Source: Leptospirales bacterium
Lineage (GTDB): Bacteria > Spirochaetota > Leptospiria > Leptospirales > Leptospiraceae
Direction of reading: 5' to 3'
Length of the DNA stretch: 64,000 nt
Assembly (NCBI GenBank): GCA_013297885.1
Contig: JAAFIR010000008.1
Coordinates: 62,001 to 126,000 of the forward strand
Below, piece after piece: positions 1 to 64,000 of the stretch; within the stretch, counting starts at the first letter, position 1, and each line of letters starts with the position of its first letter. The notes below the pieces were generated by a model. It did no database searches and was not told where the DNA came from. It was given only the letters and a program-made list of their open reading frames with translations. The position numbers and the translations under genes were made by a program.

Positions 1-345
1 AACATAGTTAACCTCTTAATTTGTCTGAAGTTAGTTTTTTCAAAAAATATTGCAAGCAAAAAAAAATATTTATAGAAAAGTTTTTTTGCTTTTTGCTTAA
101 AAAATTCCCTCTATTTTGAAAAAATGGAGAGGGAGTTATATTCCCTTGTTTGACTAATTATATAAAGTTGGGTGAGGTGGGCGAGTTTTTGCTTCGCAAA
201 AATCAGACTCTCAACTCCCGTCAAAAAATTTATCCTCCCTGCTTCTGTGAAGCACCAAGCCAAGCTATGTCAATTTTTTGACGACGTTTCGATTCTTCTC
301 GCTTTCACTGCTAGAGTTGTAAAACCTAATTTTATTTGAGAGAAT
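1..345. other. Intergenic stretch, AT-rich, holding one family A repeat
   Basis: No open frame here resembles a protein. The left half is A/T-rich with a short imperfect hairpin near 129-145 (GGGA and TCCC arms). The right half is the family A repeat described separately at 179-314. The minus-strand lipoprotein gene ends at 346, so the repeat lies just downstream of that gene's stop. Confidence 0.6.
179..314 (+). repeat. Family A structured repeat, copy A1
   Basis: The element opens with GGGCGAG, followed by a small hairpin TTTTTGC-ttc-GCAAAAA. Next comes the block ACTCTCAACTCCC, matching GCTTTCAGCT of other copies. A second stem pairs GTCAAAAAATT (220-230) with AATTTTTTGAC (272-282). It closes with CGTTTCGATTCTTCTCGCT. 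The order of blocks matches copies at 18190, 30244, 49809 and 60723. The second loop is unusually long here, about 40 bases. Confidence 0.75.
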
Positions 346-948
346 TTATTTAGCTAAATCTATTTTCATTTTTTCAAGTACATCTGCTAAAAGTAAGTCG
401 TTTATTTTTTTTAATTCTGAATCTTGATTTAGAATCACAATAAATGGGAACCAAAAATAAATTTCTAATTTTCTTTCAGCAATATATCTTTTTTGGAAAG
501 TTCCATCTTTAAATAAATTTACGCTTAGACTTTGTGTTTGTTCATCATAACCAGGAATTAAAGTCAGGCTAAGGAATGTAAAAAATTTGAAAAATTGAAT
601 TATAGGTTTTGCTACTGATTCATTATTACTAGAAATTTCTAAATAATAATCATCTTTCGTTTTTCCCATTTCAACTTCGCTAAATAAATTAGAGCATAAA
701 ATTCTATCTCTTACCTTATTTTCATCAATTTTATTTCTTCTTTGGTTTGGATCATTATTTTTTTCTGAATCATAGTGTAGAATACTAAACGATGCATTAA
801 ACTTAGTTTTTAATTGAGTTTTATTTTCACATGTATCATAATTATTTGGCTTTTTAGTATCTAATAAATTGTAAAAACAATTCATAAATTGAACAATAAA
901 TATATAAATTAATAAGAATTTTAATTTTTTTTTTAAATTTTGAATCAT
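346..948 (-). CDS. Putative lipoprotein, paralogue of the next gene
   Basis: This is a 200-residue protein of unknown function. It has a basic start, a hydrophobic segment at about residues 9-23 and a cysteine in FMNCF that could serve as a lipobox, so it is probably exported and lipidated. A second hydrophobic patch lies at about 117-133 (FFKFFTFLSLTLIP). Its order of features (LCSNLF, FFTFLSL, then a charged NLFKDG turn) matches the upstream neighbour's LCTGNF, FFTLFLVP and KLYKQG, so the two are diverged tandem duplicates. The genes touch: this ATG begins at the base where the neighbour's stop codon ends on the minus strand, which suggests one transcript. I do not recognise the family. Confidence 0.7.
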   Translation of the reverse strand: MIQNLKKKLKFLLIYIFIVQFMNCFYNLLDTKKPNNYDTCENKTQLKTKFNASFSILHYDSEKNNDPNQRRNKIDENKVRDRILCSNLFSEVEMGKTKDDYYLEISSNNESVAKPIIQFFKFFTFLSLTLIPGYDEQTQSLSVNLFKDGTFQKRYIAERKLEIYFWFPFIVILNQDSELKKINDLLLADVLEKMKIDLAK

Positions 949-1508
949 TATTTTTTTCCTGTATTAAATTTGATAACTGCTTCATTAATAGAATTTTCAA
1001 TTGCTTTGGTTCTTAAATTAGAATAATCAATAAATGAAAAATTAAAATTTCCAATCCAATAATTTTCTATAAAAATAATTTTTGATTTTTCTAGTTCAAC
1101 TAATTGTCCTTGTTTATAAAGTTTCATAATAAATTCAAATTCTCTTTCAGCTTTAGAAGGAACTAAAAATAAAGTAAAAAATGAAATCATTGTAGCAATA
1201 AAAAATTCACCAAAATTATTTTTTTGAGTTAAATTAAATTCTAGATGAGTTCCAACTTCTTTTTTTCCTTTAAAGACATCTTTGAAGTTTCCAGTACAGA
1301 GTAAAATTTGTCTAAAATCAGGTTTTTCACCTTCTGGCATATCTACTTCTATATTTATAACTTTTATAGAATAAGAATAACTTAATACTTCTTTATTTTC
1401 TTTTTCAATAGATTCACATTTTTTATTTTGAGGTTTTAGTTTTTCTTTTAAATGAACATTACAAAATTGAAAAAAGCAAATAAGTATAAGTATAGTTTTA
1501 TATTTCAT
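948..1508 (-). CDS. Putative lipoprotein, paralogue of the previous gene
   Basis: This 186-residue protein has a signal-like segment (MKYKTILILICFFQFCN) with a cysteine at residue 16 as a plausible lipidation site. A second hydrophobic patch at about residues 103-117 (ATMISFFTLFLVP) aligns with the equivalent patch of the downstream neighbour. The pair is co-oriented with a one-base overlap, so they are probably co-transcribed and arose by tandem duplication. Nothing in the sequence points to an enzymatic role. A surface or periplasmic location is inferred from the N terminus only. Confidence 0.7.
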   Translation of the reverse strand: MKYKTILILICFFQFCNVHLKEKLKPQNKKCESIEKENKEVLSYSYSIKVINIEVDMPEGEKPDFRQILLCTGNFKDVFKGKKEVGTHLEFNLTQKNNFGEFFIATMISFFTLFLVPSKAEREFEFIMKLYKQGQLVELEKSKIIFIENYWIGNFNFSFIDYSNLRTKAIENSINEAVIKFNTGKK

Positions 1509-1565
1509 AAGTTATTATTTTTATCTCAGGATTTAGTTTTGAAATTTTCAATTTTACAGCAAGTA

Positions 1566-1727
1566 TTAATTTTCGATTTCACCAATTAAAAAATAACTAT
1601 AAGTTACTATTCCTGTAAAATTTGCATATATAGAAACTTCTTTTTTGTAAATTTCTATATTATGAATATCTTTTCTTGCATTTTTAAAAATTTGATTTAG
1701 CAAAACTTTTTTTTCTGGAATATTCAT
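1566..1727 (-). CDS. Small hypothetical protein (53 aa)
   Basis: A short minus-strand frame starts at ATG (MNIPEKKVLLNQIFKN) and ends EIEN-stop. It lies directly upstream of the two paralogous lipoprotein genes in the same direction. It could be a small leading gene or the remnant of a third member of the group. It has no signal peptide, the composition is charged, and no family is recognised. The rest of 1509-1957 is AT-rich and shows nothing else I can support. Confidence 0.3.
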   Translation of the reverse strand: MNIPEKKVLLNQIFKNARKDIHNIEIYKKEVSIYANFTGIVTYSYFLIGEIEN

Positions 1728-1957
1728 AAGTATAAATACTATTCCTACAATTCAAATATTTATACATATTTTTTTCCTTATAAACTTAAGTTGACCCCAA
1801 ATGCTGAAAAGTTTTTTTGAAAGTTTAAGAGCGAGTAAGATGTTCTATTTTCAACAAAATATATATTACAAAAGTTAAAAAAAATTTTTGATAAAAAGGA
1901 AATCATATAAAACCATCTCTTAAAAGTATTTTTATTTATCCAATTAAATCTTTACCA

Positions 1958-2710
1958 TTGGTAGAAGTGAATCAAGCAAAAATTTTATCATCTGGTGCAT
2001 TGGAACATGATAGAGAATTTGCTTTATTTGATGAACAAGGAAAATTTGTTCATGCAAAAAGAACAAAAGAAATTCATAAGATTTTTACAAAATTTTCTGA
2101 TGATTTTCAATTTGTTTATTTATCCACAGATAAAATTACTGAAACAAAATTTGAGCTTAGCGAAAACAAAATTATAAACGATTTTTTTTCTGAACATTTT
2201 GGTTTTAAAATTTTTATGAAACAAAATACTGCACAAGGATTTCCAGATGACGGAAATTCAAATGGTCCAACTTTAATTAGTGAAAATTCTTTAATCGAAG
2301 TTAGAAATTGGATTTTAAAAGAACAGAATATTTCTTTATCCATTGAAGAAATGGTTAAACGATTTCGACCCAATTTGATTATTGCTGAAACAAAAGCTTT
2401 TTGGGAAGATGAATTGATTCATGGAGGAATTATTTATTCTGGGGAAGTGATGATTCAAGGCGGTAAAGCAACTCCGCGTTGTGTTGTCCCCACAAGAGAT
2501 TCTACAACAGGTGAAGCAATGTCAGGATTTGCAAAAATCATCACTGAAAATAGAAAAAAAACAATTTCACCAAATACCAACCTAAATTATTTTGAACATT
2601 ATTACAAACTTTGTTTAAACACAAAAATTCCATTTTCTGAAAGTTCAAAAATATTAAAAGTTGGTGATGAAATAAAAACAGAATCAGAAACTTGGGGAGA
2701 TTTAGTTTAG
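1958..2710 (+). CDS. MOSC domain protein, N terminus damaged
   Basis: The protein reads as a two-domain MOSC protein: an N-terminal beta-barrel (EHDREFALFDEQGKFV) followed by the MOSC domain (KRFRPNLII, then GGKATPRCVVPTRD with the expected cysteine at about 173). MOSC proteins handle molybdenum cofactor sulfur or act as molybdoenzyme-type reductases; the substrate here is unknown. The family's opening motif is readable upstream in the same frame (SIFIYPIKSLP at 1925-1957), but that stretch has no ATG, GTG or TTG. A ribosome-binding-like AAAAGGA lies at about 1895, followed by ATA at 1907 where a start would be expected. Either an ATA start is used, the start has been lost, or the TTG at 1958 gives a shortened protein. 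Confidence 0.75.
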   Translation: MVEVNQAKILSSGALEHDREFALFDEQGKFVHAKRTKEIHKIFTKFSDDFQFVYLSTDKITETKFELSENKIINDFFSEHFGFKIFMKQNTAQGFPDDGNSNGPTLISENSLIEVRNWILKEQNISLSIEEMVKRFRPNLIIAETKAFWEDELIHGGIIYSGEVMIQGGKATPRCVVPTRDSTTGEAMSGFAKIITENRKKTISPNTNLNYFEHYYKLCLNTKIPFSESSKILKVGDEIKTESETWGDLV

Positions 2711-2780
2711 AAAGGTATCAGTTTTAAACTTTCCAAGTATTTAAGATTTATTAAAATTAAAATAAAAAGTTTTTCATCTC

Positions 2781-2865
2781 TAAGCGAAATGGGATTGAAA
2801 CGATATCAAAATATTGCCAAGGAATTTTTTGATAAGAGTTGAAAGCCCGGTTTTTTCCCACCTAA
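2781..2865 (-). repeat. Family A structured repeat, copy A2 (partial)
   Basis: Read on the plus strand this is the reverse complement of the family: AAGCGAAATGGGATTGAAACG, then a stem pairing TATCAAAA with TTTTTTGATA, then AGAGTTGAAAGCCCGG and TTTTTTCCCACC. The outer arm expected afterwards (ending TTCGCCC) is missing, so the copy is truncated where the insertion-sequence remnant region begins. It lies about 70 bases after the MOSC gene. Confidence 0.7.
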
Positions 2866-2948
2866 CCCTCTTTTCCTTGCCTCGTTTGCATCCCCTTACC
2901 CACAAATAGTAATTGTACAAGGGGTTGCTTTTTCTTTGACTTCTCAAT

Positions 2949-3152
2949 ATGACAGAGATTAACGAGAAGCAAAAAGCAAAAATAACAGCATATGAAAAAG
3001 GTGATGTTGAAAGAGTGAATGGTATTTTAAAAGGGGAATTCTTTTTAAATAAATTTCCAACTAAGGAATTAGCTTACAAAACAATTAAGCAAAGTATTAA
3101 AATTTATAATGAATCTAGACTTCATCAAAGTATATATTATAAAATCTTCTAA
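2949..3152 (+). pseudogene. IS3-family transposase remnant (C-terminal end)
   Basis: The 67-residue frame contains VERVNGILKGEFF followed by KFPTKELAYKTIKQSIKIYN and RLHQSIYYK. This is the end of the DDE integrase core of IS3-group (IS150-like) transposases, including the last catalytic glutamate region. The remaining several hundred codons, the helix-turn-helix and the terminal repeats are absent, and the last codons diverge from the usual TPEQVH-type ending. It is a dead fragment between a truncated family A repeat and the CRISPR-Cas operon, and may mark how that operon arrived. Confidence 0.75.
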
Positions 3153-3419
3153 TGAAGCATACTACGAAAAGTGGTATACCTATTTTAGGAATTGACAAGT
3201 TTTGAAAATAGTGTTAATGAAGTTTAATAAAAAAAATCACTGATAAAGATAAATTCTTAGAAAAAATTTGATTAAAATTTTTAGTTTAATTTCGAATACT
3301 TCAACATATATATAAATACATTTTTGTATTCGAAATTCAAGTTTTTTTTACTATACTCTAAAAATCTATACTTATAAAATAAAATATGTTAAATCAGATG
3401 TTAAATTTCAGCGAAAATC

Positions 3420-4349
3420 ATGCTTAACTCCAAACTAGAATTTTCAAAAGTATCAATTGATTTAAAAGCTACAGATGAAGCTGTTTTGCCTCAATTCTCA
3501 GGGTCCTATTTAAGAGGGGCATTTGGTCATTCTTTAAAAAAAGCATTTTGTGTGATGAGTCATAAAAATTGCCAAATTTGTTTAGTAAAAGATTCTTGTG
3601 GGTATTTTCAAGTATTTGAAAGTTTAGATGATTCAAAAAAAAATTCAGGTTATTTGTACAAACCCCATCCTTATATCATTCATCCAACTTGGGATTTTGA
3701 ATTTAAAAAAGGGGGAATATTAAATTTTCAAATTATCATTTTTGGAGATTATATAAAGTATTTACCTTATTTTATTTATAGCTTTGAATTAATGGGTAAA
3801 CTTGGATTTGGAGCAGAACGTTTTAAATTTGAATTAGAAAATATTACTGATTTTTATTCTGAAAAATCAATTTATGAAAATAAAACTATAATTTCAAATT
3901 CTATTACAAAAATTAGCATTCAAGAATATGCAAATAAATTTATTTTGGAAAATCAAAGTGTTTTTAATTATAATTTAAAATTTATCACTCCAGCAAGATT
4001 TGTTCAAGATAAAAAAGATGTTCAATCTTTAACACCAGAAATTTTACTCCACTCTATGATTCGTAGATATAAAATCATGAATGAATTTTATGGAACCTTT
4101 GATAAAGAAGATTTGAATTTGGGTAATTTAAAGTTGAACGAAGAAAATGAACAAGAATACAAATCTTGGAAAAGATATTCCAACAGGCAAAAGACAACTT
4201 TAAAGCAATGTGGAATAATTGGAAAATACAAAATCACTGTTACAGAAAAAAAACTAGTTCTATTTTTATATACCATGCAAATTTTATCAATTGGAAAAAA
4301 TACAACATTTGGTTTAGGAAAAATTTTACTAGAACCAATTTTAGATTAG
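3420..4349 (+). CDS. cas6: Cas6 CRISPR RNA processing endoribonuclease (PF10040 type)
   Basis: Cas6 cuts the CRISPR precursor transcript within repeats to produce guide RNAs. This 309-residue protein has the layout of the PF10040 (formerly DUF2276) branch. The N-terminal motif FSGSYLRGAFGHSLKKAFC is followed by a cysteine cluster (CQICLVKDSCGY, about residues 51-62). Later comes FITPARFVQ at about 190 and a glycine-rich C-terminal strand NTTFGLGKILLE. It is the only apparently undamaged gene of the type III operon and it opens it. No CRISPR array is seen in the window, so its RNA substrate must be elsewhere or lost. The ATG at 3420 lacks a strong ribosome-binding site. The 267 bases before it are AT-rich, with no repeats. 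Confidence 0.85.
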   Translation: MLNSKLEFSKVSIDLKATDEAVLPQFSGSYLRGAFGHSLKKAFCVMSHKNCQICLVKDSCGYFQVFESLDDSKKNSGYLYKPHPYIIHPTWDFEFKKGGILNFQIIIFGDYIKYLPYFIYSFELMGKLGFGAERFKFELENITDFYSEKSIYENKTIISNSITKISIQEYANKFILENQSVFNYNLKFITPARFVQDKKDVQSLTPEILLHSMIRRYKIMNEFYGTFDKEDLNLGNLKLNEENEQEYKSWKRYSNRQKTTLKQCGIIGKYKITVTEKKLVLFLYTMQILSIGKNTTFGLGKILLEPILD

Positions 4350-4359
4350 GTAAGGAATA

Positions 4360-6954
4360 ATGGAAAAAGAATTGTTCATTAAGTAGGGATTAGTATATGC
4401 AAGTTTTCTTCACGATGTGGGAAAAATTTCTCAAAGAACCAGGTGTAAAATCAAAATATATAAATGATGAAAAAATAAAAAGTTTATTAACTAAAGGTTA
4501 TGGATATTTACATGCATTATTCACTCAAGAATTTTTTGAAAGAGAGATAGAAGGAAAAAGTATTGAACATATTTTTAAAAGTTTTGGTAACCCACTTTTT
4601 AATGGTGAAGAAGAAGATAGTATCACAAATATTTCAGCAAAACATCATAATCCCAGTTCAGCATACCAATAGCTAATTGCAAAATCAGATAGACTATCAG
4701 CAGGACATGATAGAAAAAAATCAGATGAAGAAGATGAACTAACAGGGAAAAAATTTTTAAAAACTAGAACAGAATCCATTTTTAATTTAATAGATATAGG
4801 AAAAACAAAATCTGTTTCCAAATATTATTATGAAATTAATTTTTTTGATGGAGATTCTAAAAAAAGTAAATTTCCAGTTAAACAATCAGACTTAAATCCA
4901 AAATTTGATGAATTATTAACTAATGAATACAAAAATTTATTTGATGAGCTTTGTAAAAAATTTGATTTAGAAATTTTTCTTGAATTAGAAAAAAATCCAT
5001 TTGGGGAAGAAACACTATATAAATTTTTAACCCTCACCGAGAGATTTTATTTTTCAGCTCCAAGCTCTACAATTGATTTACCAGATATAAATTTATATGA
5101 TCATTCTTATCTGATTGCTGCAATTTCAGTTGCTCTTTATGATTTTCATAAAACCACAAATAGTTTTTCAGTTAAAGAAATTCAAAATGATGAAATCGAA
5201 AAATTTACTTTAATTGAGGGAGATCTTTCTGGAATTCAATCTTATATTTTAAAATTTAAACAAGAATCAACTAAAGGTTTAGCTAAATCATTAAGAGCTA
5301 GATCATTTTATCTTCAAATGATTACTAAGTCTATTGAAAAAGAAATTTTAACTAAGTTGGAACTCCCACCCACTTCAGTTATATTAAGTGCTGGTAGTAA
5401 ATTTCAGATCCTTGCTCCGAATATTCCGAAAGTCAAAAATCTAATTGAAGAACTTCAAATCCAAATAGATGCTTGGCTATTAGAAAGATATATGGGTGAA
5501 ATAAGTTTTCATTTGGCGAGTGTGAATTTAAGTCCAAAAGATTTATTACTAAATGAAAAAAATATCATTCCACTAAAAAATAAACAAAAGATTTGCACAA
5601 AACATTAGAGCAAAAAAAATCTGAAAAATTAAAATCTGTTTTAATTAAAGACAAAGTTTGGAATACAAATAATTTTATTTTTAAAAATCAATATGAAGAT
5701 TATTTAAACAATGGAGTTTGCTCAGTTCAAGGATATTATCCTGCTACTGAATTTGATAAAGAATCAGAATCAATTGATAAAAAAACAATTGGAACAGTTG
5801 CTTTATCTGAAAGAGAAATTGGGCAAGACATTCCAAATTTTGATTATATTAAGTTTCATGAAAAAGGAAATGGCGAATTGCCATTTGGAAATTTTTCAGT
5901 TTCCAATAAGGGTTTATTTAGGTTGATACAATCTGAAAAAACACTTGAACCAAGTTTTTCGTTTATTGGACATTTACCGAAGTTTAAAGATAAATCCGAA
6001 CAAGCCAAAAAACAATATTACAAAAATTATTGTATATCTTGTAATGAAAACAAACCAGATGGTTGTGAGATTCAATTAAAATTTGATACTAAATCTTTTC
6101 ATTGTTTAGGACAAGAAAGTTTAAGAGAAAATCAGAATCAAGAAATGATTGGTAAATCATTCTTAGGTGTTCTAAAAGCTGATGTGGACAATTTAGGTTT
6201 AATATTTAGAAATGGTTTATCTAAAAATGAAAATAGAGATAAAGATTATTTTTCAATTTCAAGATATTCAGGTCTTAGTAAAAATATTAATTATTTTTTT
6301 ACTGAATATTTATCTGAAATATTAAAAGAAAAATTCCCAGATATTTATACTGTTTATGCTGGTGGAGATGATTTATTTCTTTTGGGACTATTCCCTTCGA
6401 TATTAAAATTTATAAAATTTTACCAAACTGAATTTCAAACATATACTTGTGAAAATCCTAATATTAGTTTTTCAGCTGGATTTGCTTTGCAAAAACCAAG
6501 AGCCCCAATTAGCATTGGTGCTTCAAGAGCAGAAGAAGAATTAGAAAATGCTAAACAAAATAAAAATTCAATTTCTTTATTTGGAAATAGTTTATCTTGG
6601 AATGAATTTTCAAAATGTTTAGAAATTACTGAAAATTTAAAAAAATATATTGATTCAGAAATTCTCACAACTGGTCAAATGTATCGTTTATTAAAATATA
6701 TCAAAATGTATAAAGCGATAGACCAAAATCCTTTGAATGTAATGTACAATTCTTATTTTGTGTATGATAAACATAGAAATATTTATGCGAAAATTTCTGA
6801 AAAAGGAAACTCTGAAAAAGATTTACAATATAAAAATTTAGCAAAAGATTTAGAAGAATATTTTTCAAAAGATTTTGAGAAAAGAAAAATTTTAGATTTT
6901 TTAGAAGTTCCAATTCAACTAGCAATTTATCAATCCCGAGGAGGAAAAGGATGA
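4360..6954 (+). pseudogene. cas10: cas10/csm1, broken by two stops and two frameshifts
   Basis: Cas10 is the large subunit of type III complexes: an HD nuclease plus a palm domain that makes cyclic oligoadenylate. The HD motif FLHDVGK is at 4405-4425, after an in-frame TAG at 4384. A one-base excess near 4425 then shifts to the frame carrying LTKGYGYLHALFTQEFFE. A TAG interrupts SAYQ-stop-LIAKSDRLSAGHDR at 4670. A missing base near 5585 splits NKQK from LHKTLEQKK. The second half holds a zinc-ribbon-like set of cysteines (YCISCNENKPDGC, then FHC) and an intact palm motif VYAGGDDLFLLG. The last codon overlaps the csm2 start (ATGA). Residues on both sides of each lesion are well conserved, so inactivation looks recent; sequencing error is the alternative. 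Confidence 0.9.
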
Positions 6955-7357
6955 TTCAATGGTATAAAGATACTACAAAAAAAACTTTAAGACCTGATTT
7001 ATTGGATAAAGAGGCTTCATCTGAAGCAAAAATTGGGCGACTAGTAAAGATAAAAACAATGAACCATCATTTACAACTACTCAACTTAGACGTTATTATT
7101 CAGAAGTAAAAAATATAGAGCGTCAAATGCAAGTATTAGGAAAAGAATCATGGGATACAATTTTTCCAATGGTAAAAATGCTTAAATCCAAAATTAGTTA
7201 TGATATGAGAAAGGATAATAAAATCCCCAATGAGTTTAAATCATTCATATATAATTCAGTTGATTCGATTAAAGATGAAAATGATTTTAAAGCATTTTTA
7301 AAATTCTTTGAAGCATCAGTTGAATATTTTTACGGTGAAGGAAAATCAAAGGCATAA
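6951..7357 (+). pseudogene. csm2: csm2, broken by a one-base deletion
   Basis: Csm2 is the small alpha-helical subunit lining the type III-A filament. The first reading frame gives MIQWYKDTTKKTLRPDLLDKE. After a run of five A near 7030 the frame must shift by one base to continue as NWATSKDKNNEPSFTTTQLR and then QVLGKESWDTIFPMVKMLK. The C-terminal motif FEASVEYFYG fits the family ending. One extra A in the run would restore a protein of about 135 residues, the normal length. Reading simply stops or restarts at an internal ATG at 7127 otherwise. The start overlaps the cas10 stop. Confidence 0.85.
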
Positions 7358-7367
7358 GGAGAATAAA

Positions 7368-8030
7368 ATGAAATTATTAGAAATTAAAAAAATTACAGGA
7401 ACTGTTGAACTACTTTCAGGATTACATATTGGTGCAGGAAAAGATGAAATTGAAATTGGTGGAGTTGATATGCCTGTAATCAAAGATTCAGTTTCGGGTG
7501 AGCCATACATCCCTGGTTCTTCATTAAAAGGGAAAATGAGAAGTTTATTAGAATGGAAACTAGGTGAGTTAGATTCAAATGGACAAATTAAACAAAAACC
7601 AAATGAAAATGATGTTGTAGCTAGAATATTTGGAAATACAAATAAAGAATTAAAAAAAGGTCCTACTAGAATTATTGTGAGAGATGCTCTTTTAAATCGA
7701 GAACAACAAAAGACTTTAGCGATGGAAGCAATTTCAAGAACTGAGGTGAAATATGAAAATACAATTAATCGTTTAATTTCAGAAGCAAACCCTAGACAAC
7801 AAGAAAGAGCGATTTCAGGATTATTATTCGATTTGGAAATAGTTTATAAAATTTTTGATATTTCGGATAATGGAGAAAATGACAAAAAGAATTTTGAATT
7901 TTTAAAACAAGCTCTAAAATTAGTTGAACTAGATGCTCTAGGTGGTGGTTGAAGTAGAGGAAATGGTAAAGTGAAATTTAATTTAAGTATTGATGGACAA
8001 ACATTAGATTTATCTAATATAAAGGTCTAA
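7368..8030 (+). pseudogene. csm3: csm3, interrupted by an in-frame TGA near the C terminus
   Basis: Csm3 forms the backbone of the type III-A complex and cuts target RNA. The N terminus has GLHIGAG and IGGVDMPVIKD, with the catalytic aspartate at residue 34, followed by the signature YIPGSSLKGKMRSLLEW. The frame is open to TGA at 7950-7952 and continues unchanged as SRGNGKVKFNLS to TAA at 8028. The family normally reads LGG-x-G-SRG at this place, so the stop replaces a residue of the conserved glycine-rich loop; a GGA to TGA change would explain it. The truncated product would lack only about 25 residues but would lose that loop. A good ribosome-binding site (AAGGAG) precedes the ATG. Confidence 0.88.
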
Positions 8031-8032
8031 TC

Positions 8033-8989
8033 ATGCAAGACTATTTAGCAAAAATAGAACTCAAAACAAATTTGTACACTTCCATTCATGGAGATAGTTT
8101 ATTTGGAATGATTTGTTGGATGATTCTTTATTTGGAGGGTGAAAATGTTTTAACTGAATTTTTAAATGATTCAGAAAAATCTCCACAAGCTATTTTTAGT
8201 TCTGCTTTTCCTGAAAACTATTTACCAATTCCAAATTTACCAAAAATAGATTTAATTGATGAAGAGTATAAATATTTAAAAAAATTAAAAAAAGAAAAAT
8301 ATATTTCTTTGGAATATTTTTTAAAGAATAGAAAGAATTTTTCAATTAAAGAATTTCAAAATTTTAGAATAAGTGAATATAAGTCTGAAGAAACTAAATT
8401 AAAACTTCATTCTGGAAAAGAATTAAAATCATCTAAGTACATTCCACATAATTCAATTAATCGTTTAACAGGAATGGTGGAAGAAACAGGTGGATTGTTT
8501 TTTTCTTGTCTTGTTGCTGAACCAAACACTAAATATGATATTTATATTTCTGTTGAAACAAAATGGGCTGAAAGAATCAAAAAAGCTTTTTTTTCACTTG
8601 GAGAATTTGGTTATGGAAAAGATTCTTCTATTGGTTGAGGTTCTTTTGATATAAAAAGTTTTGAGCTAACAAAAATTTTTGAAACTACAGAATCCTATTC
8701 TCATTCGATTGCACTATCTCCCTTTGTTCCTTCTGAAACTGATTCTATACAAATTCGTTATGAATTGTTTACTCGTTATGGAAAAATTGGTGCTGCTTCT
8801 GGATTTGAAACAAAAGAATTTGGATATTTAAAAAAACCAATTTTAATGATGAAGCCTGGTGCTTTTTTTACTGAACAAAAAAAATCTTATGCAGGACTAT
8901 TAATTCCAGATGTTCATATCAATCCATCTGTAAAACATTCAGGATATACCAAGCTATTAGGAATCAATTGGAATGGTGATATTTCTTGA
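8033..8989 (+). pseudogene. csm4: csm4, interrupted by an in-frame TGA
   Basis: Csm4 is the RAMP protein that caps the complex and holds the 5' handle of the guide RNA. The opening GDSLFGMICWMILYL fits the family, as does the glycine-rich FGYGKDSSIG at about residues 192-201. A TGA at 8636-8638 follows directly, and the same frame then continues with GSFDI, FTRYGKIGAASGFE and MMKPGAFF to a stop at 8987-8989. The full frame is about 318 codons, normal for Csm4. The end overlaps the TTG start of the following small gene. Like csm3, the lesion is a single nonsense codon inside a conserved glycine-rich loop. Confidence 0.87.
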
Positions 8990-9330
8990 AACTTCCAGGC
9001 GAGCCTATAATTTCACCAAATAAATTAATAAAATATTTGTTGTTACCACAAGAAGAAGATTATAAATCTAAATATCTAAATGAAGGTGGTTACTTACTTT
9101 CGAATTGGCAAGAATTGTATAGAGATCTTATTGACTTATCAGAAAAGTTTCCAGCAAAGTTCAAAAAGAAAACTATTTTTGGTGACGAATATATTATTCA
9201 AGACACTTTATCTGGTAGAAATGGTTGTAAATCAAGAAAAATTTATTCGGTTTGGTATTATGAAAAAAATGAGAATGTCTCAAGATTTATTACATTGAGA
9301 CCTCTTAAAAAAAATGAGGAATTAAAATGA
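8986..9330 (+). CDS. DUF6883-like small protein inside the csm operon
   Basis: This 114-residue protein starts at TTG, overlapping the csm4 stop. Its layout (MKLPGEPIISPNKLIKYLL, DYKSKYLNEGGY, then KIYSVWYYEK and RFITLRP) matches what I recall of DUF6883, often next to a DUF4926 gene, as here. It is not a known Csm subunit. The frame is intact although the genes on both sides are broken. It overlaps the following gene by four bases (ATGA). The pairing suggests a small two-component cassette, possibly toxin-antitoxin-like, but that role is an inference. The family call is from memory of the residue pattern. Confidence 0.6.
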   Translation: MKLPGEPIISPNKLIKYLLLPQEEDYKSKYLNEGGYLLSNWQELYRDLIDLSEKFPAKFKKKTIFGDEYIIQDTLSGRNGCKSRKIYSVWYYEKNENVSRFITLRPLKKNEELK

Positions 9331-9578
9331 AACTAGAATTATATAAAAAAGCAGTTATCAAAACTGATATTTCAAAATATAAATTAAAAAAAGGAGATGT
9401 TGTAACATTAGTAGAATATTTCCCTTCTGTCAAAGATAGGAAAGCTGGTTATGCAGTTGAAGTATTTAATATTCATGGAGAATCGATTGCAGTTTTAGAT
9501 TTGTTAGAATCACAACTTGTAGCTCTTCCGCAAAATGCTCTGCCTTCAATTCGCAAAATAAAAAAAATTGCTGTTTAG
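9327..9578 (+). CDS. DUF4926-like small protein
   Basis: This 83-residue protein reads KLKKGDVVTLVEYFP followed by AGYAVEVFNIHGESIAVLDL. This is the SH3-like beta pattern of DUF4926 proteins, small partners frequently encoded beside DUF6883 genes. It starts at the ATGA overlap with the previous gene, so the two are translationally coupled. The frame is intact, and csm5 starts 10 bases after its stop. Function is unknown; an antitoxin or immunity-like role toward its neighbour is possible, since SH3-like folds often act as binding partners. Confidence 0.65.
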   Translation: MKLELYKKAVIKTDISKYKLKKGDVVTLVEYFPSVKDRKAGYAVEVFNIHGESIAVLDLLESQLVALPQNALPSIRKIKKIAV

Positions 9579-9587
9579 GTAAATCTC

Positions 9588-10912
9588 ATGAAACAATTTC
9601 AAGCAAGTATAGAATTTTTAACACCAGTGCATATTGGTTCGGGTGAGTCTCTTGGTCCTTATGAATATTTTATTCGAGATGGAAAATTTAATAAATTAAA
9701 TATGCCAAAATTTATTTCTTCTTTAACTCCAGAGCAAAGAAAAAGTTTTTTGGATTTACAAGATAGAGATGAACAAATAAAACTCAGAACATTCCCTAAA
9801 CAAAATGCAAAAAAAGAAACCGTTGATTTACAAATTCCTGTTTCCAAATCAATTGAGAATGAATACAACCAAAAAATTTCTGGCTTACAAAATCGGTTAG
9901 ATATAAATTTATTTCCGCAAGATGGAGTGAGAAAAAAACCATTTTTACCTGGAAGCTCTTTAAAAGGAGCTTTTAGAACTGCAATTTTGCAAATGTTTGT
10001 GAAAAAAAACTCAACTCAAGATTTTAGAAATAATGAAAAAAGTTTTGAATCCACAATTTTAAAATATGCAAATGATATGAAAAAAGATGTTTTTAGAGCA
10101 TTAAAAATTCCAGATATAAGTTTAGAATCTACTGAAACTGAAATTTTAGATTGCCAAATGTTTAATCCAAAAAAGCCAGCACAAGGAAGTTTTGACCAAA
10201 GAATGCAAGTTACTTTTAGCAGAATTTCTAGAATTGGTCAGTCCAAGGCTTATTCATTTGAATTTTTATTTTATGAAGATTTGATTTCAAAAGCAAATCT
10301 CCCAGAAAAATTTAGCATCCAAGATTTAGGAAATTCATGTAACGAACATATCTAAAAATTCTAAATTGGGAAATAAAAACTTTTTATTCTCATTTAAACA
10401 CACCAGAATTTTCACCTGTAAAAAATTTAAAATTGGAGAATAACCAATTTTTAATTCGACTCGGAAGATTTGGTCATGTGGAAAGTAAAACTATGGATAA
10501 AATTCGGAATCCAAAAGTTAAATGGGATAATAAAAATAATAAAAGTTTTGGTTGGGGAAAAACTAGAACTTTTGCAGCTGGAAAATATCCAATGGGTTGG
10601 GCAGTTATCACAATCCAAGGAATGAATTTTACAAAACCAACAATAGACCCAAATTTGCAACCAACAGGATTTGGAAAAAGTTTGGATTCTAGTTCTCAAA
10701 ATTATCCTCAAACTAAAACTTATTCTCCTGAGTCGAAAAAATACAATCAGGATTATAAACCAAAAGAATTTAAAAAAGAGAATCAATATCAGAATAAAAC
10801 TGAAAACAAAGATAATTACCAAAAGAAAAATGAAAACAAACCTAAAAATTATAATCAAGATTCTAGTTCAACTTATAACCCTTTTAAAAATATAAACAAG
10901 GATAAAAAATAG
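9588..10912 (+). pseudogene. csm5: csm5, frameshifted, with a long low-complexity tail
   Basis: Csm5 is the RAMP protein at the growing end of the type III-A filament and helps recruit guide-RNA trimming nucleases. The first part has FLTPVHIGSGESLGPYEYF and the signature FLPGSSLKGAFRTAIL at about residue 123. At about 10350 a missing base ends the frame (NSCNEHI-stop); the next frame continues with LKILNWEIKTF and the C-terminal RAMP segment LIRLGRFGHVESKT and PMGWAVITI. After the normal end (about 10620) the frame runs on for roughly 90 residues rich in Asn, Lys, Gln, Ser and Tyr (for example KKENQYQNKTENKDNYQKK), predicted disordered. I do not know such a tail from other Csm5 proteins. Confidence 0.87.
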
Positions 10913-10946
10913 GATGATTTAATAAAAAAAATTCTAGAAGGTAAAA

Positions 10947-11222
10947 ATGGCTAAAATATTAATTTCACCAATTGGAACAGGTGGTTTAAGTAAAGATAAT
11001 ACCTCCGCAAGAGAATACAGAAAAACAAATTATAAAATAGATGAAAAAGTTTATGAAAGAAGTTTTGTTTCTTCCGCATTAAAAGATCATTTGGGAATAG
11101 ACCATATTTTATTTATCGGAACTGTAAAGTCCATGTGGGAAGAAGTGTATCGATTTTATAATGAAGATAAAGGCTCTGAAGAGCGAAAGCTCTCAAATCG
11201 GTCAGCTAGGTGGACATATTGA
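10947..11222 (+). pseudogene. Truncated CARF-domain CRISPR ancillary protein (Csx/TM1812-like)
   Basis: The frame opens with MAKILISPIGTGG, then EYRKTNYKIDEKVYERSFVS and HILFIGTVKSMWEEVYRFY. This is the N-terminal half of a CARF domain of the TM1812/Csx2-type family, which binds cyclic oligoadenylate made by Cas10. Family members normally exceed 350 residues; here recognisable sequence ends near 11169 and is replaced by SEERKLSNRSARWTY-stop, reading into repeat-derived DNA. The effector half (HEPN nuclease or other) is therefore missing. The signalling arm of this CRISPR system is dead even if Cas10 were repaired. Confidence 0.8.
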
Positions 11223-11249
11223 TAGCTTTGCTATGTTTCGCCACACGCT

Positions 11250-11387
11250 GAGCTGCGAAAGTGATTAAAGCGGGGTCATTATTTTGTGCATACTAAATAA
11301 TGACCAGAGCTGAAAGCACGGTTTTTTTACCTAACTCTCTTTCTCTTCCTAAATAAGCTAACTGGGTTAGGTGAAAAAATTCGCCCC
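11250..11387 (-). repeat. Family A structured repeat, copy A3
   Basis: Plus-strand order is GCGAAAGTGATTAAAGCGGGG, a stem TCATTATTT / AAATAATGA (11276-11302), CAGAGCTGAAAGCACGG, and an outer stem TTTTTTTACCTAAC / GTTAGGTGAAAAAA closing in TTCGCCCC. It is a full-length minus-orientation member. It lies just after the point where the CARF gene loses homology; the short stretch 11170-11249 also contains small inverted repeats (GAGCGAAAGCTC). Confidence 0.85.
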
Positions 11388-11409
11388 AAAAAATAAATAG
11401 AGGATAATT

Positions 11410-11553
11410 ATGGAAAACGAAATTATTTATAGATATTATAATTTACTTGAGCAATTTGTAGGCTTGCCTTTAAAAAGTTCATTTGAAAAATTAAAAGTAA
11501 ATGCAGATGTTGAAAAATTAATTTTAATATTCAACAATACAAACTTATATTGA
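11410..11553 (+). CDS. Small hypothetical protein (47 aa), possibly a gene fragment
   Basis: A short frame, MENEIIYRYYNLLEQF to FNNTNLY-stop, is preceded by AGAGGA at 11400 with good spacing. It lies directly after the family A repeat that follows the truncated CARF gene. It could be an independent small gene or the re-opened fragment of something displaced by the repeat. It has no signal peptide or recognised motif. Confidence 0.3.
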   Translation: MENEIIYRYYNLLEQFVGLPLKSSFEKLKVNADVEKLILIFNNTNLY

Positions 11554-11586
11554 CAGAATAGCTACTTTCAAAAACATAGATTTTGA

Positions 11587-11670
<84 letters not shown>

Positions 11671-11677
11671 AATATTG

Positions 11678-11767
<90 letters not shown>

Positions 11768-11779
11768 GTTTTTAATTCC

Positions 11780-12187
11780 ATGTATAAAGAAATTTTAGAT
11801 AAATACTTTCTCCTTTCAAAAGAAAAACTTTCAGAATTTAAAGATTTTCTTCTTACTGATAAAGGTCAAAAAATTATTGCAGTTCTTCCATTATTTTTTT
11901 CGTGGGTTCCAGTTTTAGTATATAAATTTGAAAATTTACAAATAAAAAGAAAATGTTACCAAGCTAGTGTTTTAACTTTTGGATTTATTTTTGTTTTATT
12001 GGTTAGTTTTTTTGTTTCGTCACTTCCTTTTATAGGTGGTGTTTTGGCAAATTTATTACATTTAATAGGAGTTTTGGGATACTTAAGTTGTAGCATTTTT
12101 TTAGTTTACTCGGAGATGAAAGAAAAAAACATAGAATTTCAAGTTTTGAATAAATATTTCAATTCTATTGAAAAGCTTTTAAACTAA
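11780..12187 (+). CDS. Small integral membrane protein between tRNA genes
   Basis: This 135-residue protein has an amphipathic N terminus and about three hydrophobic segments (IIAVLPLFFSWVPVLV at about 33-48, FGFIFVLLVSFFVSSL at about 73-88 and a third at about 92-112), then a charged C terminus. No catalytic motif is visible. It begins 12 bases after tRNA-Ser(GCU) and ends just before tRNA-Arg, so it may ride on the tRNA transcript. I do not recognise the family. Confidence 0.7.
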   Translation: MYKEILDKYFLLSKEKLSEFKDFLLTDKGQKIIAVLPLFFSWVPVLVYKFENLQIKRKCYQASVLTFGFIFVLLVSFFVSSLPFIGGVLANLLHLIGVLGYLSCSIFLVYSEMKEKNIEFQVLNKYFNSIEKLLN

Positions 12188-12189
12188 AA

Positions 12190-12263
12190 GCGCCTATAGC
12201 TCAACTGGATAGAGTATTTGACTACGGATCAAAAGGTTGGAGGTTCAAATCCTTCTAGGCGCG
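12190..12263 (+). tRNA. tRNA-Arg(ACG)
   Basis: Acceptor arms GCGCCTA and TAGGCGC pair perfectly. The anticodon loop CTACGGA carries ACG, which would be deaminated to ICG by TadA. The T-loop is TTCAAAT. The discriminator is G, and no CCA is encoded. The next gene's ATG lies ten bases downstream. Confidence 0.95.
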
Positions 12264-12272
12264 GTTAAAAAA

Positions 12273-13493
12273 ATGTCACTACCAGATTACCCAAATCAAG
12301 ATAAATTAGAAAAAATAACCATTTATAAAGATTTATATCCTGTTTTAATATTTATAACTTTGTTTTTTTCAGTCACAGATTTTTTTATTTTAAAATCTGA
12401 ATTAGTTCTACATATTTTCAATTTATGTAAATTCGTTTTGCTTGTTTCTCTACATCAATTTTTTAAAGTTGACTCCAAAAATAAAAAAGAAGAAGAACAA
12501 ATTCGTATTTTTATTTATTTTTGTTTTGTGTTGCCTCTTAGTATTTTTTTTGCATTTAGAAATTATGAACTTGGAATTACTTCAGATGAATTTTTATTTA
12601 AAAAATTTGAATATTATATTTTTCAATTTTCAATTTTGATTTCAGTTGCTGTAATTATTTTGAGATTTGAATTTGAAACTTCTATTTATTTGAATACTTC
12701 TACATTTATTATTTATTCAATTTTAATATTCTTTTTTAAAAATTCTTTTTATGGAAATTTAAGAACAGAAATTTTAATTTATTATTTTATAACTCTTTTA
12801 TTTTTTTCTTCACTAGGAGTTGGAATTAATTTTTATTTGCGAAAATACTTTATAAACCAAAATTTATTAATTGATAAAGCAAATTTTTTTAAAAACTATT
12901 CTGAAGATTTACTTAAAACCCAGTTACCAAAAACTTATTATTTTCAAAATATTTGTCTTTTGTATTTTGATATTACTGGGATTGCCAATTATTTTAGATC
13001 CAAAGAATCTCTCGCAACTCTTGATTCTTATTTAAAATTATTTTTTTCTGAAACAGATAAATTTAGAGAACAAAATAAAATAGAACTTCATGAAGATTCT
13101 GGTAAATATTGGTTTTTAGCATTGGAACATCCTGCAAGCACAAATCCTGAATACGCAGACCCAATTGCAGACTTGTCAATTTTTTTACAAACTAGCTTTA
13201 AAAAACTTTGTATAGAAAATAATTTACAATTTGAACTTAGAATGGGGATTTCTTCTGGAAAATACATCGATTACAAAACTAATTCTCAGAAACTAGAAAT
13301 TTTTTATTTGAACAATGCATTTAACGAAGCTGCTGAAATGGAAAAATTTGGAATCAACGGAGAAATTCAAGTTACAGAAGAAACTCATAAACTTTTAAAA
13401 CATCGTTTTAGTTTTATTAAACGTGGAAAAGTTTATTTAAAATCTGAAAATGAAGAGCCAAAAGAAATTTATTTGCTTCATTCTAGAGTCTGA
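12273..13493 (+). CDS. Membrane protein with degenerate class III nucleotide cyclase domain
   Basis: The ATG at 12273 avoids overlap with tRNA-Arg. The N-terminal half (about residues 20-200) has six hydrophobic segments. The C-terminal half follows the class III cyclase fold in order: ICLLYFDITGIANYF (usual LFADIRGFT), KIELHEDSGKYWFLAL (usual GD-x-x-MA-x-F), FELRMGISSGKYI (usual RIGIHTG) and AFNEAAEMEKFG (usual AVNLAARLE), ending IKRGKVYLKSE. The first metal-binding aspartate is present, but the second metal and substrate positions are altered. It may be a weak cyclase or a catalytically dead sensor. Six-helix membrane cyclases are common in leptospires. Confidence 0.75.
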   Translation: MSLPDYPNQDKLEKITIYKDLYPVLIFITLFFSVTDFFILKSELVLHIFNLCKFVLLVSLHQFFKVDSKNKKEEEQIRIFIYFCFVLPLSIFFAFRNYELGITSDEFLFKKFEYYIFQFSILISVAVIILRFEFETSIYLNTSTFIIYSILIFFFKNSFYGNLRTEILIYYFITLLFFSSLGVGINFYLRKYFINQNLLIDKANFFKNYSEDLLKTQLPKTYYFQNICLLYFDITGIANYFRSKESLATLDSYLKLFFSETDKFREQNKIELHEDSGKYWFLALEHPASTNPEYADPIADLSIFLQTSFKKLCIENNLQFELRMGISSGKYIDYKTNSQKLEIFYLNNAFNEAAEMEKFGINGEIQVTEETHKLLKHRFSFIKRGKVYLKSENEEPKEIYLLHSRV

Positions 13494-13506
13494 TTAAACC
13501 ATACTA

Positions 13507-13680
13507 TCAAATTTCCTCAATACCAGAAATAGTTTCTACAATTAAACTCTGTGAAATTGAATTATTAAAATAATTTAAAATCTCAATTCCAATAACTTTG
13601 TTATTTTAAATATATTCTTCCATAAAAATTATCTTTTTTATCAGTTTTAAATTATCTCTAAAGTGTTCACTTTTATTCAT
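13507..13680 (-). pseudogene. Degraded DUF2283-like gene remnant
   Basis: On the minus strand, NNKVIGIEILNYFNNSIS matches the conserved end of DUF2283 proteins (VGIEIL). It is preceded in the same frame by a stop (MEEYI-stop) and a short non-matching segment starting MNKSEHFRDNLK. The expected N-terminal strand (LYIRL-type) is not visible. The fragment lies in the gap between the cyclase-like gene and the family B repeat. Confidence 0.4.
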
Positions 13681-13740
13681 TTTGTCTATCTGAAAAAATC
13701 AGTAAAAATCTCACACTACATTCCAAATTTCCCAAACACT

Positions 13741-13892
13741 GGCGGAGCTGAGTTAAGGATGAAAAAAGTCCGTGAGGAGTGCGAAAGCACCAAGCTTTTT
13801 TCAGCCTGACCGCTTAAGCAATGAAGAATGAAAAGTAGAGATTTAATCTCAAAAATAATTTTACATTCATCATTGCTTAAACGGGAACTCCC
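13741..13892 (+). repeat. Family B hairpin repeat, copy B1
   Basis: The left block reads GATGAAAAAAGTCCG, then a hairpin GGAGTGCGAAAGCACC, then AAGCTTTTTTCAGC, so AAAAAAG and CTTTTTT also pair. A long distal stem follows, CCGCTTAAGCAATGA against TCATTGCTTAAACGGG, closing in AACTCCC. The same layout with different stem sequences occurs at 30426. It is intergenic, upstream of gatC. Confidence 0.7.
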
Positions 13893-13962
13893 AGATTCAA
13901 CGGAACTTTATTCATTTCAAATTTATTTTGCCGTATGAAACTATTTTGAATTTATGTAATTT

Positions 13963-14247
13963 ATGGATTTAGATTTAGAAAAATTTCAGGCTGTTGCAAG
14001 TCTTTCAAAACTTAGAATTGAAAATGGGGAAGCTATGCTTTCTGATTTTAATAAGATCATGGCGTATGTGGATAAAGTAAAAGAGCTAGACACCAGTGAT
14101 GTGACTGAACAAGAAATTTATGAATGGTCCGAAAACCAAGTGAGACCAGATGAAATTGGTGAGTCTTTGTCGCGTGACCAAATTTCTGATATTGCACCTA
14201 AATTTGAAAATGGATACATTGTTGTTCCAAGGGTGATAGAAACATGA
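13963..14247 (+). CDS. gatC: Asp-tRNA(Asn)/Glu-tRNA(Gln) amidotransferase subunit C
   Basis: GatC is the small scaffold subunit of the amidotransferase that converts misacylated Glu-tRNA(Gln) or Asp-tRNA(Asn). The 94-residue length and the pattern [32 protein letters not shown] and [13 protein letters not shown] are typical. Its end overlaps gatA by four bases (ATGA), so the two are coupled. gatB is not in the window and must be elsewhere. Confidence 0.95.
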
Positions 14248-15701
14248 TATTTAAAAAATATTCCGAAATAAAAAAATCTTTAAATGAAGGAAAAATTTCT
14301 TCTTTGGAATTATGCGATCTTTACATCAAACGCATCGAAGACTTGGACACTAAAATTGGTGCATTTTTATATTTAAAAAAATCTGAAATTTTAGAGCGTG
14401 CATCTGAGTCAGACAAAAGAAGAAAAGAAGGAAAAAAACTTTCTGAATTCGATGGAATTCCAATCGGCATCAAAGATAATATTTGTATTGAAGGCGAAAG
14501 AGTTTCTTGTGGTTCAAAAATTTTAGAAAATTTTGTTTCTCCATACAACGCAACTGTAATTGAAAAACTTCTTGCAAAAGGTTTTGTGCTTTTTCCAGGT
14601 CTTAACATGGATGAATTTGCGATGGGATCATCCACTGAAAATTCTGCATTTGGTATTACAAAAAATCCATTTGATATTTCAAGAATTCCTGGTGGTTCAA
14701 GTGGTGGTTCTGCTGCTGCAGTTGCTTCAAGCATGTTACCAATTTCTCTTGGTTCAGACACAGGTGGATCAATCAGACAACCTGCTTCTCTATGTGGAAT
14801 TTTTGGATTTAAACCAAGTTATGGTAGAGTTTCAAGATATGGACTTGTGGCTTATGCTTCCAGCCTAGATCAAATTGGTCCGTTTTCAAATGATATGGAT
14901 GGAATAATAGACCTCACTGAAGTTTTATCTGGCAAAGATATTCATGATAGCACGTCTGCCAGCGAACAGCCATTTGCCGCAAAAAATATTTCTGAAACTG
15001 ATTTAAGTAAAACTACTGTTGGCATCATGGCAAATGAAGGTGCAGAATGGGACAAAGAAATTTTAGACAGATTTAATGAAACAGTTGAATATTTAAAATC
15101 CAAAGGTGCAAAAATTAAAGAGCTAGATTTTGGGGTTCATGCTTACTCAATTCCAGTTTATTATATTATTGCTACTGCAGAATGTTCTTCAAATCTTTCT
15201 CGTTTTGATGGAATTCGTTTTGGTTATAGAGTTGAAAATCCAAAAAAATTGGAAGATTTATATGTTGAATCTAGAAGCCAAGGTTTTGGAGCTGAAGTGA
15301 AACGTAGAATTTTACTTGGAACATTTTCGTTGTCTTCTGGGTATTATGATGCGTATTATGGTCAAGCTCAAAAAGCAAGAGTGCTTATTAAGCGAAGTTA
15401 TGCTGCGATGTTTAAAGAAGTGGATTTTATTTTACAACCTACTTCTCCAACAACAGCATTTAAAATTGGTGAAAAAACAAAAGACCCAGTTCAAATGTAC
15501 AAAGCTGATATTTTAACTACTTCTGTAAATCTTGCAGGGCTTCCAGCAATTAGTATTCCAGCAGGTCTTGATTCAAACAAACTTCCAATTGGTCTTCAAC
15601 TCAGTGCAAATAAATTTGAAGAGTCAAAACTTCTTTCTTTTGCAAAAGAAATTTCTAAATTTGAAAAATTGGAAATTAATTTACCGGAAAATATTGCTTA
15701 A
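14244..15701 (+). CDS. gatA: Asp-tRNA(Asn)/Glu-tRNA(Gln) amidotransferase subunit A
   Basis: GatA is the amidase subunit that releases ammonia from glutamine. The 485 residues carry the full amidase signature: catalytic lysine in [10 protein letters not shown] (K77), the glycine/serine loop [16 protein letters not shown] near residue 150, and [16 protein letters not shown] near 175, giving the Ser-cisSer-Lys triad. Length is normal. It overlaps gatC upstream, and its TAA shares a base with the hisF ATG (TAATG). Confidence 0.97.
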
Positions 15702-16468
15702 TGAACGAATTAGCAAAAAGAGTCATTCCATGTTTGGATGTTAAAAACGGAAGAGTTGTAAAAGGTGTACAGTTTTTAGATTTGAGAGATGCTGGAGATC
15801 CTGTTGAATGTGCTGTATCTTATGAAAATCACAAAGCAGATGAATTGTGTTTTTTGGACATTACTGCATCAAGTGATCGAAGAGAAATTTTAATTCATTT
15901 AGTTGAATCTGTTGCTTCCAAAATTTTTATTCCATTTACTGTTGGTGGTGGAATTAGAACTGTGAGTGACGTGCGAGAAGTTTTAGTTCGTGGAGCTGAT
16001 AAAGTTTCTATCAACACTGCTGCATTTGAAAATCCAAAAGTGCTAAAAGATAGCTCTGAGGTTTTTGGCTCACAATGTATTGTGTGTGCAATTGATGTAA
16101 AATTTCACAAAGAAAGAAATCGTCATGAAGTTTTTTTACATGGTGGAAGAACTGAAACCGGAAAAGATGCATTTGAATGGGCAATGGAAGCAGAACATTT
16201 TGGAGCTGGTGAAATTTTACTTACTTCGATGGATAAAGACGGAACCAAAGAAGGTTTTGATATTGCAATCCTCAAAAAAATTACATCTAAACTAAAAATT
16301 CCTGTAATTGCTTCTGGTGGTGCTGGAAACGCTGAACATTTGGTGGAAGCAATTTTACGAGGTGGAGCTGATGCAGTTCTTGCAGCTTCCATTTTTCATT
16401 TTCAAGAACAATCAATTTTGCAAGTGAAACAAAGTATGAAAGACATGGGAATTCATGTTCGGTTATGA
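15701..16468 (+). CDS. hisF: Imidazole glycerol phosphate synthase subunit HisF
   Basis: HisF is the cyclase subunit of histidine biosynthesis, using ammonia from HisH to form imidazole glycerol phosphate and AICAR. The 255-residue barrel has [14 protein letters not shown] with catalytic aspartate 13, [22 protein letters not shown] with the second aspartate, and phosphate-binding ASGGAG near the C terminus. It is coupled to gatA by TAATG and to the symporter gene by ATGA. No other his genes are nearby, so the pathway is dispersed. Confidence 0.97.
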
Positions 16469-18189
16469 GTTTTTACTTTTTAGATTATTTTTTAATTTTA
16501 CTATTTTTATCAATTAATATTATTATACCGCTACTTTATTCTAGAAAAGAAAAAACTGTAGAATCTTACTTTTCTTCCAATAAAAATCTAAATTGGTTTT
16601 TGTCAGGAACTGCAATGGTTGCTACCACTTTTGCAGCAGATACTCCACTTGCAGTAACTGAACTTGTAGCTAAATATGGAATATCTGGAAACTGGCTTTG
16701 GTGGTATGGATCAATTGGCTCTATTGTAACTGTTTATTTTTTTTCTCATCTTTGGAGAAATTCAAATATCACAACTGATTTAGAACTTCTTCAAATTCGT
16801 TATTCTGGTGAAGGTGTAAAAATTTTAAGAATTTACAGAACCATTTTTGTGGGTGTTGTAATGAATTCTATGATTTTGGCTTGGGTCAATCTTGCCATGA
16901 TCAAAGTGATTGAAGTTTTTTTTCCAGAAATTTCTTCTACAATTTTAATTATTGCTTTGATGTCTTTTGCGTTCGTGTACACTTCTGTATCTGGTTTAAC
17001 TGGAATTACGATCACAGATTCATTTCAATTTTTCTTTGCGATGTTTGGCTCCATTTTGCTAGCTTATTTTGTTTTGCAATTACCTGAAATTGGTGGACTA
17101 GATGGACTTCACTCCAAATTAGATTCCTCCAAATTTCATTTTATTCCAGACTTTAAAAATCCAAGCTCAAAAGAATTTTCTATAGAATCTTTTTTAGTTT
17201 TTATCACTGTGATTTGGTGGTCTAGTTGGTATCCTGGTGCTGAACCTGGTGGTGGGGGCTATGTTGCACAAAGAATGCTTGCTACAAAAGACAGTAAAAC
17301 TTCGATGTTGTCTTCACTTTATTTTACAATTGCACATTATTTTTTTAGACCTTGGGCTTGGATTTTAGTTGCACTTGCTAGTCTTGTGCTGTTTCCAAAT
17401 TTAACAGAAAAAGATTTGGGAAAAGGATTTGTAAAAGTTTTAGAAAAAGATTTACCAATTGGAATGAAAGGAATTTTATTTGCTACTTTTTTAGCAGCAT
17501 ATTTTTCTACAATTGCCACTCATCTCAATTGGGGAACTTCATATTTCATCAATGATCTTTACAAAGCATACATCAAACCAAATGATTCTGAAAAAAATTA
17601 TATTCGATTTTCTTATGTATTCCAATTTTTACTTATGATAATTTCTTTAGTCACAAGTATTTATCTAATCGAAACAATTTCTGGGGTGTGGAAATTTTTA
17701 CTAGAATCATCTGCTGGAGTTGGAGTTGTGCTGATACTCAGATGGTTTGTTCCAAGACTTAATGTTTGGTCTGAGCTAACTGGTTTTTTTTCACCAATTC
17801 TTTTTTATTCATTAAACATTTTAGTTTTCAAATTTGAGTCTCCGACTTCGATTTTGTTTAATGTAATTTCTGTGATTATTTCAGTCATTCTAGTGACGTT
17901 ATTCACAAAAGAAACTGACAAAACAGTTCTTACTAATTTTTACAAAAAAGTAAAACCTTCAGGAATATTTTGGAAAAACTGGGCAGTAAAAAACCAAATA
18001 GAATTTGTTCAAACTGAAATTAGTTTTATGCACTCGCTTTTTTTATCTGTCTTAGGAATTGTAATTTTATTTTCAGGACTATTCTTTTTTGGAAATTTAT
18101 TTTTTGGTTCAATGATACAATCTATGTTTTGTTTGGGATTGTTTTTGTTATCAGGAATTTTAACTTGGAAATTTTTTCCTAAGATTTAA
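16465..18189 (+). CDS. Sodium:solute symporter (SSF family)
   Basis: This 574-residue membrane protein has around 13 hydrophobic segments. It carries the SSF features [20 protein letters not shown] near the N terminus, [14 protein letters not shown] after the [14 protein letters not shown] loop, and [15 protein letters not shown]. It is expected to co-import Na+ and a small solute; the substrate cannot be read from sequence. The start overlaps hisF by four bases, ending a four-gene run from gatC. A family A repeat begins immediately after the stop. Confidence 0.9.
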
Positions 18190-18369
18190 GGGCGAATTTT
18201 TTTCCCACCTAACTTAGATTATGCGTTAAATTTGATTTGTATCTTGTGGAAAAAAAAACACGCTTTCAGCTACTTCCTAAGGCAGTGGGTCAATTAGACA
18301 GTTCATGCAGTGCACATTCTCTAATGATTGCCCACTACCTTAGGAACCGCTTCAATCGTTTTCGCTCGC
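18190..18369 (+). repeat. Family A structured repeat, copy A4
   Basis: The copy begins GGGCGAATTTTTTTCC right after the symporter stop. The outer stem pairs TTTTTTTCCCAC with GTGGAAAAAAAA, then CACGCTTTCAGCTACTTCC. The inner stem pairs CTAAGGCAGTGGG with CCCACTACCTTAG. It closes with GAACCGCTTCAATCGTTTTCGCTCG. This is one of the cleanest and longest members. The rest of the gap to 18475 shows nothing but the AAAATTTTGGAGAAAAA ribosome-binding region of the next gene. Confidence 0.85.
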
Positions 18370-18475
18370 TTCGCTGCTACGTTTAGTTGGAAAAATCCAT
18401 CCATTACCAAATTCAGGTTCACAGATGAAAAAAATATTTTTCTATAGTATTTAACTTAAAAATTTTGGAGAAAAA

Positions 18476-19369
18476 ATGAAGTACATTTTAATTTTAATTT
18501 ATTTAATCGGAAATTTATTTGGACAAGAAACAAAAGAAGCATCGGGAACAAATAAATTTAATCTAACAGTAAAACGGGCATTAATAGAATATGTTCCTTT
18601 TGAATATTATCGTGATGATTGGTATTATACTTTGAACAGAACGAATATTCGTAATAACAAAGAAACATTTACACCTATTCAGTTAAGATACCATTTTGAG
18701 CCATGGAATTTATACACTGAAATTTCCTATCAAAAAATTGAATTTAATAATTTAAGATACGATGTTTTTTATCCCAATCGCTGGAATAACACTGTTGGTG
18801 TGATTACACCAGTATTTAAAGAAAGAATTAGGTCTGATTCAAAATGGAATTTTTATACTTCAAAATCTTGGAATGAAACAAATACAACATTCTATGGAGC
18901 TGGATTTAGAAATATTTTGATTCGAGATTATGAAAAATCTAGTAGTCCATTATTTTTGGGATCTGAATTTAAAATTAATTCAAATGGAATAGGGCTTTAT
19001 CTAAAACATGAAGTAAAACTTAGTTCATTTATAACTTTTGGAATTGGACTAGAACCATTTCTAGCTCAGGGTAAAGTAAACAGACAAGCTTATTCAATCA
19101 GTTCAATCGGATATGTGTTTGAAACTTATTGGAATACAATTTTAAATCTGGATTTTTATAATGCACAAGTTCTAAATCTTGTAGGTTATGATCTTGATAT
19201 GAATTTTAAATTTAGGATTTATGAAAATTTAGATTTCTTAGTTGGTTATCAAAGAACAAGAACTCATTTTTCTAAAAACGAAATGAACTTGAATTTCACT
19301 TTTGATAAAGTTACAAAACAACCAGAACAAATTTCCGGATTTTATTTTGGAATCACAGCTAAATTTTAA
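18476..19369 (+). CDS. Predicted outer-membrane beta-barrel protein
   Basis: The protein has a signal peptide (MKYILILIYLIGNLFGQ). The mature part is rich in alternating aromatic and polar residues (PWNLYTEISYQKIEF, KWNFYTSKSW) and ends GFYFGITAKF, a beta-strand with terminal phenylalanine typical of outer-membrane barrels. The next gene is a paralogue with matching segments (FTPIQLRYHFEPWNLYTEISY here, FPMSLTYHHKEWNLFTELSY there). A strong ribosome-binding site (TTTGGAG) precedes the ATG. Function is unknown; barrel and location are inferred. Confidence 0.7.
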   Translation: MKYILILIYLIGNLFGQETKEASGTNKFNLTVKRALIEYVPFEYYRDDWYYTLNRTNIRNNKETFTPIQLRYHFEPWNLYTEISYQKIEFNNLRYDVFYPNRWNNTVGVITPVFKERIRSDSKWNFYTSKSWNETNTTFYGAGFRNILIRDYEKSSSPLFLGSEFKINSNGIGLYLKHEVKLSSFITFGIGLEPFLAQGKVNRQAYSISSIGYVFETYWNTILNLDFYNAQVLNLVGYDLDMNFKFRIYENLDFLVGYQRTRTHFSKNEMNLNFTFDKVTKQPEQISGFYFGITAKF

Positions 19370-19378
19370 GGATATTAT

Positions 19379-20401
19379 ATGAAATTATTAATCTTATTTA
19401 TTTTATTACCACAAATTTTATTCTCACAAGAAGTAGAAAAAAAAGTGGAACCTACACCTCGAAGGTTTAATCTCAATTTAAAAAACATGAATTATACTTA
19501 TTTTCCAGCTGAATATTATGAATTTAAAGAATCAACTTTTTCTCAAATTAGAAATTCAGGTGGATTAAAAAACAACTCAAAAAACTTATTTCCAATGAGT
19601 TTAACTTATCATCATAAAGAGTGGAATTTATTTACTGAACTAAGTTATTTTCAAGCCACATTTGCAAATATGTATTATAATCAATATTCTCTTCCCAGTT
19701 ATGCCACATATACCAGTTATAGCACAAATAACCCTTATCGATGGGAAGATAGTATTTTAAGAAACACAAAAAGAGAAGAAACCAAATTAAATTTTTATAC
19801 TTCTAAAGAAATTTCTGAATCCCAAAGTATTTTTTATGGGCTTGGAATTAGAAATATAAATCGGGAAACAAATTCTGAAAGAGGATATTATTTTATTAGC
19901 GGAGATATCATTAATCGTTATCCAGATAATTTTGATAGAGTAAAGTCTTATGGTTTGAATGCATATTTTAAATACCAATTTCAAATGTTTAGTTTTTTAA
20001 AGTTAAAATTATCTTTAGAACCATTTTATACTATTGGTAATAGAAATAGAGATTCAAATATAAATTATAGTGTAAGTAGTTCAAATGCAGGAGTTTCACA
20101 GTCTATATTTTTTAATTACTATAAAGAAAATCAAAGAAATTATTTTTATGGATTTGAAACTGATTTTAGTTTAGCATTTGCTATTGCAGAAAATTTGAAT
20201 CTAAATCTAGGAGTAAATTATATTTACACTAAAATTCGTTATGAAAATAATAAAACCTATCAACTTTATGGCAACACTAATATGAATAGAAATTTTCCTT
20301 ATCTGCTCTTTTTACTTAACCAAGAACTTATTAACAAAGTTCCAAATGAATCCAAAGATCACCTGAGAGGTTTTTATATTGGAATTGATGCAAAGTTTTA
20401 G
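19379..20401 (+). CDS. Predicted outer-membrane beta-barrel protein, paralogue of the previous gene
   Basis: This 340-residue protein begins with a signal peptide (MKLLILFILLPQILFSQE) and ends FYIGIDAKF, again a C-terminal aromatic strand. Segments such as EWNLFTELSYFQATF, TKLNFYTSKEISE and FYGLGIRNI align with the upstream gene. A Tyr/Ser/Asn-rich insertion at about residues 95-125 accounts for most of the extra length. Only nine bases separate the genes, so they are probably co-transcribed. No conserved domain is recognised. Confidence 0.7.
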   Translation: MKLLILFILLPQILFSQEVEKKVEPTPRRFNLNLKNMNYTYFPAEYYEFKESTFSQIRNSGGLKNNSKNLFPMSLTYHHKEWNLFTELSYFQATFANMYYNQYSLPSYATYTSYSTNNPYRWEDSILRNTKREETKLNFYTSKEISESQSIFYGLGIRNINRETNSERGYYFISGDIINRYPDNFDRVKSYGLNAYFKYQFQMFSFLKLKLSLEPFYTIGNRNRDSNINYSVSSSNAGVSQSIFFNYYKENQRNYFYGFETDFSLAFAIAENLNLNLGVNYIYTKIRYENNKTYQLYGNTNMNRNFPYLLFLLNQELINKVPNESKDHLRGFYIGIDAKF

Positions 20402-20520
20402 TATTTCATTGATTTAAAATTTCGTTTGAGCTGCTTGTTGTATTTATTAGTTCTCTCGAAGTTGAGGAATGGATAGAGTTGATAGAAGTAAACTGGATAA
20501 CAAAACCTCTATCATCTAAC

Positions 20521-20657
20521 TAGCGTTAGTGATTGAAGCGGTGTCAAAATTTTTTGTATAAAAAATTTTGACAAGAGCTGAAAGCACGGCTTTTATTTGC
20601 TTTAATAAATATCATTTTTTTAGTTCAAAAACAAATTGAGCAAATAAAAGAACGCCC
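20521..20657 (-). repeat. Family A structured repeat, copy A5
   Basis: Plus-strand order is TAGCGTTAGTGATTGAAGCGG, an inner stem TGTCAAAATTTTTT / AAAAAATTTTGACA, AGAGCTGAAAGCACGG, and an outer stem CTTTTATTTGC / GCAAATAAAAG ending in ACGCCC. The outer arm differs completely from the poly-T arms of other copies yet still pairs, which argues for selection or constraint on structure. The remainder of 20402-20721 holds no gene. Confidence 0.85.
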
Positions 20658-20721
20658 AGATAATTTATAAAAAATTGCTTGATATGATTAAAGCAATATA
20701 TTATTAAATTCTAATATAGTT

Positions 20722-21570
20722 ATGAAAGATGATATTTACAAAGTTGGGATTTTTGAAGATTATAATTTTAGATTTTTAATCACTGATTGTACTAATACTT
20801 ATATTGAAACCATGAAGAGAAATTCTTTGGAACATTCCTCAGCGAACTTGGTTGGTAAATCCATGTTAGCTTCTTTTTTTTTGGCGTTTATGGTGAAAGA
20901 AGGTATAGCAGTAAATTTGCAATTAGAAGGTGATGGTGAAATTGAAAGAGTTATTGCTTATTCAGATAGAATAGGTAGAATGAAAGGGCACACAAAACAT
21001 CGCCAAATTTTAGCTGGTGTTGAAGATGTCACTCTTGGAATTGGGAAAGGTTTTTTTAGAGTCACTCGTTGGGGTGGTTCTCATAAAATTCATCAATCTG
21101 TTACTAAACTTGATAAAATTCCTTTTGAACAAAATTTAATAAATTATATTAACGAGTCGGACCAGTTGGTTTCGTTTGTTTCTTTATATGTTGATCATGA
21201 AAATGAAATTTCAGCAAAAGGAATAATTTTACAGTCATTACCTTTTACAGAACAAAAAGTAATTGATAAATTGATGGATGGAATTTCAAATATTGATTTG
21301 GGCACAAAAGAATTATTTGCAACAGATATCAGTTATACTTTGGATGTTTTGGAAAAAGCATTAGATTCAAAAGCCACAATTCTAGAAGAAGGCAAACCAG
21401 AATTTTATTGTGGTTGTTCTATGCAGAAAATCAAATCAGCAATTGTTTCTATTGGAAGAGATGAAGCTTATTCTATTTTGGAAGAGCAAGGGGAAATAGA
21501 AATGATTTGTGAATTTTGTTCTGAAAAATATGTTTTAGATGCTGAAGAAGTGAGACTTTTATTTATATGA
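20722..21570 (+). CDS. hslO: Hsp33 redox-regulated chaperone
   Basis: Hsp33 is a cytoplasmic holdase switched on by oxidation of a zinc-bound cysteine centre. The 282-residue protein keeps this switch: FYCGCSMQK (CXC) and ICEFCSEKY (CXXC) near the C terminus. The N-terminal core has SSANLVGKSMLASFFLAFMV and the substrate-binding fold with GRMKGHTKH. Length is normal. The end overlaps aroE by four bases (ATGA). Confidence 0.93.
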   Translation: MKDDIYKVGIFEDYNFRFLITDCTNTYIETMKRNSLEHSSANLVGKSMLASFFLAFMVKEGIAVNLQLEGDGEIERVIAYSDRIGRMKGHTKHRQILAGVEDVTLGIGKGFFRVTRWGGSHKIHQSVTKLDKIPFEQNLINYINESDQLVSFVSLYVDHENEISAKGIILQSLPFTEQKVIDKLMDGISNIDLGTKELFATDISYTLDVLEKALDSKATILEEGKPEFYCGCSMQKIKSAIVSIGRDEAYSILEEQGEIEMICEFCSEKYVLDAEEVRLLFI

Positions 21571-22424
21571 ATCGAGATACAAAATTTTTAGGGATACTTG
21601 GATATCCTCTTTCTCACACACTTTCTCCAATTATTCATAATGGATTAATTTCAGAATTTGGAATTAATTATTCATATTTAGTATTAGAAAAAGAAAAACC
21701 TAACAAGAAAATACTCTTGTCAAACGATAGTATTTCTTTTAAAGGATTATCTGTAACAATCCCATATAAAGAATGGGCATATAAAAATTCAGATTTCCAA
21801 GATGAAGCTTCCAAGTTAATGAAATCCTCCAATACATTAATTTCTCAAAACGGAAAAATCTATGCTTATAACACAGATGGGCTTGGAGCTGTTACTGCTA
21901 TTAAAGAATATTTTCCTGCTACACTTAAAGAGAAAGATATTTTGATTTTGGGTTCTGGGGGTTCCGCAAGAGGTATCGCCTATTCACTGTTAAACGAAAA
22001 ATCAGATTCTACCAAAATTTGTATTTCAGCTAGAAACAAAATTACATCAAACAAGATGATTAAAGATTTGGAAAAAATAAAAAAACACCAAACTTATTTT
22101 GTTCCACTTTCTGAAATTCAAAAACATAAAGAAAAATTTTCTTTAATCATAAACACAACTCCAGTGGGCATGAAAGGTAGAGAAGATTCTCAGATTTTAA
22201 ATAAAGATTTTTTTTCAAAAGAAAATATTTTATTTGATATTGTTTATAATCCAATTGAAACAGAGCTAGTAAAAATAGCAAAATCTAAAGGAACAAAAAT
22301 TATTCCCGGATATGAAATGTTAATTTACCAAGCTATGGAACAATTTTTTTTATTTACCGGAATTAGAGTAAACGAAAAACAAATTGAAAAAGTTAGGAAC
22401 TGGGTTGTAAAAAAATTAAGCTAA
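21567..22424 (+). CDS. aroE: Shikimate dehydrogenase
   Basis: AroE reduces 3-dehydroshikimate with NADPH in aromatic amino acid synthesis. The 285 residues begin with the substrate motif [16 protein letters not shown], contain the catalytic lysine in [11 protein letters not shown], the NADP-binding loop [16 protein letters not shown], and the C-terminal [18 protein letters not shown]. It is coupled to hslO upstream and converges with the transketolase gene, their ends overlapping by nine bases. Confidence 0.95.
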
Positions 22425-23219
22425 TTCTAAAAGTGCTTGTTTTTCTTGTTCAGCATTTGGAAATGTTCCATGCCATTCAGCTTTATTTTCCATATAAGAA
22501 ACACCTTTACCAATTACTGTTCTAAACAAAATTAATGTAGGGGAGCCTTTATGTTTTTCTGCTTTAGCAAATGATTCCAAAATTTGATTCATATCATGTC
22601 CGTCTGCTTCAATCAAATTCCAACCAAACATTTCAAATTTTTTTCCTAAAGGTTCTAGTCTCATGACTTCTTCAGTGTTTCCATCAATTTGAATAAAATT
22701 TCTATCCATAAATGCAACTAGGTTGTCTAGTTTAAAATGAACTGCTGATTGTGCTGCTTCCCAAGTCATTCCTTCACCACATTCTCCATCTGAAATACAA
22801 GCATAAACTTTATTGGTTTTATTTTGGTGTCTTAAGCCAAGTGCAATACCTGTTGCAAGTGAAAGTCCTTGACCAAGGGAGCCAGAAGAAGTTTCAAGAC
22901 CTTCCATATAACGAGTAGATGGATGACCTTGTAGTTTGGAATTGATATTTCTAAAAGTTTTTAAATCTTCTATAGGAAAATATCCTGATAGAGCCATTGA
23001 GGCATAACGAACAGCACAAACATGTCCATTTGATAGAATGAGCCTATCTCTTTCTTCCCAGTTTGGGTTTTTTGGATCATGTTTTAAGATTTTAAAATAA
23101 AGTGCTGCATAAATATCTGCAAGTCCAAGTGGTCCACCTGGATGACCAGATTTTGCTGCGGCAACCATTTTGATAACTTCTCTTCTAATTTGTTTTGCTT
23201 TTAATTTTAATTCTTCCAT
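22416..23219 (-). CDS. Transketolase, N-terminal (thiamine diphosphate-binding) half
   Basis: This is the PP/N-terminal half of a split transketolase, which moves two-carbon units between sugar phosphates. Motifs are [55 protein letters not shown] and the cofactor-binding [14 protein letters not shown] with [11 protein letters not shown]. Such halves normally lie beside a C-terminal half; none is visible here, so the partner must be encoded elsewhere. I start at ATG 23219 ([10 protein letters not shown]); an upstream TTG at 23237 is possible but would overlap the preceding gene. Confidence 0.92.
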
Positions 23220-23223
23220 TTGC

Positions 23224-23652
23224 TTACCTGCTTCCAAAAATAAATAATCCTGATATATAAACTGCTGTATAAATTGGTAGAAAGAAATAATGTATTTTTT
23301 TATGAATTTCTTTTTTACGAATAATTCCTGTAATTGCCATTGCTAACATTAAAATTAAACTAAGTGTAGCAAATGCTCGATGAATGTGAACAATCTCAAT
23401 AGGGACTTTCGGATAGATTCCTGCAATTTCGATTCCATCTAAAATATATTTATGTGTTAGTAAAAAAATAGATGTACCTAGGTTTGAAATAACACCTAGA
23501 ATATTTATCTGTTTATGTAATAAATTGTTTTTAATTCTAAAATAGTATCCAGTATAAAAACATAAAATGGAAAAAGTCATCCCAGTATTTATGATTAATA
23601 AAGCCATGTTGTCATGAAATAAAACATTCACTTTTTTTCTATTCAGTTTCAT
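23224..23652 (-). CDS. Four-helix membrane protein with conserved histidines (DUF420/cytochrome b561-like)
   Basis: The 142-residue protein has four hydrophobic segments with histidines at their edges: [46 protein letters not shown] and [13 protein letters not shown]. Paired histidines on neighbouring helices suggest heme binding or a DUF420-like role in respiratory complex assembly. This is an inference from pattern, not a firm family match. It is the upstream gene of the transketolase half, four bases apart. Confidence 0.6.
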
Positions 23653-23701
23653 AATTTTTAACTTGCACTTTTAGATATTGGAAAAATGATGACTTTAACC
23701 T

Positions 23702-23774
23702 GCTGCTATAGCTCAATTGGTAGAGCAGCTGATTTGTAATCAGCCGGTTGGGGGTTCAATTCCCTTTGGCAGCT
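23702..23774 (+). tRNA. tRNA-Thr(UGU)
   Basis: Acceptor arms GCTGCTA and TGGCAGC pair with one G-U. The anticodon loop TTTGTAA between CTGA and TCAG carries TGT. The T-loop is TTCAATT. CCA is not encoded. It is followed 76 bases on by tRNA-Tyr, probably in one transcript. Confidence 0.95.
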
Positions 23775-23850
23775 AGGTCATTATTAGCATTTAGATTCTT
23801 CTTCTTGGAGACCTCAAATTCCTAACTACTAATAAGTTACCTCTTTTTAA

Positions 23851-23932
23851 GGGTAGGTACTCAAGTGGCCAACGAGATCAGACTGTAAATCTGCCGGCTC
23901 CGCCTTCGGAGGTTCGAATCCTCCCCTGCCCA
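23851..23932 (+). tRNA. tRNA-Tyr(GUA)
   Basis: Acceptor arms GGGTAGG and CCTGCCC pair with one U-G. The anticodon loop CTGTAAA carries GTA, and a long class II variable arm (GCCGGCTCCGCCTTCGGA) is present as expected for bacterial tyrosine tRNA. The T-loop is TTCGAAT. CCA is not encoded. Its last bases plus flank are repeated at 24256-24270. Confidence 0.95.
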
Positions 23933-24270
23933 ATAAAAATTACTATTATTCAAATTTTCTGGAGAATTCGAATAGAACTTTCTGTTCTGAAAATGACACA
24001 CACCTTGTGTCATTCAGATGCGAAGCACGCTAGTTTTGTAAGCTGCTGATGCTGAACAAAGAAAGTGAGGGGGTCGATGGAACGAGGCAGGAAGCCGAGT
24101 GCATGGTGACCGAATCTTTGTAATTAAGTCCAATAAAACTTTTAAGTTGGTTTCTAAAATTATGTTTTTAAATTTGTTTCACAAATTTAGCGGTTGTCTT
24201 CACGGCTTACACCTAATTCCGTTAACCTCGAACTTCGTTCTGTCGTTCTGAGGTTCCCTGCCCAATAAAA
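23924..24270. mobile_element. Short insert bounded by a 15-base copy of the tRNA-Tyr 3' end
   Basis: The 15 bases CCCTGCCCAATAAAA at 23924-23938 (the last bases of tRNA-Tyr plus flank) recur exactly at 24256-24270. The 317 bases between contain no gene. They hold a hairpin ATGACACA / TGTGTCAT at about 23993-24013, a GC-richer stretch (GTGAGGGGGTCGATGG) at 24067-24082, and an imperfect inverted repeat CCTCGAAC / GTTCTGAGG at about 24226-24253. A duplicated tRNA end is what site-specific integrases leave, so this may be the scar of an excised or decayed element. No integrase is present. Confidence 0.45.
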
Positions 24271-24272
24271 TT

Positions 24273-25025
24273 TTATTCCATTAACATTGTATCTTTTAGA
24301 TGAATTCCTGTGAGCTGTAAAGCATTTGCCTGATCCAAAATAAACTTAGATTTTTTTGCAGCTTCAAAATAATTTAGTCCAAGTTTTCTAACATTGGAAA
24401 TACAATTTCTTTCACTATCTTTTCTACCAAGTTTTGGTTTATAAGTAATATAAATTCCCATGCTGTCTGGACTTGAAAGTCCAGGTCTTTCTCCAATTAA
24501 TATCATAGAAATTTTTGGAGAAAGAATTTCACCAATATGGTCAACAATACCAACTCTTGCCTGCTCTACAATTAAAATTGGTGTACAGTTTGTTTCTGGA
24601 CTTAGTAATTTTAAAAATTCATTTAAGAATAAAGAAGCATTTTCACTAATTCCTTGTGCTGATAAACCATCTCCGATGATAATACATAAATCTTTTTTAT
24701 TAAATTCTTCTTGATTTAGTTTTTGAATAGATTCATCATTTAATTTTCTTCCAAGATCAGGTTTTTTTAAATAAACAATTCTGTTTGGAGCTTCGGAATG
24801 AAGTAAAATTGTTTTCTGGTTTAGATTTGAAATTTGTTGTTCTAAAATATTTATGTTTAGTTTTGAATAAACTGCGTCTCTTGCTTTTGCATGAGCCAAT
24901 TGGAATTCTAAAATTTCTTTTGTTGGGAGAGAACTTCCAGCTCTTCCGAGAGAAATTCTAGCATCAGTAAAAAATTTTAACTCTTCCCAGTTATTTGAAA
25001 TAATGTTTCTATTTTTTTGTTCCAT
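24273..25025 (-). CDS. eutC: Ethanolamine ammonia-lyase small subunit
   Basis: EutC is the small subunit of the adenosylcobalamin-dependent enzyme that splits ethanolamine into acetaldehyde and ammonia. The protein shows TDARISLGRAGSSLPTKEIL, FQLAHAKARDAVYS, IIGDGLSAQGI, ILIVEQARVGIVDHIGE and LIGERPGLSSPDSMGIYITY, all in family order. I start at ATG 25025 (MEQKNRNI), which overlaps the end of eutB by 49 bases; a longer frame upstream lacks homology. Length (250 residues) is normal. Confidence 0.93.
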   Translation of the reverse strand: MEQKNRNIISNNWEELKFFTDARISLGRAGSSLPTKEILEFQLAHAKARDAVYSKLNINILEQQISNLNQKTILLHSEAPNRIVYLKKPDLGRKLNDESIQKLNQEEFNKKDLCIIIGDGLSAQGISENASLFLNEFLKLLSPETNCTPILIVEQARVGIVDHIGEILSPKISMILIGERPGLSSPDSMGIYITYKPKLGRKDSERNCISNVRKLGLNYFEAAKKSKFILDQANALQLTGIHLKDTMLME

Positions 25026-26371
25026 AAAATTTCTTTTTTTCCTTTTGGAAATCCTTTCTTCAAAATTTCCATTTCTTCTAGCCAAACTTCAAACTCTGGA
25101 GCTGGTTTTAGTCCAAGCAAATTTCTGACATATACTGCATCATGAAAAGATGTACTTTGGTAATTTAGCATTATATCATCAGCTCCAGGAATTCCCATGA
25201 TATAAGTGCAACCAGCTGCTCCAAGCAAAGTCAAAAGTGAATCCATGTCATCTCCATCTGCTTCAGCATGATTTGTATAACAAATATCACAGCCCATCGG
25301 AAGTCCCAGAAGTTTTCCACAAAAATGATCTTCTAGTCCCGCCCTAGTAATTTGTTTTCCATTGTACAAATATTCTGGTCCAATAAAACCAACTACTGTG
25401 TTTACAAGCAGTGGAAAAAATTCTTTTGCAACAGCATAAGCTCTCACTTCACAAGTTTGTTGATCCACTGAGTGATGAGCTTCAGCAGAAAGAGAAGAGC
25501 CTTGTCCTGTTTCAAAATACATTACATTTTTTCCAATAGTTCCGCGGTTTAAAGAAAGTGCAGCTTCATATCCTTCTTTTAGAATAGAAAGACTAACACC
25601 AAAACCAGAATTTGTTTTTTCAGTTCCACCAATTGATTGAAAAAGTAAATCAACAGGAGTTTTTTTTTCAATGAGATCAATTCCAGTTGTGATATGATTT
25701 AACACACAAGTCTGTGTTGGAATAGAGTAGGTCTCTCGAACAAAATCTAGTGTTTGTAAAATTTCATATAGTTTATTAAAATTTTCAGTAACAGGATTTA
25801 CTCCGATAACGGCATCTCCTGCTCCATAAAGAAGTCCATCAATTGTGCTTGCTAAAATTCCTTTTACATCATCTGTTGGGTGATTTGGTTGAAGCCTCAC
25901 AGAAAGTCTATTTTTTAATCCAATTGTATTTCTAAATTTTGTGATAACTTCAATTTTTTTTGCAACTGAAATTAGATCAGAAAGTCTCATCAATTTTGAA
26001 ACTGCTGAAACCATTTCAGGGATTAAGCCAGACCGAATTTCAGAAATTTTTTTGTTAGTTGTTTTTTCATTTAAAAGCCATTCTCTAAATTCGCCCACAG
26101 TAAAACTTGAAATTTGTTTAAATGATTCTTTATTATGGGAATCAAAAATGAGTCTAGTCACTTCATCTTCATCATATGGAATAATTTCTTCTTTTAAAAA
26201 TTGTGAAAGTGGTAAATCAGCTAACACTAATTTTGCGGCAATTCTTTCTTCCTCAGTTTCTGAAGCAATCCCTGCAAGTTCATCTCCTGATTTAAGCGGA
26301 CTAGCTTTTGCTAAAAGTGTTTTTAAATTATAAAAATCATAAGTTCGATTGGATAAATTAATTTTGTACAT
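24977..26371 (-). CDS. eutB: Ethanolamine ammonia-lyase large subunit
   Basis: EutB is the catalytic barrel subunit that binds adenosylcobalamin and ethanolamine. The 464 residues match the family closely: NTIGLKNRLSVRLQPNHPTD, GVNPVTENFNKLYEIL, YFETGQGSSLSAEAHHSVDQ, NTVVGFIGPEYLYNGKQITR, HFCGKLLGLPMGCDICYTNH and GIPGADDIMLNYQSTSFHDA. It overlaps eutC downstream and the permease gene upstream by 14 bases. No eutA reactivase, eutH, regulator or microcompartment shell genes are present, so the pathway is the minimal shell-less type. Confidence 0.96.
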   Translation of the reverse strand: MYKINLSNRTYDFYNLKTLLAKASPLKSGDELAGIASETEEERIAAKLVLADLPLSQFLKEEIIPYDEDEVTRLIFDSHNKESFKQISSFTVGEFREWLLNEKTTNKKISEIRSGLIPEMVSAVSKLMRLSDLISVAKKIEVITKFRNTIGLKNRLSVRLQPNHPTDDVKGILASTIDGLLYGAGDAVIGVNPVTENFNKLYEILQTLDFVRETYSIPTQTCVLNHITTGIDLIEKKTPVDLLFQSIGGTEKTNSGFGVSLSILKEGYEAALSLNRGTIGKNVMYFETGQGSSLSAEAHHSVDQQTCEVRAYAVAKEFFPLLVNTVVGFIGPEYLYNGKQITRAGLEDHFCGKLLGLPMGCDICYTNHAEADGDDMDSLLTLLGAAGCTYIMGIPGADDIMLNYQSTSFHDAVYVRNLLGLKPAPEFEVWLEEMEILKKGFPKGKKEILWNKKIETLFQITGKS

Positions 26372-27656
26372 TTGTTTCTCTTTTATTTAATATTAAAAAT
26401 AATACTAAACTAATTACAAACAAAGTAAAAAATATTAAAGATGGAATTGGATAAATAGAAATCACAGAAATTAAACATATTACTGCAAGCACCAAAGCAA
26501 GTGCAGGAAAAAATGGATACAATGGAGCTTTAAATGGTCTTTCTAATTCTGGTTCTTTTTTTCTTAAAACAAATAAACTAATCATACTTATAATGTACAT
26601 TAAAATTGCACCAAGAACAGAAATTGTAATCATGATGTCTGTTTTACCTGTTAAAATACAAACTACTCCAATGAGACTTCCAGTGATGCAAGCATTTTTT
26701 GGAACACCTGTTCGCTCATCTATTTTGGATAAAAATTCTGGCAAAAAGTTTTCTCTTGCAACTGCGTAAATTTGTCTGGTGTATCCAAGCACAATTCCTA
26801 ATAAAGAAGCCATAATTCCGACTAAACCAATTAAACCAAAAATTTTTACAAGTAAGGAATCTTTGCCATATAAAATTTCAAGTGAAACAGCAAGTGGATT
26901 ATCAGACCCTAAAAGTTTGGGTTCCATTTCTAAACCAGTTGTAAAAATCATCACTGAAATTGCAAAAAAAACCAAAGTACCAATTCCTAGACTATAACCA
27001 ATTGGAATATCCCTGGATGGATTTTCTGTTTCTTCTGCTGCCATTGCAACTCCTTCGACAGCTAAATAAAACCAAATTGCAAATGGAATTGCAGAAAACA
27101 TAGATGAAAATTGGAATTCATTTGCTTTTGAAAATAGAATCAAAGGTTTTGAAAATGGATACACAGAAACCAAATAAATTAGAATTCCAATAGAAGCAAT
27201 AATTGTGATAACTAGTTCAAAATTTGCAGTTTGTTTTACACCAAGTAAATTTATAAAAGTAAACATGGCTAAAAAAAATAAAGCCGCATAAGTGGAATTA
27301 ACCGAAGGAAATAAAAATTGAAAATAGGAACCAAGAGCAAATGCAATTGCTGGAGCAGCAAGTAAAAATTCTATCAGTGTAGAAAATGCCGCAACAAAAC
27401 CTCCAAATTTTCCAAGAGCTCTATTTGAATAAGCAAAAGGTCCTCCAGCAGAAGGAATGGAAGTAGAAAGTTCTGTGAAACTAAATGCAAAACTGATATA
27501 AAAAATTGTTACTAGAATTAATGCACAAAAAAAACTAAATGCACCAGATTTATAACCATAGTTCCAACCAAAATAATCTCCTGAAATTACTAGACCAACT
27601 GCAATTGCCCAAAGATGAATTGGCTTTAATGATTTTTTTAATTCTATTTTATCCAT
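26358..27656 (-). CDS. Ethanolamine permease, APC superfamily
   Basis: This 432-residue protein has about 12 hydrophobic segments and the APC transporter opening VISGDYFGWNYGYKSGAF. It also has FTELSTSIPSAGGPFAYSNR and a later EGVAMAAEETENPSRDIPIG stretch. It is the first gene of the eutB-eutC operon and overlaps eutB, so ethanolamine is the likely substrate. It resembles the permeases found beside eutBC in pseudomonads and actinobacteria rather than enteric EutH. No cobalamin riboswitch pattern is visible upstream. Confidence 0.88.
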   Translation of the reverse strand: MDKIELKKSLKPIHLWAIAVGLVISGDYFGWNYGYKSGAFSFFCALILVTIFYISFAFSFTELSTSIPSAGGPFAYSNRALGKFGGFVAAFSTLIEFLLAAPAIAFALGSYFQFLFPSVNSTYAALFFLAMFTFINLLGVKQTANFELVITIIASIGILIYLVSVYPFSKPLILFSKANEFQFSSMFSAIPFAIWFYLAVEGVAMAAEETENPSRDIPIGYSLGIGTLVFFAISVMIFTTGLEMEPKLLGSDNPLAVSLEILYGKDSLLVKIFGLIGLVGIMASLLGIVLGYTRQIYAVARENFLPEFLSKIDERTGVPKNACITGSLIGVVCILTGKTDIMITISVLGAILMYIISMISLFVLRKKEPELERPFKAPLYPFFPALALVLAVICLISVISIYPIPSLIFFTLFVISLVLFLILNKRETNVQN

Positions 27657-27724
27657 TTTGAATTTCCTTTTTTTTAATTAAAAATAATAAGAATAATAGA
27701 AAAGAAATTTTTTAATATTTTTTT

Positions 27725-27830
27725 GGCGAATTTTTAATTTGCAAAAACAGGGCTTTTTGCTACTTCTGAAACCTCGTGTTAAAAAACGAGACTTTAAACA
27801 CTTCGCTTTGCTAATTTTTTTTCGCAAGGG
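27725..27830 (+). repeat. Family A structured repeat, copy A6 (diverged)
   Basis: A weaker copy: GGCGAA, outer hairpin TTTTT-aattt-GCAAAAA, then GGGCTTTTTGCTACTTCTGA, a short stem CTCGT / ACGAG, and CACTTCGCTTTGCTAATTT. The block order is kept but the second conserved block has lost GCTTCAATC. The surrounding gap 27657-28000 is otherwise A/T-rich with no gene; it lies between two minus-strand genes. Confidence 0.5.
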
Positions 27831-28000
27831 TTGAGAAATTTTTTTATTTTTAGAAAATTTTTTTTCAAAATAAAATTCTAGTTTTAATTTTTTTTAAAAG
27901 ATTTTTTCTAATAATTAAATCTTTGATTAACAGTCATAAAAATTAATTTAAAATTAGTATTTATTTTTCTAACAAAATTTATTATTAAAAAAATTACTCA

Positions 28001-29017
28001 TTATTCAATTTCTGAAAATAAAATTTTATGTTCTAATCTTGAAACTCCACTGGAATCAATTATTTCAAACTTTAAAAATTTTTCTTTCCAATCAATTTTT
28101 ATTTGCCCAAAGTTTTCTTCAATAATAGGTTCACCTATTCTAAATGGATTAATTTCAGGTTTAATATTTTTAAAAGGTTTGTTTAAGGAACTAGATGTAA
28201 AATCATAAATTGGATAATTTAAATTTTTGTTGTATTTAGAAATCTCTGATAAATGCCTATCTCCTGAAAGTAAAATTACTCTTTTAGAATTTTTGGATTT
28301 AATTAAATTAAAAAATTTTTCTCTTTCATTTGGAAAATTTCCCCATTTTTCAAAAAAATGAGAATCATTTACAACTTGAATACTAGATATAATAATTCTC
28401 AAATCTACTTCTTTTTCTAATTCTTTTTCAAGCCAAGCCCATTGTTCTGCCCCAAGAATTGTAGATTTTTCATCTGTATCTGGGAGATTTTTTTTAATAC
28501 CAAAAAATTTTAAATAACTCCTTTTTAGATCAGAACGAAAATATCTTGTATCAAGTAAAATGATTTGAACACGATTTCCTTTTTCACCAAAATAATAAGA
28601 ATCATAAATTCCATTTCTATTCCAACGTGGAGAATCTTTTTTTTCATCAAAAGCAGATAAAAAAATTTTTTGGGAATTTATTTTGTCTAAATAATCTGCA
28701 CCTGAATCATTTACACCATAGTCATGATCATCCCAAGTATAAAGCATTCTGGTAGTTTTTTTTAAATCTTTATACTCTTTTTTTTCTGTGAGTAAGCTAT
28801 AATAAAATTTTTTTTCATCTGCAATATAAGAATCAAAATAAATATTATCTCCAAGCCAAATAAATACATCTGGTTTTGATTCATTCAAAGGTTTCCAAAA
28901 TTTTTGTGGATTCCATTGCTCTAAACATGAACCAAAAGAAATTTTAGTAATTGTTTTTTTTATTTCTTCAGAATAAATACTTTGAATAAAAATTATTAGA
29001 TAAAAAAAAAATTTCAA
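28001..29017 (-). CDS. PhoD-like metallophosphatase, secreted
   Basis: The 338-residue protein has a signal peptide (MKFFFYLIIFIQSIYSEE) and the PhoD-type metal motifs: ISFGSC, DVFIWLGDNIY, YTWDDHDYGVND, ILLDTRYFR and LLSGDRHLSEIS. It probably hydrolyses phosphodiesters or phosphomonoesters outside the cytoplasm with Ca/Fe or similar metals. It lacks the long N-terminal domain of Bacillus PhoD and fits the shorter type common in Gram-negatives. It overlaps the SDR gene upstream by four bases. Confidence 0.88.
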   Translation of the reverse strand: MKFFFYLIIFIQSIYSEEIKKTITKISFGSCLEQWNPQKFWKPLNESKPDVFIWLGDNIYFDSYIADEKKFYYSLLTEKKEYKDLKKTTRMLYTWDDHDYGVNDSGADYLDKINSQKIFLSAFDEKKDSPRWNRNGIYDSYYFGEKGNRVQIILLDTRYFRSDLKRSYLKFFGIKKNLPDTDEKSTILGAEQWAWLEKELEKEVDLRIIISSIQVVNDSHFFEKWGNFPNEREKFFNLIKSKNSKRVILLSGDRHLSEISKYNKNLNYPIYDFTSSSLNKPFKNIKPEINPFRIGEPIIEENFGQIKIDWKEKFLKFEIIDSSGVSRLEHKILFSEIE

Positions 29018-30042
29018 ATTAATTTATCCTTAATTAATTGTTCATAATGATCTTTTAGTGTATCTTCTATTTTTCTAAATTCCATTTTTAAATCTTTTTT
29101 TGTATAAGAGTTATCATAAATCACTTTAAATCCAACATTACTCTCCACATATTCTCTAGTAAAGCCAATCAATGGAGAAATTAACCACATTAAAAAATAA
29201 GGAACTTTTGAAATTGGAAATAAATATTTTGGATAATATGATTTTAAAATTTTTCCCATTTCAAATAATTCCATCGAATCAGAACATAAAATATGTCTTC
29301 CAGAAGATTTTTCTTCAAATGCTTTAATGTGAGCCATTGCAACATCTCGAACATCCACAACCCCAAAAAAGAATTCAGGTACACCAAGAAAAAAAGTACC
29401 GTTTCCAAGTTGAATCATAGTTTCTACTGAAGTGGAATCTGTTCTTTTAGATAAAGATGGTCCAAGAACAAAAGAAGGATTTAAAACCACCAGTTCCCAA
29501 CTTTTTTGTTTCTCATGAATTTCCCATGCTTCTTTTTCAGCTAAAAGTTTTGAATAGGCATAAGGATTTTTTGTTTCGCTACTTGTAAAATTCCAATATT
29601 CTTCAGTGAATTTATTTTCTTTTGTCAAAACAATATCTTTGTTGTCTGAATGAATTGCTGCTACACTTGAAGTTAAAATTACTTTTTTTACAGAAGGAGT
29701 TTTATTTACAGAATTTAAAACATTTCTTGTTCCCAGTTTAGCAGGATCAATTAGTTCTTTTTTTACATCTTTTAAATTTTTTACAACAAATGGGGATGCA
29801 GTATGAATTACAATTTCAGATTCTTTCATAGCTTCTGAAAAACTATTTTCTTTAAGAAGATCTGCCTCAAAAAATTTTAATTTTCCATTATCTAAATTCT
29901 TTAGATGAACAAATTTTTTTTCATCTTGTAAACTTCTTACAGTTGTGTTCACTTTATAACCTAAATCTAAAAGATATTTTATAATCCAAGATGCGATATA
30001 ACCTGTTCCACCTGTTACTAAAATTGGTTTTTCTTTATTCAT
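29014..30042 (-). CDS. NAD(P)-dependent extended SDR (dihydroflavonol reductase-like)
   Basis: The N-terminal Rossmann motif VTGGTGYIASWIIKYLLDLG, the arginine in NTTVRSLQDEKK that favours NADPH, DIVIHTASPF-like sequence (EIVIHTASPFVV), catalytic serine in LTSSVAAIHSD and the NPYAYSKLLAEKEAWE motif place it among aldehyde/ketone reductases of the dihydroflavonol-4-reductase group. The substrate is unknown. It is 342 residues, full length, and coupled to the PhoD-like gene by overlap. Confidence 0.87.
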   Translation of the reverse strand: MNKEKPILVTGGTGYIASWIIKYLLDLGYKVNTTVRSLQDEKKFVHLKNLDNGKLKFFEADLLKENSFSEAMKESEIVIHTASPFVVKNLKDVKKELIDPAKLGTRNVLNSVNKTPSVKKVILTSSVAAIHSDNKDIVLTKENKFTEEYWNFTSSETKNPYAYSKLLAEKEAWEIHEKQKSWELVVLNPSFVLGPSLSKRTDSTSVETMIQLGNGTFFLGVPEFFFGVVDVRDVAMAHIKAFEEKSSGRHILCSDSMELFEMGKILKSYYPKYLFPISKVPYFLMWLISPLIGFTREYVESNVGFKVIYDNSYTKKDLKMEFRKIEDTLKDHYEQLIKDKLI

Positions 30043-30243
30043 AATTTCTCAGTTTTTCAAAAAATTAAATCTTGTAAAGGAATTTGTTAATTAAAAGAAA
30101 TAGATTTTGGAATAAAAAATTTTTTGAAACTAAATATAAAATTTGATTCTTAGAGAGATTCTTATTCAAATGTATAATTAGCCTCAATGACAAAATCTAA
30201 ATCTATAATAATGAACTATTTAAAAATATCTTAAATAATTTTA

Positions 30244-30376
30244 AGGCGAATTTTTTTCACTTTAATAAAATTATATTATAATTGGTTTTTTAAAAGTGAA
30301 AAAAAACCTGCTTTCAGCTATTGTCAAAAAATTGCATTTGCAATTTTTTGACACCGCTTCAATCAGTTTCGCTAGT
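30244..30376 (+). repeat. Family A structured repeat, copy A7
   Basis: GGCGAA is followed by an outer stem TTTTTTTCACTTTAA / TTAAAAGTGAAAAAAA, the block CCTGCTTTCAGCTA, an inner stem TGTCAAAAAATTGC / GCAATTTTTTGACA with loop ATTT, and the closing block CCGCTTCAATCAGTTTCGCTAG. This is a complete copy. It shares the gap 30043-30582 with a family B copy 50 bases later; no gene is present in the gap. Confidence 0.88.
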
Positions 30377-30425
30377 ATCTAAAAAACTTTCATTTAAGAA
30401 AAATTTTTCCAAAACAAAAGTTAGA

Positions 30426-30538
30426 GATAAAAAAAGTCCGAAGGAGAGCGTAAGCTCCAAGCTTTTTTTAGCTCGACCCATTTAAGAATAAAAAATTAAT
30501 TTTAATTTTTTATTCTTAAATGGGGAACTACCAAACTC
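30426..30538 (+). repeat. Family B hairpin repeat, copy B2
   Basis: GATAAAAAAAGTCCG leads into the hairpin GGAGAGCGTAAGCTCC, then AAGCTTTTTTTAGCTCGACC. A long distal stem pairs CCATTTAAGAATAAAAAATT with AATTTTTTATTCTTAAATGG before GGAACT. Compared with copy B1, the hairpin changes from TGC/GCA to AGC/GCT and the distal stem is unrelated in sequence, but both still pair. Confidence 0.75.
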
Positions 30539-30582
30539 AATAATAAATTATCATTCTTAATATTAAACTTTTCATCAAGTCT

Positions 30583-31599
30583 TTATCCCATTGGATAAGG
30601 AATTAATTTTGAAACTTCATTAATTTTATTTAAAGTTTCTTCGTTTAATTTGACATCATTTGCTTTTAGAGATTCTTCTAATTGTTCAACTGTATTTGCA
30701 CCAATTAAAGTTGATGCCACAAAATCATGTTGTTTGCTCCATGCTACAGACATGGTTGTTAAAGACATATTAATTTCTTTTGCTATTTTTAAAAACTCAG
30801 CAGTTGCTTTTAAAGTTAGATCATTTAAAAAACGATTGGTCATTTTTTTTTGTCTATCGCCTAATTTCAAGTATCTGCTAAATCTTGCATTCTCGGGAGG
30901 TTTTTCTGAATTGTATTTTCCTGATAAAACTCCACCAGCAATTGGAGAGTAGGGGAGAAGACTGATATTTTCTTTTTTACAAATTTCAGCTAGTGAATCT
31001 TCAAATCTTCTATTTAACATGCTAAAATTATTTTGAATAGATTCATATCTCACTAAGCGATTTTTTTCTGATGCCCATAAACTTTTCATTAGACCCCAAG
31101 GAGCTTCGTTAGAACAACCCACATACCTCACTTTTCCACTAGCAACAAGTTCAGATAGTGCATAAAGTGTTTCTTCATAATTCATGTCTGGATCAGGCCA
31201 ATGAGTTTGGTATAGATCAATATAATCTGTTCCAAGTCTTTTTAAACTTCCATCAATTGCTTGAACTATATTATGTCTGTCTAATGCAGTTTTTCCAGAA
31301 CGAACTGGAGGACTAAACCATCCATGTCCTGGTCCACAAACCTTAGTTGCTATGATGACTGAATCTCTGTGTTTTGTTTTTAACCATTTACCGACAATCT
31401 CTTCAGTTTTATTCACATATTTTGCATCAGGAGGAACAGGATAAACTTCAGCTGTGTCATAAAAATCAATTCCTGAATCATATGCTTTGTCCATAATTTT
31501 AAAACTAGTAACTTCATCTGCACTAGAACCAAAAGTCATTGTGCCCATTCCAATTTCAGAAACTACCATTCCAGTTTTACCAAGTCTTCTTTTTTTCAT
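30583..31599 (-). CDS. Aldo/keto reductase
   Basis: An NADPH-dependent oxidoreductase of the AKR superfamily. The 338-residue barrel has the catalytic aspartate and tyrosine in [13 protein letters not shown], the lysine in [23 protein letters not shown], and the cofactor-binding end [17 protein letters not shown]. It is most like the YajO/Tas group of AKRs acting on unknown carbonyls. It lies nine bases downstream of the SpoIIE-type phosphatase gene and may be co-transcribed. Confidence 0.93.
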
Positions 31600-31607
31600 G
31601 TTTAGTC

Positions 31608-33023
31608 CTATTCAATATCTAAAATTAATAATGTTAAATCGTCATTTATTCTTTCACCATCAGTATAAGAATAAATTTCATCAAATATTTTTTTAATACT
31701 AGAATCACCATCTAAATTTTTTGTACTCTCAAAAATTTGAAAAAGTTTTTCTTCACCAAGTAGTTCAGATTTTGGATTTTTAGCTTCAAGCAATCCATCA
31801 GTATAAAAAATAAATCTATCACCAGAATAATATTCAATTTCAAATTCTTCAATTATAATACTTTGAAATACTCCTAACATGGTTCCTTTTGTTTTTAAAG
31901 TAATTGAATCTAAGTTTTTTCTGATAATAAATGGAGAGAAATGTCCAGCCGAAGCGTATTGAAAAATTCCTTTTGCAACAGTCGAAATTTTTTTTTCTTC
32001 ATGAAAATTTTTAAAAAAACCAAGAAAAGCAGTTAAAAAATTTCCTGCTGAAATTTGAACCATTTGAAGATTTAATCTTTGTAAAATATCTTTAGGATGT
32101 ATATAAAGTCTTGATGCGTTTTCCCAAGAAATTTTTGCCATTGCAGCAATAAACGCAGCAGCAATTCCATGACCTGAAACATCAGCAATCATTACACCAA
32201 TTCTATCTTGTTCAATATCATTTGTTGAAGGAAAAACTTGTGTATCATAAAAATCACCACCAACTGTATCCATAGGTAAATAGCTTGAATAAAATTTAAT
32301 ACCCATATTTGACGGAAATGATTTTGGTAAAAGGTTCTGTTGAATTTTTCTAGCTTTTTTTAAATCTTCATCAATTTGTTTTTGTTTAACAAGTAGTTCA
32401 GACTTTAAAATTTTTTCTTCTTTTAGAATATTATTTAATCTTTCTATAAATATTCCATTCATATAATTTAAAGCTTTAAGTGATTGTTGTTCAATTAAAA
32501 CTTTTGCTTTTTCAACAAAAATTTTATCATTTGATTTTGAAATTGCTTCTATTAATTTACTTTTGTGAGCTTCCTCTTGTAAATTAAAATTCGCTAAATC
32601 AGTTGTTGTTTCAATTAACTTATCAACAAAACGTGAGATAGAATTTTTTAAATTTTCACTTAATGTAAATTCATCAGAAATAAATGATTCTAATCTGTAT
32701 TTATAAGTTAAGATTAAATTTTTTGCTGTGATATTGTTAAAATCACCATCTTTGAAATTTGTGTTATACAATACTTCAAAAAAGGATTCTCCTTTTTCAT
32801 AATCACCAATATTGGATTTAATAAGACTTAATTCTCTATTTAAAAAAAACTCATAACTAAAACCTTCCATCATTATGGTTCCCAAGGTTTGTTTTGGTTT
32901 TTTTAATTCTCTTTCAATTACTCTTGCATATTCAACAGCAATTATGTAAAAAATTTTTTTTCTAATTTCTTTTTCTGAATAATTAAATTCTATATAAGGA
33001 TTTGTTTTTTCTAAAATATTCAT
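31608..33023 (-). CDS. SpoIIE/PP2C-type serine phosphatase, cytoplasmic
   Basis: The last 240 residues are a SpoIIE-type PP2C phosphatase: [16 protein letters not shown] linker, [57 protein letters not shown] and [12 protein letters not shown], with metal-binding aspartates in place. The first 230 residues form a helical region ending in a coiled coil, with no membrane segment or known sensor domain. Such enzymes dephosphorylate anti-anti-sigma factors in partner-switching pathways. It ends one base before the next SpoIIE gene, so two phosphatases with different inputs are made together. Confidence 0.9.
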
Positions 33024-35042
33024 CTAAATTCTTGATGATTGAAATTCAATTAAAAGTAAAGTAGAATCATCATTTATTTCTTTGTTAGATCTAAAATTTC
33101 TCCAATCGGATTTTATTTTTTCAAGTGCATCTTTGATTTCAAGATTTGAACTGTTTATAAAAGACTCCTCTAATTCTTTCCCAGACCATCTTTTCTCATT
33201 TTGATTAAAAGCATCTATAATTCCATCAGTATAAAGTAATATTCTATCTCCATTTTCAAGTTTATCAGACTTTTCTTCGTAAGTTCCATTTGCATCATCT
33301 AACATTCCTAAAAATAAACCTTTTGTTGTTATTAGTTTTAATTCATTTGTTTTTTTTCGAAATAAAAATGCTGGTCTATGTGCAGCTGAACTATATTGAA
33401 TATTTCCTTTTTGATCAATTATAATAAAAAGTGCTGTGAGGTAATCATGAGAATCCATTATATTTGAAATATTTTTATTAACTTCTTTAAATATTTCTAC
33501 TGGTGAAGAATTTCTTCTACAAGAATCAATAAAACTAATTTTGTACATTGTTGATAATAATGCTGCTGGAATTCCATGTCCTGAAACATCAGCAATTAAA
33601 ATTCCCACTTTATCATTGGGAAGTGGCATTAAGTCATAAAAATCTCCCCCAACTTTCATTAAATATTCATGAAAGCCAACAAAATTTAAAAAAGGAAAAC
33701 TTAAATCTTTATTTGGAAAAATACATTTTTGTAAATCAGAAGCCAAATCAAGTTCAGATTCTATTGTTAAATCTTTAGCTTGTAATAAATTTAGAACTTT
33801 AGATAACTCCTCTGTTCTTTGTTCAACTTTTTCTTCTAAATTTAAATTGAGTACTGCTAATTCTTTTTTCATAGTATTTATTCTATCTGTTAAAGCTAAA
33901 GACAAAAGTAAAATTTCAATTGTGCTACCAATTTGAAGTGAATACATTGTGAAAAAATTCTGTGGTAAAATATTAAAATTTCTAAGAGTAAGAACAATAC
34001 CACCTGTTAAAAAAACAATCCAAGTAATTAGAAAAAATATTGCTGTTCTATCTTTTTTTAGAACAGCACGGACTACAATGGAAATGGAAGTTATCATATA
34101 AACAAAACTTAACATATTTAATGGAACAATCATATATGAATATTCAATAACTAAAACCATTATAATATTTAAAAAACTCATTATTGTTAAAATAAAAATT
34201 GCTTTTTTTTCCCAAATAAATTCTTTTTTCAAGTTTAGTAAATTTTTAAAAAGTATAATTAAAACAAATTGTAAAATAGCTGCAGATAATGGTAAAAATA
34301 ATTTATTCCAGTTTGTATAATTCGGCCAAAACGAAAAAATAATTCCATTGATGGAAAGTTGATAAGCCCCTAATGAAATAATATAAACTAAATAAATTAA
34401 ATAATTTTTATCTCTTAAAGATAAATAAATAAATAAATTATAAAAAAACATGATTAATACAACACCATAATATATTCCAAAAATGAATTCTTCGTTGTGG
34501 TCTTTATTAAAAAATTTCATTTCGTCATAAAAATATACAGGAAAGATGATTGATTCATCAGATTCGATTCTAAAATAAATTATTATTTCTTCATTTGAAG
34601 GAATATTCGGAATTTTAAAAATAAAATTTTTATGTTCATAATTTCTTGAAGTATAAGGAATTAATCTTCCTGATTTATATGAAATAAATAAATCATCTGA
34701 TTCTTCATCACCTGAATTTTTATTACTAAAAATATAAATATCTAAATAATCTAAATGAGGCCAGGGAATTTCCATTAAAGTAGGTTTTGACCGATTTTTA
34801 TTATATACTTTTAATCTAAACCAATAAGCTGACTTGGAATAACCTAAATTTACAACTGAATTATCAATTTGTTTAAATTCAGTGGAGTTAATAATTTGAT
34901 TGATGTTTAATTTTTTTTCTTTATCTTCGAGAATATCTAATTTTGAAGTAACATTATAAAAAGATTTTTTATTTGATAATTTTACTTTTTCATCTGCATA
35001 AGAATTAATTAATAGAAAAAAGAAAAATAAAACTCGAATCAC
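33024..35042 (-). CDS. 7TMR-DISM receptor fused to SpoIIE-type phosphatase
   Basis: The 672-residue protein has a signal peptide and an extracellular beta domain of the 7TMR-DISMED2 type (SAYWFRLKVYNKNRSK, LMEIPWPHLDYLDIYIF). Seven hydrophobic segments follow at about 185-385 (starting FIFGIYYGVVLIMFFYNLF), then a coiled coil (LNLEEKVEQRTEELSKVLNLL). The SpoIIE phosphatase shows [55 protein letters not shown] and NDDSTLLLIEF. It should sense a ligand, perhaps a carbohydrate, and control a partner-switching pathway. It is the first gene of the phosphatase pair. Confidence 0.92.
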   Translation of the reverse strand: MIRVLFFFFLLINSYADEKVKLSNKKSFYNVTSKLDILEDKEKKLNINQIINSTEFKQIDNSVVNLGYSKSAYWFRLKVYNKNRSKPTLMEIPWPHLDYLDIYIFSNKNSGDEESDDLFISYKSGRLIPYTSRNYEHKNFIFKIPNIPSNEEIIIYFRIESDESIIFPVYFYDEMKFFNKDHNEEFIFGIYYGVVLIMFFYNLFIYLSLRDKNYLIYLVYIISLGAYQLSINGIIFSFWPNYTNWNKLFLPLSAAILQFVLIILFKNLLNLKKEFIWEKKAIFILTIMSFLNIIMVLVIEYSYMIVPLNMLSFVYMITSISIVVRAVLKKDRTAIFFLITWIVFLTGGIVLTLRNFNILPQNFFTMYSLQIGSTIEILLLSLALTDRINTMKKELAVLNLNLEEKVEQRTEELSKVLNLLQAKDLTIESELDLASDLQKCIFPNKDLSFPFLNFVGFHEYLMKVGGDFYDLMPLPNDKVGILIADVSGHGIPAALLSTMYKISFIDSCRRNSSPVEIFKEVNKNISNIMDSHDYLTALFIIIDQKGNIQYSSAAHRPAFLFRKKTNELKLITTKGLFLGMLDDANGTYEEKSDKLENGDRILLYTDGIIDAFNQNEKRWSGKELEESFINSSNLEIKDALEKIKSDWRNFRSNKEINDDSTLLLIEFQSSRI

Positions 35043-35096
35043 TTAAACTCCAAATAATAAATTTAAATTAATTGGAATTAATTTATTTACAAGTAA

Positions 35097-35669
35097 TTAA
35101 AATATAAAAGGGATAAATCTTTTTTTATTTTCAAAATGGGATTTATAGTGGGGATTTTGAAATAAAATTGATTCTTCTTTTTTAATCCTAAAAAAAAGTA
35201 TGATTCCATTTAAAATACTGAAAATTACCATAGAAATATAGGCATTTGGAATCATTGAAATAGAAATAATCTCTAAAATCACAACCAAATAGTTTGGGTG
35301 GCGAATAAAACTGTAAATACCAGTTGTTGTAACAGAATCTTCACTCTCTTCATTAAAAATTAACTTTACATTCCAGTTTGACTTTAAAGAAGTTAAAATT
35401 GAATACCTTAAAAATAAGCATATAAAATAAATAATAATAAAAATATAACCATTTGGATTTAAAAATTCCCTTTTTAATAATTCAATTTCCAAAAGAACTG
35501 AAACTAAAAAACTTGAATGCAGAATTACAAATAAGAAAAAATATTTTTCCTCATAAAGTTTAGTTTTTGAATTTTTTAACTTTTCTGTTAAATTTTTTTT
35601 GGAAATCTTAAGTTCTAATAACCTTAAAAAAATTGTTAATAACCAAATTGAATAAAAAAATACCATCAT
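35097..35669 (-). CDS. ICMT-family membrane methyltransferase-like protein
   Basis: This 190-residue protein has about five hydrophobic segments and the C-terminal signature TTGIYSFIRHPNYLVVILEI, typical of isoprenylcysteine carboxyl methyltransferase and related phospholipid methyltransferases that bind S-adenosylmethionine at the RHPxY motif. Bacterial members modify unknown small lipids or quinone-like compounds. It is on its own between the phosphatase and glycan genes. It ends HFENKKRFIPFIF, typical of the family tail. Confidence 0.85.
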   Translation of the reverse strand: MMVFFYSIWLLTIFLRLLELKISKKNLTEKLKNSKTKLYEEKYFFLFVILHSSFLVSVLLEIELLKREFLNPNGYIFIIIYFICLFLRYSILTSLKSNWNVKLIFNEESEDSVTTTGIYSFIRHPNYLVVILEIISISMIPNAYISMVIFSILNGIILFFRIKKEESILFQNPHYKSHFENKKRFIPFIF

Positions 35670-35696
35670 GTTGTTAGATTTTTGGATTAAAATTAT

Positions 35697-36200
35697 TTAG
35701 ATACTAGAAATTAATTCGTTTAAATTTACTTCAATGGAAAGTGATTTATTTATTGATTTAAGTTTTAAAACTAAAAAAGTTTTATTTTTAATTTTTTCAA
35801 TAATACCTTTTTTTCCAATAAATGGTCCAGATTTAATTTCAATTTCATTCCCAACAGAAATTTTTTCTAATTCTTCGACTTTTAATTTATCTGGATACTC
35901 AGTTAAAAAAAGTTTAATTGTTTCTATTTCTTCATCTTTTAAAATTGCAGGTTTACCTTCAAAATGAATAAATTGTAATGCATTATTTCTTTTTAATACA
36001 ACCCTAGATTCATTTTGGTAATCAATATTCACAAAAAGATAAGAAGAAAACAAAGGAGACAAAATTGTTTTTATTCTATCTGACCATTTTTTTTTCTCAG
36101 AAATCAAAGGTAAATATGTTTCAATTTTTAATTCAAATAATTCTTGATTAAGTTTTTTTTCTGATCTGGGTTTAGTATATAAAATATACCAAGATTTCAT
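35697..36200 (-). CDS. NusG-family specialised antiterminator (UpxY/RfaH-like)
   Basis: The 167-residue protein opens with the NGN domain pattern SWYILYTKPRSEKKLNQEL, with SPLFSSYLFVNIDYQN and ALQFIHFEGKPAIL. It ends with a KOW domain (VGNEIEIKSGPFIGKKGIIEKI). It is a NusG paralogue of the kind found at the head of polysaccharide loci, where it stops premature termination in long glycan operons. It lies next to GDP-fucose synthase (one-base overlap of ATG and stop), supporting that role here. Confidence 0.88.
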   Translation of the reverse strand: MKSWYILYTKPRSEKKLNQELFELKIETYLPLISEKKKWSDRIKTILSPLFSSYLFVNIDYQNESRVVLKRNNALQFIHFEGKPAILKDEEIETIKLFLTEYPDKLKVEELEKISVGNEIEIKSGPFIGKKGIIEKIKNKTFLVLKLKSINKSLSIEVNLNELISSI

Positions 36201-37135
36201 TAAAGTCTAACGTTACCTTTTAAAAAATCTTCATAAGAAGTTTTAATGCCATTTTTAAGTGTGGTTTTTGCAACCCAACCTATTGATTTTAATTTTTCAG
36301 TATCCAGAAGCTTTCTTGGGGTTCCGTCTGGTTTGCTTGAATCAAAAATTAGATCTCCGTTAAAACCTATAACTTCTTTAATCGTATTAGCAAGTTCTAA
36401 TATACTAATTTCCTGCCCACTACCAACATTAATTGTATCATTTGATTGATAATTATTCATTAAATAAATACATGCATCAGCAAGATCATCAACAAATAAA
36501 AATTCTCTTAATGGTTTGCCGGTTCCCCAAATTATTACATTCTTAGCATTTGAAATTTTAGCTTCATGAAATCTTCTGAGTAAAGCAGGAAGAACATGAG
36601 AATTCATTGCATTATAATTATCTCCAAGACCATAAAGATTTGTGGGCATTGCAGAAATAAAATTTGTATGATGTTGTTTGTTATAATATTCACACATTTT
36701 GACACCAGCAATTTTAGCTATCGCATAAGCTTCGTTTGTCGGTTCCAATTTTCCTTCCAATAAATATTCTTCTTTAATTGGTTGAGTAGCAAATTTGGGA
36801 TAAATACAAGATGAACCAAGAAACAAAAGTTTTTTTACTCTATGAACATATGATGAATGAATTAAATTATTTTGTATTTGTAGATTATTGTAAATAAATT
36901 CTGCTGGATATGTGTCATTGGCATAAATACCACCAACTTTAGCAGCAGTGATAAAGACGTATTCTGGTTTTTCAAGTTTAAAAAAATTTTCAACATCTGA
37001 TTGTCTTGTTAAATCAAGTTCTCCTGAACTATGACCAACAATGTGTTCGAAGCCTCTTTCTTTTAAAGTTCTTACAATACTTGAACCAACCATCCCATAA
37101 AAACCAGCAACATAAATTTTTGAGTTCTTTTCCAC
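36200..37135 (-). CDS. fcl: GDP-L-fucose synthase
   Basis: This epimerase-reductase converts GDP-4-keto-6-deoxymannose to GDP-L-fucose. The 311 residues have [39 protein letters not shown], the catalytic [18 protein letters not shown] with serine, and [18 protein letters not shown] with the YxxxK pair, and [12 protein letters not shown]. The preceding enzyme of the pathway, GDP-mannose 4,6-dehydratase (gmd), is not in the window. It is encoded with the NusG-like gene, divergent from the glycosyltransferase genes. Confidence 0.94.
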
Positions 37136-37248
37136 AAGTAGATGTTTTTTTTAAAAGATGTTCAGTCAATTTTTTTTTGTTCAATAGATGAACAAGAAAA
37201 TAGTTTATTTTAAGATTCTGACTTGATTCAAAAAATTATAAAAAAAAA

Positions 37249-38139
37249 ATGTTTGAGATGAGTTCAAATGAATCCAAAAGAGTTTTTTTTAGTATTATAA
37301 CGATAAATAAAAATAATTTATTTGGTTTAAAAAACACCCATTTATCTTTAAAAAAACAATCTTTTAAAAACTATGAACATATTATTATTGATTCAAATTC
37401 AGATGATGGTTCAAAAGAATATATATTAGAGAACTCATTAGATTTTACAAAATACAGAATAGAAAATGATAAAAGTATTTATGATGGAATGAATAAAGGA
37501 ATTCATTTAGCTGAAGGAAATTATATTTTGTTTCTAAATTCTGGAGATATTTTTTATGAAGAAAAAAGTTTAAAAAATTTATTCAACGAAATAAAAAAAG
37601 ATAAAATTGAAAAAGATTTATATTATACAAATGTTTATTTAGAAAATAAAGGTTTTTTATCAAAGAAAAAATACCAATCTAAATTAACCCCTTTTTATTT
37701 AAGTAATGAAATCATTAATCATCAATCTCAATTAATAAAAACTAAGATTTTAAAAAAAAATTTATTTAATTTGAATTATAAATTAGCAGGTGATTATGAA
37801 TTATTTTTAAGATTAATCTTTCAAAAAAAAAAGTCCTATAAACATATTCCAATAGAAATCACAATTTATAATTTAAACGGTTTAACTTCTGAAAATGAAG
37901 GAATAAAAAAATACTTAACTGAGCATTCAGAAATTAGAAAATTTTTTTTTCCAGAAGAAATTGAAAGAATAGAAAGTTTAATTTTTTTTCAAAATTCAGT
38001 TGAAAAAATTAATCCTTCCAAATCAGAATTTTATATACATCTCATTTTTGAAAAATTAAAAATCTTTTTTATTAAATTTCCTTTTTGGGATAAGTTATTT
38101 TTTAAATTCTTGAAATTATTATTAACTTTAAAAAAATAA
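37249..38139 (+). CDS. Family 2 glycosyltransferase
   Basis: The GT-A opening FFSIITINKNNLFGLKNTHL, the YEHIIIDSNSDDGSKEYI motif, DKSIYDGMNKGIHLAEGNYI and FLNSGDIFYEE, plus LAGDYELFLRLIFQKKK, identify a GT2 enzyme like those adding sugars to O-antigen units. The second residue pair could also start at ATG 37258 (MSSNESKR). It is the first gene of a plus-strand run of five glycan genes separated by a few bases each. Confidence 0.88.
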   Translation: MFEMSSNESKRVFFSIITINKNNLFGLKNTHLSLKKQSFKNYEHIIIDSNSDDGSKEYILENSLDFTKYRIENDKSIYDGMNKGIHLAEGNYILFLNSGDIFYEEKSLKNLFNEIKKDKIEKDLYYTNVYLENKGFLSKKKYQSKLTPFYLSNEIINHQSQLIKTKILKKNLFNLNYKLAGDYELFLRLIFQKKKSYKHIPIEITIYNLNGLTSENEGIKKYLTEHSEIRKFFFPEEIERIESLIFFQNSVEKINPSKSEFYIHLIFEKLKIFFIKFPFWDKLFFKFLKLLLTLKK

Positions 38140-38142
38140 ATT

Positions 38143-38976
38143 ATGAAAGTTTTAGCTTTAATAAATCATTTTTTTGGTTATAATCCAAATTTTGTAGGGA
38201 AATCTGCTCTTACAAAAGGACTGAGTGAATTTCAAATCCAAGAAAAAAAAGAATCTAGAGAAAAAATTATTTTTACAGTGATTAATGAATTAAAAAAAAT
38301 AGATGGAATCGAAATTAAAATTTGCGGAATAAAAGGATTTAACTTAGTTCCAATTGATATTGAATTTAATCATATTATAGACAAACCAATTTTTTTAGTT
38401 TATGAAACACTTTCTTATATGACGAAATTTAAAGATCAATATGACTATTTTATAAATATTGAAGATGATATATTTTTACCAAATGAGACATTTGAAAATA
38501 TTATAGAATTTGATAAACAAAATTTAATAAATGAAATTTTACTTCCAAATCGTCTTGAAAAAAAAACTAATGGAGAAATTTTTTGTGTAGATTTATTTGC
38601 ATTAAATGGTATGACAACTCAAACAAAAATTTATAATGAAAAAATTTTTAAAGTTGCTCTAAATCCTCATTCAGGTCTTTTAGTAGTCTCAAAGGAAAAG
38701 TTAAATTTTTTGGTATCTAAAATCGATATAAATTCTAGAGAAATCATTTTAGGAACAGGAATGGAATCTGCTTTTGCCCATTTTCATTCACCATTTAGTT
38801 TGTATCGATCTATTGATTTAGATTTTCACTCAGTAGTTCATTTAGACAAATGGACTTTTTCAGAAAAAGACCAAATTATTAAAAAAAGTTTTTTTTCAAA
38901 AATCAACTTAAGTGATTTTATCCCTCCAATAATTATGTTTATACTCAGAAAAATTATAAAAAAAATCAAAGGTTAA
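38143..38976 (+). CDS. Putative glycosyltransferase of the glycan cluster
   Basis: This 277-residue protein starts four bases after the GT2 gene. It has no clear family match. The segment DQYDYFINIEDDIFLPNETF resembles the acidic DxD metal-sugar-nucleotide site of GT-A enzymes, and HSGLLVVSKEKLNFLVS fits an acceptor-side region of such folds. The C terminus is basic and hydrophobic (IIMFILRKIIKKIKG) and may attach to the membrane. Position and motif together suggest a glycosyltransferase; confidence in activity is modest. Confidence 0.6.
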   Translation: MKVLALINHFFGYNPNFVGKSALTKGLSEFQIQEKKESREKIIFTVINELKKIDGIEIKICGIKGFNLVPIDIEFNHIIDKPIFLVYETLSYMTKFKDQYDYFINIEDDIFLPNETFENIIEFDKQNLINEILLPNRLEKKTNGEIFCVDLFALNGMTTQTKIYNEKIFKVALNPHSGLLVVSKEKLNFLVSKIDINSREIILGTGMESAFAHFHSPFSLYRSIDLDFHSVVHLDKWTFSEKDQIIKKSFFSKINLSDFIPPIIMFILRKIIKKIKG

Positions 38977-38980
38977 ATAA

Positions 38981-39829
38981 ATGATAAATGAATCTAGCGA
39001 TTATGAAAACCAAATTGATTTAAATAATAAAAATCATTCTTTAACTAAAATAATTGAACGAATAAAACCCAATTCCAAAATTTTAGAATTTGGTCCTGCA
39101 AAAGGTTATTTAACAAAATATTTTAAAGAAAAACTAAATTGTAAAATTTTTTGTGTTGAGATTAGTGAAGAATTCGCTCAAACTGCCAAACAATATTCTG
39201 AAAAAATGGTTATAGGAAATCTTGAAATTCTTGATTTAGAAAAAGAATTTCAAAATGAAAAATTTGATTATATAATTTTTTCAGATGTTTTGGAACATTT
39301 ATTTAAACCCGAGAAAATTTTAAGGGATGTTAAAAAATTTTTAACAGAAAAAGGAAAATTGATTGTTTCAATTCCAAATATTGCTCACTCTTCAATAATT
39401 TTAAATTTGATTCGTGATGAATTTTTTTATAATGCAACTGGGCTTCTAGATAACACGCATATTCGTTTTTTTACAAAAAAATCATTATTTCGATTGTTTG
39501 AAGCAAATGGATATTATGTCAATGAAATTGATTCAACTACTGCGAGTTGGGATAATGTTGAGTTTAAGTTTACAAAAAATGAATTTCCAGAAGAGGTTTT
39601 AAAATTTATTAATAAAACAAATGAAAGTCAAGTTTATCAATATATTTTTGTCGTTTCAAAAACAGATCAAGATTTTTCAGTTTCAATAGAGAATTATAAA
39701 ATAGAATTAGACAATCAAAAAGAAGAATACAATCATCTCGAAAAACAATACAATGAAGTAGTTCAATCAACTTCCTATAAAATCTCATTAAAGTTAATGA
39801 AGTTTTTAAATAAAATTCTTTTTTGGTAA
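38981..39829 (+). CDS. SAM-dependent methyltransferase of the glycan cluster
   Basis: A class I methyltransferase: motif I ILEFGPAKGYLTKYFKEK, acidic CVEISEEFAQTAKQ, then FDYIIFSDVLEHLFKPEKIL and GKLIVSIPNIAHSS. It continues with NTHIRFFTKKSLFRLFEANGY, a pattern common in enzymes of O-antigen loci that methylate sugars. A short coiled coil follows at about residues 235-265, ending in an amphipathic helix. It overlaps or abuts the next gene depending on the chosen start there. Confidence 0.85.
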   Translation: MINESSDYENQIDLNNKNHSLTKIIERIKPNSKILEFGPAKGYLTKYFKEKLNCKIFCVEISEEFAQTAKQYSEKMVIGNLEILDLEKEFQNEKFDYIIFSDVLEHLFKPEKILRDVKKFLTEKGKLIVSIPNIAHSSIILNLIRDEFFYNATGLLDNTHIRFFTKKSLFRLFEANGYYVNEIDSTTASWDNVEFKFTKNEFPEEVLKFINKTNESQVYQYIFVVSKTDQDFSVSIENYKIELDNQKEEYNHLEKQYNEVVQSTSYKISLKLMKFLNKILFW

Positions 39830-39831
39830 AT

Positions 39832-40764
39832 ATGGCAAAACGATTTTCATTTTTAGAAGCAGTCCGATTTTTTTTTCATAGAGCATTAAGAAAATCTTTA
39901 GAAATACTATCAAGAAAAAAAAGCTCGAAAATTTATTCAATTTTAAATAACCAAGAAATCAAATCTGGAAAAATTTGTTTATTTGCTCATTTTGATCCAT
40001 CCAATAAAATTAGAGAATATGTAATCCTTCATTTAAGTGAATTAAAAAAATTAGATTTTGAAATAATTTTCATTTCAACCTCGAGTTTAAATAGCTCTGA
40101 AATAGAAAAAATTTCTTCTCTAGCAAGTTGTATTGTACAAAGAGAAAATATTGGATATGATTTTGGTTCATGGGTTATTGGACTAAATTTAATTAAAGAT
40201 AAAAATGCTAAAGAAGTAATTTTAACAAATGATTCTATTTATGGACCTTTTTCAGATTTAAAATTAAATTATTTAGAAATGCAAAAAAAGAATTTAGACC
40301 TATGGGGATTAACAGATTCTTTCGAAGTAAGATACCATATACAAAGTTATTTTTTATGTATTAATGAAAAAATTTTAAATGATAAAAGATTTTGGGATTG
40401 GTTAAACAATTTTTATTATTATAGATCTGAATTTAAAACTTTAATTGTAAATAAATATGAAATTGGAATTTCAAGATTTTTATTAAGTTTAAACTATAAA
40501 ATTGGAGCATTTATTTCTTATTACGACTTAATAGAAAAATTAGATGAAAAAGAAATTTCAAACAGAAGTTTAGAGTCTGTTTTTAAAAATCCCACTTTAA
40601 ATTTGTGGGAAATTTTAATTTTAGAATATAACTTTCCTTATTTAAAAAGAAATTTATTAACTAGCCAAAGAATTTCTTCTTATAAAAGAATTTTATGGAA
40701 AAAAAAATTATTTAAATATACCAACTTTGTTAAAATTATTGAAAATGATTTAAAGGATATTTAA
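39832..40764 (+). CDS. RgpF-family polysaccharide synthesis protein
   Basis: The segment ICLFAHFDPSNKIREYVI, then ENIGYDFGSWVIGLNLI and VILTNDSIYGPFSDL, is the signature of RgpF (rhamnan synthesis F) proteins, glycosyltransferases acting in rhamnose-containing polysaccharides. I choose ATG 39832 (MAKRFSFLEAVRFFF); a TTG at 39823 would add three residues and overlap the previous gene. Its stop overlaps the ATG of the next gene (TAATG), indicating coupling. Confidence 0.8.
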   Translation: MAKRFSFLEAVRFFFHRALRKSLEILSRKKSSKIYSILNNQEIKSGKICLFAHFDPSNKIREYVILHLSELKKLDFEIIFISTSSLNSSEIEKISSLASCIVQRENIGYDFGSWVIGLNLIKDKNAKEVILTNDSIYGPFSDLKLNYLEMQKKNLDLWGLTDSFEVRYHIQSYFLCINEKILNDKRFWDWLNNFYYYRSEFKTLIVNKYEIGISRFLLSLNYKIGAFISYYDLIEKLDEKEISNRSLESVFKNPTLNLWEILILEYNFPYLKRNLLTSQRISSYKRILWKKKLFKYTNFVKIIENDLKDI

Positions 40765-41825
40765 TGAAAATTTTTCAAATTCATTATAAAGAAGAACAAA
40801 AATCTAAATTAGAAAATTCTTTTATTCCCTATTTTAATTCCTCAGAAACTGGAAAAAAATGGTTTGAATATTTTGTTTTTTTAGATGAATTTAAAAATAA
40901 AAAAAATTGGGACGAGAAATTAGTAGGTTTTTTTTCTTGGAAATTTGGATTAAAAACTGGAATTAATGGTGATGAATTTATGAAGTTTATTCAAACAAAT
41001 CCAGGAAATGATGTTTATTTTATAAATCCATTTTATATTGAAAGTTTGATGTACAAAAGCCAATGGGAGGGTGCAATGTATCATCATCCCGGAATTATGG
41101 AACTCACAGAATATATTTTTGAAAAAATTGGTTATGATAAAAAAGTTTTACACCAAGTTCAAGATTTAGATGTTCAGCTTTATGCAAATTACTGGATTGG
41201 GAATGAAAAATTTTGGAATAAATATATAAATTACACAAAACCAATTTATGAGTTTATTGAAACAAATCAAGAAAAATGGTTTCAAGATAAAATTATGAAC
41301 AGAGCAGACAACGAAATTGATGCTCCCTATATTCCATTTATCATGGAAAGATTATTTAGTTTAATATTACTAACCGACACAAGCATTAAATCTACTAGTT
41401 TTAGATATAAAGAAGAAACAAACAAAAATAAATACAAACTAGTATATGATTTTTTTCCAATACTTGAAGAAATAAAAAAATCTGAAGTAAATGGAAAATT
41501 AACTGATGAAGAAAAAAAATTTAGAACAAAGTTTAGAGATATAAATGAATCATTTGATAAAGAAATGAAATTAGTTTTTCAGGCTCGTGATGAAGGAAAA
41601 ATTTTGAAAGCTATTCAACTATTTCTTAAATTAAATTCTTTAAAAGAGTTTCAAAATTTATATTTATCTTCGCAAAAGTTACAACCAAAATTAAATTTTA
41701 TTTATCAGAAAAAACTTGGTAGTTTAAATTATTGGAGATATAAACTCTTCACAAAATTTATTTCATTAGAGAGAATTTATATCCTTTTCAAGATCGCTAT
41801 AAAAAAATTATTTTTTTCTAAATAG
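40764..41825 (+). CDS. Hypothetical glycan-cluster protein (353 aa)
   Basis: This protein opens MKIFQIHYKEEQKSKLENSF and has LVGFFSWKFGLKTGINGDEF, NPGNDVYFINPF and MYHHPGIMELTEYIFEK. I recall similar proteins beside glycosyltransferases in capsule or O-antigen loci, where they look like degenerate or unusual glycosyltransferases, but I cannot name a family with certainty. It has no signal peptide. It is coupled to the RgpF-like gene and ends the plus-strand run, overlapping the convergent cyclopropane-synthase-like gene by 18 bases. Confidence 0.7.
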   Translation: MKIFQIHYKEEQKSKLENSFIPYFNSSETGKKWFEYFVFLDEFKNKKNWDEKLVGFFSWKFGLKTGINGDEFMKFIQTNPGNDVYFINPFYIESLMYKSQWEGAMYHHPGIMELTEYIFEKIGYDKKVLHQVQDLDVQLYANYWIGNEKFWNKYINYTKPIYEFIETNQEKWFQDKIMNRADNEIDAPYIPFIMERLFSLILLTDTSIKSTSFRYKEETNKNKYKLVYDFFPILEEIKKSEVNGKLTDEEKKFRTKFRDINESFDKEMKLVFQARDEGKILKAIQLFLKLNSLKEFQNLYLSSQKLQPKLNFIYQKKLGSLNYWRYKLFTKFISLERIYILFKIAIKKLFFSK

Positions 41826-42833
41826 ATAATGAGAAACAATCCATTCTTGTCCATCATCATAATCCCAAAGTTCAGCACATGCTAAGAAAAATACTCTCCA
41901 GTAAACCCACCACTTGGTAACATTTTCTTTGCCATAAGTTTTTTCAAATATGGGAATAATTTTGGATTTGTTCTTATCCATATTTTTTAACCAAGCTTCA
42001 GAAGTTTTTCCATAATGAGTTCCATCTACAGTCCATTGTTTTTCAATAGAAAGATCATCTTGAAAATGTAAAAACAAATCATGTGAAGGCATCATCCCAC
42101 CTGTAAAAAAATACTTTGCCATCCAATCAGATTCATCTCTAACTTCAAATGGATACGCAAAAGTTTTATGAGAAAAAATGTGAATAAAAAATTTTCCACC
42201 TGGTTTTAAAAAGCTAGAAATTTTTTTGAAAAGGACTTGATAATTTTTCATATGTTCTAACATTTCAACAGAAACAATTTTATCAAATTTATCTTTGGTT
42301 GTAAACACATTCATGTCTTTAGTGATAATAGTTAAGTTCTTAAATTTTTTCTCTCTTGCAACAGCATCAATATATTCTTTTTGAGTTTTGGAATTGGATA
42401 CTCCAACAACTTTTGATTTTGGAAATTTCTCAGCGAGATATAAACTCATTGAACCCCAACCACAACCTAGTTCCAAAATAGAATCACCATTTTTAATTTC
42501 AGCTCTTTCTACAGACAATGCCAACATATCTTCTTCAGAAACATCAAGTGACTCAACATCTTTTTTCCAAAGCCCACCAGAATATTTCATTCTTTTTCCA
42601 AGTACATATTGGTAAAATTCTGTTGGCACTTCATAATGTTGTTCATTTGCATCTTGGGTGTTAATAGCAATTGGAGAATTTTTTAAAATTTCGATATATT
42701 GATTCAAATGCTCTTGATTTTTTTCTAAGCTACCTTTATTTTCTTCTTCGAGTCTGTCTCTGAGTAAAGCTCTTATTCCGACACGGATTAATAAATCTGG
42801 AATTAAATTCTTTTCCAATAAACTAAATATCAT
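41808..42833 (-). CDS. Cyclopropane-fatty-acyl-phospholipid synthase-like methyltransferase
   Basis: The 341-residue protein follows the CFA/mycolic acid synthase layout: EQHYEVPTEFYQYVLGKRMK, YSGGLW, motif I SILELGCGWGSMSLYLAEKF, VVGVSNSKTQKEYID, SVEMLEHMKNY and the C-terminal MMPSHDLF with WWVYWRVFFLACAE. It would transfer a methylene or methyl group from S-adenosylmethionine to unsaturated lipid chains. The N-terminal lipid-binding domain of E. coli Cfa is missing, as in the shorter subgroup. It converges with the glycan cluster. Confidence 0.88.
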   Translation of the reverse strand: MIFSLLEKNLIPDLLIRVGIRALLRDRLEEENKGSLEKNQEHLNQYIEILKNSPIAINTQDANEQHYEVPTEFYQYVLGKRMKYSGGLWKKDVESLDVSEEDMLALSVERAEIKNGDSILELGCGWGSMSLYLAEKFPKSKVVGVSNSKTQKEYIDAVAREKKFKNLTIITKDMNVFTTKDKFDKIVSVEMLEHMKNYQVLFKKISSFLKPGGKFFIHIFSHKTFAYPFEVRDESDWMAKYFFTGGMMPSHDLFLHFQDDLSIEKQWTVDGTHYGKTSEAWLKNMDKNKSKIIPIFEKTYGKENVTKWWVYWRVFFLACAELWDYDDGQEWIVSHYLFRKK

Positions 42834-42851
42834 AAAATCTCCTAGGATTCA

Positions 42852-42990
42852 TTTGGGCGATTACGTGCTGCTACGGGCTTCGCTATCGCTTCGGTCTCTT
42901 CGAGACTCTTTGACCCTTCACATCACTATCGCATTAAGCTTTTTTTAAGTCGAATAAATTTTACATATTAGATTAATCTAATATGAAAAA
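42852..42990. repeat. Composite degenerate repeat region, A- and B-like pieces
   Basis: GGGCGA at 42855 is followed by TACGGGCTTCGCTATCGCTTC and a hairpin GTCTC-ttc-GAGAC, resembling a broken family A copy. Then AAGCTTTTTTTAAGTCGA matches the middle of family B. It is followed by the perfect palindrome CATATTAGATTAATCTAATATG-type stem near 42963-42984. Neither family is complete. The region separates the cyclopropane-synthase-like gene from the next plus-strand gene and holds no open frame. Confidence 0.45.
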
Positions 42991-43093
42991 AGTTTATAAA
43001 AAATCATTTAAACATTCTAAGAGATGAATTTTTCCTACAAGATTGATGACAAAAATAAGTCAAAATAATAACTAGTCTTATAGAGGTTTTGGA

Positions 43094-43651
43094 ATGTTAG
43101 ATATATTTGATAAATTAAAAGTAGAGTTTGATAAGCTACAAAATAGCATAAATGATATACTATCACTCAAAGATTTTTTTTCGCCAATCAAAAAAATTTA
43201 CAATTTACTTGAAACATTTTTTTCAATTGTTCCATTTGAATTAATTTTACTTTTGATTTTTTGTTCTTTATTTTTAATTTTAATTAATAATATTTCTCCA
43301 AGCACACCAAGAATCAATATAACAGTTGCAGTAATACTATTTTCAGGAGTATGGATGTTTTTAAATAAAACTTTTTCAGGTGAATACAATTTTGGTAGAG
43401 TTTTGTATACAGCATCATTCATTTTAATTCCAGCTTATTTTTTTGAAATTTCCCGATTTGGAATTAGCCTTGCGAAGAAAAGTCGAAAAATCAATTCACC
43501 AGAAAGTTTAGTTCCTCATATCAAAGAAATCAATTTACAATATTATGAATTTTTAAATGCCCAAACTGAATACATAAAAGATCCAACAGCATTTTTAAGC
43601 TCAGTAAAAAAATTAAAAAATTCACTTTCTGATTTAGAAAACAAAATTTAG
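43094..43651 (+). CDS. Hypothetical membrane protein (185 aa)
   Basis: The first 45 residues form a helical cytoplasmic or periplasmic region. Three hydrophobic segments follow (about 50-66, 76-92 and 103-120: FELILLLIFCSLFLILI, INITVAVILFSGVWMFL, LYTASFILIPAYFFEI). The C-terminal 65 residues are charged and helical. There is no recognised domain. A ribosome-binding site (AGAGG) precedes the ATG. It stands upstream of the caspase-like gene with a 170-base gap. Confidence 0.65.
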   Translation: MLDIFDKLKVEFDKLQNSINDILSLKDFFSPIKKIYNLLETFFSIVPFELILLLIFCSLFLILINNISPSTPRINITVAVILFSGVWMFLNKTFSGEYNFGRVLYTASFILIPAYFFEISRFGISLAKKSRKINSPESLVPHIKEINLQYYEFLNAQTEYIKDPTAFLSSVKKLKNSLSDLENKI

Positions 43652-43820
43652 TTTTTTTAGTATTTTTTTAGAAGCTTCAATTCCTTTAAATTGGGCTTCT
43701 TCAAAAATAGAAATCCCACTCATTTCAGAAAGAGTAAATTCAATATTTCAAAAAAAATCACCAAAACAAAATTCTAATATTTCAACTTGACAAATTAGTA
43801 CTAATATTAAACAGATAGTC

Positions 43821-46800
43821 ATGAAATTAATTAATATTATTTTATTTTCTTTTTTTATAATATTCAATCTCATATCAAATGAAAAAAGTTCTAGTTCTAG
43901 AAATTGGTATGAAAAAAAAAGAATCGCTTTTATTCTAGGAATTAACGAATACCAAAACACAACTAATCTTAAATATGCAGTAAAAGATTCTAGAGAAATG
44001 AAAAATTTATTTTTGGAAGTTGGTTATTTTGATAAAATTTATTTATTAAATGATTTAGATGGACTTGAAGTCTATGAAGATAAAAAAATTTATTCAAATC
44101 AAAAAATTTTACCCTATAAAAAAAATATTGAAGAAATTTATAAATTCATTTTAAGTGAAAAACCAGATACATTCTTATTATATTATTCAGGACATGGTTT
44201 TATTGAAGGAATAGATAATAAAAATTCAATTGCACCAAAAGATGTTGAAGTTCTTTTTGAAAAAGATAAACCAAGAGCAAAAAATGGAATTTTAATTTCA
44301 GAAATGGCTGATGGTTTTTTAAAGTCTCAACCAAAAAATTTTAAAAACCCAGAACAAGTAATATTTTTAATTGATGCTTGTAGAAGTCCTTTACCAGAAG
44401 ATAATTTAGCAGAATTAAAAATTAAAAGAACAAAATTTACAGAAGTTTCAAAAAAAGATTTTGATTTTTTAAAAAATTATTCCTCTACAAAAAAATTGAA
44501 TATAGAAAAATTTGACGAAAAAATTCCAAAATTGGTAAATGATGCAAAAGGAGTTGTGATCTTAATTGGAACTTCACCAAATGAATCTTCCCTAGAAGAA
44601 GATGAAATTGAATCTGGGAAATTTACTTATTATTTAAAAAAAGCAATTTCAGGTGCTGTTCAAGATGAAACTCCAGCTGAATATATTACCCTAGATAGTT
44701 TAGAAATTTATATCAAAAAAAAATTCGATATAGAATATGAAGAATATATTAGTTCTAAACGAAATGAAAAAGAATTCGTTCAATCAAAACCAATTCAAGC
44801 ATTATATAAACTTTCTACTGAGACTGGATTTACTGGAGATTTTTTAATTTCTTATTCTAGACCAAAATTAAATCAAAGTACAATTGATAAAAGATTCTAT
44901 TTAAACGAAATTGAAAATACTCTAGTAGAAGCAAAATTATTACTTAATAAAAATTTGGATAGATATGATTTAAAATTTTTTGCAAAAAGTAAAGAAACAG
45001 GAAGATACTACCCACAAAGTTTAGAAGGAGTTTCTAGATTAAAATACAATTTAGAAAGAAATGAAAAAAATGAATTAATTAGCTTTGAAGCTGAAGAATT
45101 TGATTCTAAAGAAGAATCTATTTTCACTCATTTCTTAGAAGAAAAAAATGGTGTTTGGGAATATTCTGGAATTTATATTCCAACTGAAGAAGACAAAAAA
45201 AATCAGTTTAGAAAAAAAATCAAATTTCAAAAACAAAAATTTGATGTAAGTGGAAATAATTTATCGAGTGAATTTTTTGACAAAGATGGAAAACAAATTA
45301 GTTTAGATTCTGGTTATGCTGTTAGAGTAGAAAAAAAATGGGATGAATTTGGAGAAAAAATTCTAGAACAATATTATGATTTTAGAAATAAATTTATTTC
45401 CTATAATGGGCTATATTCTTATTATGTTGCAAAATATTTAGATAAAGGACAACCTCTATTTGAAGAATTTCGTTTAAATGAAAATGAATTAGGGCTAAAC
45501 GAATATGGAATTTCAAAAATTGAATATTTATATGATAATGAATACAAATTAATTTCTATTTTGTATTTAGATGAAAAACTGAAACTTATTTCAAACATAA
45601 ATCATATTTCAAAAAAAGAATTAACATATAATATTTTCTGTGTAAAAAAATTAGAAAAACAGGAATTATCAAAATATGAGTATAAAAATTTAGCTAAAGA
45701 AAAATTGAAACTTGAAAAAGAAAAATTTTATAAAAGAGAAAAATTTGATTCTTGTATTGAAACTGAAACTAATTATGATAAAGATTTAAAATTAAAATCA
45801 GATCAAGATGGAATTGCAAAAAAAGTTTTTGGGTTTAATGAATCAGGTTTAAAAATTTCAGAAGAATTTTATCGCCATACAGGAAAACCAATTCAAAAAA
45901 ATGGAATTTTTAAAACTGAATATTCTTATGATAATAAAGAAAGACTAATATCTAAAAAATTTTATTCAGATAAAAATGAAAAAACTTCAGATGAATCAGG
46001 AATTCATGAATATAGATATACTTTTGGAAAAGGAAAAAAATACTTTTTGAATTATAAAGAAGCATTATTAGAATCAATTGCTTATTTTGATGAAAAAGGA
46101 GAAAAAACAGTAAATTCACAAAATGTTTTTGAAGAAGAAATGCTTTATACTTACGATAAAGAATTAAAAAAATATAAATTAGAAATTACTCATTTTTTTG
46201 ATAAAGATGGAAATTTAATTAAAATTTTTCCAGTTATACAAAATATTTACGTTTATGATATAGAAGGAAATCCAAGTTTGTACATTACATACTCTTGGAC
46301 ACAAAATCTAATTTGGCAAAATCCTTCAGATATTAAATTTATTTACTCTAATTATGTTTATGATGATAAATTTAGATTGATAGGAGAAGAAAATTTTTAT
46401 GGTAAAAATTCTGAAATGAATCAAACGAGAAAACTAACTTATGATGAGAATAATAATGTAATTTCAGAAGAAAAATTTGATTTTTATGGTAAAAATATTT
46501 TAAAATCAATTTATAAACATAATTCTAAAAATCAAATCTTAACAGCTGAGTATTTATTAAAAGAAAAAAAATCAATTAACGATATAGAAGATGATATTGT
46601 AAAAGAAAACTATTCTTATGATAAAAATGGGAATCTTATAAAACTAGAATATTTAAACAAAGACGGTAAACTTGCAGAAAATATTTCTTATTTAAGTTTT
46701 TCTAAAACTATCAGAAAATATGATGAAAAAAATAATTTAATCAAAGAAGAAAATTTTAATCATAAAGAAGGACTTTCAGAGGACATTGGAAGAAGTCCTC

Positions 46801-48044
46801 AAACACCTGCTAAAACAATTATCCAATATAACCAGGACAACCAAATTATAAAAAAAGAATTTTTTGGACCAGATAATCAGCCAAAAGACTATAACCAAAG
46901 CTACAACATTTTTCCTTTTGGTGCTGATGGTGCAAAAGATATTGATTATTCATCTAAAATAGAATATTTTTATGATAAAAATAAAAAATTAAATCAAGTA
47001 AAATTAAATTTTATAGACTTAGAAAAAAATTGTTCTATAAAATATGAAATTGTAAAATTTCAAAATGAAAAACGATATACATCAGAATATTATGATGAAA
47101 AAGATAAATTAAAACTAAATTCATGTCTTCAAATAGCTAAAACAAATTATTCTTATGATAAAAAAAAGAATTTAATTAAAGAAGAATATTTTGATGAAAA
47201 ATTAAAACCTAAATCAAATGCTTCTGGTATTCTTAAAATAATTTATGAATATGATGAAAATGGAAATAAAATTTTAGAAGAATTTGTTGGAAAAAATTCA
47301 AAACAAAAAAATGGAATAAGTTCTATTGCAAAATACATTTGGAAGTACAATTCGAAGAATCAGATTATTTTAGAAGAAAAATTTGGTGAAAGTGGATATT
47401 TTGGTTTAGCACCAAGAATTATTTATGATTATGATAAAAAAGGAAATTTGGTTTATAAAGAATATCTTAAAGATAAAAATACTCCATTAGATATAGTAGA
47501 TATAAATGCTCTTAGTATTTCAAAAGAAGTAATCGAATTTGATTTGAATGCTTTAGAAGAAGTTGAAAATGAAAATATAGAAGATTGGAAAAAGATCAAA
47601 AATAAACTTACTGAATTTAATTTTTTAGCAAAATTTAAAAATATAAATTCTGATATTTTTGATGAACTTCAATTTTTAAGAAAAGAATTTGATAATTCTG
47701 ATTACAAACTTTTGAATAATCTAATTTCAGTGATAGGGGAAAGAAAAGGAAAAGAAATATATAATCAAGTAGAAGATTTTGAAAAAAAAATTATCAAAGA
47801 GCGAAAAAACTCTTCAATAAAAGAATACAAAAAAAATTCAAAAGGAAATATGAAACTTTATGAAGAAAGATTTGATAGAAAAAGAGGAATGATTTCTGAA
47901 TTAAAAGATATAAATGATATTCTGCAGACGAACCAATATGATTTGTACTTTCCAAATCCAAAAGGAATCCCAGAAAAAAATCTAATCCATTTAAAATTGG
48001 ATAGATTTTTTAGACCTTACAAAATTAGTTTTGAAAAAAAATAA
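43821..48044 (+). CDS. Secreted caspase-like (C14) protease with long YD-type repeat region
   Basis: The 1407-residue protein begins with a signal peptide (about residues 1-20) and a caspase fold: KRIAFILGINEYQN, then LLYYSGHGFIEG with histidine 125 and FLIDACRSPLP with cysteine 187, the catalytic dyad, to about residue 345 (TGFTGDFLISY). Residues about 370-1230 are irregular repeats of roughly 35-45 residues built on YSYDKNGNLIKxEYF followed by a D-x-K-x-KP turn and a Gly-Ile pair, related in style to RHS/YD repeats. The last 175 residues are helical. Membership of the metacaspase/orthocaspase group is clear; substrate and activation are unknown. The export signal suggests a periplasmic or surface location. 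Confidence 0.85.
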   Translation: MKLINIILFSFFIIFNLISNEKSSSSRNWYEKKRIAFILGINEYQNTTNLKYAVKDSREMKNLFLEVGYFDKIYLLNDLDGLEVYEDKKIYSNQKILPYKKNIEEIYKFILSEKPDTFLLYYSGHGFIEGIDNKNSIAPKDVEVLFEKDKPRAKNGILISEMADGFLKSQPKNFKNPEQVIFLIDACRSPLPEDNLAELKIKRTKFTEVSKKDFDFLKNYSSTKKLNIEKFDEKIPKLVNDAKGVVILIGTSPNESSLEEDEIESGKFTYYLKKAISGAVQDETPAEYITLDSLEIYIKKKFDIEYEEYISSKRNEKEFVQSKPIQALYKLSTETGFTGDFLISYSRPKLNQSTIDKRFYLNEIENTLVEAKLLLNKNLDRYDLKFFAKSKETGRYYPQSLEGVSRLKYNLERNEKNELISFEAEEFDSKEESIFTHFLEEKNGVWEYSGIYIPTEEDKKNQFRKKIKFQKQKFDVSGNNLSSEFFDKDGKQISLDSGYAVRVEKKWDEFGEKILEQYYDFRNKFISYNGLYSYYVAKYLDKGQPLFEEFRLNENELGLNEYGISKIEYLYDNEYKLISILYLDEKLKLISNINHISKKELTYNIFCVKKLEKQELSKYEYKNLAKEKLKLEKEKFYKREKFDSCIETETNYDKDLKLKSDQDGIAKKVFGFNESGLKISEEFYRHTGKPIQKNGIFKTEYSYDNKERLISKKFYSDKNEKTSDESGIHEYRYTFGKGKKYFLNYKEALLESIAYFDEKGEKTVNSQNVFEEEMLYTYDKELKKYKLEITHFFDKDGNLIKIFPVIQNIYVYDIEGNPSLYITYSWTQNLIWQNPSDIKFIYSNYVYDDKFRLIGEENFYGKNSEMNQTRKLTYDENNNVISEEKFDFYGKNILKSIYKHNSKNQILTAEYLLKEKKSINDIEDDIVKENYSYDKNGNLIKLEYLNKDGKLAENISYLSFSKTIRKYDEKNNLIKEENFNHKEGLSEDIGRSPQTPAKTIIQYNQDNQIIKKEFFGPDNQPKDYNQSYNIFPFGADGAKDIDYSSKIEYFYDKNKKLNQVKLNFIDLEKNCSIKYEIVKFQNEKRYTSEYYDEKDKLKLNSCLQIAKTNYSYDKKKNLIKEEYFDEKLKPKSNASGILKIIYEYDENGNKILEEFVGKNSKQKNGISSIAKYIWKYNSKNQIILEEKFGESGYFGLAPRIIYDYDKKGNLVYKEYLKDKNTPLDIVDINALSISKEVIEFDLNALEEVENENIEDWKKIKNKLTEFNFLAKFKNINSDIFDELQFLRKEFDNSDYKLLNNLISVIGERKGKEIYNQVEDFEKKIIKERKNSSIKEYKKNSKGNMKLYEERFDRKRGMISELKDINDILQTNQYDLYFPNPKGIPEKNLIHLKLDRFFRPYKISFEKK

Positions 48045-48046
48045 AC

Positions 48047-48262
48047 TTAATCTTTCTGTCTATTCTTTTTGAGTTTTAAATTTTTTTCATTATTATTTGA
48101 AGAAGAGTTTTTATCTTTACAAATCTCTTTTGAATTTAGCCAAGTACAAGATTCATTTTTTAAACATTGTTTTTTTGTTTTTAAATCTTTACAGTTATTT
48201 TCATCAGCAATACTGAATAAAAAACTTGAATAAAATAAAATTGTTATGGTAAATAGTTTCAT
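48047..48262 (-). CDS. Small secreted cysteine-rich protein
   Basis: The ATG at 48262 (MKLFTITILFYSSFLFSIAD) follows a GGAG site and gives a 71-residue protein with a clear signal peptide. The mature part has the pattern C-x7-C-x5-CTW-x6-C (NCKDLKTKKQC, ESCTWLNSKEIC), like a single PSI-type or similar disulfide knot, followed by a basic Asn/Lys tail. It is convergent with the caspase-like gene, ends two bases apart. Confidence 0.6.
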   Translation of the reverse strand: MKLFTITILFYSSFLFSIADENNCKDLKTKKQCLKNESCTWLNSKEICKDKNSSSNNNEKNLKLKKNRQKD

Positions 48263-48335
48263 AAAAATCTCCAAAAAATAATTTATTTAGCTTAAAATGT
48301 AATGATTTTTTTATGCTGTTATTAGATTTTAACTT

Positions 48336-49766
48336 ATGAGATTCTATTTCTTTTTATTTTTGTCATTCCAATTTTTTTCATTTCATTTATTTTCCCAAAA
48401 TAATGATTTGAATCCAGTTTGTGAAACTTCTCAGTCTGAATTTTTTATTAAAGATTTTTATATAAAAGATTTTTCTAGAAATTTATTTTATATTGAAGTT
48501 AAATCAACAAATCGAGATTTATTAAATCAAAAATTAGAAATAAATCCTGAAAAAACTAAAGATTCTGAATCACCGATTATAAAAAATTCAAAACTAATTG
48601 TAAAAATTAATAATTCTGAAGGAGATAAAATTAAAGGAAGTTATTCTTATTATAAAAATTCAAACTCATTTTCTTACGAATTAAGTTTTAGTGAAAACAC
48701 AAAACCAGGTCCAGTTTGTGTAAAATTGTTTGATGAAAATTATAAATTGCTTTCTAGTTTTAACTACAATCTTCCAAATAGAATGCAAGAAGCAGGCAAA
48801 CTACCTTTGATTCTAAAAATTAGTCCAAATGGTGGAGTTCCAGGAGATACGATTACATTGGTAGGAAAAAATTTTCAAAATGATATGGATCATTTATTTA
48901 TTCAAGTAATTGATGAAGAGCAAGAAGATTATGAATATGGTGATAGAGCAAGTATCATCATTCAGCCTTTTTATTTATCTGTTAATGATGAAAAAGGTTT
49001 TCAAGAAATAAAATTTACAATTCCAAGTGAAGCAACTTCTAATTATACTTTTTTAGAAAAAATAATTGGTAAAAAAGTTAAAATTAAATTATTATCCAAT
49101 TATAGACCTTCCACAATTGAGAGAATTGTAATTTTAAAAAAATATTGGAAATGGATCGCTGGATGTTTTACAGCTTTTGTCACTTTTTTATTTATCATTT
49201 CAATTGCTTTTATACTAAAAAAAATAAATTTTATTCATGAAATTCTTTTAGATCCAAAATCAAATTCTTATTCTTTATCCTATTTCCAATCTTTTTCTTG
49301 GACATTAGTTTTTTTAGGAAGTTATTTTTATGTGGCTATTTGTTCGGGGATTATTTTAAACACTCCAGATTTACCAGATTTTAATTTTTCATTAATTGGA
49401 TTAATGGGAATTAGTTATGGTGGACTATTAACAGCTCATTTTTTGGATAATCGTAAGCAAATTGTTGTTAAACGAAAAGATAAACCAGAGCTAAAAGATT
49501 TGATCACAGATGATTTTGGAATTATAGATATTTCTAAACTTCAACTCTTGGGTTTTACTTTGATTTCAATTATTGTTTATTTATTTTATTTATTAAAATC
49601 AAATGTGCTACAAGGTTTACCGGGAATTCCAGAAACTTTGCACACACTACTTGTCACTAGTCAAGGTGGGTATTTAGGTAGTAAAGCAATTGAACAAAAA
49701 AAATCTCCTGAAGAGAAACCAATTTCTGAAGATAACAAATCAGTAGAAGAAATTAAAACTATTTAA
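48336..49766 (+). CDS. Membrane protein with extracytoplasmic IPT/TIG-like domain
   Basis: The signal peptide (MRFYFFLFLSFQFFSFHLFS) is followed by about 250 extracytoplasmic residues. Within these, LILKISPNGGVPGDTITLVG at about 155-175 is the start of an IPT/TIG immunoglobulin-like fold. Four hydrophobic segments come next (about 272-295, 320-345, 352-372 and 403-425) and a charged C-terminal tail. No enzyme motif is seen. It is downstream of the caspase-like gene in the same direction, separated by the small convergent gene. A functional link is possible but unproven. Confidence 0.72.
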   Translation: MRFYFFLFLSFQFFSFHLFSQNNDLNPVCETSQSEFFIKDFYIKDFSRNLFYIEVKSTNRDLLNQKLEINPEKTKDSESPIIKNSKLIVKINNSEGDKIKGSYSYYKNSNSFSYELSFSENTKPGPVCVKLFDENYKLLSSFNYNLPNRMQEAGKLPLILKISPNGGVPGDTITLVGKNFQNDMDHLFIQVIDEEQEDYEYGDRASIIIQPFYLSVNDEKGFQEIKFTIPSEATSNYTFLEKIIGKKVKIKLLSNYRPSTIERIVILKKYWKWIAGCFTAFVTFLFIISIAFILKKINFIHEILLDPKSNSYSLSYFQSFSWTLVFLGSYFYVAICSGIILNTPDLPDFNFSLIGLMGISYGGLLTAHFLDNRKQIVVKRKDKPELKDLITDDFGIIDISKLQLLGFTLISIIVYLFYLLKSNVLQGLPGIPETLHTLLVTSQGGYLGSKAIEQKKSPEEKPISEDNKSVEEIKTI

Positions 49767-49808
49767 GAGAACTAAAGAATGATTTTTAAAAACTCAGAGT
49801 TCATTTTT

Positions 49809-49922
49809 TGGGCGAGTTTTTGCTTCGCCGAAAAGATGGCTGCAAAAAACAGGCTTTCAACTACTTCTTGTAACGGCAGAAAATAAGCTGTTACAAGAAA
49901 CGTTTCAATCCTTCTCGCTAGT
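49809..49922 (+). repeat. Family A structured repeat, copy A8
   Basis: GGGCGA is followed by an outer stem GTTTTTGC / GCAAAAAAC, the block AGGCTTTCAACTAC, an inner stem TTCTTGTAAC / GTTACAAGAA, and the closing block CGTTTCAATCCTTCTCGCTAG. It begins 43 bases after the IPT/TIG gene. The rest of the gap to 50153 holds a terminator-like hairpin at 50041 and no gene. Confidence 0.88.
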
Positions 49923-50040
49923 GTTGAGAAATTGAATATTTTAAATCTTTAAACTTTAGTCCGAGCGATATCGGTGAGATAAATAATTTTCTAAAAAGCT
50001 TCTCGGTGAAGGGGTAGCGTAAAAGCGAAGCTTTGAAGCG

Positions 50041-50061
50041 AGGGGAAGGCTTTCCCCTTTT
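50041..50061 (+). terminator. Candidate intrinsic terminator hairpin
   Basis: GGGGAA and TTCCCC pair around the loop GGCT, followed by TTTT. It lies between the family A copy and the dehydratase genes, about 90 bases before the next ATG, and could end transcripts coming from the IPT/TIG gene or readthrough from the repeat. Confidence 0.45.
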
Positions 50062-50153
50062 GAAAAATTCAAACTGATTAGTATAAAAAAATCTATTTCT
50101 AATTTTATTGACCAAATTTAGAATTCTATGAATATGTAAATTGGGAGTTTTCA

Positions 50154-50609
50154 ATGAGTGAAACAAGTGCACTTTCCAAAGAAATAGTTGGAAAAAAAAT
50201 GGATCGCTTTGACTTTGTAGTTGAACGTGGTAAAATCAAAGAATTTTGTATTGCAATTGGTGAAACAAATCCAATTTACACTGATATAGAAGCAGCAAAA
50301 AAAGCTGGTTATGAAGACACTCCAGCTCCACCAACTTTTCAAACAGCAATTCAATTTTGGGGTTATCCAAAAATTTGGGAAGATATGATTGCATTTGGAA
50401 TCGACATAAAAAGATTACTTCATTTAAAAGAAGAATACACTTATGTAAAACCACTTTATCCTGGAAAAGTTTGGGCTCAGTCCGAAGTTGTAGATGTAAA
50501 AACTGGAAAAATGGATATGGTAACTTTTAGAACCACTTATCATAATTCAAAAGATGAACCAGTGATTCATGCTGAAATGGCAATTGTAATTAGACCGGAG
50601 GGAGTATGA
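50154..50609 (+). CDS. MaoC-type dehydratase, N-terminal-domain family (HadA/HadC-like)
   Basis: The 151-residue hot-dog protein has [20 protein letters not shown] and [17 protein letters not shown], typical of the FAS1-like dehydratase/MaoC N-terminal family (PF13452). It lacks the catalytic Asp/His pair that its neighbour carries, as in HadA or HadC subunits of mycobacterial-type hydroxyacyl-thioester dehydratases. It overlaps the next MaoC gene by four bases, so the two probably form a heterodimer acting on beta-hydroxyacyl thioesters. Confidence 0.85.
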
Positions 50610-51019
50610 AAATTAATTTTAATGATTTTGAAGTTGGAGCAACTATTCCAGAATTAAAGTTTGGAAAAATTACTCATGCTCATTTGGTTCGTTATGCTGG
50701 TGCAAGTGGAGATTTTAATCCAATTCATAACGACAAAGATTTTGCAATTGCAAATGGTCTTGAAGGCACAATTTCTCACGGTATGTTTGTGATGGCTCAA
50801 GTTGGAAGAGTCTGCACAAATTGGGCAGACCAAACACAATTTCGTTTTTTTGGAATTAAATTTAAAGCAATGACTAAACTTGGTGAAGAAATCACTTGTC
50901 GTGGAGTTGTAAAAAAGAAAAAAGAAGATAACGGTGAGAAGCTCATGACACTAACAGTAGAAGCAGTAAATGAAGCTGGAGAAGTCAAAGCATCAGGAGA
51001 TTTAATCATTGCTTGTTAA
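50606..51019 (+). CDS. MaoC-type hydroxyacyl dehydratase, catalytic subunit (HadB-like)
   Basis: This 137-residue hot-dog protein carries the hydratase signature [20 protein letters not shown] with the catalytic aspartate and histidine, followed by [14 protein letters not shown]. It probably removes water from beta-hydroxyacyl-CoA or -ACP together with the preceding subunit. It overlaps the ankyrin gene at its 3' end by 11 bases. The heme genes follow in a continuous overlapping series. Confidence 0.88.
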
Positions 51020-51554
51020 ATTTATTTTAGCAATTTTTTTTATAACAAGTTTATCTGCAGCTGATTCAATTGAAGAAACATTAATTGAATCAGTTAAAGA
51101 TGGGAATTTAGAAAAACTTCGTGTTTTAGTAAAATCAAAAATTAATTTGAATGCTGAAGACATTAGGCTCATGACTCCACTCATGATAGCTTGTCATGAT
51201 AATAATATAGAAGCTGTAAAAATTTTACTTTCTGCAGGAGCTGATATAAATAAAAAACACCGTGAAAATGGAAGAACGCCATTGATGTTTGCTTCCGGGA
51301 ATGGATATATTGATTTAATGAAAATTATAATTACCAAATCAGGAATTTTAATTAATGCAAAAGATAGAGATGGAAAAACTGCTCTAATGCACTCAGTCTT
51401 TAATGCAAGAAAAGAAGCTGTTAATGTATTAATTGAAGCAGGAGCAAATGTAAATTCCCGTTCCAATTCTGAAGACTCAGCCCTTAGTCTTGCATTAAAA
51501 GGTGGAAGGGCTGAAATCGTTTCTATGTTAAAACAGGCTGGTGCCAAAGAATAA
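51009..51554 (+). CDS. Secreted ankyrin-repeat protein
   Basis: Starting at TTG 51009, the 181-residue protein has a signal peptide ([18 protein letters not shown]) and about four ankyrin repeats, for example RLMTPLMIACHDNNIEAVKI, RTPLMFASGNGYIDLMKIII, KTALMHSVFNARKEAVNVLI and SALSLALKGGRAEIVSMLK. It is likely a periplasmic protein-binding module. The start overlaps the dehydratase gene, and the stop overlaps ctaA (TAATG), so it is embedded in the operon. Confidence 0.85.
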   Translation: MLVKFILAIFFITSLSAADSIEETLIESVKDGNLEKLRVLVKSKINLNAEDIRLMTPLMIACHDNNIEAVKILLSAGADINKKHRENGRTPLMFASGNGYIDLMKIIITKSGILINAKDRDGKTALMHSVFNARKEAVNVLIEAGANVNSRSNSEDSALSLALKGGRAEIVSMLKQAGAKE

Positions 51555-52429
51555 TGTCAGAAAATTTAAAAAAAATTTCTCTCACCATTTCGATTTTAAT
51601 TTTTATAAATATACTATTTGGTCCTTTAGTCAGAGCCACAGATTCAGGGCTCGCGTGTCCAGATTGGCCTTTATGTTTTGGAAAAGTTTTACCTCCACCA
51701 GAGTTTAGAATTTGGATGGAAGTTGGTCATCGTTATTATTCAATGATATTAGGATTTTTAATTCTTGGACAATGTATTTATATTTTCAAAAATCTGGAAC
51801 TCAGGAAAAATTTTGGAATCCTTGCAATTTTTTCAATTTTAGTTTTAATACTACAAGTATTTTTAGGCAAACTCACTGTAACTCTTTTATTAAACCCAAC
51901 AACAGTTAATTCCCATTTGTTAAATGCCGTAATTTTATTTTCTACAATTATAACTATCCATTTAAAAACTTATCCAAATATAAATTTTAAATTTATGAAT
52001 ATTCTAAAAAATAAATTTCTTGGGGTAATTTTAATTTCTATTTTTATCCAATTGATTTTTGGCGGTATAGTGAGTTCCAATTATGCAGGTCTTGCTTGTG
52101 AAGATTTTCCAACTTGTAATGGAGAATATTTTCCAGACCTTATTGGTCCTGTCAAAATCCAAATGATCCATCGTTTTATGGCTTATTTTATATTTGTGTT
52201 AATTTTAATGTATTTTACAATTTCTATTTTTCAAAACTATTCTAAAAAATTAAGAATGCTAGCAAGAATGACTTTGTATGTGCTTGGTCTTCAAATTATA
52301 TTAGGAATTTCTAATGTGATCTACAAACTTCCAATTTTAGTCACAGCACTTCACACTGGAATGGGCGTTTTACTTTTTATTTTAATTTATTCTTCTTGGT
52401 TTATAAAAAACTCTGAGGAAAAAATTTGA
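51554..52429 (+). CDS. ctaA: Heme A synthase (CtaA/Cox15)
   Basis: CtaA oxidises heme O to heme A for cytochrome c oxidase. The 291 residues have eight hydrophobic segments in two similar halves. Conserved features are FGPLVRATDSGLACPDWPLC with the cysteine pair, GHRYYSM with a heme histidine, and the second-half IVSSNYAGLACEDFPTC, MIHRFMAY and LHTGMGV. It is coupled to the ankyrin gene by TAATG and to ctaB by a four-base overlap. It indicates an aa3-type oxidase in this organism. Confidence 0.93.
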   Translation: MSENLKKISLTISILIFINILFGPLVRATDSGLACPDWPLCFGKVLPPPEFRIWMEVGHRYYSMILGFLILGQCIYIFKNLELRKNFGILAIFSILVLILQVFLGKLTVTLLLNPTTVNSHLLNAVILFSTIITIHLKTYPNINFKFMNILKNKFLGVILISIFIQLIFGGIVSSNYAGLACEDFPTCNGEYFPDLIGPVKIQMIHRFMAYFIFVLILMYFTISIFQNYSKKLRMLARMTLYVLGLQIILGISNVIYKLPILVTALHTGMGVLLFILIYSSWFIKNSEEKI

Positions 52430-53289
52430 AATATATTTCTATTTGGATAAAACTTGCAAAGCCAAGGGTATCCTCTTTAGTTTTGTTCACTGCTCTTCCT
52501 GGATTATATCTTGGAAGCAACCAAACTCCGTCTTTGTTTTTGGTTTGTATTACTTTATTTTCCACTTTATTAATGTCTTCAGCTTCTTTTATTTTAAACC
52601 AATATGTAGAAATTGAAAAAGACAAAAAAATGAAACGCACTAAAGATAGACCTCTTCCAAAAGGTGAAATCAAACCAATTACTGCTTTAGTAGTTGGAAT
52701 TGCTCTTGCTGTGATTTCATTTGGAATACAAATTTATTATATAAACTTTTTATGTGCAATTTGTACTTTATCTGGACTTTTACTTTATATATTTTTGTAC
52801 ACAATTTATTTAAAACCAAGAACAGATCAAAATATTGTAATCGGTGGAATTTCAGGTTGTATTGGACCTTTGATTGGCTATTCTGCTGTGGCTGGGGAAC
52901 TTCCCATTCCTGCTTGGATTTTATTTTTATCTATATTTTTTTGGACACCAGCACATTTTTGGGCATTGGCAATTTTTTTAAAAGAAGATTATTCAGAAGC
53001 TGAATTTCCAATGATGCCTGTGATCCAAGGTTTAGAAAAAACAACCAAAGCAATTTTTGTTTACGCTTTACTTTATTCAATAACTTGTGTTGGTTTTTAT
53101 TTTGTAACTTACAAAGTTGGGATGTTTTATTTAATCAGCTCTATTTTACTTGGGATTTTAATTTTGTATTTATCAGTAAAACTTCACCAATCTGGTTCTA
53201 ATAAATTTGCTAGATTTTATTTTTTCTTTAGTATATTTCATTTGTATGCAATTAATACAATTATACTTTTGGATAAACCTAGAATTTAA
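52426..53289 (+). CDS. ctaB: Protoheme IX farnesyltransferase (heme O synthase)
   Basis: CtaB attaches the farnesyl chain to heme B. The 287-residue membrane protein carries the prenyltransferase motifs NQYVEIEKDKKMKRTKDRPL and YTIYLKPRTDQNIVIGG, GPLIGYSAVAGELP and FWTPAHFWALAIFLKEDYS. It starts at TTG overlapping ctaA by four bases. Together with ctaA it completes heme A synthesis. It converges with mqnA, their ends overlapping by four bases. Confidence 0.94.
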   Translation: MKYISIWIKLAKPRVSSLVLFTALPGLYLGSNQTPSLFLVCITLFSTLLMSSASFILNQYVEIEKDKKMKRTKDRPLPKGEIKPITALVVGIALAVISFGIQIYYINFLCAICTLSGLLLYIFLYTIYLKPRTDQNIVIGGISGCIGPLIGYSAVAGELPIPAWILFLSIFFWTPAHFWALAIFLKEDYSEAEFPMMPVIQGLEKTTKAIFVYALLYSITCVGFYFVTYKVGMFYLISSILLGILILYLSVKLHQSGSNKFARFYFFFSIFHLYAINTIILLDKPRI

Positions 53290-54029
53290 ATTTTATATTT
53301 ATGAATCAAATCTTGAAATAAAAAAAATCCATCTCTATCGTTTTTTGTCAAAATATAATGAAGTTCATCTTTTAAATAAACTTTTAACATTTCTTTTGAA
53401 AAACGATTTTCGTGTTCAATGATTTCATCAATATGTTTTAAACCAAATTCAAGTGACTCCAAAAAAATAGATTCGTCAATTAATAATTCTTTTTGATAAG
53501 CCCAGAATGCAAAAACAAAACCAAGACTTTTTTTATAGAACCACCAAGTTGCCAAATCTTTAATTTCAAAATATTCAGAATAGTTTTGGTATAGTAGGGC
53601 ATTGTCTCCAAATAATAAATGAGAATTGGTTTTAGCTTGAATCATCTCAAAAATTTTTTCTGGGAGAGTTGGAATTACTTCTACTAAATATCCAAGTTCT
53701 TCAAAAAGTAAAATTTGTAAAAGTGCCACAGAAGTTTTTGAACCGATGTCTGTATAAATTTTTTTTGGTGATAAATCATTTGGATTTTGAAAAAATAAAA
53801 TAGATCGAACTTTGTCTTTTGCACAAACCCCAACTTTATCTGAAAAATTTAATTCTTTTCTGTTGCGAATACACTCTACTGATGAAATAAGTGCAATGTC
53901 TAATTCTTTGTTTAATAATTTATCTTTTAATACTGACGGATTATCAAAAATTAATTCGTGACTAGAATTTTTTTCAAAACCAAAAGTGAGTGGTCTTGCA
54001 TTAAAATGTTTTACTAAACCAATTTTCAC
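53286..54029 (-). CDS. mqnA: Chorismate dehydratase MqnA
   Basis: MqnA starts the futalosine route to menaquinone by dehydrating chorismate. The 247 residues fit the periplasmic-binding-like fold: MKIGLVKHFNARPLTFGFEK, DIALISSVECIRNRKE, VGVCAKDKVRSILFFQN, TDIGSKTSVALLQILLFE and LLFGDNALLYQN. It is slightly short for the family. No other mqn genes are in the window. It overlaps the DUF2007 gene upstream by four bases. Confidence 0.8.
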   Translation of the reverse strand: MKIGLVKHFNARPLTFGFEKNSSHELIFDNPSVLKDKLLNKELDIALISSVECIRNRKELNFSDKVGVCAKDKVRSILFFQNPNDLSPKKIYTDIGSKTSVALLQILLFEELGYLVEVIPTLPEKIFEMIQAKTNSHLLFGDNALLYQNYSEYFEIKDLATWWFYKKSLGFVFAFWAYQKELLIDESIFLESLEFGLKHIDEIIEHENRFSKEMLKVYLKDELHYILTKNDRDGFFLFQDLIHKYKI

Positions 54030-54244
54030 GTTAAATTTTTCTTTATGAATTCATCCACTTCTGAAAAGTCCTTTTCTAAAATAAAAAATTTTGCAACTGC
54101 TTGGTGAATTGGAATTGCTTCATAACTTAGACTTAAAAAACCCTCGTCTTGTAAGCTAAATGGAATTTCATTTGTTTCTAAAAAATTTTTTAGATAGGAA
54201 ATTTCTAAGATATTATTTGTAGAATAAACTTGAATCCATTTCAT
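54026..54244 (-). CDS. DUF2007 small protein
   Basis: The 72-residue sequence MKWIQVYSTNNILEISYLKN followed by FLETNEIPFSLQDEG and AKFFILEKDFSEVDEFI matches DUF2007, a ferredoxin-like putative signal-transducing fold of unknown role. It is coupled to mqnA by ATGA overlap. The pairing with mqnA may be only positional. Confidence 0.8.
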   Translation of the reverse strand: MKWIQVYSTNNILEISYLKNFLETNEIPFSLQDEGFLSLSYEAIPIHQAVAKFFILEKDFSEVDEFIKKNLT

Positions 54245-54267
54245 GATATCAAGTTTTTGAATTGAAA

Positions 54268-54711
54268 TTAATCTTTTACGTTATTTCTAACTTTTATAGA
54301 CGCTGGAAGAAAAAATAAATATTCCCAAGTGAGTCCATAAAAAATTGGAAGAAATGATTTTGTTAAAACTTTTAACATAGTATCAATATTAAAAGGAATA
54401 AGATGGTTATTTATTTCAGAAATAAAATAAATTGTAAAAGCTATAAATCCCACTCCAATAGAAACCCTTCCCATTAATTCAAAAATATTTGAATGAATTT
54501 GTCTTTCTTTTTTTGAAAATTTATTTGAGTCAAATAAACTTCTAAATGCATTTCCAAATTCTTTTGGATAAGTTAAAAATCCCGTAAAAAAAACAGGGAA
54601 AAAAATTATTAAAAAAGTTGGAAAATTAATTAAATCAAAAATTTCAAGACCAGTATAACTAACCGCTCCAAGTATACATAAAAAACTTAAAAGTGTACCA
54701 ATTAAAAACAT
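54268..54711 (-). CDS. MotA N-terminal-like small membrane protein
   Basis: The 147-residue protein has hydrophobic segments at about 2-20, 30-48, 84-102 and 120-137. The beginning (LLSFLCILGAVSYTGLEIFDLINFPT then LIIFFPVFFTGFLTYPKEF) follows the pattern of MotA/ExbB-type stator proteins (LFNLPSLLIV...ISFPLKEF). The large cytoplasmic domain with the motor-contact charges is missing. It could be a reduced relative rather than a working stator. It lies one base after the nucleoside transporter gene. Confidence 0.5.
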   Translation of the reverse strand: MFLIGTLLSFLCILGAVSYTGLEIFDLINFPTFLIIFFPVFFTGFLTYPKEFGNAFRSLFDSNKFSKKERQIHSNIFELMGRVSIGVGFIAFTIYFISEINNHLIPFNIDTMLKVLTKSFLPIFYGLTWEYLFFLPASIKVRNNVKD

Positions 54712-54712
54712 A

Positions 54713-56227
54713 TTATTTTACCGCAGTTCCTATAACATCTGGACTACCAAATTCAAATACACCTGCAATTGCACCAGTCATTAAAGTTGCAAGTGTAGCA
54801 GCCCACATGGCTTTCCATGCAATAGCACTTACCTCAGATGATCTGCTTGGAACAAGATTGGATAAACCACCCACAAAAATTCCAATTGATGGAATGTGAG
54901 CAAATCCACAAAGAACATAACTTACTATCAACATTGCACGATTGGAAATTAATCCTTCTCTGGATAACCTACCAAGTTCGATATAAGGAGGAATGGAAGT
55001 TTGTAATAATCTTTGTCCAATTAAAACTGAAGATTGCCAAACTTGTGCTGGATCAAGTGACACACCTGTAAAAAAAGTAAGTGGTAAAAATAATAAACCA
55101 AAAATATTGTTTAAAGTAACTACTTTAAAAACTTCTCCAATAAATCTAAATACTATTGCTAAATTTAAACTTAGTTTAAATACTAACACATCAAAAAGAT
55201 TTGCAGCACTATCAAGGGGCATTGGGTCTTTTGAAATTGCTAAATCAGCAAGATTTTTAAATAACATATTTAGTAATGCTACACATCCCAAAATTGCAAT
55301 TAAGACTGCTGCAATTCCAACAGCCATTTTTACACCATCCAATGCACCAACAATTAATGAATCCATATAGCTTGGTTTTTTCACATTTGGATCTTCTTTT
55401 TCTTCAGGGATCATTCCCATAGTTTCAGGAATTCCTGTTTCAGGTACGATAATTTTTGAAATTACAAAACAAGCAGGAATTGTTAAGAGTGAAGCTGCCA
55501 TTAAATGCCCAGTAATATTTGGAAAAGTGGGTCTTAAAAAACCAGAATACATTCCAAGAACAGTAGAAGATATTGAACCAAAACAACTTGCTAAAATTGC
55601 ACATAATTCACTTCGGGTCATGTTTAATAAAAATGGTTTTACTGCCACAATCGATTCAATTCCAACAAAAATATTTGCTGCCCCTGATAAAGATTCTGCT
55701 CCAGATGTACCCAACGTTTTTTTAAATACTTTTGCAAACGCTCCAACCACTGGCTGAATAGCATTCATCCTATATAATAAAGTTATAATTGCAGAAAAAA
55801 ATACAACTTGAGGTAAAGATCTAAATGCAAAAATAAAACCTGTTTCAATTCTATCTTTATTAAAAAAACCAGTTTTGGGATTTACAATATAAGATAAATC
55901 AATCGAACCTGTTTCGGGGTTCATTAAATTTGTTGGATCAACAGGAAGTTTTCCAGTAAAAGGGGGAACAAAAAGGCCAGTGAATAAAAATCTTGCACCA
56001 GCTTCAGAAGCGTCTAGTAAGAAATTGATTATATTACTTAAATATTCTATGGCAATTCGAGAAACAGGAAAAATGAAAATTAAATAACCCATTACAAATT
56101 GAATTCCGATTCCCCAAGTAATAAGTTTCCAAGGAACAATTTTTCTGTTCTCAGAACTTAACCAAGCGACAAAGCATAATGAATAAACCCCGATTAGGGA
56201 CAAAATATTTAATCTAATATCTAGCAT
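54713..56227 (-). CDS. Concentrative nucleoside transporter (CNT/NupC family)
   Basis: This 504-residue membrane protein carries the CNT core: FIFAFRSLPQVVFFSAIITL, the substrate-binding GTSGAESLSGAANIFVGIES, MTRSELCAILASCFGSISST and, near the end, CGFAHIPSIGIFVGGLSNL. It should co-import nucleosides with Na+ or H+. An insertion at about residues 95-135 (GKLPVDPTNLMNPETGS and following) lies in a loop before the core and is longer than in E. coli NupC. Confidence 0.9.
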   Translation of the reverse strand: MLDIRLNILSLIGVYSLCFVAWLSSENRKIVPWKLITWGIGIQFVMGYLIFIFPVSRIAIEYLSNIINFLLDASEAGARFLFTGLFVPPFTGKLPVDPTNLMNPETGSIDLSYIVNPKTGFFNKDRIETGFIFAFRSLPQVVFFSAIITLLYRMNAIQPVVGAFAKVFKKTLGTSGAESLSGAANIFVGIESIVAVKPFLLNMTRSELCAILASCFGSISSTVLGMYSGFLRPTFPNITGHLMAASLLTIPACFVISKIIVPETGIPETMGMIPEEKEDPNVKKPSYMDSLIVGALDGVKMAVGIAAVLIAILGCVALLNMLFKNLADLAISKDPMPLDSAANLFDVLVFKLSLNLAIVFRFIGEVFKVVTLNNIFGLLFLPLTFFTGVSLDPAQVWQSSVLIGQRLLQTSIPPYIELGRLSREGLISNRAMLIVSYVLCGFAHIPSIGIFVGGLSNLVPSRSSEVSAIAWKAMWAATLATLMTGAIAGVFEFGSPDVIGTAVK

Positions 56228-56360
56228 AATTTAATACTTTTTAATATCGACATTGTGACATAGAATAATGTAAACATAAAAAAAACAATTATAAAATAAA
56301 TAAAATTTTTTTTGGAAAATAAGTTTTTTTAAAGTTTTTTTAAAAAAAATGATTAATGGG

Positions 56361-56389
56361 TTGACCTCAAGGTAGCAATTTCCGATATA
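56361..56389 (+). promoter_or_regulatory. Sigma70-type promoter for fcpA
   Basis: TTGACC at 56361-56366 and GATATA at 56384-56389 are separated by 17 bases. The predicted start would be about 45 bases before the ATG. The ribosome-binding region GAGAGAAAGGG precedes the ATG by eight bases. A strong vegetative promoter fits an abundant flagellar sheath protein. Confidence 0.6.
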
Positions 56390-56440
56390 TAAATTGAAAA
56401 TTTTTTTTTCAAATATTGAAAGAGAGAAAGGGTAATTTAC

Positions 56441-57343
56441 ATGAAGAATTTGAAGGCTATATTTTTTTTATTAGTCCTAGTTAATTTCAGTTTATTCGCT
56501 CAAGCAAAAGATGCAGCGAAAGACGCGGGTGCTGAACCTCCTGAAGCTGGTGATACCATCAAAGGTGAATTAGTAGCTGACGATGATACTGATGCTGGGC
56601 TTTCTGAAGAAGACCGTAAGAAGAAAAAGGAAATCTTAAGACAAGAAGCAATTTGGAAAAACCAAGATTTCGTTGGATACAACAAGAACTTTGAAGAGTT
56701 GCATAAACTTTCTAAAGCATTTGCAAACAACAAATATCGTTTGGCTTTATCTTCTTACCAATCTGGAATGAACACAATCTTAAAAATGAGAGAAAGTGTT
56801 GAACAATACAGAAAAGAGCAAGCTGAGAAGAAAAGATTAGATGAAAAATGGTATTGGCAAAAAGTTGACAGAAAATCTGCTGAAGAAAGATATATTTCTA
56901 GAGAAAAGATTTCTGCAAAATTAGCTGCTGTAACATATTTCACTAAAGCAATTAACCATTTAGATGAAATCACTAATCCTGATTTAAAAGAAACTGAAGC
57001 TTACAAAACTTTACTTTCTGCAGTTTACAGATCATGGGTTATGGCTGAGTATGATACTCAAAACTATCCACAATGTATTCCTATTTTAGAGCTTTACTTA
57101 GAAATTAAAGAAAACGAAAAAGAATATCCAGCTCACAAATATCTTGCAAGCTGTTACTCTTTTGAAGAAAATACTTTAAAGAAATATAAAGCTGGTTCTG
57201 ACGATCAAATCGCAAAACTAAAATACAAAAAGAACGTTCACCTTTTAAGAGCTACTGAATTAAAATACGGTAAAGGTACTGTAGAGTACAAACATATCGT
57301 TGACTTAGTAAATAAAGACGAAGTTATTTCAGTTAACCCATAA
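56441..57343 (+). CDS. fcpA: Flagellar coiling protein FcpA
   Basis: FcpA forms part of the asymmetric sheath on leptospiral periplasmic flagella and is needed for their coiled shape and for cell motility. The 300-residue protein has a signal peptide ending FSLFAQ. An acidic linker comes next, then a helical TPR-like body with the family segments [64 protein letters not shown] and [18 protein letters not shown], ending DEVISVNP. I know this family only from leptospires, so it is the best taxonomic marker here. Its own promoter and terminator make it monocistronic. Identification is from memory of the family. Confidence 0.88.
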
Positions 57344-57370
57344 TTGGAAGACAACTCTTTCAATTAAAAT

Positions 57371-57399
57371 AAAACTACTCTTTATAGGGTAGTTTTATT
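57371..57399 (+). terminator. Intrinsic terminator after fcpA
   Basis: AAAACTACTC and GGGTAGTTTT pair around the loop TTTATA, followed by ATTTTATT. It is 28 bases after the fcpA stop and would also work in the opposite direction because of the A-rich left arm. It separates fcpA from prmC. Confidence 0.8.
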
Positions 57400-57412
57400 T
57401 TATTGAAATTGG

Positions 57413-58246
57413 ATGGAAAAAGACACAATCCTATATGTTCTAACAAAATCAAAAGAGTTTTTAGAACAAAAATTAATCCCAAACCCTAGACTAGATACTG
57501 AAATTCTACTCTCAAATTTATTAAATCTTCCAAGAATCAAATTGTATTCCAACTTTGATAAAATTCTCACTGAAGAAGAAAAAGATAATTATCGTTCTAG
57601 AATTAAAAAACGTGCTGAACATTTTCCTGTTTCGTATATAGTAAATAAAAAAGATTTTTATAAATCAACTTTTTTTGTAAACGAATCTGTTTTAATTCCG
57701 AGACCTGAAACTGAAGAATTAGTGGAATGGTTTTTAAAAGAAAATTTGGTAAATCAAAAAATTTTAGATTTAGGTTCAGGTTCTGGTTGTATTGGGATAA
57801 CTGTGAAATTAGAAAAGCCTTCTGTAGAAGTTTATTTTTCTGATATATCTAAAGAAGCATTAGAAGTTACAAAAAAAAATTATGATGAAATTATTAAATC
57901 TGAAGAGCAAGTTTTTTTTGAATCAGATTTCTGCGAAAGTTTAATTGGAACATTTGATTTTATTATTTCAAATCCTCCTTATATTTCAATTGAAGAAAAA
58001 AAAACAATTATGAAAGAAGTGCTAGATTTCGAACCACACTTGGCATTATTTGTTGAAGATTTTCATTCATTTCACAAAAAATTATTAAGCTCCGCAAAAT
58101 CAAAGTTAAACGAAAACGGAAAAATTTATCTTGAAACAAATCCTTTATTTATTGATGATTTAGTTGAAATTGGAAAAGAGTTTTTTCAGAATTTTGAAAT
58201 CAAAAAAGATTATTCAGGGAAAAATAGATTTATAAAATTTTATTAG
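57413..58246 (+). CDS. prmC: Peptide chain release factor glutamine methyltransferase
   Basis: PrmC methylates the glutamine of the GGQ motif in release factors. The 277 residues carry NPRLDTEILLSNLL, VSYIVNKKDFYKSTFFVNES, LIPRPETEELVEWFL, SAM motif ILDLGSGSGCIGITVKLE and the catalytic NPPY at 187-190 (FIISNPPYIS). The last 40 codons recur as a diverged copy at 63063-63188. It converges with the next minus-strand gene, overlapping four bases. Confidence 0.94.
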   Translation: MEKDTILYVLTKSKEFLEQKLIPNPRLDTEILLSNLLNLPRIKLYSNFDKILTEEEKDNYRSRIKKRAEHFPVSYIVNKKDFYKSTFFVNESVLIPRPETEELVEWFLKENLVNQKILDLGSGSGCIGITVKLEKPSVEVYFSDISKEALEVTKKNYDEIIKSEEQVFFESDFCESLIGTFDFIISNPPYISIEEKKTIMKEVLDFEPHLALFVEDFHSFHKKLLSSAKSKLNENGKIYLETNPLFIDDLVEIGKEFFQNFEIKKDYSGKNRFIKFY

Positions 58247-59493
58247 CTTTTAAGCAAATTTTGGGTAATAAAATCCATGTCTTTTATAAAATAACCATCA
58301 TAATGTTTTCTGTTTTCAATATGCCAATTATAATTTGCATTTTCTTCCCCAAAATCTTGTTCTCGAATAAAAGCTTCAATAGTGAGTTCATAGTAATTTA
58401 GAGTTCTCAGATGATAAATACATTTTAGTTGGATTTTTGGAATAACCACACGATTTTCTTGAATTAATTTATATAACATCGACTTCCCAAGTTCTATCAA
58501 TTCTTTTATTTCATAAAATTTTTTAAGAAGAATATGATCTTCAATCAATTTAAAATGATGTAAAAATTTTAAATATTGGTATTCAATTTTATAAAGAGGC
58601 TCGTCTTCAGTTTTTGGAGAAATTTTATTCAAACATTCTTCAGATTTAATTATAGCATTTTCTCTATCAGTTGAATTTAATTCTTTAAACTGGGTTGCAT
58701 TAAAATTGCTTAAACCAATACTTCCATACACTCTGAGTTCTAATAATCTAAATTGTTTTTTTAAATCAGGATTTTCTTCTTCTAAAATAAACTTTCTTAA
58801 TTTATCAAGTATAGTTTCGGCTTTTGAATAACATTCCATTTTTAATTTTTGGTCAGCAATTCCAAAACCTCTGTTTTCAATATCTCGAATCCAAGAAGCA
58901 TAATCTGCTAAAAAAAATATTTGGTAAAATGCTTCAAATAATTTAATTCTTTTTTCAATTTGTAAAAAAAGTTTTTCATTTCTTGATTTCATTTTTTTGT
59001 ATTCAGGAAAAATTTCATAATGTAAAGTTTCAAAATTTTCTTTTGAAGATAAATTATTGTATTCATTTTCAAAATAAGTTTTTGATTTTTTGGCTAATCT
59101 TTCTTCGATATTTCTGTTTTCATAAAGATTAACCCATTTTGACCAATACTTATCTTCTTTATTTTCTTTTATTTTTTCTAAAATTAGTTCAGAATGATTT
59201 TTTTTATTGATAGTGTGATTATAAAATGGATGAATTAAATTAAAATATTCTTTATAAGAATCACCAGCCAAAATTATATATTTTATAACTGGCAAATATT
59301 TATCAGGAATTTTTTTTTTCACAATATTTAATTTTATTGTTCCAGTTACAGTTTTATCAAAAAATCCACCAATTAATTTGTACAATGCTTCTTTATTGAG
59401 TCCAATTTTTTCAGCTGTATCAGATAATAATTTATAATATTTACTGTAATTGTACATATTAATTTTCATACTTTCGGAATTATTTTTTTTCAT
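58243..59493 (-). CDS. Hypothetical helical protein (416 aa)
   Basis: There is no signal peptide or membrane segment. The N terminus (YNYSKYYKLLSDTAEKIGLN then KEALYKLIGGFFDKTVTGT) could be a helix-turn-helix-like or capping region. The rest is rich in Lys, Glu, Tyr and Leu with long predicted helices, reminiscent of TPR-like helical repeats but without a clear period. I do not recognise it. It is isolated, and lies in the segment bounded by the two prmC 3' ends. Confidence 0.65.
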   Translation of the reverse strand: MKKNNSESMKINMYNYSKYYKLLSDTAEKIGLNKEALYKLIGGFFDKTVTGTIKLNIVKKKIPDKYLPVIKYIILAGDSYKEYFNLIHPFYNHTINKKNHSELILEKIKENKEDKYWSKWVNLYENRNIEERLAKKSKTYFENEYNNLSSKENFETLHYEIFPEYKKMKSRNEKLFLQIEKRIKLFEAFYQIFFLADYASWIRDIENRGFGIADQKLKMECYSKAETILDKLRKFILEEENPDLKKQFRLLELRVYGSIGLSNFNATQFKELNSTDRENAIIKSEECLNKISPKTEDEPLYKIEYQYLKFLHHFKLIEDHILLKKFYEIKELIELGKSMLYKLIQENRVVIPKIQLKCIYHLRTLNYYELTIEAFIREQDFGEENANYNWHIENRKHYDGYFIKDMDFITQNLLKS

Positions 59494-59647
59494 GTTTCAC
59501 CGTCTAGAGAAGTTGAATTATCAAGTTAAATAGTGGGTATATAAAAAGTATACCACATAATTTCTTTAGTAAACTCGAATAATCAATATTATTGTTTATA
59601 AAAAAATTCAAATATTCATTATAACAAATTATATTCAAGGAGAATTT

Positions 59648-60040
59648 ATGGGAAAAATAATTTTATTAATTTTAGTTTTATTTTTAGAATCTTGTAGCAC
59701 AAGAATTGGAGATTTTACAGTCATCTCTACAAGAAATTCAAATATCAAAAACTGGAAAAGGGCACCAGATAGAGTGGAAGGAAGTAGCTGTTCTTATTGG
59801 TTATTATTTTTTAAATTAAAAGGTTGGGATTTAAAAGATGCAATTGAAGATGCGGTTGATACTTACAACAAACAAAGAAAAACAAATGCAAATTATGAAT
59901 CTTTAATTGATCCAAAACTTAGTAGCTCTTGGTTCACAATTCTTTTATTCACTCGTTCCTGTATTTATGCTGAAGGAACTCCAAGCGATTCTTGGTATGA
60001 AACAACCGAAAGAGAAGATCAAATCAAAAAAGGAAACTAA
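59648..60040 (+). CDS. Small lipoprotein
   Basis: The 130-residue protein has a lipobox (LVLFLESCST), then RIGDFTVISTRNSNIKNWKR, a cysteine in EGSSCSYWLLFF, and GWDLKDAIEDAVDTYNKQRK. The order (CSTRIGDFTVISTRN, then Asp-Ala-Ile-Glu-Asp-Ala helix, later a YAEGTPSD segment) recalls a lipoprotein family widespread in Gram-negatives, function unknown. It starts after a good AAGGAG site. The next gene's ATG follows two bases after the stop. Confidence 0.72.
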   Translation: MGKIILLILVLFLESCSTRIGDFTVISTRNSNIKNWKRAPDRVEGSSCSYWLLFFKLKGWDLKDAIEDAVDTYNKQRKTNANYESLIDPKLSSSWFTILLFTRSCIYAEGTPSDSWYETTEREDQIKKGN

Positions 60041-60042
60041 TC

Positions 60043-60477
60043 ATGAAAACAATTTTACAAACATTACTTTTATTCTGCATTATCTCAACTCACTTAAATT
60101 CACAAGCAAAAGATACACCTGATTTTTATGGAGATTGGACTTTGGTATCTTCATCAATTGATGGTGTAAAGTTTGAAATCAAAGGTTCATTTACAGAAAC
60201 ATATGATTATGATTCTATGGAATCGATTAATAATGGAAGTCTATCCCATAATGAAACAGTTATTACTTCAAACTGTATTGTAAAGTATCAAATTGAACGT
60301 AAAAATAAAAAACGATTTATTCAAACTATTTTATCTCATACAGGTTCAGATTGTGCTGCTTATACTGACGGAGATTCTATGATAGTAGATTATTCTGTAT
60401 CTGGAGATATAATGACTCAAACAATTTTTATGAATAACTCAAAAATTGTTTCTAAATACAAAAGAAATTATCGTTAA
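60043..60477 (+). CDS. Secreted lipocalin-like small protein
   Basis: The signal peptide (MKTILQTLLLFCIISTHLNS) precedes a mature domain with FYGDWTLVSSSIDGVKFEIK, resembling the opening strand and G-x-W motif of lipocalin-like folds. Two cysteines (SNCIVKYQI and GSDCAAYTD) may bond. It is 144 residues and co-transcribed with the preceding lipoprotein gene. The fold is inferred from the pattern; its ligand is unknown. Confidence 0.6.
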   Translation: MKTILQTLLLFCIISTHLNSQAKDTPDFYGDWTLVSSSIDGVKFEIKGSFTETYDYDSMESINNGSLSHNETVITSNCIVKYQIERKNKKRFIQTILSHTGSDCAAYTDGDSMIVDYSVSGDIMTQTIFMNNSKIVSKYKRNYR

Positions 60478-60570
60478 GTAGTGATGAAAAATATCAAACC
60501 AAAATGTAAATTGAAAAATCAAATTTGAAAACTTTAAATAAAATTCAAACTTTCAAAAAAAGGAGACTAT

Positions 60571-60717
60571 ATGTCAAACGATAACAAAAAAATCGACCCA
60601 AAAGACAATCAAGCAAATCAACAAAATCCAAATAAAGGAACATCAGGGACTAACAAACAATATGACCAAGCAAAAGGAAATACTGGTAAACAGCAAAATC
60701 CAAATCAGAAGAAGTAA
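60571..60717 (+). CDS. Small Asn/Gln/Lys-rich disordered protein (48 aa)
   Basis: The ATG follows a strong ribosome-binding site (AAAGGAGA). The product MSNDNKKIDPKDNQANQQNP continues with NKGTSGTNKQYDQAKGNTGK and ends QQNPNQKK. It has no hydrophobic core and looks intrinsically disordered, like small stress or hydrophilin-type proteins. A family A repeat starts five bases after its stop. Confidence 0.6.
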   Translation: MSNDNKKIDPKDNQANQQNPNKGTSGTNKQYDQAKGNTGKQQNPNQKK

Positions 60718-60722
60718 AGTTT

Positions 60723-60840
60723 GGGCGAATTTTTTCTCACCTAATTCTCCTTAGCCGTTAAAATTGATTTGAGTTGAGTGAGAAAAAAACCCGCTTTCAG
60801 CTACTTCGCTTTGCGAACCGCTTCAATCGGTTTCGCTAGT
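60723..60840 (+). repeat. Family A structured repeat, copy A9
   Basis: GGGCGAA leads to an outer stem TTTTTTCTCAC / GTGAGAAAAAA, the block CCCGCTTTCAGCTAC, a minimal inner hairpin TTCGC-ttt-GCGAA, and the closing block CCGCTTCAATCGGTTTCGCTAGT. This is the most compact full copy and a good reference for the consensus. Confidence 0.9.
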
Positions 60841-60901
60841 ATTGAGAAATTTAACTTTAACAAAAAAAATTATTTGAATTAAATTAAATTTTTCAATTCA
60901 A

Positions 60902-61016
60902 AGCGGAGCTGCAAAAGAGATTGAAACGGGGTCAATATTTTGAATCTTTGGATTGGGGCTTCAAGGAAGAATATTTCACAAAATATTGACCAGAGTTGAA
61001 AGCTCGTTTTTTGAAG
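60902..61016 (-). repeat. Family A structured repeat, copy A10
   Basis: Plus-strand order is GAGATTGAAACGGG, an inner stem GTCAATATTTTG / CAAAATATTGAC, CAGAGTTGAAAGCTCG and TTTTTTGAAGCC. The loop contains GGGCTTCAAGG, which could instead pair with the outer arm. The outer closing arm is not seen nearby. It lies 60 bases after copy A9 in opposite orientation. From 61017 to 61307 there is only a hairpin TTCCCT-ctc-AGGGAA (61159-61173) and no supported gene. Confidence 0.7.
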
Positions 61017-61307
61017 CCATCTTTCGGGCTGCAAAAATTTGCCAAAAAAAAATATACAACGATACTCCTGCTAAACGATAGTATTTCGTCACTTCTACTT
61101 TTGAATAATAAAATTTTGGGTGATCTCAAAACAAATCACTGCTCAGTTCCAGCTCCCATTCCCTCTCAGGGAAGGGGACTAATCAGAAAAATTCTTCTAT
61201 CCAAATCAATTTGGGGTTAGGTGAAAATCCTTTTCCCTGTCCATCTCTTTCGCTTTGTTAAGGCCCATCTAAACTCTCCTTCATTCTCATGCTAACGGTT
61301 TAAGTAA

Positions 61308-62447
61308 CTAATTTCGAAACACAGCTAATATTTCTGCTGGAGTAAGCACTCTGTTCCAAATGGAAACTTCAGATACAGAGCCATTTATAAACTCAGTTGG
61401 TGTAACGGCAGCTGACCCACCAATTACAGCGAAAGAAAGATTTGTAGCAGGTACGGTCGGTTGTTCTGTAATAATGCGATTAGTTCCATTAAAATAAATA
61501 TTTATGGATGTAGAGGAAGTTAAACTACCACAATAAAAATTCCATGCTCCTACAATTAATTCGGTAGAAGGAATAATAACATAAGAATCAAATGGAGAAG
61601 TAGGAGAGCCTGTGAATATCATTACTCTTCTTTCAAGATTAACTCTTAATATCGAAAACTGTTGGTCTGCTACAGCTGCTCCATAAGAGATAATGCGATG
61701 TGTTCCGCTGAGTGTATCAAACCTAGACCAAGCACAAACGGTTCTGTTTGAACTTGCAGCAGGTAAACCAGCCACACTAAATGTCAAATATTGATTTGTC
61801 CCATTTAATAAAAAAGCATTATTTGCAACACCAAATCTATCTGTTGTAGTTAATGTTGGAGTATTAACAGCAGATACGTTTGCATTGTTTATCCTCTCCC
61901 CTGTTGCAAGTGGTGTTGCATCTAGTGGTATAAATCTCAGTAGTCCGTTTAAAAGTGCTGCTCTTTCAGCTGTGTTTGTATCTGTTGTTCCTGCACTGTC
62001 TCTTGCTCTCACCACATAATAATTATTTGTGTTCGCAGTAATTCCAGTGATTGTTGCAGTTGTGACATTGTTTACTGTTAGAACTGGGGTTGTGAAAACT
62101 TGTGCTCCAGAAGTTGCTGAACGATAAATATTGTATTCCATGTTCCCAGCAGAAGTGCTTGTGGCTGCAGTCCATCTCAGCTCCACTGAAGTTGCAGATA
62201 GAATTCTTAAATTGCTCACTCCAGCAAAAGTGATTGTGGAAGCCTGAGTGCCTGTTCCAGTACCTGTCGCAGTTCCTGTTCCCGTGCCAGTTGCAGTTCC
62301 AGTTGGAGTTGAAGCTACTTGATTTGGTCTAATTAAGTTTGGGATAAAATAACCAAGTGGATTGCAAGTAGAATCCAAAACTGAACAAGGTGGATTGATT
62401 TTGCAATTGAATATTAAAATAAAAAAGCAGAAGAAAATATTTTTCAT
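61308..62447 (-). CDS. Lipoprotein with FN3-like and LamG-like domains
   Basis: The lipobox is near ILIFNCKINPP. A low-complexity linker of Thr-Gly-Ala repeats (TPTGTATGTGTG) at about 47-67 is followed by a fibronectin type III-like domain (SNLRILSATSVELRWTAATS to about 160). A concanavalin-like LamG domain follows (FLLNGTNQYLTFSV, TVCAWSRFDTLSG, IINGSVSEVSIWNRVLTPAE-type end, here FINGSVSEVSIWN). It resembles surface-exposed leptospiral adhesin-like lipoproteins. Its base composition looks GC-richer than its neighbours, and the linker is coded by near-identical 6-12 base units. Confidence 0.85.
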   Translation of the reverse strand: MKNIFFCFFILIFNCKINPPCSVLDSTCNPLGYFIPNLIRPNQVASTPTGTATGTGTGTATGTGTGTQASTITFAGVSNLRILSATSVELRWTAATSTSAGNMEYNIYRSATSGAQVFTTPVLTVNNVTTATITGITANTNNYYVVRARDSAGTTDTNTAERAALLNGLLRFIPLDATPLATGERINNANVSAVNTPTLTTTDRFGVANNAFLLNGTNQYLTFSVAGLPAASSNRTVCAWSRFDTLSGTHRIISYGAAVADQQFSILRVNLERRVMIFTGSPTSPFDSYVIIPSTELIVGAWNFYCGSLTSSTSINIYFNGTNRIITEQPTVPATNLSFAVIGGSAAVTPTEFINGSVSEVSIWNRVLTPAEILAVFRN

Positions 62448-62619
62448 TAACCCAAAAAGTTTGTTTAATTATTTTGTGCAATTAATTTTTTTTAGGAAAA
62501 ATAAAATTTGTAAATAAATTATTAAGAGAAAATTATAGTTTAAAATCTGTCCGATATATCCAATACAATTTCTAATGAATTTATTTTTATATCTCTAATT
62601 AAAATTTTTGGAGATATTT

Positions 62620-63063
62620 ATGGCATTAAAACAAGCATCGGTAAAACAAATTCGTTCTGCTGAACTTATAAGAGAACATTCTTATATTGTAATAACTATG
62701 TGCTATTACCCCCGTGGTTTAAAAAAAGAGTTAAGAGATGAATATAGGTCTGATCTTGCACCAGATCGTTTGCTATTTAAAGAATTTAAAGATTACCAAA
62801 AAAAAATTGGTCATGAAGAAGCTTTTGTAAAATCAAACTATGAAAATAAATTTTCTCTTAATGAAAATGCACTTCAACATTTAAAAGAATTGAGTGAATT
62901 AAGCAAAATAAAAGATGTATATTTAGTTTGTCAATGTGAGGTAGGTAAAAAATGCCATCGAGAAATGCTTCTTCTTACTGCAGAAAAATTATTTGGTGCA
63001 AAAATTGATTTTATATATCACAGTTATTCAAATTATTTAGATAGTATTTTTAGATCCTATTAA
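62620..63063 (+). CDS. DUF488 family protein
   Basis: The ATG at 62620 follows a GGAG site. The 147-residue protein has MCYYPRGLKKELRDEYRSDL, APDRLLFKEFKDY and VYLVCQCEVGKKCHREMLLL, the last matching the Cys/His end motif (C-x-E-...-CHR) of DUF488 proteins. Their role is unclear, with suggestions of nucleic-acid or stress-linked function. A diverged copy of the prmC tail follows directly. Confidence 0.82.
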   Translation: MALKQASVKQIRSAELIREHSYIVITMCYYPRGLKKELRDEYRSDLAPDRLLFKEFKDYQKKIGHEEAFVKSNYENKFSLNENALQHLKELSELSKIKDVYLVCQCEVGKKCHREMLLLTAEKLFGAKIDFIYHSYSNYLDSIFRSY

Positions 63064-63188
63064 AAATTTATTTAGAAACAAATCCACTTTTTATGGAAGA
63101 TTTAGTAATTTTCGGAAAAGAATTTTTCCAGAATTATCAAATCAAAAAAGATTATTCAGGTAAAAATAGATTTGTAAAATTTTATTGA
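63063..63188 (+). pseudogene. Fragment of a second prmC (last 40 codons)
   Basis: The frame reads KIYLETNPLFMEDLVIFGKE then FFQNYQIKKDYSGKNRFVKF and Y-stop. Of these residues, 33 of 40 match the end of the intact prmC at 58246. The first codon overlaps the DUF488 stop and there is no start or upstream prmC sequence. It lies about 4.9 kb from the intact gene, in the same orientation, and bounds the segment between them. Confidence 0.85.
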
Positions 63189-63237
63189 ATGATTTTTTTT
63201 CATTTACAAAAATTGGATTTAAAAATTAAATTTGTTT

Positions 63238-63675
63238 ATGAACAAAATCATTTCTATTTTATTAATTCTATTTTCCTTAGAAGCAAAAATTCAAAATAAA
63301 CCTGATTTGAAAAAAAAACAATCAGCTAATAAAGAAAAAAAGTTAGATTGTTCAGCATTTTTAAAAGGAAATTTTGAAAGTTATGATGAAAAAGGAAATC
63401 TAGAAGGTAAAATTTTTCGAGATGGAAAATGTTCTTATTATGAAGATAAAACGACAGATTTAAAAATGAAATCAGAATTGATTTATGATAAAAACTTAAA
63501 TTGTAAAATTTCAATAAAAAAAATTCAAATAGAAAGTTCCACATTATCAGATGAACAAAAGACTTTAATCAAAAATTTTATTCCTACTGAAGAGATTTAT
63601 AAAATTGATAAAGATAAAGCTTATTTCAGAGGTATTAATTGTGACTGTAAAGGTTATTATAAAAAAATCAATTGA
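63238..63675 (+). CDS. Small secreted protein
   Basis: Starting at ATG 63238 (MNKIISILLILFSLEAK), the 145-residue protein has a short signal peptide and a lysine-rich N-terminal stretch. A cysteine-containing domain follows (LDCSAFLKGNFESYDEKGNL, RDGKCSYYED, NLNCKISIKK, INCDCKGYYKKIN). The five cysteines may form disulfides. Phrases such as SYDEKGNLEGKIFRDGKCSY recall MORN-like or YD-type hairpins. The family is not recognised. Its stop overlaps the next gene's start. Confidence 0.6.
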   Translation: MNKIISILLILFSLEAKIQNKPDLKKKQSANKEKKLDCSAFLKGNFESYDEKGNLEGKIFRDGKCSYYEDKTTDLKMKSELIYDKNLNCKISIKKIQIESSTLSDEQKTLIKNFIPTEEIYKIDKDKAYFRGINCDCKGYYKKIN

Positions 63676-64000
63676 AAAAGTTTTTATTCTTTTTAGTCAT
63701 TTTAATCATCACAAATCATTTATTTTATAAATATTTACTTACTTATACTGAAAAAACTTCTTATATTTGGTCTGAAATAAATAATCGAGAAATTCCAGTT
63801 GGCGAGTATGATTTATTAATATTAGGTGATAGCCAAGTGATGAGTGGAATTCATCCACTGAAACTCTCAAATGAAACAAATCTAAAAATTTTATTTTACC
63901 CAAGACCATCTGAACAGGTAGAAGGAATTTATTTTCATTTAAAAAATTTTTATAAAAAAGGGTTTAAGTTTAAAAAGATTTTAGTAAATTTTTCTGAAAT
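63672..64000 (+). CDS. DUF1574-like / SGNH-type protein, truncated by the window edge
   Basis: The frame starts at TTG overlapping the previous stop (TTGA). The N terminus is a membrane anchor (KKFLFFLVILIITNHLFYKY). Then YDLLILGDSQVMSGIHPLKL contains the GDS block of SGNH-type hydrolases, in the arrangement typical of leptospiral DUF1574 proteins found near acyltransferases. It runs open to the end of the window, so only about 109 residues are visible. Confidence 0.65.
   Translation, partial: MKKFLFFLVILIITNHLFYKYLLTYTEKTSYIWSEINNREIPVGEYDLLILGDSQVMSGIHPLKLSNETNLKILFYPRPSEQVEGIYFHLKNFYKKGFKFKKILVNFSE

What the first reader, a model, noticed from the sequence alone, without database searches (positions are those of the whole stretch)
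8986..9578. Intact two-gene DUF6883/DUF4926 cassette between broken csm4 and csm5
These overlapping genes are not Csm subunits, yet they sit translationally coupled inside the csm operon. Both frames are clean while all later cas genes are damaged. Retention in a dying operon suggests independent selection, as for an addiction module, or a new ancillary function tied to type III immunity.
Basis: partly seen in the sequence, partly recalled or inferred. Interest (0 to 1): 0.62.

Follow-up and report, generated by a model that had tools for sequence, protein, structure and literature searches.

The report
RNase toxin-antitoxin pair in decaying CRISPR operon
Two small overlapping genes inserted in a broken CRISPR operon most likely encode an RNA-cutting toxin and its neutralising partner, a widespread and apparently undescribed toxin-antitoxin family that landed there by chance rather than a working part of CRISPR immunity.

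Summary
Window 8986-9330 (DUF6883) and 9327-9578 (DUF4926) are intact, overlap by ATGA, and sit between csm4 (in-frame TGA at 8636) and csm5 (frameshift near 10340). The inference from intactness fails: about 9 disabling lesions in 6.2 kb of cas genes predict 0.86 in 593 bp (P of none 0.42), and cas6 is intact too. DUF4926 directly follows DUF6883 in 56 of 59 intact loci across at least eight phyla. Several sit on plasmids next to parAB, or inside restriction-modification operons. One relative has DUF6883 as the C-terminal tip of a HINT-domain polymorphic toxin, followed by DUF4926. Where a pair is half broken, the toxin is lost (7 versus 0). The DUF6883 model (pLDDT 90) has the BECR RNase fold (CdiA-CT Kp342, Z 10.9); its invariant Lys13, Tyr17 and Thr103 fall at the active-site positions of those tRNases. 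DUF4926 is an SH3-like barrel. A type III-specific role is not supported: no cas genes near 68 other loci, and none of 23 other csm5-bearing genomes of the phylum carries DUF6883. Best reading: a mobile type II toxin-antitoxin module inserted at the csm4/csm5 junction. No activity was tested.

The parts
8986..9330 (+). DUF6883 gene (114 aa, TTG start overlapping the csm4 stop): predicted BECR-fold ribonuclease toxin; candidate active site Lys13, Tyr17, Thr103
   Evidence: Pfam PF21814 E 6.5e-12; AF2 pLDDT 90; VIA-align Z 10.9 to 6CP9; invariant residues
9327..9578 (+). DUF4926 gene (83 aa), ATGA overlap with DUF6883: predicted antitoxin/immunity protein, SH3-like barrel
   Evidence: Pfam PF16277 E 1.8e-8; AF2 pLDDT 82; SH3/KOW-like matches
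8033..8989 (+). csm4 pseudogene: one in-frame TGA at 8636-8638; stop overlaps the cassette start
   Evidence: TIGR01903 E 3.2e-19; TGA and open remainder
9588..10912 (+). csm5 pseudogene: frameshift about 10334-10355
   Evidence: TIGR01899 E 6.3e-18; C-terminal Csm5 match in the other frame; three-frame translation
7380..8030 (+). csm3 pseudogene: one in-frame TGA at 7950-7952; the only csm3 in the genome
   Evidence: TIGR02582 E 1.8e-59
4353..6954 (+). cas10/csm1 pseudogene: at least two TAG stops and two frameshifts
   Evidence: TIGR02578 E 1.8e-78
6960..7357 (+). probable csm2 remnant with a frameshift (assigned by position and size, no family match made)
   Evidence: three-frame translation
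3420..4349 (+). cas6, intact (309 aa)
   Evidence: PF10040 E 3.7e-13; PADLOC Cas6 E 2.8e-67
10947..11222 (+). truncated csx1/CARF N-terminus
   Evidence: TIGR02221 E 2.4e-11, below cut-off; PADLOC CARF_HEPN E 2.4e-32

Best explanation
The cassette is a self-contained type II toxin-antitoxin module in toxin-first order. DUF6883 is a small BECR-fold endoribonuclease that probably cleaves tRNA or another RNA with a Lys-Tyr-Thr active site, as colicin D and CdiA-CT Kp342/EC3006 do. DUF4926 is an SH3-like barrel made from the same message by overlapping translation; it binds and blocks the toxin, and loss of the antitoxin would free the toxin and stop growth. The module moves horizontally and was inserted at the csm4/csm5 junction of a type III-A operon that later decayed. 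Shown here: pairing, fold prediction, conserved triad, toxin-domain fusions, asymmetric decay, insertion site. Inferred: toxicity, RNA target, binding, addiction.
For: Pairing: 56 of 59 intact DUF6883 loci have DUF4926 directly downstream, usually -11 to +31 nt apart (annotated plasmids). Toxin context: a 2044-aa frame with PT-HINT and C-terminal DUF6883, followed by DUF4926 with Pfam E 4.6e-21; DUF6883 on a Phage_Mu_F protein. Asymmetric decay: toxin broken with antitoxin intact in L009, L052, L060, L062, L090, L100 and same-genus L101; the reverse never seen. Fold: AF2 pLDDT 90, pTM 0.82; VIA-align top rows 6CP9 Z 10.9 (rmsd 2.4, 98 aligned), 6CP8 Z 8.1, then a Salmonella toxin-antitoxin complex Z 7.7, BrnT Z 7.0 and RelE Z 6.4. 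Active site: the reported ranges put K13 on K157 (6CP9) and K204 (6CP8), Y17 on Y208 and T103 on T255, the residues listed in PMC9086364 and PMC6851490; all three are invariant in 15- and 27-sequence alignments. Plasmid contexts: next to parAB (L017, L019) or a parA-like ATPase (L022). Insertion: csm4 abuts csm5 in relatives.
Against: No experiment; no complex could be modelled. Foldseek alone was weak (best E 0.009). L104/L107 have DUF6883 at the end of a restriction-modification operon without DUF4926, and the ORF after the MuF fusion is not a DUF4926 by an independent profile. DUF4926 shows no DNA-binding domain for autoregulation. The residue pairs are read from alignment end points, not from coordinates. 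The asymmetry rests on 7 loci, 3 of them found through the antitoxin.
Confidence: 0.84

Rival explanations
1. Ancillary type III CRISPR genes: the pair served the Csm operon, for example as a collateral RNase or abortive-infection arm coupled to csm4.
For: It lies exactly between csm4 and csm5, overlapping the csm4 stop by TTGA. BECR RNases could plausibly act as effectors.
Against: No cas homologue by tblastn in 68 other DUF6883 loci. None of 23 other csm5-bearing genomes in the phylum sample has DUF6883. csm4 or an ORF in its place abuts csm5 with no insert in 20 of 21 relatives with an upstream ORF to compare. No CARF-like domain in either protein.
Confidence: 0.05
2. A guard/addiction module selected for nesting inside defence operons in general (restriction-modification and CRISPR), penalising loss of the defence system.
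For: Between hsdS and hsdR in Anabaena, before a helicase in a locus with hsdS in Meiothermus, after a restriction endonuclease in Rhizobium and Agrobacterium, and here in a csm operon.
Against: Most copies, on cyanobacterial chromosomes, flank unrelated housekeeping genes; no enrichment test was made; in this window it did not prevent decay of the operon.
Confidence: 0.12
3. A displaced toxin/immunity tip of a polymorphic toxin, kept as an orphan immunity pair against incoming toxins rather than as an addiction module.
For: DUF6883 is a tip domain in L012 and L013; solitary DUF4926 genes exist, for example L101 in the same genus.
Against: The window pair has its own start, no delivery domain, and belongs to the dominant stand-alone form.
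Confidence: 0.08
4. Neutral passenger: a toxin-antitoxin pair by descent, intact by chance in this genome, with no present function (compatible with the best explanation's identity, not with its present activity).
For: 0.86 lesions expected in 593 bp, P(0) about 0.42; operon-dependent expression may be gone.
Against: Catalytic triad and full length of both genes are kept.
Confidence: 0.3

Closest known systems
CdiA-CT Kp342 / CdiA-CT EC3006 (BECR tRNases; PDB 6CP9, 6CP8)
   Same: Same predicted fold (Z 10.9 and 8.1); the Lys-Tyr-Thr triad positions are invariant in DUF6883; paired with a downstream inhibitor gene
   Different: 17-18% identity; the window protein is stand-alone, with no delivery part; Kp342 immunity is a dimeric beta-sandwich and EC3006 immunity is alpha-helical (PMC6851490), not an SH3-like barrel; the Arg position is not conserved
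RelE/HigB/BrnT type II toxin-antitoxin systems
   Same: BECR-fold toxin (Z about 4-7), small overlapping toxin-antitoxin operon, plasmid and chromosomal spread; toxin-first order as in higBA and brnTA (order from general knowledge)
   Different: Antitoxin is an SH3-like barrel without HTH or RHH; Lys-Tyr-Thr triad of the colicin D/CdiA type
MuF and HINT-containing polymorphic toxins (PMC5576092)
   Same: DUF6883 occurs as their C-terminal tip (L012, L013)
   Different: The window copy lacks any N-terminal delivery or HINT domain
CreTA, CRISPR-regulated toxin-antitoxin (PMC9458426)
   Same: Toxin-antitoxin module located in a CRISPR-cas locus
   Different: CreTA toxin and antitoxin are RNAs controlled by a type I effector; here two proteins, with no sign of dependence on Csm

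Membership tests
BECR superfamily RNase (DUF6883) | N-terminal helices packed on a four-stranded antiparallel sheet (BECR fold) | tested here: met
   AF2 pLDDT 90, order E-H-H-H-E-E-E-E; the top VIA-align rows are BECR toxins, Z 10.9 to 6.4
BECR superfamily RNase (DUF6883) | Conserved Lys-Tyr-Thr active site of the colicin D/CdiA-CT subgroup | tested here: met
   K13, Y17, T103 invariant in the 15- and 27-row alignments; alignment ranges place them on K157/K204, Y208, T255; side-chain geometry not checked
BECR superfamily RNase (DUF6883) | RNA cleavage activity | not testable with these tools
   needs biochemistry
Type II toxin-antitoxin system | Two small, adjacent, co-oriented protein genes that recur together | tested here: met
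   56 of 59 intact loci paired, mostly overlapping or within 31 nt
Type II toxin-antitoxin system | Toxin inhibits growth and the antitoxin protein binds and rescues | not testable with these tools
   indirect only: toxin lost with antitoxin kept 7 times, reverse 0
Type II toxin-antitoxin system | Patchy, mobile distribution including plasmids | tested here: met
   10 of 296 genomes of the phylum; plasmids beside partition genes
Polymorphic toxin | Toxin domain fused behind a delivery/processing domain | tested here: not met
   met for relatives L012 and L013, not for the 114-aa window protein
Type III CRISPR ancillary gene | Recurrent linkage to type III effector genes | tested here: not met
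   no cas match in 68 other loci; 0 of 23 other csm5-bearing genomes have DUF6883
CreTA | Antitoxin RNA made from degenerate CRISPR-like repeats | tested here: inconclusive
   no CRISPR-like array found in the window by a crude exact-repeat scan; degenerate repeats not excluded

The most novel reading that the evidence does not exclude
DUF6883-DUF4926 modules are selected as guards of defence operons: nested and translationally coupled inside restriction-modification and type III CRISPR operons, they kill or arrest cells in which the defence operon is silenced or lost.
Probability: 0.12. Interest if true: 0.72.

Novelty: new member of a known kind. Interest (0 to 1): 0.42.

Why it matters
It gives a testable function and three named catalytic residues to two widespread domains of unknown function. 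They look like a BECR-RNase toxin-antitoxin family that PADLOC v2 does not hold and that the open-access library searched does not describe. It also removes a false lead: the csm location does not make it a type III gene.

Tried and rejected
Recoding (TGA = Trp) of the csm genes: rejected, since TGA ends normal genes in the window and TAG stops and frameshifts also occur. Sequence search of PDB: nothing significant for DUF6883; RSV F-protein matches to DUF4926 (E 1e-4) are not supported by the profile search. The first alignment was too diverse for scanning; viral-contig scans and the phage collection gave no relatives. L014 (Cas9) is a sub-threshold chance match to DUF6883. The apparent DUF4926 after the MuF fusion (L013) was circular, as it had been put in the profile; with an independent profile it scores about 0 bits. 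No complex prediction was possible for two proteins in different frames.

Full report
OBSERVATION. DUF6883 spans 8986-9330 (114 aa, TTG start within TTGA, which is also the csm4 stop) and DUF4926 spans 9327-9578 (83 aa, ATGA overlap). Pfam supports both above cut-off. The surrounding genes are type III-A: cas6, cas10, csm3, csm4, csm5 and a truncated Csx1/CARF gene; csm2 is inferred from position only. csm3 and csm4 each carry one in-frame TGA at a likely Trp codon, csm5 and cas10 carry frameshifts, cas10 also carries TAG stops, and Csx1 is truncated. The genetic code is taken as standard, because TGA ends ordinary genes in the window. This is the only csm3 in the genome.

IS INTACTNESS INFORMATIVE? 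Counting about 9 disabling lesions in 6196 bp of cas genes, 0.86 are expected in 593 bp, so a cassette without a lesion has a chance of about 0.42; cas6 (930 bp) is intact as well.

PAIRING. DUF6883 relatives were collected from 296 genomes of the same phylum (10 positive), from 84,980 species genomes (42 loci) and from plasmids. One relative's contig has the same length as a contig titled Spirochaetes bacterium RA.bin95, so the phylum is probably Spirochaetota (inference). Among 68 distinct loci besides the window, 59 have an intact DUF6883; 56 of these have DUF4926 directly downstream, counting L039, where it runs off the contig. Exceptions: L104 and L107 (Rhizobiaceae plasmids, end of a restriction-modification operon) and L013 (MuF fusion). 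Hosts include Spirochaetota, Cyanobacteriota, Planctomycetota, Latescibacterota, Ignavibacteriae, Pseudomonadota, Actinomycetota, Deinococcota and Bacillota.

TOXIN CONTEXT. In L012/L114 DUF6883 is the C-terminal tip of a 2044-aa frame with a PT-HINT domain, and the next gene, overlapping by 4 nt, is DUF4926 (Pfam E 4.6e-21). In L013 DUF6883 is the C-terminus of a Phage_Mu_F protein, the architecture of MuF polymorphic toxins (PMC5576092). On cyanobacterial plasmids the pair sits beside parAB or a parA-like ATPase; in Anabaena it lies between hsdS and hsdR.

ASYMMETRIC DECAY. Loci with a broken or deleted toxin and an intact antitoxin: L009 (TAA), L052 (TAG), L060 (stop/frameshift), L062 (interrupted), L090 and L100 (internal deletions), and L101, a species of the same genus in which the toxin is reduced to its first residues. 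The reverse was not seen. L090, L100 and L101 were found through the antitoxin, so only the other four are free of that bias. In L035 and L063 both genes are damaged or missing, and L046 and L048 have an unclear toxin start.

FOLD AND ACTIVE SITE. AlphaFold2 on 27 sequences gave pLDDT 90. Foldseek alone was weak but rich in RelE/HigB toxins. VIA-align ranks CdiA-CT Kp342 (6CP9) first at Z 10.9, rmsd 2.4 over 98 residues, then CdiA-CT EC3006 (6CP8) at Z 8.1, then toxin-antitoxin toxins including BrnT and RelE. The aligned ranges (7..107 on 151..259; 5..113 on 196..336) put K13 on K157 and K204, Y17 on Y208, and T103 on T255, assuming no gap at the ends. These are the active-site residues given in PMC9086364 (Table 1) and PMC6851490. 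All three are invariant in 15- and 27-row alignments. DUF4926 models as an SH3-like barrel (pLDDT 82), a common fold that by itself shows no function.

TYPE III LINK. tblastn of the window Cas proteins finds none in the 68 other loci; loci are 2-20 kb long, so more distant linkage is not excluded. Of 24 genomes in the phylum sample with a csm5 homologue, only this one has DUF6883, and no other member of its genus or family in the sample has csm5. In 20 of 21 relatives with an upstream ORF to compare, that ORF lies within -26 to +77 nt of csm5, and most of these ORFs are recognisable as csm4. The cassette is thus an insertion at that junction in one lineage.

CONCLUSION. The most likely account is a mobile type II toxin-antitoxin module with a BECR RNase toxin and an SH3-like antitoxin, inserted at the csm4/csm5 junction. 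Fold, pairing, conservation, fusions and insertion site are tool results; toxicity, RNA target, binding and addiction are inferred. No paper in the library mentions DUF6883, and the one that mentions DUF4926 gives no function. A general guard role for defence operons is possible but untested, since most copies flank housekeeping genes.

Noticed in passing
window 7950-7952 and 8636-8638: csm3 and csm4 are each broken by a single in-frame TGA at a likely Trp codon after GGT, with the rest of each frame open.
   Followed up: yes
window 2949-3152: Short ORF resembling an IS3-type transposase C-terminus, upstream of cas6 (recognised by eye only).
   Followed up: no
window 11190-11400: Csx1/CARF gene ends abruptly at what looks like a rearrangement junction.
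   Followed up: no
L116 (G000 contig 28) and L117 (G000 contig 8): Two Cas1 matches elsewhere in the genome, so other CRISPR-Cas loci may exist; the window has no CRISPR-like array by a crude scan.
   Followed up: no
L101:1249-1731: Same-genus species with a solitary DUF4926 whose reading frame begins with the first residues of a deleted DUF6883.
   Followed up: yes
L013:1812-2048 and 2150-2386: A Phage_Mu_F-DUF6883 fusion is followed by two near-identical tandem 78-aa genes, possible duplicated immunity genes not recognisable as DUF4926.
   Followed up: partly
L104:5995-6375 and L107:4935-5315: DUF6883 without DUF4926 as last gene of a methyltransferase/BPTD_3080-type restriction operon on Rhizobiaceae plasmids.
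   Followed up: partly
L064:10010-10375: Toxin N-terminal half fused in frame to the antitoxin C-terminal part by a deletion (Ignavibacteriae MAG).
   Followed up: partly
L020:3317-3785: Nostoc plasmid with a frameshifted DUF4926 next to the toxin and a second, divergent intact DUF4926 behind it.
   Followed up: no
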